In this document: positions 1 to 23,168 of the stretch, piece by piece
Numbering within the stretch: the first letter of the stretch is position 1
How the letters are laid out: the number at the start of each line of letters is the position of its first letter
Origin: a virus
DNA length: 23,168 bases
IMG/VR virus record: IMGVR_UViG_3300008459_000423
Coordinates: 1-23,168 of that record
Direction: 5' to 3' (one strand)
Notes under the pieces: model-generated
What the model was told of the DNA's origin: nothing
What the model saw: the letters and a program-made list of their open reading frames with translations, nothing else
Databases searched by the model: none
Position numbers and translations under genes: made by a program

Positions 1-181
1 CTTCTTTATCAGCTTCTGCACCTGCATCAGCTTCTCCCTCCTCATCAGCACCAGCATCTTCATCATCAGCAGCTGCAAATGGATTTTCTGCATCAGCTTC
101 TGCATCGTCTGCTGCTTTTTTGCCCTCTTGATCCTTTTCGGCTTCTCGGAGGTTTAGTGGTAATAGAGATATTAGTTTCAT
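1..181 (-). CDS. Acidic Ala/Asp/Glu-rich protein, prohead-core-like (partial, 3' end outside window)
   Basis: An open frame starts at ATG 181-179 and runs off the left edge after 60 visible residues. It begins MKLISLLPLNLREA and then becomes almost entirely Ala, Asp, Glu and Gly, with imperfect repeats of the type EADAxAEAD. It lies three bases after the stop of the preceding small gene. Position (downstream of terminase, portal and protease) and composition recall the small acidic prohead core proteins of T4-type phages such as gp67, but there is no sequence match I can claim. Residues 11-13 (LRE, followed by A) fit the (L/I)xE cleavage signature of gp21-type proteases, so the first 13 residues may be a removable leader. 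A larger scaffold protein with an acidic N-terminal region is equally possible, since the rest is not visible. Confidence 0.75.
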   Translation of the reverse strand, partial: MKLISLLPLNLREAEKDQEGKKAADDAEADAENPFAAADDEDAGADEEGEADAGAEADKE

Positions 182-184
182 TGT

Positions 185-379
185 TTATTTTTTAAGCTGT
201 TGACTAAGCTGATTGTATAGATTTGCTAGCTTATCTCTCTCAGATTTTGATTTCTTCTCAATATCCGTTTCTGTGTTAGTAATTTGTGCTTTTAGCTTAT
301 CAACACTATCTTGTTCACGCAAAGCTGTGATTATTTCTTTGCGTATTAGTTTACGAAGTTCTTGAATCTTAGAGCTCAT
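185..379 (-). CDS. Small coiled-coil protein with shared N-terminal helix (type 2 leader)
   Basis: This is a 64-residue, highly charged, probably all-helical protein; the second half looks coiled-coil forming, with heptad-like Leu/Ile spacing. The N-terminus, SKIQELRKLIRKEIITALRE, is clearly related to those of the proteins at 6372-6707 (SKIQE...LVRNEIAKIMKEQD) and 8393-8719 (ILREYIRTEIRKALKEE). The start codon overlaps the end of the upstream gene by 11 bases, a sign of translational coupling. It lies in the head block directly after the prohead protease and a 121-residue protein, so a minor prohead-core or internal head role is reasonable. No known family is recognised. IQE (5-7) and LRE (20-22) are possible protease sites. 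Confidence 0.75.
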   Translation of the reverse strand: MSSKIQELRKLIRKEIITALREQDSVDKLKAQITNTETDIEKKSKSERDKLANLYNQLSQQLKK

Positions 380-734
380 AGTATCTACCTAGTGTGTGTC
401 CAATTTCCTCATAAACAGATTCTAACCTTTGTTGCAACTTTGATATTTCAGCTACTGATCGATTAAACTCTTTTACGTTTTGCTTTAAGCCTCTCATATT
501 CTTCTTCACAGTAACTTCATCAAACCAATCTTCAGTTTCCTGGAGTGTGATTTGTTCTGCTTTTTGTGTAAGGGCTGTGATTGCCTCAGCAATTTTTTTG
601 AGATCTTCGGTTCTGTAAATTACAGATCCATATTCATTAAATTTTTTAATCTCTTGTAAAAAAGAAGCTTTTTCATCAAGAGAGGTCTTTTTTGGTTGAC
701 CAAAATTTTCGTCAAGTATATTCTTTAGTTTCAT
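369..734 (-). CDS. Helical protein of head block, scaffold- or core-like, with MKLKNILDE leader
   Basis: This 121-residue protein is rich in Lys, Glu and Gln and looks helical throughout, with a strong coiled-coil look in the last 50 residues. It begins MKLKNILDENFGQ; LDE at residues 7-9 fits the gp21-type (L/I)xE cleavage rule, and SLDE (18-21) and FLQE (25-28) are further candidates. It starts 2 bases after the end of the protease gene and overlaps the next gene by 11 bases. In T4 the protease gene is followed by the scaffold gene 22 and the capsid gene 23, so a prohead core function is plausible. It is much shorter than T4 gp22, and I cannot assign it to that family by sequence. Confidence 0.8.
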   Translation of the reverse strand: MKLKNILDENFGQPKKTSLDEKASFLQEIKKFNEYGSVIYRTEDLKKIAEAITALTQKAEQITLQETEDWFDEVTVKKNMRGLKQNVKEFNRSVAEISKLQQRLESVYEEIGHTLGRYYEL

Positions 735-736
735 TG

Positions 737-1336
737 TTACATCAATGTTATAATGTCGTTTATTAACTCATTTACTTTGCCATAAGTGTTGTTTGTTGAG
801 TATTTGCTCTCATTCAACTGATTCATAAAAGCACCTTGTGTACTTGGATTTGATACCAAGTCCCAACATACAATTTCAAAATCATCTTGAACTTCAACCT
901 TACCTTCACCAATTGATTTAACTGATCCCATTCCTCTAGATGATATACCTAAACGAATTCCAGCCTTTAACAACTCTCTTGCTATGTTGCCTGATGGTGT
1001 TCCTAATATTTCTATTTTCCCCATCAAATTGTTACCATCCCACCATAGATCCAACACATTGTGTGATACATTGCTTAAGTTCACAACGGGACTCTCAGGG
1101 TGATCAAGTTCACCTAATGCTCTACGCTCTTTAATAAACACGTTTTTGTATTTATCAGATTCTCTTCTTAATATATCTACTGGATACTTTCTGCCATTTT
1201 GATTAATGGCATCACAACGTTGCATGATACCGCTTAGTATCAATTTACCGTCATTTTGCATCATAGACTCGTTGATCTGCTGAGGTGTTAACTCAAAAGA
1301 CCCAACAAAATCAACTAACAGTCTCTTATTTTCCAT
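737..1336 (-). CDS. 21: Prohead core protease, T4 gp21-like serine protease
   Basis: This 199-residue protein matches the length and key regions of T4 gp21 prohead proteases (about 212 residues). The block RRALGELDHPES (71-82) contains the likely catalytic His79. LGISSRGMGSV (129-139) contains the likely nucleophile Ser132/133, and a conserved region (F)EIVCWDLVSNPST follows at about 153-166. In T4 this enzyme sits in the prohead core, activates itself, and cleaves scaffold, capsid and internal proteins at (L/I)xE sites before DNA packaging. It lies downstream of the portal with two unidentified genes between, as expected for a T4-type head block where small core genes sit between 20 and 21. 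TATTTATAAG precedes the ATG by a few bases. The protease call is firm; the exact catalytic serine is by analogy. Confidence 0.93.
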   Translation of the reverse strand: MENKRLLVDFVGSFELTPQQINESMMQNDGKLILSGIMQRCDAINQNGRKYPVDILRRESDKYKNVFIKERRALGELDHPESPVVNLSNVSHNVLDLWWDGNNLMGKIEILGTPSGNIARELLKAGIRLGISSRGMGSVKSIGEGKVEVQDDFEIVCWDLVSNPSTQGAFMNQLNESKYSTNNTYGKVNELINDIITLM

Positions 1337-1343
1337 TTTTTCT

Positions 1344-1351
1344 TATAAATA
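1344..1351 (-). promoter_or_regulatory. TATTTATA motif before protease gene
   Basis: Reading with the genes, TATTTATA lies in the 17-base gap between two genes and ends 7 bases before the protease ATG. It is one of five identical copies in the window, all next to start codons. Function is unknown: it could be a late promoter variant, an A/T-rich translation signal, or a processing site. Confidence 0.35.
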
Positions 1352-1353
1352 TG

Positions 1354-2052
1354 TTACACATTGAAATAACGCTTCAGTTTGGTAACAATGTCTGTGTCAC
1401 TTGTATCACCTACAACCTTACCTCTGTCATCCATTATCTTGGTTCCTTCAACATCAAATCCAACTGGTTCACCAAAATGCATAACGTCTATGTGTAAACC
1501 ATCTTCATCCTTAACAATTTCTGCGTCAAGTCCAGCTGCTTTAAAAATATTTTCTAGACCCATATTGGTCTGTATTTCTTTTAGATTAGCAAATCGTCTT
1601 GTTTTATCTGCTATTTCAGACATTCTATCTGATATCTTTAGTAAAGCTTCGTTTGTACGTTTCCACAACTTAGAATCATCTAAACTTGTTTCTGTTTTCA
1701 ACTTACTAGAGTGTGATATTAGTCTGTGTATTTCTCTTAACTTTCTATTGATTTCGATAATGGACTCATTCACCTTTTTTACTGTTGAACGAGATTCATC
1801 TTTTTTGAAATCGTTATAGCTAACTTCGTGTAAATCTATTGAATGATTTCTTGTTTTCTTTGCCTTAATATCATACCCTGTTGCGTGTGATATTTTTTCT
1901 ATGTTGCTAGCTCCTTCACCACCCTCTTCTCCACTAAACGCTTTTGGTGTCTGATAGCCGGGTACTCCTGCAGTTGTGCTGCCTTCACGCTTCATCTTCT
2001 TTACTTTCTTGACAAAGCTTTTTATTTCAAGTAATTCCTTATTTGTGAGCAT
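1354..2052 (-). CDS. Unidentified head-block protein, lysine-rich, between portal and protease
   Basis: This is a 232-residue protein of unknown family. The first 20 residues are strongly basic (KSFVKKVKKMKREG), followed by a Gly/Ser/Thr-rich stretch to about residue 50. A long helical, charged middle (about 85-165) comes next, and then a small mixed domain (about 170-232) with LHIDVMHFGEPVGFDVEG. The start overlaps the upstream stop by 14 bases. An AAGGA sequence lies about 8 bases upstream, one of the few Shine-Dalgarno-like sites in the window. In T4 the genes between portal and protease encode prohead core proteins (67, 68); a similar role is inferred from position alone. No catalytic motif is seen. 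Confidence 0.82.
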   Translation of the reverse strand: MLTNKELLEIKSFVKKVKKMKREGSTTAGVPGYQTPKAFSGEEGGEGASNIEKISHATGYDIKAKKTRNHSIDLHEVSYNDFKKDESRSTVKKVNESIIEINRKLREIHRLISHSSKLKTETSLDDSKLWKRTNEALLKISDRMSEIADKTRRFANLKEIQTNMGLENIFKAAGLDAEIVKDEDGLHIDVMHFGEPVGFDVEGTKIMDDRGKVVGDTSDTDIVTKLKRYFNV

Positions 2053-2902
2053 TTTTCAGTTCCTTGTGTAATTCGTAATATAATAATAAAGACAGAACAT
2101 GGTTTTCGTTTACTGTTCTCAACTTATCATACTTACCTAATAAATTAACAACCTCTTTTAGTTTTATTTTAACTACTTGATCGTTGATTTGCTGAGCTTG
2201 TTTTGATAGTGCTTTTTTTAATGTACTAGCTTCTTCAACTACAAATGTCTTTAATGTTGTTGTGTTAGATACATTGTTTATGTATTCCTTTAGCACATTC
2301 TTTTGCTTATCTGATAGGTTTTTATACTTTTCGTTAAACTTATCGACAAGTAGTCTGTATGCTAATAATCTAACACTCTCATCCTGCTTGGCATACTCAT
2401 TAATTAGCTTTTGTGTCTTATCACCATCAGTTTTCAGTTTCTTTCTGTCAACAATGTGTTCAATGATTGTAAACCGACTATTTACTAACTCACTTGGATT
2501 AGCTGATACAGTGCCTTCAAAAACTCTGTATATGGATGCGTATAGCTTGTAGTCGGTTAAGGATGTCTTAAAGAAAGCCTCTAAATCATAGTGTTTTTTA
2601 ATTTCCTTAACTAAGTTGTACTTTTCATTTTTCAACTTATCGAGATCAATTGCTTTTCTAGCTTTAACTACAGCATTGATTAGATAATTGGCTTTATCCT
2701 TTGATTTATAGCTTTCGTTAATTAGTGATTGGTATAGCGTCAACTCTTTTGCTAGGCAAGTGTTGCTATTGTAATACTCCTTTATGAGTTTGATAGCTGG
2801 CGAATTCTCCTTGCCTTGTATTGTGTCTGCTGCTATCTGTCTTGATAGTAGTTCAAACAGAATTACTGTGTTTTTAATTTTGGAATGAGTTGATTTTTTC
2901 AT
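2039..2902 (-). CDS. Unidentified helical head-block protein downstream of portal
   Basis: This 287-residue protein is lysine-rich, predicted helical, and has no visible signal peptide, membrane segment or catalytic motif. It begins MKKSTHSKIKNTVILFELLSR. Dense Lys/Leu/Tyr/Asn segments run throughout, for example KYNLVKEIKKHYDLEAFF around residues 94-111. It starts 15 bases after the portal stop and overlaps the next gene by 14 bases, so it belongs to the head operon. T4-type phages carry prohead core components at this position, and that is the most economical guess. The length and basic character do not match T4 gp67 or gp68, so the assignment is positional only. Confidence 0.82.
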   Translation of the reverse strand: MKKSTHSKIKNTVILFELLSRQIAADTIQGKENSPAIKLIKEYYNSNTCLAKELTLYQSLINESYKSKDKANYLINAVVKARKAIDLDKLKNEKYNLVKEIKKHYDLEAFFKTSLTDYKLYASIYRVFEGTVSANPSELVNSRFTIIEHIVDRKKLKTDGDKTQKLINEYAKQDESVRLLAYRLLVDKFNEKYKNLSDKQKNVLKEYINNVSNTTTLKTFVVEEASTLKKALSKQAQQINDQVVKIKLKEVVNLLGKYDKLRTVNENHVLSLLLYYELHKELKNAHK

Positions 2903-2905
2903 GTA

Positions 2906-2913
2906 TATAAATA
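2906..2913 (-). promoter_or_regulatory. TATTTATA motif before 287-residue head gene
   Basis: The motif CGATATTTATATAC lies directly before the ATG, in the 15-base gap after the portal stop; the octamer ends 3 bases before the start codon. That is too close for a normal leader if it were a -10 element, unless the transcript is nearly leaderless or serves genes further along. Confidence 0.35.
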
Positions 2914-2917
2914 TCGT

Positions 2918-4738
2918 TTATTCATCTAATAATCCAGATTCGTCCAACATACCTGTTTGCTTTTTCTCCTCTTCTAGTATAGTCTTTTCCACGGCTTTGT
3001 GCTTGAAATCTTTCAACTTACTAGCAGCTGTTATTGCATCGGCTCTCTCATAAACTTTTCTAATTGTCTTTGATCCTAAAGGATCCCAACCTAATGGGTG
3101 TTGGTGTGTACCATATGATCCTGGTTCTTCTGGTCTTCCAGCACCAGGCCATCCACCTTCAGGTGCTGGCTCTCGTTCATCATATCCTTTTGGTACACCT
3201 TTATCTCCTTTGTATAACATTGCTATATCATGTGCAGTACCAAATGATTGACCGGTTTTAACTGGGTCATTTCCTTCACCTTTGATCTGCTCTAAGCGGA
3301 AAAATTCTTTATTATCTTTCACCATTCTATCCATCTCTTTCTGATATTGCTCAGGTGATAAATTGAATAGGTTTTCATAGATCCATTCTTTACTAAAGAG
3401 CTTTTTGTCCATCATATCACCAGCAAGTGTCATTTTGCTAGTCCACAATTCAACTTTCTCTTTTTCATATACGGTTGATGGTGCAGTAAAACTTAGCTCA
3501 AAATCTACAACATCTTCTCCGGTGAATCCTTGTGCGTATAAGTGGATAATTGCGATCTTATAAAGCTCAGAAACCATTATACGCTGTACACGCTCGATGG
3601 TTCTTGCAAAGCGGAAATCTTGTGATGCTAAGGTAGCTTTACCGCTGGTATCTTCTTCGTAGCCTAAATAAGCTTTTGGTATCTTTAATGATCCAAGTAA
3701 TCTATTTTTCAAGTACTCAATATCTTGAATACTATCAAAATTAAGACCGGTTAAGTTATCTATTGATGTACCACTCTCACCACCACGAACCGGTAGATAA
3801 AAGTCTTCCATCATGTTTTGCATATTGAACTTCAGATTGTATTGACCAGTTTCCGGATCCATGTATGGAACCTTTTTCATTTTGTTGATGGTCAATTCCA
3901 TAAAGGAATCAACTTCATTTGGTGGTATGTTACCAATATCAATCTTGAATATTCTCTTGTCGGGTGCTCTCATTATACGATGAATCAACATCGCATCTTC
4001 CATAAGAACAATTTGCTTCCAAACCTTTCTCGATGGCTCAATTATTGATCGACCATATGGTAGGAAGTTGGTGTCTGTTAATAATCGGAAGTGTGCAATT
4101 TCATAATTGTCATACTCCTCACCATTTTGATTGATTGTTGCATATCCACTAATAGCAGAAACATCTCTTTTGAATCTCACTCTGTGTGGATTCTCTGGAT
4201 CAAACATTTCTTCTCTTATAATTTCATATGCTGATATAGGATCTACGCCTATTACTCCAAATTTATCTGCAATGTTAAGGTGTAGATAAAAATCACCATA
4301 CTTCAACATATTACGTGTCCAAGGCCACATATTGAACTCAATGTTCAAGATGTCATAAAACAAGTTACGCAAAACTTTGTAGACTTTATCATTTTGCGTT
4401 CTAATAGTTAAAACATCACCAAACTCATCTCGGGATGTACACTCATCAGCGTATATATCTAATGCACTTGCTATGATACTATCAGTATCCATAGCTTCAT
4501 AATCACGGAATAGTTCAATTCGAGAACTGTGTAATAACTGCCCTTGATAGTAGCTCAATCCTGGTGTATGTTGATACACTCTAGACCATCTATCAACACG
4601 TCTATTGGTTTCAATATTACCTGCTGATTGAATTCTATCGGTATCAATAACCTTTAATTGATTACCACCAACGTTTCTTATTACAACGTCTGTACTAAAT
4701 AATCTTTTGAGCCTGCTAAATAGATTGTTTTCGGCCAT
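2918..4738 (-). CDS. 20: Portal vertex protein, T4 gp20-like
   Basis: The portal forms the dodecameric ring at the head vertex through which DNA is packaged and ejected. This 606-residue protein follows the terminase gene in the T4 order and has the gp20 look. Marks include DYEAMDTDSIIASALDIYADE (about 80-100), the RHRIMRAPDKRIFKID-like segment (HRIMRAPDKRIFKIDIGNIP, about 253-272), and EYLKNRLLGSLKIPKAYLGY (about 342-361), all typical of T4-type portals. T4 gp20 has 524 residues; the extra length here is mainly a C-terminal tail rich in Pro and Gly (about 515-555). That tail is followed by a charged segment ending MLDESGLLDE. The two LDE tripeptides at the extreme C-terminus fit the gp21-type cleavage rule. 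The TATTTATA motif sits 12 bases before the start. Confidence 0.94.
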   Translation of the reverse strand: MAENNLFSRLKRLFSTDVVIRNVGGNQLKVIDTDRIQSAGNIETNRRVDRWSRVYQHTPGLSYYQGQLLHSSRIELFRDYEAMDTDSIIASALDIYADECTSRDEFGDVLTIRTQNDKVYKVLRNLFYDILNIEFNMWPWTRNMLKYGDFYLHLNIADKFGVIGVDPISAYEIIREEMFDPENPHRVRFKRDVSAISGYATINQNGEEYDNYEIAHFRLLTDTNFLPYGRSIIEPSRKVWKQIVLMEDAMLIHRIMRAPDKRIFKIDIGNIPPNEVDSFMELTINKMKKVPYMDPETGQYNLKFNMQNMMEDFYLPVRGGESGTSIDNLTGLNFDSIQDIEYLKNRLLGSLKIPKAYLGYEEDTSGKATLASQDFRFARTIERVQRIMVSELYKIAIIHLYAQGFTGEDVVDFELSFTAPSTVYEKEKVELWTSKMTLAGDMMDKKLFSKEWIYENLFNLSPEQYQKEMDRMVKDNKEFFRLEQIKGEGNDPVKTGQSFGTAHDIAMLYKGDKGVPKGYDEREPAPEGGWPGAGRPEEPGSYGTHQHPLGWDPLGSKTIRKVYERADAITAASKLKDFKHKAVEKTILEEEKKQTGMLDESGLLDE

Positions 4739-4750
4739 CTACACTTTTTT

Positions 4751-4758
4751 TATAAATA
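4751..4758 (-). promoter_or_regulatory. TATTTATA motif before portal gene
   Basis: CATATTTATAAAAAAAG lies in the 29-base gap between terminase and portal genes, with the octamer ending 12 bases before the ATG. The same CCATATTTATAAAAAA arrangement recurs upstream of the gene starting at 7349. Confidence 0.4.
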
Positions 4759-4767
4759 TGGCGCAAA

Positions 4768-6348
4768 CTATAATAACCAAGTGATATCTTCCTGGTTACC
4801 GTTCTTTGTTTCAACTTTCCAAGGATTGTTGTTCAATCCATTGGTGGTTCTTATTGCCATTGATTTTTGTATATGAGATACTGCTACTTTATTCATTTCA
4901 ATACCAGCTTGTCTCAGTTTCAATGCGGTATCGCGAACCCACATACCCTGTGCATAAGATAGAACCAAGTCATCATTATAACCACTTTGTGCTTGTGCTT
5001 TGTCATTTTTCCACACAAATACAAGTAACTCATCAATCAATCTTCTGCTGCGAATAGTGCAAGCTCTTTCTCTAATATACAAATCCATTTTCGAAATAGC
5101 AAGCGGTCTTATCTTATGGCTCATGGTAAATCCAGCAACCATATCAGATTTGTTGGCTATATCATAGCCCATGGTTAAAAATGCATCTGAATCAAATAAG
5201 TTGTCCTTGTAGCTGTAGTATAAGTTTTTGTAACCTCTTGTTATAATCTGATCAATAGTTGCCCAGCCTACGTTAGCATTCTCCACAACAAGCAAAGCAT
5301 CATTATACTCCGTTGCTATAGATACCAACATATTACCATAATCTTTGGTGGATAGTTGACCTTTGTATTCAGCTACTTGCTCCATTGTTTCCACATCAAT
5401 TACGTGAAAGCCTGAGTAGTCACTACCATCACCCCTTGCTACGTCCGCCGTTACAATATAATCTTTAGAATAATCTGGTTGTTGCCATACCCACAAATTG
5501 TTATCAAAACCTCTCGTATATAGTGGATCCTTGACTGTTGTCTTTAATATGTCTCCAAGTATGACTGGATCAATTAACGTATTACCTGATGTAGAGAAGT
5601 CACAATCACATTCCTGTGCTGCCAATCTTATACCAAGCTCTTCATCCTGTCTTTTTCTCCAATTGATGTCTCTTTCAGGGTGTACTTGCCAAGGAAGTCT
5701 GAGTGTATTGAACTTGTTTTGGTTTGATTCAGCTGCTACCCATAGTTTATGGAAAAAGTTACCAGTACCATTTGGTGTAGATAAAATAATACCTCTACCA
5801 CCGGTTGATAGTGTTTGTTGTAGTGATGCCCACAATTCCTCTGCATTGTCAACGAACGCTGCTTCATCAATAATAACAAGTGATAAAGCTTCTGAACGAC
5901 CTGATGTGCCAGTAGATGCTACTGCTTTGATCTGCGAACCATTTACCAATCTCAAAGACAGTTTATTGTCCTCAGCTGATTTTAATCTTAGCCAGGATGG
6001 TAAATTTTCATACATCACTCGAACCTTTGTAACAAGATTCTTCGATGTTTGTTGATCAATAGCAACAACTAATATGTTTTTGTCATTATTGAATAAAATC
6101 ATCCACAGTGAGTATCCAGCGATTAATGTGGATATACCTAACTGTCTTGATTTTAATATGATATTACGGTCAAATTGATTGAACTTATCAATTGCATCCT
6201 CTTGATATGGAAATAGTTGAAAAGGTATCTTACCTTTTGTTGGATGCTGTATGACACAGTACTTTTTCATAAAGTATGCTGGGTCTGTTGCACACTTCTT
6301 GTACTCTTCTTTTATTATTTCTTTTATAGACTTTTGCTGCTCGCTCAT
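4768..6348 (-). CDS. 17: Terminase large subunit, T4 gp17-like packaging ATPase/nuclease
   Basis: This is the DNA packaging motor and headful nuclease (526 residues; T4 gp17 has 610). The ATPase domain shows KSRQLGIST (66-74) in place of the usual GKT Walker A, Walker B LVIIDEAAF with D161/E162, and a coupling region STPNGTGNFF (190-199). The RNase H-fold nuclease shows ADVARGDGSDYSGF with D302, VVENANVGW with E356, and YNDDLVLS with D459/D460, the expected acidic triad. The glycine-lysine pair of the P-loop is replaced by Gly-Ile, so the phosphate-binding lysine is probably K66 just upstream, a variant I recall from other T4-type terminases. The portal gene follows after 29 bases. No small terminase subunit is recognised in the window. 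Confidence 0.95.
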   Translation of the reverse strand: MSEQQKSIKEIIKEEYKKCATDPAYFMKKYCVIQHPTKGKIPFQLFPYQEDAIDKFNQFDRNIILKSRQLGISTLIAGYSLWMILFNNDKNILVVAIDQQTSKNLVTKVRVMYENLPSWLRLKSAEDNKLSLRLVNGSQIKAVASTGTSGRSEALSLVIIDEAAFVDNAEELWASLQQTLSTGGRGIILSTPNGTGNFFHKLWVAAESNQNKFNTLRLPWQVHPERDINWRKRQDEELGIRLAAQECDCDFSTSGNTLIDPVILGDILKTTVKDPLYTRGFDNNLWVWQQPDYSKDYIVTADVARGDGSDYSGFHVIDVETMEQVAEYKGQLSTKDYGNMLVSIATEYNDALLVVENANVGWATIDQIITRGYKNLYYSYKDNLFDSDAFLTMGYDIANKSDMVAGFTMSHKIRPLAISKMDLYIRERACTIRSRRLIDELLVFVWKNDKAQAQSGYNDDLVLSYAQGMWVRDTALKLRQAGIEMNKVAVSHIQKSMAIRTTNGLNNNPWKVETKNGNQEDITWLL

Positions 6349-6371
6349 AGTCCTATATGTAACCTAACAAA

Positions 6372-6707
6372 TTATAATTGTATTTTATTCTTCAAAGTTC
6401 TAAGCACTTCCATTTTACTATCCTTACCATATCCAAAATGACTAAGTACTGAATCAAAGGCATCAGCTAGCTCATCTGCTGTAAGTTGTTGTAGGTTGTT
6501 CTTTAAGGTCTTTGTGTAGGCAAAGGTGATTTTTTCAAGTGATTCACCACGATCTTTTTTAGGCTCTTCCTTTTTAGGAGTCTCTTGATCAGCGCCTGTC
6601 TCCTTGCTTGGAATTTGCTCATCGTCTTGTTCTTTCATTATTTTAGCAATTTCATTGCGTACTAATGCACGAAATTGGTTTTCTTGTATTTTAGATTTAT
6701 TTCGCAT
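6372..6707 (-). CDS. Small protein with type 2 leader helix and helical C-terminal domain
   Basis: This is a 111-residue protein of unknown family. The N-terminus SKIQENQFRALVRNEIAKIM followed by KEQDD is plainly related to the starts of the proteins at 185-379 and 8393-8719. Next comes a low-complexity acidic/Lys/Pro linker (about 31-53), then a helical domain (about 55-111) containing DAFDSVLSHFGYGKDSKMEV. It begins 11 bases inside the preceding gene and ends 23 bases before the terminase start. The layout of leader helix, flexible linker and small globular domain resembles cargo attached to a targeting peptide. No enzymatic motif is seen and the function is unknown. Confidence 0.75.
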   Translation of the reverse strand: MRNKSKIQENQFRALVRNEIAKIMKEQDDEQIPSKETGADQETPKKEEPKKDRGESLEKITFAYTKTLKNNLQQLTADELADAFDSVLSHFGYGKDSKMEVLRTLKNKIQL

Positions 6708-7104
6708 CTTTGTATATTTCTAAAAATTTTGTTGTTTTAGCATCAAAGTTCTTTTTGTCTTTGTCATCAAACATAATGTGTTCAATTTTGCCATCTTTCA
6801 ATTTCATTTTACAAACAGTTGCATCTGACATCTCTAATCCAGTTAAAGTGTAGATTACACCAAAGACTGCTTCCTTTTCATCAATCTTTGCCATTAATAT
6901 GGCATCTTTAATTATAAGATCAAGTTGGCCAACATTTGGTAATTCTGCGGTAAAAATGTGCTGTTCTGATTTTGTACCTATGAATTTGAATAGAGGTTTG
7001 TATCCGTGTGCTGTTTGAAATTCACGGAAAAAAGGCAAAGCCATGAGTTCTGGACTCATTTCTTCTTTTGCCTCTCTAATTGGTATTAAGTTCTTTAGTT
7101 TCAT
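6697..7104 (-). CDS. Unknown protein with MKLKNLIPIREA leader
   Basis: This is a 135-residue protein with no family I recognise. It begins MKLKNLIPIREAKEEM; IRE followed by A at residues 9-12 is a good fit to the gp21-type (I/L)xE site. The remainder looks like a compact alpha/beta domain (about 22-135) with alternating hydrophobic strands such as HIFTAELPNVGQLDLIIKDA and AVFGVIYTLTG. There is no signal peptide or membrane segment. The start overlaps the upstream stop as ATGA, and the end overlaps the next gene by 11 bases, indicating translational coupling in the accessory run. Confidence 0.78.
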   Translation of the reverse strand: MKLKNLIPIREAKEEMSPELMALPFFREFQTAHGYKPLFKFIGTKSEQHIFTAELPNVGQLDLIIKDAILMAKIDEKEAVFGVIYTLTGLEMSDATVCKMKLKDGKIEHIMFDDKDKKNFDAKTTKFLEIYKDAK

Positions 7105-7349
7105 AGTATGATGATTGCTATTTTTCTACTGTGTATTACAAGTGCCAATTCTGCTAATTCATTTTTAATTCTTGCATATTCTGGATCACCTGTATCTTTT
7201 AGCATTTGCAAAGTATCGGCTATCCAAGCTTTTGTTAGTATTTTTGGCTCTTCGTCTTGTGCCTGATCTTGTAAGAAAGATACCATATCCTTACTTAGTT
7301 CAAGATCATCTAACATTACAGCGTTATATATATTTGGATTTCCATTCAT
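7101..7349 (-). CDS. Small unknown acidic/helical protein
   Basis: This is an 82-residue protein of unknown function. It is acidic in the first half (DDLELSKDMVSFLQDQAQDEE) and helical in the second. It ends with a hydrophobic tail KIAIIIL, which may be a buried strand or a weak membrane contact. It lacks the MKLK-type leader found on its neighbours on both sides. Its stop overlaps the next start as ATGA. The TATTTATA motif lies 15 bases upstream of its ATG, overlapping the end of the preceding gene, so a new transcription or translation unit might begin here. No homologue comes to mind. Confidence 0.7.
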   Translation of the reverse strand: MNGNPNIYNAVMLDDLELSKDMVSFLQDQAQDEEPKILTKAWIADTLQMLKDTGDPEYARIKNELAELALVIHSRKIAIIIL

Positions 7350-7363
7350 TATATTTGTGTTTT

Positions 7364-7876
7364 TTATAAATATGGTCGCAACTCATTTAATGTTGTGTTT
7401 AGATCTATGTGTAGTATTGCTACACCCTTTTTTGCTGCCCACTGCTCTACATTTCTACGATAATCATCTATTAAAATGCTATATTGATCAGCATAGTTCT
7501 GTTTCATTTTAGCTGGAACAAATATGCCTTTGTAATTACCTAAATTCTTTTTGATCCACGTTTTTTTACCTTCTACACTCGATGGATCTTCTGATGGTGC
7601 TGATAATAGGGTTGGGTTGTATTTTTTTATTGTTTTCCACAACTCCTGTCCACCCTTCATCCAAGGTAATGTTGCCCACCAATTTGCACCCTCATCATTT
7701 ATCAGTTTCCAAGCTGCTCTAACATCATATTCTTGCACATACTCATCAAAGGTGTAACCACCAGACAAATCTCTATAGGCGCCATTGAAATCACAAAGCA
7801 CACCATCCATGTCACAGTAAATTGTGTACCCTTTGTCTGTTGTGGACTCACTTAGTATGTTAATGAGTTTAATCAT
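7364..7876 (-). CDS. HAD-superfamily 5'(3')-deoxyribonucleotidase-like phosphatase with leader peptide
   Basis: This 170-residue protein has the HAD core motifs: motif I YCDMDGVLCDF with nucleophile D22 and acid D24, motif II LLSAPS with S92, a motif III lysine near 123-125 (PAKMK), and motif IV ILIDDYRRN with D137/D138. The layout matches the 5'(3')-deoxyribonucleotidase family, which removes phosphate from (d)NMPs, although the substrate is inferred. In phage it could recycle host nucleotides. The first ten residues, MIKLINILSE, lie outside the HAD fold and match the leader shared by neighbouring genes, with LSE at 8-10 as a possible prohead-protease site. The start overlaps the upstream stop through ATGATTAA. 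Confidence 0.88.
   Translation of the reverse strand: MIKLINILSESTTDKGYTIYCDMDGVLCDFNGAYRDLSGGYTFDEYVQEYDVRAAWKLINDEGANWWATLPWMKGGQELWKTIKKYNPTLLSAPSEDPSSVEGKKTWIKKNLGNYKGIFVPAKMKQNYADQYSILIDDYRRNVEQWAAKKGVAILHIDLNTTLNELRPYL
7365..7372 (-). promoter_or_regulatory. TATTTATA motif at end of HAD gene, before the next gene
   Basis: CCATATTTATAAAAAACAC overlaps the last codons and stop of the HAD gene and ends 15 bases before the ATG at 7349. The downstream A-run matches that of the copy before the portal gene. Confidence 0.35.
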
Positions 7877-8111
7877 TTGATTTGAACCAGTTGGAACAAT
7901 ATTGACTTGGATCTTTTATTGGATCTCCACCTTTTTTTGTGAGTAGAGTCTCAGTTCCCATATACTTTACATAATCTTCATTATTGCACATATGTACACC
8001 CTCCTTTATGTAATAGAACTTACATACATGACAACCAAATCCTTGCTTTGAGTGCATGTAAGGAGCATATTGCTCTTTTTTATCCTCTAATATTTCTTTT
8101 AACTTAATCAT
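7869..8111 (-). CDS. Small Cys-containing protein, possible metal or Fe-S site, with MIKLKEILE leader
   Basis: Using the ATG at 8111, this protein has 80 residues; a TTG seven codons upstream (8132) is possible but would overlap the upstream gene more and spoil the shared leader. After the leader MIKLKEILEDKKEQ comes a domain with four cysteines: GCHVCKFYY (CxxC), MCNNEDYV, and YCSNWF near the C-terminus. The CxxC...C...C spacing with flanking aromatics suggests a zinc or iron-sulfur site, in the style of high-potential iron-sulfur-like small proteins, but the cluster type cannot be told. ILE at 7-9 could be the protease signature. Both ends overlap neighbouring genes by ATGATTAA junctions. 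Confidence 0.8.
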   Translation of the reverse strand: MIKLKEILEDKKEQYAPYMHSKQGFGCHVCKFYYIKEGVHMCNNEDYVKYMGTETLLTKKGGDPIKDPSQYCSNWFKSND

Positions 8112-8406
8112 TTGGTACGTACATATAGACAATAGGTTTTGTAGGATCTACTGGTTGTTTGTTATGTAAATAAAAGCCATTCTCACCATAAACATTGTTT
8201 ATTTTGTTTAGTAGCGTTTGAACAATTTGTGTTTCTCCAAACCTACTTAACGCTTTAAACAATCTAGTTTGATCTTGTGGATATACGTAGATATTGCCTT
8301 TTGGACACTGCTCTAAAGTAAAATACAAATCAACTAACTGCAATGGAATTTTCATTCCACCTAAATTAGTCATCTCCTCCTTAAGTAGTGATTTAAGCTT
8401 TATCAT
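8104..8406 (-). CDS. Small unknown protein with MIKLKSLLKEE leader
   Basis: This 100-residue protein begins MIKLKSLLKEEMTNLGG, the clearest copy of the shared leader, with LKE at residues 8-10. The rest looks like a small alpha/beta domain (about 18-100) with LVDLYFTLEQ, DQTRLFKALSRFGETQIVQT and a C-terminal strand PIVYMYVPND. No motif or family is recognised. Its start lies 14 bases inside the upstream gene, and its stop overlaps the next gene through ATGATTAA. It is therefore the first of three consecutive genes that all start MIKL and are coupled in the same way. Confidence 0.78.
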   Translation of the reverse strand: MIKLKSLLKEEMTNLGGMKIPLQLVDLYFTLEQCPKGNIYVYPQDQTRLFKALSRFGETQIVQTLLNKINNVYGENGFYLHNKQPVDPTKPIVYMYVPND

Positions 8407-8719
8407 CCTTCTTCATTGCTTTTTTAATGGCCTTATCTCTAGAGCCTTTAAATTCCGCCTCTGGTGATTCAATTTCACCATCTTTATCATAATCCTTTTC
8501 AGCTTTTTCTTCTTTCAATGCTTTACGGATTTCAGTGCGGATATATTCGCGTAGTATTTGTTCTTTTGTCATTGTGTTATTTTCGTTAGCGTTTATATGT
8601 AATGCAGCTAGATACTTGCGTAGTGATTCTCTATCACCAGCTGTTGATCCAACTCTTTTTCCTGTATCTTTTTTGTAGACAACGTACTTGTCACCTACTT
8701 TTTTGTATTTGTAAGGCAT
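8393..8719 (-). CDS. Two-module small protein with EF-hand-type loop and type 2 leader-like helix
   Basis: The ATG at 8719 is chosen because it follows the upstream stop by one base; the GTG start at 8776 would overlap the previous gene by 56 bases. The product has 108 residues. Module one (1-47) is a compact piece with GDKYVVYKKDTGKRVGST and LRKYLAALH. Module two starts at an internal Met (MTKEQILREYIRTEIRKALK, about 50-69) and resembles the N-termini at 185-379 and 6372-6707. It is followed by DYDKDGEIESPE (76-87), an exact fit to the 12-residue EF-hand calcium loop (DxDxDGxIxxxE), and a basic tail. Calcium binding is inferred from this single loop. The second module may derive from, or be translated as, a separate gene. 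Confidence 0.75.
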   Translation of the reverse strand: MPYKYKKVGDKYVVYKKDTGKRVGSTAGDRESLRKYLAALHINANENNTMTKEQILREYIRTEIRKALKEEKAEKDYDKDGEIESPEAEFKGSRDKAIKKAMKKDDKA

Positions 8720-8720
8720 A

Positions 8721-9164
8721 TTACCATTTTCTGCAGGACCAATATCTTGCTTTGTGCTTTGGTCCAGGATTATCACAATTGTGTCGAGCTCTGAATGATT
8801 TTCTTCGTTCAGGGTTAGATTTTTTTATTCTCATGTTAGGATCACCAAAGTTGACTTTTACAACATTGTCACCCTTCTTAACATACACTTTAAACTTCTT
8901 AACATCACCTCTCATTGGTTTATTAAGAGGCACTGTACGACCTTGATACTCAGCTTCTGTTAGTGGAAATTTTCCAGCTTTAATGTCTTCAAGTAATGCT
9001 ATGGCACACTTGTTGCATATATCCATTTCAGATACTGCATTAATCTTCTTAGCGGCTGCTACGGCTTTGTTATACTCTTCAGAACCTTTACGTGCAGGTT
9101 TTTCACCACGAGCTCTCTTTGCTCGTATATTGTGCCAAAGTCCTTTTGATTCTTCGTTCATCAT
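8721..9164 (-). CDS. Basic Cys-containing phage protein with internal LTE/A site
   Basis: This 147-residue protein has three parts. An N-terminal segment, GLWHNIRAKRARGEKPARKG (about 7-26), is a motif I associate with small conserved phage proteins (DUF5872-like). A middle helix with MDICNKCAIALLEDI follows. A strongly basic C-terminal part starts LTEAEYQGRTVPLNKPMRGD (68-87) and ends with RRKSFRARHNCDN and YWSCRKW. The last part looks able to bind nucleic acid. LTE followed by A (68-71) is an ideal gp21-type cleavage site, which would separate the basic part from the N-terminal half. The start overlaps the upstream stop as ATGA. The biochemical function is unknown; a virion-internal protein is an inference. 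Confidence 0.82.
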   Translation of the reverse strand: MMNEESKGLWHNIRAKRARGEKPARKGSEEYNKAVAAAKKINAVSEMDICNKCAIALLEDIKAGKFPLTEAEYQGRTVPLNKPMRGDVKKFKVYVKKGDNVVKVNFGDPNMRIKKSNPERRKSFRARHNCDNPGPKHKARYWSCRKW

Positions 9165-9769
9165 TTCTTTAGATATTTTGATAACTCACCACCAATTGCA
9201 GCTGCTTCAATTTGTAAGTCCATTACTTGATCATGTGTAAGTGCGTTTTTCTTGTAGAAGTCTATTCCTAAAACAGCTATTAGTCTATTATCAATGTTTC
9301 TCACTGTTAATAAATATGACGATTTTGTACCACTTTCTTCTGCTATATACTTCAAACCAAATGTTGCAACAGCTGGATCTGTATAATCTGCTATTGCTAT
9401 GTAATTGTGTTCTGATAATTGTTTTAGACTTTTTGAGAAGAGATGTACTGGTATGTTTTGAAAATTGTTTCTTACTGAGAACTTATTGTCCTTTACTACC
9501 TCATAAAACATGCTAAACTTTTGTATGCTTTTACCAGTTGGGTAGTAATGACCTCCATTATGGAATTGCAGAATATATAGCCTGTCAGCTTCATATTCCT
9601 CTATTAGCTCATATAGCTTTTCTTCAACCTTTTCGCCAAATACAAAGGCATCGTTGAGTGGGTCTTTTGCAGCTTCAAATCTCTTTGCTGCGTATTTAAC
9701 AACAATTGGTCCAAAAACTCCGGATATAAATGCTGCCAAAATTGGTATCCATTCTACTGGTATTTTCAT
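9161..9769 (-). CDS. Membrane-anchored GAF-like domain protein
   Basis: This 202-residue protein starts with an uncleaved-looking hydrophobic segment (WIPILAAFISGVFGPIVVKYA, about 7-27) followed by basic residues (AAKRFEAAK). That predicts an N-terminal membrane anchor with the rest in the cytoplasm. Residues 45-200 look like a GAF-type sensory fold: a helix, then DRLYILQFHNGGHYYPTGKS (63-82), a central variable region, and strands SSYLLTVRNIDNRLIAVLGIDF (about 150-171) with a final helix. The GAF assignment comes from fold-like pattern and not from a diagnostic residue. No output domain (kinase, cyclase, HTH) is attached. In a phage this might sense a ligand or modify membrane signalling in the host; both are guesses. 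Confidence 0.8.
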   Translation of the reverse strand: MKIPVEWIPILAAFISGVFGPIVVKYAAKRFEAAKDPLNDAFVFGEKVEEKLYELIEEYEADRLYILQFHNGGHYYPTGKSIQKFSMFYEVVKDNKFSVRNNFQNIPVHLFSKSLKQLSEHNYIAIADYTDPAVATFGLKYIAEESGTKSSYLLTVRNIDNRLIAVLGIDFYKKNALTHDQVMDLQIEAAAIGGELSKYLKK

Positions 9770-9771
9770 AC

Positions 9772-10224
9772 TTACTTATTAAGTTGTTGTTTCAGTTCAT
9801 CTAGTTGTGGTTTAACAATTTCTTCAACTCTTTTTACAGAATTACCAGTCCATGTTTCCACTTCTCCATCTTCTGTAACAAACGACTTATTTGCTGTGTT
9901 TTGAAAGTATTCATTGAAAAACACATCTAAGTCTGCAACATAACCCTTTGCATTTGCTAGCACTCGTGCTTGCTCATACTCTTGGTATTTACCTTGTTTA
10001 AGCAATTCATGCTCAAAATCTATAGTACAATCTAAACACAACGTATTAAACTTATAAAACTTCTCGTCTATATGTTTAATTGCTTTACTGCATTTTGGAC
10101 AGCATAATGGTGTTTGTAAATTTTTTCTAACTTGTGAAAATTTACTAATAGTACGCTTGATACCATTTTTAATGGTCCAAGTTTTACCTTTTTCTGTCCA
10201 GATTTCTCCTTCTTGTCGTAACAT
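9772..10224 (-). CDS. Zinc-ribbon-like protein of unknown function
   Basis: This 150-residue protein has two CxxC knuckles, CCPKCSK (about 42-48) and LCLDCTI (about 62-68). They are about 20 residues apart, which is the spacing of a zinc ribbon. The N-terminal 40 residues are basic and aromatic (GEIWTEKGKTWTIKNGIKRT), and the C-terminal 80 residues are acidic and helical, ending in a short coiled-coil-like stretch (EEIVKPQLDELKQQLNK). It starts one base after the upstream stop and ends two bases before the next start. Zinc binding and a contact with nucleic acid or protein are plausible; no specific role can be given. It has no MKLK-type leader. Confidence 0.82.
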   Translation of the reverse strand: MLRQEGEIWTEKGKTWTIKNGIKRTISKFSQVRKNLQTPLCCPKCSKAIKHIDEKFYKFNTLCLDCTIDFEHELLKQGKYQEYEQARVLANAKGYVADLDVFFNEYFQNTANKSFVTEDGEVETWTGNSVKRVEEIVKPQLDELKQQLNK

Positions 10225-10225
10225 A

Positions 10226-10576
10226 TTATTCTTCCTCTGCTCTTGGTTTTAATTGATATTTTTCAATAATGTACTGCATATTGTTGTTCAATCTTTTTGC
10301 AGCTTTATTTAGTTCTTTTCTAACGGCAAGTTCAAACTTCTCCTTCTCAGCTTGATCTGTTACTACTTTGTAGTACTCCTTACCACCAGTAGAGCTGACA
10401 CTAATTGTGAAGCTCAGTTCTGGCTTTCCGGTTTCACCTACATTAGAAAACTTGTGATCTAAGTGTAATGTAAGGTTAAGCAGTGGTGATTCACCAATTG
10501 CTTCCTTTTTTTCTGTGAGTGGAACTTCTGTTTCTTTTAGAATTTCCTTCTGCAATATGCTTTTTAATTTCATCAT
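10226..10576 (-). CDS. Small unknown protein with MMKLKSILQKEILKE leader
   Basis: This 116-residue protein begins MMKLKSILQKEILKETEVP, a copy of the shared leader with LKE at 13-15. The body (about 30-116) has strands LLNLTLHLDHKF and ELSFTISVSS, a Gly-rich turn, then two helices of charged residues ending KPRAEEE. No catalytic motif or family is recognised. It starts immediately after the stop of the upstream nucleotidyltransferase/ligase-like gene and is separated from the next by one base. A second in-frame ATG follows directly, so the first Met may not be used. Confidence 0.8.
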   Translation of the reverse strand: MMKLKSILQKEILKETEVPLTEKKEAIGESPLLNLTLHLDHKFSNVGETGKPELSFTISVSSTGGKEYYKVVTDQAEKEKFELAVRKELNKAAKRLNNNMQYIIEKYQLKPRAEEE

Positions 10577-12457
10577 TTAGAATTTTAAATATCCTAATAT
10601 TTGGTTGATTGGTGCAAATGCACCGGTTAACTTATATAGCTTTCCATTATAAGTGAAAACTAGTCCTTCGGTAGGTACAATTGTATCCATACCACCAATA
10701 TCTTTTATGCGCTCCAATTCTCTCTTTAGAAACTTCAATGCCGCATCTGCATCAGTATAATCAGGAGATGCAGCAGCTTGACGTATTTGTGTGATTGCTG
10801 CGTTTAAATCCTTCTTAATCTGTCTAACTGATTGATCTGGGTTCAGTGTTACTAGGTTTTCAAGATTCTTCAACACTCTACCACCTAATTTTAAAAACAA
10901 CATTTCAATTGGTCTGCCAGCAACTTTTTTCTGATCATTCACACCTGAGCGATCAAAGTTTACCATCCAGTTTCTGAAATCTTCGTTGTTTACTAACTTG
11001 TATATTTGTTTAATGGATGTTGACTTATCGGTAAAAGCCCATCTATTAATTAATAGTTGTAGTACTTGATTTGGTATTTTGTATCTATAACTCTTTGCGT
11101 TTTGTGTAATATAATCTTTCCACCAATTGTAGAAATACAATGACAACTTATCATCCTTTTTCAATCCATACTTATTTTTTAAGCTTTCTAATTCTTGAGT
11201 GTATTCAACTCTCTTGCTTTCATAATCCTGATCTGGTTTTACAGTAGCAGGATCTGTTGCTCTTATTTGATAAGTTTTTTGGTTTTGTGCTTTTTGTTGC
11301 TCAATAGCTGTCTGCAGTCTCTTAACTGGCTCTTGTGTCTCATCAACAACATTACCGTTTTCATCGTAGGTTTTCACATGGTGTAGTCTTAATTGCGCTG
11401 CACCATATGGTATTACATTAGTTGTTCCTGGATACAGTACTTCTAAAGATATAAAATTTTTACCATTTTGGAAAATTTCTGCCTTTTCTTTTGGTGATAA
11501 GTTTTTAACTGCACTGTCAAGATCTCTCATTGCCTCAACAAATGCCACTTGTATTTCACCTCTATTACTAAACTGCTTTTTCATTTGGTTAATGCTCAGT
11601 GAGTTTTCCCCAAAGTTTTTTAGCTGTGTTTTATTTCTTGCTGCTACAAGCTGACCATCTTTATATGATACCATTAGGTTTTGGCCATCAAGCTTCTCTT
11701 GTGCCAGGTCTAGCTTTCCAGACAATGCACCATCAATCATGTTCTCAATATCTGCAAAGGTCAAGTCCATATCTTCATATGGATGTGCTAAGTGACCTGC
11801 ACCTCCTCCTTCATTGATGATTTGTGTGCTTATATTTTCTTGTACTGATTTTTTCAACACTTTGTATATTTTTAAAGCAGTTTCTTTTGGTACATCTGGA
11901 TAATTGGTCATAAAGTTTTTTAAGTTGTCAGATTTTAAATCTGATCTTAAAACAGACGCACTAACACCCTTACCATTAAAATTATCGGATCTACCTTTGT
12001 ATAGTAGAGGTTTTGGATCTACTGGTAGTTCTTGTACAGACACTCCTGGTCTTGCATATTTACCACCATCGTTATGGTCTTGTACAAACTTTTGTACTCT
12101 TTGATAATCATCACCCTTTTTGCTTGATGCCAAGGCATATGCTCCTGGTGATGCTTTTTCAATGAACTTGTATGCTGCTGTTAGTGGAGATTCAACTTCT
12201 GTTTTTTGCACTTCAACATTGGGCACATCTTGCAACAATAGTTGCCATGCTTTCATTGACTGTTCTCTTGTTATACCATCTCTAGTAGTTGGTCCAACTA
12301 AGATAATGACTTTTGATACTTGTGGTAGACCATAATAAGTCATTACTAGCTCCAAATGGCCAGCATGAGGTGGTTTAAATCCACCAGGAAGTAGTACTGT
12401 TACCCCCTTTGTCTCCTCAATCAAGGATTCTATTAAATACTGTGCTAAACTGTTCAT
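10577..12457 (-). CDS. Fusion of HIGH-type nucleotidyltransferase and nucleic-acid-ligase-like domain
   Basis: This 626-residue protein has two enzyme-like halves. Residues 19-205 form a cytidylyltransferase/NMN-adenylyltransferase-type domain: PGGFKPPHAGHLELV with HAGH at 31-34, and GVSASVLRSDL (164-174) resembling the ISxTxxR motif. Residues 250-626 carry covalent nucleotidyltransferase (ligase) motifs: EKLDGQN with K255 (motif I, KxDG), ARNK with R274, FISLEVLYP with E339 (motif III), EGLVFTY at 597-603 (motif IV), and KLYKLTG at 606-612 (motif V). The segment between motifs III and IV is unusually long (about 255 residues). The ligase motifs are seen directly; ligase activity is inferred. 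The N-terminus MNSLAQYLIESLIEE has LIE at 8-10 and 12-14, as in the leader peptides. Substrates are unknown. Confidence 0.82.
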   Translation of the reverse strand: MNSLAQYLIESLIEETKGVTVLLPGGFKPPHAGHLELVMTYYGLPQVSKVIILVGPTTRDGITREQSMKAWQLLLQDVPNVEVQKTEVESPLTAAYKFIEKASPGAYALASSKKGDDYQRVQKFVQDHNDGGKYARPGVSVQELPVDPKPLLYKGRSDNFNGKGVSASVLRSDLKSDNLKNFMTNYPDVPKETALKIYKVLKKSVQENISTQIINEGGGAGHLAHPYEDMDLTFADIENMIDGALSGKLDLAQEKLDGQNLMVSYKDGQLVAARNKTQLKNFGENSLSINQMKKQFSNRGEIQVAFVEAMRDLDSAVKNLSPKEKAEIFQNGKNFISLEVLYPGTTNVIPYGAAQLRLHHVKTYDENGNVVDETQEPVKRLQTAIEQQKAQNQKTYQIRATDPATVKPDQDYESKRVEYTQELESLKNKYGLKKDDKLSLYFYNWWKDYITQNAKSYRYKIPNQVLQLLINRWAFTDKSTSIKQIYKLVNNEDFRNWMVNFDRSGVNDQKKVAGRPIEMLFLKLGGRVLKNLENLVTLNPDQSVRQIKKDLNAAITQIRQAAASPDYTDADAALKFLKRELERIKDIGGMDTIVPTEGLVFTYNGKLYKLTGAFAPINQILGYLKF

Positions 12458-12978
12458 TACTTATAAATAGCTGCTTTTTCTGTATTAGTGCTGAGTTTTT
12501 GTACTTGTTGTTCTAATATTTGTATTCTATTTTGTAATTCTTGGATTACCTCAACAAGTGATCCAATATTATTGTGTGGTTGCTTGAATAATACGTCCTC
12601 TAATACAACCTTTCCATCTACGAACAATCTGTAATCTGTGAACATATGCTCTTCTGGTGATTGTCCTATATAAATCTTTTCTGTGTTTCTTAGTGATATT
12701 AACTCTCTCTTCTCAACTTGCTTTGTTAATGGGTTGTAGGATAGATACTTTGTAAAGAGAAATATACGGTCCTCTTTCATTTGTTTATCCATTTGAGGTA
12801 AACCAACTCTTAAATTAAATGGATTATCACTGTGCTTTTGTGTTATTTCCACAAAGTTTTCACCTTGCCATGGCTGATAGATATTCTTCAGTTTGATTCT
12901 ACCAATGATAGATGGGCCACCAATTCCCTCAATTGGGGGAAATGATATTTTGGATTTTTTAATTGATCTAGATATCAT
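12457..12978 (-). CDS. Unknown protein with C-terminal coiled coil, probably virion-associated
   Basis: The ATG at 12978 follows the upstream stop by one base and is preferred over a TTG at 12987. The product has 173 residues. A mostly beta-looking body includes IGGPSIIGRIKLKNIYQPW, IFLFTKYLSYNPLTKQVEKREL and DYRLFVDGKVVLEDVLF. It ends in a coiled coil (about 138-165) with SLVEVIQELQNRIQILEQQV. It directly follows the gene for the 1136-residue virion protein and shares one base with the start of the next gene. The coiled coil could mediate trimerisation, as in tail or whisker-type proteins, or could mark a dedicated chaperone; neither is proven. Confidence 0.78.
   Translation of the reverse strand: MISRSIKKSKISFPPIEGIGGPSIIGRIKLKNIYQPWQGENFVEITQKHSDNPFNLRVGLPQMDKQMKEDRIFLFTKYLSYNPLTKQVEKRELISLRNTEKIYIGQSPEEHMFTDYRLFVDGKVVLEDVLFKQPHNNIGSLVEVIQELQNRIQILEQQVQKLSTNTEKAAIYK
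12462..12469 (-). promoter_or_regulatory. TATTTATA motif before the nucleotidyltransferase/ligase-like gene
   Basis: GCTATTTATAAGTAATG overlaps the last codons of the upstream gene and ends 4 bases before the ATG at 12457. The motif here also encodes residues of the upstream protein (IYK), so part of the match could be coding coincidence. Confidence 0.3.
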
Positions 12979-12979
12979 G

Positions 12980-15900
12980 TTAGTCAATTGGATTTAGTGT
13001 TGATGCTTCTTCAGCAACATCAAAGGGATTCGATGGTGGGCCTGGGAATGGTGGTGGATTTGTTGGTACGAAGTTATTAAACGCATCATCAAAGTTAACT
13101 GGTTTGATAAATCTTGAATCAGTTGTCACACCTATTTTACACCACTCAATATCGCTAATTATACCGCCCCAAAAGGCTTGGCTTGTGTTGTTATATATCT
13201 TATAACTACCCGGTATTACTGTTGGATCTGTATCCAGTTCAAATTCAATGCCGCTGGCATCAAATACAAGTTGTGCCTTTTCACCATACTGTACCAATAC
13301 TAAGTCGTATTGATCCACATTATAACCTGACCCAGAGTCAAAGAATCTTATTGTTGGTGTTGTACTATAACCATTACCAATTGTCACTATGTTATTTTTT
13401 GGTGGGAAAAAACCACCTCTACCTGGTACTAATTCCAATTGGCTAAGTGGGGTTGCCACATCAGCAATGTATATCATTAATTTTGCACCAGTTTCTGGTT
13501 CAAATTTAAACTCATCGTTTGTTTTGGTGTATGTACCAAAGTCAGTAGTGCCATTTATAACATCACCAGCATCTGGAAATGCGTAATCTTGCTTTGGTAC
13601 ATTGCTGTATCTTATTAGTGGTCCTTTGGATATTTTAAATCTGACGTTGTAGATTCCACCATTTTCATAAAAACCAAATGCGGATCCACTGTCGGTTGTT
13701 GGAAAATATAATCTAGACTTTCTTAAATAGGTTTGTAAATCTGCTGTTTGTGACGGTGATACTTGTATTTGATAGCTGTTTGTTGTGGAGCATAGTACAC
13801 TTTGGGAATATGCTAACTCATACCGATCTATCGCTGCTCCATTAGCTTCGTAAAATCTTCGATCATAGGGTGATGTACTTTGGTTTCTACCTAACTCAGT
13901 ATCTATTGGTGTTGCACTATAAGTTACAGGCGCTGCGGATGCTGAATACATTTTTGGAACTGCTACACCTCCTGGCATTGCTTGTGTATAGATTGGTAGC
14001 ATTGGATCATATCTAAACCAGCTAGAAGTTATACTTGCTGATACCGGTCTTGTATATGATAATGTGTTGTAAGTAGTGCCGGTTATTGCAAACCCTCTGA
14101 GATTCCAATAATAACCTCCAGCATAATTTAAGCTAAATGTCGGCCAAAAAAAGTGATCTGAGTATAGTGTTGGTGATAGTGATGCTGTGCCTGAATTTGC
14201 TTTAGTTGTAAAACCAACATCTACTTGTAGTGATGAGGATACAACTTCCCAGTAAAATGGACAGTGGTCATTGAACTTATTAGCTTCACTTGCACAAAAT
14301 CCTGGTATCTCATTTATCATGTTGATTTGTACATTTGGTATGTACGTTGTATACTCAGACTGTCTACCATCAGCTGTAAAGTACTCTATCTTTAAGTCTA
14401 ATGATTGTGTCAATGATGCATCATCATCTTGCAATATATTAATAGAATCAGGTGTAACTGCTGCAAACTGTAATATACTTGGTGTGTATCCAGTTAGTTC
14501 TAAAGGTGTGATACTCAGCGATGATATGTATGCCTTTTTAGTTGCTACATCATTTGTGTTTAAAAATAATACCGGTCTTCCAAATCCATCAGCATCTGGA
14601 AAGAAGTCGAATACCACATTCTCATAGTGTCTTGTTGAACTACCACTTACATTAGACACTTTACCTAAATACTTTCCAAATTTATTGTAATCTTGTACAC
14701 TAAAAGGTTTTCTAGTTTGGTTAAATGCTCTTGGTGCTTGTAGACCTAAAACTGTATCTTTTAATGGTGTACTACTCATATAAACCTCTAGCTCACATCC
14801 TGGGTCTAATGTACAGTAGAATGATAGTGAGTATGGTTGATTTGGTATGTATGTTTGATAGTACCTTGATGCTATACCCCTCTTTGCTGTAGTTGTGCTT
14901 GATATGGTTAAAGCATTAGCCAACACATTGTCTGTGTATATATTAGAGCTTGACGGACTTAAACTATATTGATATAATTCATCTTGTTCAACAACAAATC
15001 CCCTCCAGTAGTCAACAACTATACTCTGTGTTGTAAACTCACCATATGTAAAAAAGTCACTTTTATTTTTTGCATAAACCGCTTGATTAGTTTTATCTGT
15101 GTCTACTAAGAATTCAGGTGGTCGTATTATGTGATCATTTAACTGGTAGTACTCAGCATTTCTCCCTGCTTCTTTGGCAAATGTTTTTATGCGATAAACA
15201 TCTCCTGCTATTGGCTCGAGGTCAAAAAAGGTAAATTGTATGTATGATGAACTGAGGTTTATAGATTGTACTTCTTGTAAGGACGATGTTGGATATAAGA
15301 AGGACCCTGTTGCGGTCTCAATAACTTTAAATACATAGTCTCTTGTGGTTGGTACAGCTGAATTAGTTGAGTCTATTACCGACACGCTTGGTGCCTTATC
15401 AAGATAGGCATAATATTTGTTTAGTACATAAACAATCTTGCTTCTGTACGCATTAATTTGTTCAACAAAGGATCCAGAAGGTGTTACTTGATATTCACTA
15501 GTCAGTGCCGGTTTATAGGTCCAATTATTTTGAATACTGGTGCCATTATCTAAATTAGCAAAGCTGAATATTGAGCCTTCCATATCCTTCGACAACCTAC
15601 CCTGTGGATCATATATTACCGTGTTATACCTTGAGTATTCTGAAAATACAAATCCATTCTGTATGTCATTATCGTATCTCCGAACATTGGTTCTAACTGT
15701 GTTTGTAGTTGATGCGTCTATGAAGTAGTTGTATGAGTTTTCAAAACCCAAAGCATCTTGTATATTTTCTGAATAGTTTTGTACAAAATCGAAGCCAGAG
15801 TTTTCGGATGTATACACTAAGATGTTATCAATACTCTGGGATGTCAGTCTACTATTTAGTGCGTATGTACCAAAATTAAACTTGTATGGTGTTAGTACTT

Positions 15901-16390
15901 GTGAAACTTGTACGTCCGGAGCTTTTTGAAAAACTATATCTGTTAAATTTCTATCTGTTGATTTTATAACAACATCTGTTGTCCAAATTACTGTGTATTG
16001 ATTGGCATGCTCTGAGCCAGTGTAGGTTATTGCTCTGCCGGATAAATCACTATTAGCTACTCCAACTAAACTTATACTACCAACACCTATTGGTGTAATA
16101 TCATATACATAAATTATGTAATAGTGATAACCATATCTGTCTACGAAGCCTGTGTATTCGGTGTATAAAGGTTCACCATTTACATCCAGTACCTCAATAT
16201 CCACATCATTGTTTCTATTGAGATAAGGACCATCACATCCCAACTTAATAACATTCTTACCAGCTGTTAAGGTTTGTGGTACTTCTAGTATATTGAAATA
16301 GTTTAAAGACTTTGCACTATCATCTACAACTATATAATTGCGATTGATGTATCCCCTCTTTTGCTTGGTCTTGTAGATGTTTTCTAACAT
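12980..16390 (-). CDS. Large virion structural protein (tail/baseplate or fibre type)
   Basis: At 1136 residues this is the longest gene in the window. The composition is typical of phage structural proteins: rich in Tyr, Ser, Thr, Asn and Val, predicted beta throughout, few charged helices and no catalytic motif. The N-terminal 110 residues (for example RGYINRNYIVVDDSAKSLNY) look like a separate beta domain that could be the attachment region. The C-terminus ends in a Pro-rich stretch (VPTNPPPFPGPPSNPF). It lies after the recombination genes and before a coiled-coil protein. A role in the baseplate, tail periphery or fibre is inferred from size and composition; no T4 counterpart is recognised. 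A near-match of the TATTTATA motif (TATTTATG) precedes the start. Confidence 0.8.
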   Translation of the reverse strand: MLENIYKTKQKRGYINRNYIVVDDSAKSLNYFNILEVPQTLTAGKNVIKLGCDGPYLNRNNDVDIEVLDVNGEPLYTEYTGFVDRYGYHYYIIYVYDITPIGVGSISLVGVANSDLSGRAITYTGSEHANQYTVIWTTDVVIKSTDRNLTDIVFQKAPDVQVSQVLTPYKFNFGTYALNSRLTSQSIDNILVYTSENSGFDFVQNYSENIQDALGFENSYNYFIDASTTNTVRTNVRRYDNDIQNGFVFSEYSRYNTVIYDPQGRLSKDMEGSIFSFANLDNGTSIQNNWTYKPALTSEYQVTPSGSFVEQINAYRSKIVYVLNKYYAYLDKAPSVSVIDSTNSAVPTTRDYVFKVIETATGSFLYPTSSLQEVQSINLSSSYIQFTFFDLEPIAGDVYRIKTFAKEAGRNAEYYQLNDHIIRPPEFLVDTDKTNQAVYAKNKSDFFTYGEFTTQSIVVDYWRGFVVEQDELYQYSLSPSSSNIYTDNVLANALTISSTTTAKRGIASRYYQTYIPNQPYSLSFYCTLDPGCELEVYMSSTPLKDTVLGLQAPRAFNQTRKPFSVQDYNKFGKYLGKVSNVSGSSTRHYENVVFDFFPDADGFGRPVLFLNTNDVATKKAYISSLSITPLELTGYTPSILQFAAVTPDSINILQDDDASLTQSLDLKIEYFTADGRQSEYTTYIPNVQINMINEIPGFCASEANKFNDHCPFYWEVVSSSLQVDVGFTTKANSGTASLSPTLYSDHFFWPTFSLNYAGGYYWNLRGFAITGTTYNTLSYTRPVSASITSSWFRYDPMLPIYTQAMPGGVAVPKMYSASAAPVTYSATPIDTELGRNQSTSPYDRRFYEANGAAIDRYELAYSQSVLCSTTNSYQIQVSPSQTADLQTYLRKSRLYFPTTDSGSAFGFYENGGIYNVRFKISKGPLIRYSNVPKQDYAFPDAGDVINGTTDFGTYTKTNDEFKFEPETGAKLMIYIADVATPLSQLELVPGRGGFFPPKNNIVTIGNGYSTTPTIRFFDSGSGYNVDQYDLVLVQYGEKAQLVFDASGIEFELDTDPTVIPGSYKIYNNTSQAFWGGIISDIEWCKIGVTTDSRFIKPVNFDDAFNNFVPTNPPPFPGPPSNPFDVAEEASTLNPID

Positions 16391-16403
16391 TAACTCGGTT
16401 TAT

Positions 16404-16411
16404 CATAAATA
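16404..16411 (-). promoter_or_regulatory. TATTTATG, near-match of the start-proximal motif
   Basis: GATATTTATGATAAAC lies in the 22-base gap before the ATG at 16390, with the octamer ending 13 bases upstream. It differs from the other five copies by one base. Confidence 0.25.
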
Positions 16412-16412
16412 T

Positions 16413-19400
16413 CTATTGATAATTTATGTAGCTAAACTCTCCATTCCTATCAATAGTTAATATGTGATCAACCATGTCTCTAACTACATCTATGTGTGAT
16501 ATGACCAAGGTGTACTTGAATAGATCCTTTAGATGATTGAATAGCATGTGCATTGAATTTAAATTTGTACTATCCAATACGCCAAGACCCTCATCAATCG
16601 CTAAAAAGTTAGGTTTTGGTAGATTTGTAATCTTAATCAACGCAACTCTTATAGCTAAGCTTGATATAAACTTTTCCATACCAGATGATAACTCTAATGG
16701 CCACTTATTGGTCTCATAACAAATATACACATTAATAGACTTACCATCTGCTTCAAATGACAATGTAAAATCAGTTATTTGTGACAATAAATTGTTAACA
16801 TATTGCTCAATATGTGGTATTGCTTTTGATATTAGATTATACTGTATGCCATCTCTGCTTATGGCTTGTGTGTATAAACCATATGCTATTTGCTTATCAG
16901 CTAACTCTTGCATGTGCTCAATATTCTTTAAGCACTCATCTATTGTCTTTTCTGCTACGGCTATTTTACCATGTAGTGATTGCATTTCTTTAGCAGCTGC
17001 ATCTTCTTTTATTTTTATTTTTGCAGCTTGTTGCTTCACAATCTCAATTTGTGATTGTAGTTTTTGATTGTGTTTTATTGTTGATTCGTTCTCGTGGTAA
17101 AGTGCTATACTTGATTCAACTAGTTTTAGTTTGTGTTTTGTGTTTTCAATAGCATTTTCTATAGTTTCTATTTGTGATTTAGCCAACTTCTGCTTATCAA
17201 GCATTTCTTTTAGTTCGGCCTTTGTTGTTGTCAAGCCTTCATAATCGGTTGATATTTGCTTGTTGTTGAGTAAGTATTGATCAACATTTTTCTTGTCTTC
17301 AAGCTTGGCTGCAACAGTCTGCTTATCCTCCTCCAACTCCTGCTTTGTTTTAATTGCATCTTTAACAAAAACATTATCTACACAGTATTTGCAGTTTGGA
17401 TCATATTCATGCTTTTCAAGGTTTGCTAGTTTATCCAGCTTACCTTTAATTGTCACTTTTAGTTTATCAAGTACAGTGTTTATTTGCTGTTGTTGTTTTA
17501 CTTTTGCAGTGTACTCTGTAAATGATTGTGTTAACTCTTGTTCATTGTACTGTTGTATTTGATACTTTGTTGTTGTTATGTTTGTCAACAAATCATTTTG
17601 CAGTGTGTTTAGCTTTTCCAATCTCGCTGTTTGCTGTATAATTGCATCTTGGTAATCTTGTTTTTCTTTCTCAAGTGATGTTAGATTTAAATCTTGTGCA
17701 GGATTTGGTCTTAGTAGCTCGGCTAGATCTACGGTCTCTTGCAAACAGCGATCCAACTCTGTTTTGATTTCTTTATACTCTTGTTCAGACTTTGCATATA
17801 ATTCTAAGCAGTCCTCTTTCACACTTTCTGCATCTCCGAGTTTCTGCTCAAAATCTTGCTTTTGATACTCCTCTAGTAATATTGCTGATGTTCTTGTTTC
17901 TTTATTTGCTAAATCATACAGCTGATCAAATATGTTTAGATCCAAGAAGTTTGCTAGCAGTTCCTTTCTCTCACCTTGTGTTTTTTCTATAAAATTGGAA
18001 TTGTTACCTTGTAGGGATAACGCTGTCAAAATAAAATCATCAAAAGATCCAACATAGGATTGTATGATCTTATCCGTATCTCTTCTCTGCTCACCATTGA
18101 GTGAAATAACTTCATCATCCTCATTAATGTACCAAAAATCAATATCCACTCTCAACTTCCCTGCTAATGGTCCCTTTGCATATCTAGTTGCTCTTTTCTC
18201 AATAAAATAATTAACCCCCTCCAACTCAAAATTAAACTTGCAATGGAACCAATCTGATTTATTGTTTAATACCTGATCCGCTTTACTAGCTCTGAAAGAG
18301 TGATCAAACAAACAGAAGCATAGCGCATCAAGAATTGCCGACTTACCAGCGTGATTAGGTGCAAATAATCCACACAGACCGTTCATGTTTGTAAAATCAA
18401 CTACATTGTTTTCACCATAGGAAAACATGTTGGAAAACTCAAACCTTTTTGGTTTCCAAACAACATTACGAACTGTTTCAGTGTGTGGTAATTGGCTATT
18501 TAGCTGCTTATTGATAGTGTATATTTGCTCAAGTGTTTCATCATCTATTTTTGATTGACTAAGATACTCTTTAATCATTTCATTTTGAAACTCCACTCTC
18601 CTCACATCACCACTACTAAACGTTGCATCAGTTGTTTTTGATACTTCTTTTGCATCTATGTTGGTAATAACAACATCACTATTTTTGTAGTCTTTGCGCA
18701 GTGTTGCTAGTACTCTTTTTAATTGTGCTGGTGATGTGTTTTTTGTTTTTAATCGTACACTTGTCTTTGATGTAATTGGTAAATTATCAGGTAATATACC
18801 ATCCTCAATGGTTAATGTGAAGTAACCATAGTCATTAGGTATTTCCAAAAATTTACATTCTAAAGTGTTTACATCCAATATAGCTGGGCCATGACCTTCG
18901 TATGCTTCTCCAAAATTCTGTTGTATCAGTGATCCTGGATAAAAAATAAAAGGTTCTTTATTTAGTGTCTGCCTTTTGTGTATATCACCTAACAAAGCTG
19001 CATCGTATCCTGTGAAGTAGTCTTGACTTAATCCCTGCAATAATCTGATCCCCGTATCTGTTGTACTCGCTTCAACTGTTCCATGATATAGTGCAAATTT
19101 ACGTTTAACTTTCTTTTTTATACTATCTGCCTTTGGATAATTCTCTGGTTGATCTAATACCGACATAACTGTAAATGCTATATCTCCAACTTCAAAATTA
19201 CCAGTGTCTTTTAAGTAATATAAATTAGGATGTTTTAACGCATCAATAATTGGTGTTAATGCATCTAATCTATTATTGTTATTGAGATTTGTATCGTGGT
19301 TTCCACAAATCACAAATGTTGGTACTAAGTCAGCTAGTCCAGTAAAAAAGTAAGATACCATCTGTATCAATTCTGGGCTCATATCTGTTTTTGCATGCAC

Positions 19401-19571
19401 AATATCCCCACCAATCATTACAATAGTGTTTGGTGGTGAATTTTTTACTACAAGATTCAGCTTATCAAAAACTTCTTGATATTCTTTATGTCTTTTCCAA
19501 TTACGAATGTGTATATCGCTAACATGAACAATATAGTCTACTTGATTTAATCCACAGTTTATTTTTTTCAT
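16413..19571 (-). CDS. Fused Mre11/SbcD (gp47-like) nuclease and Rad50/SbcC (gp46-like) ATPase
   Basis: A single 1052-residue chain carries both subunits of the recombination nuclease that T4 encodes as gp47 and gp46. The nuclease part (1-330) shows the metallophosphoesterase motifs VSDIHIRNW (D19, H21), GGDIVHA (D56), GNHDT (N91, H92), LYHGTV (H163) and LGDIHKRQ (D196, H198). The ATPase part (about 375-1052) has Walker A FAPNHAGKSA (K410), long coiled coils on either side of a zinc hook CKYC (727, 730), the signature LELSSGME (959-966), Walker B FLAIDEG (D993, E994) and LVISHID. The complex resects DNA ends for recombination-dependent replication. The frame is open throughout the linker, so this is a fusion. 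The start overlaps the primase stop as ATGA. Confidence 0.94.
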   Translation of the reverse strand: MKKINCGLNQVDYIVHVSDIHIRNWKRHKEYQEVFDKLNLVVKNSPPNTIVMIGGDIVHAKTDMSPELIQMVSYFFTGLADLVPTFVICGNHDTNLNNNNRLDALTPIIDALKHPNLYYLKDTGNFEVGDIAFTVMSVLDQPENYPKADSIKKKVKRKFALYHGTVEASTTDTGIRLLQGLSQDYFTGYDAALLGDIHKRQTLNKEPFIFYPGSLIQQNFGEAYEGHGPAILDVNTLECKFLEIPNDYGYFTLTIEDGILPDNLPITSKTSVRLKTKNTSPAQLKRVLATLRKDYKNSDVVITNIDAKEVSKTTDATFSSGDVRRVEFQNEMIKEYLSQSKIDDETLEQIYTINKQLNSQLPHTETVRNVVWKPKRFEFSNMFSYGENNVVDFTNMNGLCGLFAPNHAGKSAILDALCFCLFDHSFRASKADQVLNNKSDWFHCKFNFELEGVNYFIEKRATRYAKGPLAGKLRVDIDFWYINEDDEVISLNGEQRRDTDKIIQSYVGSFDDFILTALSLQGNNSNFIEKTQGERKELLANFLDLNIFDQLYDLANKETRTSAILLEEYQKQDFEQKLGDAESVKEDCLELYAKSEQEYKEIKTELDRCLQETVDLAELLRPNPAQDLNLTSLEKEKQDYQDAIIQQTARLEKLNTLQNDLLTNITTTKYQIQQYNEQELTQSFTEYTAKVKQQQQINTVLDKLKVTIKGKLDKLANLEKHEYDPNCKYCVDNVFVKDAIKTKQELEEDKQTVAAKLEDKKNVDQYLLNNKQISTDYEGLTTTKAELKEMLDKQKLAKSQIETIENAIENTKHKLKLVESSIALYHENESTIKHNQKLQSQIEIVKQQAAKIKIKEDAAAKEMQSLHGKIAVAEKTIDECLKNIEHMQELADKQIAYGLYTQAISRDGIQYNLISKAIPHIEQYVNNLLSQITDFTLSFEADGKSINVYICYETNKWPLELSSGMEKFISSLAIRVALIKITNLPKPNFLAIDEGLGVLDSTNLNSMHMLFNHLKDLFKYTLVISHIDVVRDMVDHILTIDRNGEFSYINYQ

Positions 19572-20491
19572 ATAGCTAACTTGTATTTAATAAGGTCTGA
19601 AAAGGTAAATGATTTACATTCTTTGATTAAGGATACCATATTACGAAAACCCAACTCGTTCGGATCCTTACCAGTTAAATTAACAAAGTATACTTCAATT
19701 CCATTATTCATAAAATACTCTAACTCAGTCAATGCACTTTCTACTGCATCCTGATCTAGCGAGATGTATAACTTTGGTACTCTTTTTGTGATTATTGTTT
19801 GTCTCAACGTTGGCATTATCTTCTTACCAAATAATGGAACAACATTTCTTTTTGTAGTTATAGCATCAAATATACCTTCAACTAAAATAAGTGGTTGATT
19901 AAAATCAACTTGATTCTCAAGTCCAATAACATCCTTACTCCAAGTTGGATTTTTGTGTTTAAATGCTCCACCATAATAACTGCGTCCAACAAAGTAATTG
20001 AGTTGATTATTTGCATCATAACTTGGTATGATTATCATACCACTATACTCTCCCTCTTCACAATAACCAACATTATATCTTAATACATCAAGTGGTGTTA
20101 ATCCTCTTCCGTTTATAACGTAGTGTAATGCGTTCTTATAGTGTGGTGTGTTCCAATTGATATGTAATGGTCTAAACTCACTTGGTAGTTGTTTTACAAC
20201 GGTTTCTTCATTGTTAGTAATATTGGTTTTACCAACACTTACTTCCTTTGCAGCTTGTAATATATCCTGTGATGCTCCTGTTTTCCGGAATAGATTATAC
20301 AATCCATTTCCTTTCATACCACATACCCAACAATGCCATCTTTGTGACATTAAGTTGACTTGTAATTTTTTCTTGTAGTGATTACAAGATGGACAATAGT
20401 AGCTTGCCTCACCTTTACGATGAACTGTTCCTTGCCCTAAATGAGCATTTAGTAGTGTAATTACCTTTTGTGATTGCAGTTCTTGAGTCAT
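19568..20491 (-). CDS. 61: DNA primase, CHC2-type zinc finger plus Toprim (T4 gp61-like)
   Basis: Starting at the ATG at 20491, the protein has 307 residues; an in-frame GTG at 20527 would add 12 residues and overlap the endonuclease gene by 16 bases, so it is less likely. The zinc finger is CPSCNHYKKKLQVNL...HCWVCG with Cys33, 36, 54 and 57. The Toprim region shows LILVEGIFDAIT (E205) and LYISLDQDAVES (D246, D248), the metal-binding residues. Such primases lay RNA primers for lagging-strand synthesis with a gp41-type helicase, which is not in this window. The size and domain order fit T4 gp61 and its relatives. It lies between a resolvase and the recombination nuclease, forming a three-gene DNA-processing block. 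Confidence 0.9.
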   Translation of the reverse strand: MTQELQSQKVITLLNAHLGQGTVHRKGEASYYCPSCNHYKKKLQVNLMSQRWHCWVCGMKGNGLYNLFRKTGASQDILQAAKEVSVGKTNITNNEETVVKQLPSEFRPLHINWNTPHYKNALHYVINGRGLTPLDVLRYNVGYCEEGEYSGMIIIPSYDANNQLNYFVGRSYYGGAFKHKNPTWSKDVIGLENQVDFNQPLILVEGIFDAITTKRNVVPLFGKKIMPTLRQTIITKRVPKLYISLDQDAVESALTELEYFMNNGIEVYFVNLTGKDPNELGFRNMVSLIKECKSFTFSDLIKYKLAI

Positions 20492-20511
20492 TAATGAACT
20501 ATACGCAAAAT

Positions 20512-20913
20512 TTATTGCGATAGCCACTCTTTTGGTATTTCTTTTTCAGCATAAAGAAAACCATGCTTATTACACCAATCAGCATATGTTGTTTTGGATT
20601 TTTTACTTATTCGGTTATTTGCATTTTGAAAAAGAAACCTTATATCAAGCTCTGGGTGTTGTTCTTTTATAAGAAGGTGTTTTTTTCTATCAGCTGTAAC
20701 AAATCTACCTTTTGTTTCTACAAATATACCATTTGGTAAACGGAAATCGGGAGTATACTTGTGATGTGTTGCTGGCTTTATGTAGTTGATTTTATGTTGC
20801 TCGTATTGACCATCAACTCCAACAGCTTTTAAACTATTATCTATTTCCTCCTCAAGCCCGCTTCTGTAACCTTTTACTCGAGCGGCTTGTCTTTTTGTAA
20901 CCTTTTTAGCCAT
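20512..20913 (-). CDS. 3: T7 endonuclease I-like Holliday junction resolvase
   Basis: This 133-residue protein aligns well by eye with T7 gp3 (149 residues). RSGLEEEI (17-24), KYTPDFRLPNGIFVETKGR (52-70) and DRKKHLLIKEQHPELDIRFL (75-94) are near-identical to the T7 regions. The catalytic residues are retained: E21, D56, E66 and K68 of the PDExK-type site. The enzyme cuts four-way junctions and branched DNA, clearing replication/recombination products before packaging. In a T4-type genome this job usually belongs to endonuclease VII (gp49), which is not seen here, so gp3-type replacement is possible. It begins one base after the stop of the upstream virion gene. The N-terminal 14 residues are basic. 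The gene symbol is by T7 nomenclature. Confidence 0.93.
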   Translation of the reverse strand: MAKKVTKRQAARVKGYRSGLEEEIDNSLKAVGVDGQYEQHKINYIKPATHHKYTPDFRLPNGIFVETKGRFVTADRKKHLLIKEQHPELDIRFLFQNANNRISKKSKTTYADWCNKHGFLYAEKEIPKEWLSQ

Positions 20914-20914
20914 G

Positions 20915-22579
20915 TTAAAAATCGTATCTTACTACAAACGTTGTGTCTGTTGTTTTCGATGTTTGTATTGGTGTTGATAATTTTGCAACAGCAATAAGTT
21001 CATTATTATCATTATATAATCCAATAGAGGTCACATATGGCTGAAATAATGATCCTGTGTATCTTGAATCAATCTCAAACTGATTATGTACTGGGTTCCA
21101 GTATTGTAGACTTCTATTATGTGATACATTAAATTCACCAGGTGCTACTGTGCAATACACCTCCGTTTCTCTCATACTGACAGTTCCTTTACATCTCAAG
21201 GCAGTTAGACTTGCATTAGTTAATTGTGGGTGTGTCAAAACAACCAATCCAAGATTGTAAAAAACATTACCACAATAATTACCCAACCAACCATCTGTCT
21301 CATTTAAATTATCAACTTCACCTTCAGTTAAACTTCTATCAAATATGTGTAGATAACTAATCTCTGCATTGATACCCTTTGTTCTATCGTAGTTATTACC
21401 AACATATAAATTGGATCTATTACCACAATCCTGTTCCTTTGTTGGTAGTCCTGATGTATTGAATATGGTATTGCTGCCAATATTTTGTATAAACGTATCT
21501 GTTAGAGTAGTTGGTGAACCACCATCCAAATACAATCTAAACTGTGATCCAGTTCTCATTAAAACAACGTCATAAGTATCTCCTAATGTCAATGCTGCTG
21601 ACTCCATACTAATAGTTGTCTGAGTATCACTCTTGCTAAACTTTATCTTTCTACCTGATGTTAATTCGAGCTTGTATGGATATTGTGATGGTACGTCTGT
21701 GTTTGTGTATAAATCACCATCCAATGTTACTGCTACATCATTCATTTTATCTTGCTTAGCAAGTATAACCGCATCGCTGGCTGGTGCACTGTTTACTTTA
21801 ATGCGAAAAGCTATTGCATAGTCTCTGTTGTACATATTGTACACATTCTTCAGCTCGGTGCTTGCACCAAGCATCATCACTGAATTTTGTGATGATACAA
21901 ACTTTGCAGCAACAGTTCCATCGTTGTTTGGGGTAGTAAATGATAAATTACTAAATGATGCAAACAACTTGTAGCTGCCATATGATACTGGTTGTTCTAA
22001 GTATGGTACAGCTCCCTCGGAAACGTATTCATAATACCTATTGAAGGTATAACTTGCCATTACATTATCATAATCTGCTGCGTCAGGATTTGATAATCCA
22101 TCAAACACAAGATTACCATATAAGTCATCACTTATAGTATAGCCACTAGCAGTTATTTGTAGACTTTCTGGTAGGATACCTTCTCCAACTTTTTTTGTAC
22201 CAAAACTAATAACAAGTGCTTTATAGCCTAAATCACGATATTGAAATAATATTGGTGCACCACCTCCTAACGTTGCTTTGTTGTTGGACAAATATTCTCT
22301 ATAAAAGAGATGATCTAATTGTGTATGTACAGCAGTTTTGTAGTAACCATCTGTAGTTGTTGCAAACTGGCCAGTAAAGTACGCATTACCATAATCTAGG
22401 TTAGTGCGTCCTTGTTCAAAAAAGTTGTAAGAAGAACTTAGCGAATGCTCTGCCTCATAAACCTTACAATCGTCTGTGTCTGATTCGTTGTTAGTAAATG
22501 TTGTTATTAAGGACTTGTGCGCTCGATAAGGCGTAGTTCTTATATCCTTTGGCTGTAGTGATTTGTATACTCCACTCAT
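20915..22579 (-). CDS. Virion structural protein with LamG/concanavalin-like domain
   Basis: The protein has 554 residues. Residues about 240-425 look like a LamG/jelly-roll domain: YAIAFRIKVNSAPASDAVIL, a series of strands with FRLYLDGGSPTTL, then AEISYLHIFDRSLTEGEVDNL, the usual LamG ending. Such domains bind carbohydrates and occur on phage fibres and baseplates. The C-terminal 120 residues (from about VFYNLGLVVL) form a module repeated at the end of the next gene upstream, with GLYNDNNELIAVAKLSTPI here and GLYDDNNRLLAVAKLSRPL there. No signal peptide or enzyme motif is seen. It follows that gene after 8 bases. A receptor-facing or baseplate role is inferred. Confidence 0.85.
   Translation of the reverse strand: MSGVYKSLQPKDIRTTPYRAHKSLITTFTNNESDTDDCKVYEAEHSLSSSYNFFEQGRTNLDYGNAYFTGQFATTTDGYYKTAVHTQLDHLFYREYLSNNKATLGGGAPILFQYRDLGYKALVISFGTKKVGEGILPESLQITASGYTISDDLYGNLVFDGLSNPDAADYDNVMASYTFNRYYEYVSEGAVPYLEQPVSYGSYKLFASFSNLSFTTPNNDGTVAAKFVSSQNSVMMLGASTELKNVYNMYNRDYAIAFRIKVNSAPASDAVILAKQDKMNDVAVTLDGDLYTNTDVPSQYPYKLELTSGRKIKFSKSDTQTTISMESAALTLGDTYDVVLMRTGSQFRLYLDGGSPTTLTDTFIQNIGSNTIFNTSGLPTKEQDCGNRSNLYVGNNYDRTKGINAEISYLHIFDRSLTEGEVDNLNETDGWLGNYCGNVFYNLGLVVLTHPQLTNASLTALRCKGTVSMRETEVYCTVAPGEFNVSHNRSLQYWNPVHNQFEIDSRYTGSLFQPYVTSIGLYNDNNELIAVAKLSTPIQTSKTTDTTFVVRYDF
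20918..21280 (-). repeat. Shared C-terminal module, copy 2 (in the LamG-like virion protein)
   Basis: A protein-level repeat of about 120 residues matches the end of the neighbouring virion gene, best seen in GLYNDNNELIAVAKLSTPI. DNA identity appears low, so this is an old duplication or a shared docking domain and not a recent repeat. Confidence 0.65.
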
Positions 22580-22587
22580 GTACCATC

Positions 22588-23168
22588 TTAATAATCAATC
22601 TTGACTTTAATCAGAGCTTCTCTGTTGAATGATTTGAGTAGTGGTCGAGATAGCTTTGCTACCGCCAATAACCTATTATTATCATCATACAATCCAACCG
22701 TAGTGATATACACTTGTGGATTCCTTCTCATTGTACTCCATCTAAACATGCCATTTGATCCTGTAAGGAATGTTGGATTGTTGCTGAAGTTGAATTGTTG
22801 ATTTGTTACTCTTACAAAGTAGTGATTAGATGTAATTTTTTCTTCAGTTCTTGCTGCAAAATACTGTGATGATGTTATTGCCGCTACAAGTTTTGTAGCA
22901 TTTTTTGCTGCAGTACTTGTGTTTGTGACTGCTCCAACACTGCTACCAAGTGCTGTGGCTGATGCTGTAAAGACTAAAATACCTAAATCCGCGTAAAATA
23001 ATCCAACTGAGTTATTACTTGCGGTTACACCACCTGAACCTGAGTAGATTTTAAACATCCTACCCGCTTCGTTAATTGTTGGATCCACACCTGCACCACT
23101 GTCGTCAATAAACTGGCATGTAGTACTGCTATTTTTAAATCTGATTTCCCAGTTACCTGGATCCATTT
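22588..23168 (-). CDS. Virion structural protein, C-terminal part only (5' end outside window)
   Basis: The frame is open to the right edge. The Met at 23166 is probably internal, because the following residues (DPGNWEIRFKNSS) already look like mid-domain beta sequence. About 192 residues are visible, rich in Ala, Ser, Thr, Asn and Phe. The last 135 residues, from GLFYADLGILVF, carry the C-terminal module shared with the next gene (22579-20915): a short LG(I/L)(V/L)V strand, a spacer, an FNxSxN patch, then GLYxDNNxLxAVAKLSxP and a final strand ending in Asp-aromatic. This gene and its neighbour probably occupy related places in the tail or baseplate. No homologue in T4 is named. Confidence 0.8.
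   Translation of the reverse strand, partial: MDPGNWEIRFKNSSTTCQFIDDSGAGVDPTINEAGRMFKIYSGSGGVTASNNSVGLFYADLGILVFTASATALGSSVGAVTNTSTAAKNATKLVAAITSSQYFAARTEEKITSNHYFVRVTNQQFNFSNNPTFLTGSNGMFRWSTMRRNPQVYITTVGLYDDNNRLLAVAKLSRPLLKSFNREALIKVKIDY
22591..23004 (-). repeat. Shared C-terminal module, copy 1 (in the partial virion protein)
   Basis: About 135 residues correspond to the module at 20918-21280. Matching pieces include the FYxxLG(I/L)(V/L)V strand, the FNxSxN patch and GLYDDNNRLLAVAKLSRPL. Confidence 0.65.

Follow-up and report, generated by a model that had tools for sequence, protein, structure and literature searches.

A HIGH-type nucleotidyltransferase paired with a probable RNA-ligase-type enzyme in aquatic phages

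Results

Gene content of the locus

The window analysed here is the whole stretch of 23,168 bases, a fragment that makes up the entire source record. Judged by its gene content it derives from a T4-like phage, since it encodes a prohead protease, a portal protein and a terminase. On its minus strand lies a real open reading frame of 626 aa with an ATG start (Table 1). The protein yielded no match above cut-off against Pfam, PHROG, NCBIfam or the PDB sequences, and PADLOC found no match to a defence family. Sub-threshold hints from these direct searches pointed to a HIGH-type nucleotidyltransferase (NTase) at the N-terminus and to nothing at the C-terminus; matches to XopAE and Inhibitor_I66 lay far below cut-off and were disregarded. 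The initial annotation had read the chain, from its letters, as an NTase fused to a ligase-like domain, and the motifs it had relied on (HAGH, SASVLR, K255, R274, E339, EGLV and KLYKL) were all found where it had placed them. The two-domain architecture was likewise borne out by an AlphaFold model (mean pLDDT 87.5) computed from 57 sequences of the family, in which two confident domains, matched in Foldseek by PPAT/NadD and by RNA ligases respectively, are separated by the only segment with pLDDT below 50.

Table 1. Features of the fusion gene and of selected neighbouring genes (coordinates of the window)
Feature	Position	Strand	Basis or remark
Whole gene, 626 aa: leader, HIGH-type NTase, ligase-like domain	10577..12457	(-)	ORF, motifs, AlphaFold, Foldseek
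Leader MNSLAQYLIESLIEE, residues 1-15	12413..12457	(-)	LIE at 8-10 and 12-14; candidate capsid-targeting sequence
HIGH-type NTase domain, residues 19-204	11846..12403	(-)	Foldseek, profile match, sub-cut-off coaD
HAGH motif, H31-H34	12356..12367	(-)	Position verified; H34 invariant in 35 complete homologues
SASVLR motif, residues 166-171	11945..11962	(-)	R171 invariant; SASxxR common to cyanophage NTases
Disordered linker, residues 205-221	11795..11845	(-)	pLDDT <50; INE216/GG candidate prohead-protease site
Ligase-like covalent-nucleotidyltransferase domain, residues 222-626, starts HLAHPYED	10580..11794	(-)	AF2 and Foldseek
K255, motif I (EKLDG), predicted nucleophile	11693..11695	(-)	71/71
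R274	11636..11638	(-)	71/71
E339, motif III	11441..11443	(-)	71/71
All-helical insertion between motifs III and IV, residues 412-592	10682..11224	(-)	DSSP on model
E597-G598, motif IV	10664..10669	(-)	71/71
K609, motif V	10631..10633	(-)	71/71
150-aa Cys-rich neighbour	9772..10224	(-)	In nearly all family loci, then terminase and portal
116-aa gene, leader MMKLKSILQKE	10226..10576	(-)
NT5C-like HAD phosphatase, leader MIKLINILSE	7364..7876	(-)	phrog_2643, E 7.1e-23
Prohead protease, Peptidase_S77 (gp21 family)	737..1336	(-)	PF03420, E 5.3e-29

Other genes of the window deserve mention in their own right. A 202-aa gene at 9161-9769, which has a counterpart in the huge phage LR756508, has an N-terminal membrane-like helix and a C-terminal domain with a weak match to ssDNA-exonuclease. 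A single chain of 1052 aa (16413-19571) joins an SbcD-like phosphoesterase to an SbcC-like ATPase, and a T7-type endonuclease I (20512-20913; PF05367, E 2e-59) is present although the phage is T4-like.

The two domains

The N-terminal domain carries the features of the HIGH superfamily, namely HxGH, a motif of the [IV]S[SA][ST]xxR kind and, according to Foldseek, the Rossmann NTase fold. In the full-length model its nearest solved structures were PPAT (E 9.1e-4) and NadD (E 1.4e-3). The NCBIfam coaD profile matched at E 1.9e-4, below the coaD cut-off, and PF01467 reached 12.6 bits against a cut-off of 21 that homologues exceed. In Prevotella Lak phages the NTase domain alone is matched, and the reading frame that carries it contains no ligase-like domain.

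In the C-terminal domain the key residues follow the strand order of the ligase superfamily (K255, R274, E339, E597, K609) within the stretches EKLDGQ (254-259), AARNK (272-276), SLEV (337-340), EGLV (597-600) and KLYKL (606-610). All 71 aligned homologues keep E254, K255, D257, G258, R274, E339, E597, G598 and K609. The homologue loci used for the alignment were found by patterns on motif I and HLxHPxED, so that the invariance of these two stretches is partly a matter of ascertainment, while that of R274, E339, E597-G598 and K609, as read from the aligned sequences, is free of it. Motifs I, III and IV thus stand as originally assigned. The motif V lysine had been placed at K606, but this residue is variable (K in 51 homologues, N in 19 and R in one) and the conserved lysine is therefore K609. 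The spacing of about 255 residues between motifs III and IV, which had been singled out as unusual, proved to be a nearly fixed property of the family (249-260 residues in 76 homologues).

Modelled alone with AF2, the C-domain reached a pLDDT of 90.9 and a pTM of 0.86. Its top 31 PDB matches in Foldseek were all RNA or DNA ligases, led by a fungal tRNA ligase (E 4.7e-3, prob 0.97), an archaeal RNA ligase and T4 Rnl1; with the full-length model it again matched archaeal RNA ligases and T4 Rnl1. The E-values are modest and the TM-scores low (about 0.25), for which the insertion between motifs III and IV is largely responsible. The structure comparison that had been proposed as a check on the ligase assignment thus points, at the level of a predicted fold for residues of about 222-626, to the RNA/DNA ligases. 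Strand order and fold matches are also consistent with the expectation of the initial annotation that four key residues would come together in one pocket. Profile methods gave less: run against whole records, PF09414 (RNA_ligase) weakly matched precisely motif I of the fusion gene in four phages (E 0.0035-0.015), with a best score of 13.8 bits in a close homologue against a gathering cut-off of 27 and no match to the window protein, and hhalign of the C-domain against T4 Rnl1 found nothing (prob 0.4%). Taken together, both folds and the pairing of NTase with ligase are well supported, and the C-domain is probably, as modelled, an RNA-ligase-type covalent nucleotidyltransferase that depends on a lysine, is divergent and contains a large helical insertion.

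The fused family and the cyanophage pair

A profile scan of IMG/VR recovered at least 587 relatives, and tblastn against GenBank phages located the C-terminal domain in Microcystis phage Mel-JY01 and in two huge uncultured phages. In LR756508 the C-domain is fused behind a different type of NTase (915 aa); in LR756500 it forms its own gene of 421 aa, and the gene directly after it encodes a 653-aa protein with the NTase. The HIGH NTase was present in all 41 complete homologues checked. In nearly all loci of the family the same Cys-rich gene comes next after the gene, with terminase and portal behind it. GTDB genomes contributed just six MAG contigs, mostly short and probably of phage origin, and the idea of a cellular domain was rejected on this basis.

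The viral structure library BFVD matched the C-domain to a 591-aa protein of Synechococcus phage S-PM2 (E 2.3e-4), in which DUF6267 comes first and a CTP_transf_like domain second, opposite to the order in the window protein. In cyanophages DUF6267 (T4-GC 71) directly precedes a 'cytitidyltransferase' (T4-GC 190) and sits among replication genes rather than head genes. The two-domain S-PM2 protein was matched partly or wholly in 547 GenBank phage records, in 201 of which the match covered 80% or more of the protein. Among 80 DUF6267 loci from IMG/VR, 68 of them informative, the NTase was fused or lay no more than 1.5 kb away in 56. The NTase partners are clear homologues between the two groups (hhalign E 3.4e-8 for the window type against the DUF6267-linked type, and 9.7e-9). 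For the C-domain against DUF6267 the hhalign result (P 0.11) is non-significant alone; the motifs HLxHxED, KxDG and EG(Y/L)V are nevertheless collinear, and the gap between motifs III and IV measures 245 residues in DUF6267 and 251 in the window-type C-domain. PF19782 matched neither the window protein nor seven C-domains, and the C-domain profile found no match in the whole S-PM2 and T4 records; the evidence for the link therefore consists of the fold, the order of the motifs, the size of the gap and the genomic partner. On these grounds DUF6267 is probably the same kind of enzyme, a distant homologue of the window C-domain.

The S-PM2 pair is annotated as two genes in NC_006820 and as one frame of 591 aa in LN828717, a discrepancy that likely reflects a sequencing frameshift in NC_006820, or else a real difference. 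The phrog_455 profile seems to have been built partly from fusions, since DUF6267 and its NTase partner match separate parts of it.

Hundreds of aquatic phages thus pair the same two enzymes, whether as fusions in either order or as adjacent genes. The initial annotation knew of no characterised protein with this pairing. Our literature search also retrieved no paper on it, none naming Mel-JY01 and none naming DUF6267, but the pairing itself occurs widely, and GenBank already contains a fused gene, that of Mel-JY01, annotated only as a cytidylyltransferase like protein. The fusion, a variant of enzymes of known kinds, is common and apparently unexplained.

Companion enzymes

Many relatives are longer (800-1600 aa), with extra domains of four kinds: P-loop kinase, pol-beta NTase, NUDIX and retropepsin-like Zn_protease. 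Among known families the kinase matches AAA_33/Zeta_toxin and a phrog polynucleotide kinase (PNK); a standalone copy with its own leader is 81% identical to a fused one, and the same kinase lies near DUF6267 in 19 loci. In one of the DUF6267 loci (L201, 4183-6921) the neighbouring 913-aa protein comprises a leader, the PNK-like kinase, a pol-beta-like segment and the HIGH NTase, so that this protein and DUF6267 together offer an identical set of activities, divided between chains at a different point. Such a composition recalls phage RNA-repair sets, which combine RNA ligases, PNK, the pol-beta enzyme RlaP and HAD phosphatases (PMC7824862).

Leaders and proposed packaging in the head

The prohead protease of T4 cleaves after L/I-x-E, and short N-terminal propeptides direct proteins into the head (PMC9026906); T4 IPII and IPIII start with MKTYQEFIAEA (T4 record). 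In the fused family a leader of the form MNxLxxYLxExxxxE or MNKLTEWLxxPFLxE is retained in front of differing first domains. In LR756500 the ligase-like gene and 22 others, together from 17 families, share the leader MK(Y/F)IxxYEEFLxE, with two internal matches in 109,324 aa; in a close relative of the window, the starts of five neighbouring genes read M(M/I)KLKxIL or nearly so, with one internal match. The patterns were chosen after inspection, and these counts are therefore descriptive and no test. A standalone kinase gene starts with MIKLMDILLE, and several DUF6267 proteins begin like MYSFKQYLNE/AKNTHLEHLED. The initial suggestion of a possible capsid-targeting leader is supported to the extent that similar leaders, obeying the T4 L/I-x-E rule as read from the sequences, occur on unrelated genes of related phages. 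In the window itself six small genes (369-734, 6697-7104, 7364-7876, 7869-8132, 8104-8406 and 10226-10576) have starts of the M(I/M)KLK(S/N/E)(I/L)L type and may form a set of head-targeted proteins.

Of 81 homologues, about two thirds have (L/I)xE in the linker between the domains, with GG right behind it. The site had been considered as a universal cleavage site; LLM replaces the L/I-x-E in about a third of them (26 of 81), and cleavage between the domains is therefore not universal.

Published virion proteomes include the NTase in S-CREM2 (PMC10665884), S-SCSM1 (PMC9602691) and S-SZBM1 (PMC9146016), and the N-termini of these proteins read MKNFSSFLTEA, MKSFLQFLKEA and MRFRQFIIEA, respectively. 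Virions of S-CREM2 also held ORF156, a pol-beta NTase (PMC10665884) homologous to the pol-beta domain that is fused in one of our relatives (E 8e-34). S-SZBM1 also encodes, beside the NTase detected in its virions, a leaderless DUF6267 protein that the published list does not include; packaging of the ligase-like partner is therefore not a constant feature. The proteomics authors caution that virion preparations may be contaminated by carry-over. We consider the packaging of leader-tagged NTase and ligase enzymes in the head to be fairly supported; for the window protein itself we infer both packaging and cleavage.

Discussion

The explanation that we prefer is that the HIGH NTase and the RNA-ligase-type enzyme form a head-packaged pair, delivered early and acting on RNA ends, and we give it about an even chance of being correct. 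On this view the two enzymes constitute one ancient functional pair, kept fused, inverted or neighbouring. The protein would be synthesised as a leader-tagged precursor, most likely sent to the prohead by its N-terminal leader, which the prohead protease would strip, perhaps also splitting the domains at the INE216/GG linker. The enzymes would then be ejected into the cell together with the phage DNA. The ligase-like domain would probably form a K255-AMP intermediate and probably seal or cap 5'-phosphate RNA ends, e.g., those of cleaved tRNAs, with the PNK-like kinase and the pol-beta NTase assisting in the larger relatives. We infer this covalent chemistry and the RNA substrate; RNA ends are suggested by the structural neighbours of the domain and by the kinase, the pol-beta NTase and the HAD phosphatase nearby. 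The HIGH domain may supply the same pathway with an adenylylated nucleotide (NAD-like or of the Ap type) that it makes or reworks. To our knowledge, no role of a HIGH NTase in RNA ligation is known, and this domain is the weakest point of the RNA-end explanation.

The main rival is a module centred on NAD. An NMN adenylyltransferase, a nicotinamide riboside kinase and a NUDIX hydrolase of NAD or ADP-ribose would rebuild NAD+ early in infection to counter defences that deplete it. The ligase-like domain would in that case draw on NAD+ or ATP to carry out a further reaction, e.g., RNA capping. Fusions of a HIGH NTase to a NUDIX domain (NadM) or to a P-loop kinase (NadR) are a described layout of phage NAD salvage (PMC7824862, PMC9503650), several relatives are precisely NTase plus kinase and one is NTase plus NUDIX, and cyanophage authors have termed the NTase NMNAT-like. 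The nearest solved folds, however, are PPAT as much as NadD, the kinase matches no riboside kinase family in addition to the matches described above, and the constancy of the ligase-like partner and the presence of the pol-beta NTase are left unexplained. We regard the NAD module as rather unlikely.

Two further possibilities concern the ligase-like domain itself. The initial annotation had inferred an enzyme that would make or use a nucleotide cofactor and transfer it to nucleic acid or protein, and that could act at the first moments of infection in the manner of T4 Alt. In an Alt-like role the domain would move AMP or another nucleotide onto a host protein just after injection. Such a role would suit a covalent nucleotidyltransferase fold behind a candidate head-targeting leader, and Alt is likewise an ejected internal protein cleaved by gp21; but no protein-modifying relatives were found, the structural neighbours are RNA and DNA ligases, and the companion enzymes act on nucleotides and RNA ends. 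The Alt-like role thus received no specific support, the kinase, the pol-beta NTase and the RNA-ligase matches favouring RNA ends, and we hold it to be highly improbable. The domain might instead be catalytically dead, or a structural module of the head or scaffold, in which case the pairing would reflect co-packaging and not a shared reaction. The large helical insertion, the modest fold scores and the location of the gene, which in nearly all loci lies a short way upstream of the terminase and portal genes, could be read in this way. Against it, K255, D257, R274, E339, E597 and K609 are invariant in 71 sequences down to about 40% identity, which argues for catalysis, and the cyanophage DUF6267 gene lies outside the head genes. 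A dead or structural domain is, in our opinion, improbable.

The RNA-end explanation can be carried further, to a proposal that we put forward tentatively and consider doubtful. Aquatic phages would carry in the head an RNA-end repair set (kinase, pol-beta, HIGH NTase and ligase) as a leader-tagged polyprotein matured by the prohead protease, and would reverse the damage caused by host anticodon nucleases from the start of infection, DUF6267 being the same ligase in split form. If the preferred explanation is true, it provides a fold and a testable activity for DUF6267 and its fused relatives, which are very common in abundant marine and freshwater phages, and a reason for the cytidylyltransferase beside DUF6267 and for its presence in virions. 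It also suggests that phages pre-load the head with nucleotide- and RNA-processing enzymes.

Among known systems, the RNA ligases Rnl1, Rnl2 and Rnl3 and the fungal tRNA ligase (PDB 2c5u, 2hvr, 2vug, 8uce and 8rbj) are the best solved-structure matches of the C-domain and share its motif order I, III, IV, V. In T4 Rnl1, however, motifs I and IV are only 128 residues apart (K99 to E227), compared with about 250 between motifs III and IV alone in the window protein, whose chain extends little beyond motif V and lacks the C-terminal domains of Rnl1 and Rnl2. Residues 19-204 resemble PPAT (CoaD), NadD and NMNAT in fold, in HxGH and in the S-x-x-x-x-R motif (here SASVLR), and differ from them in being fused to a ligase-like domain and in falling below the Pfam cut-off. 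The NadM- and NadR-like salvage proteins of phages share with some relatives the combination of HIGH NTase with NUDIX or P-loop kinase, whereas the constant partner in the window family is the ligase-like domain.

A named counterpart is WWT39297.1 of Microcystis phage Mel-JY01 (PP395634), a fused NTase and C-domain of 639 aa in the same neighbourhood before terminase and portal, although its NTase is of the GRFQP type and its C-domain only about 38% identical. DUF6267 (PF19782) has HLxHxED, KxDG, an acidic motif III, EG(Y/F)V and a basic motif V, as the window C-domain does, together with a HIGH NTase partner, the same kinase nearby in some phages and T4-CTS-like leaders in many; it differs in that its motif III is QGD, its NTase lies downstream and its Pfam model is blind to the window family. 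Finally, the T4 internal head proteins (IPI-IPIII and Alt) combine a short N-terminal L/I-x-E leader with a prohead protease of the gp21 family, as does the genome of the window. The leader of the window protein is a different one, MNSLAQYLIE, and the likeness, known here from sequence, is that of a probable ejected enzyme to the internal proteins of T4.
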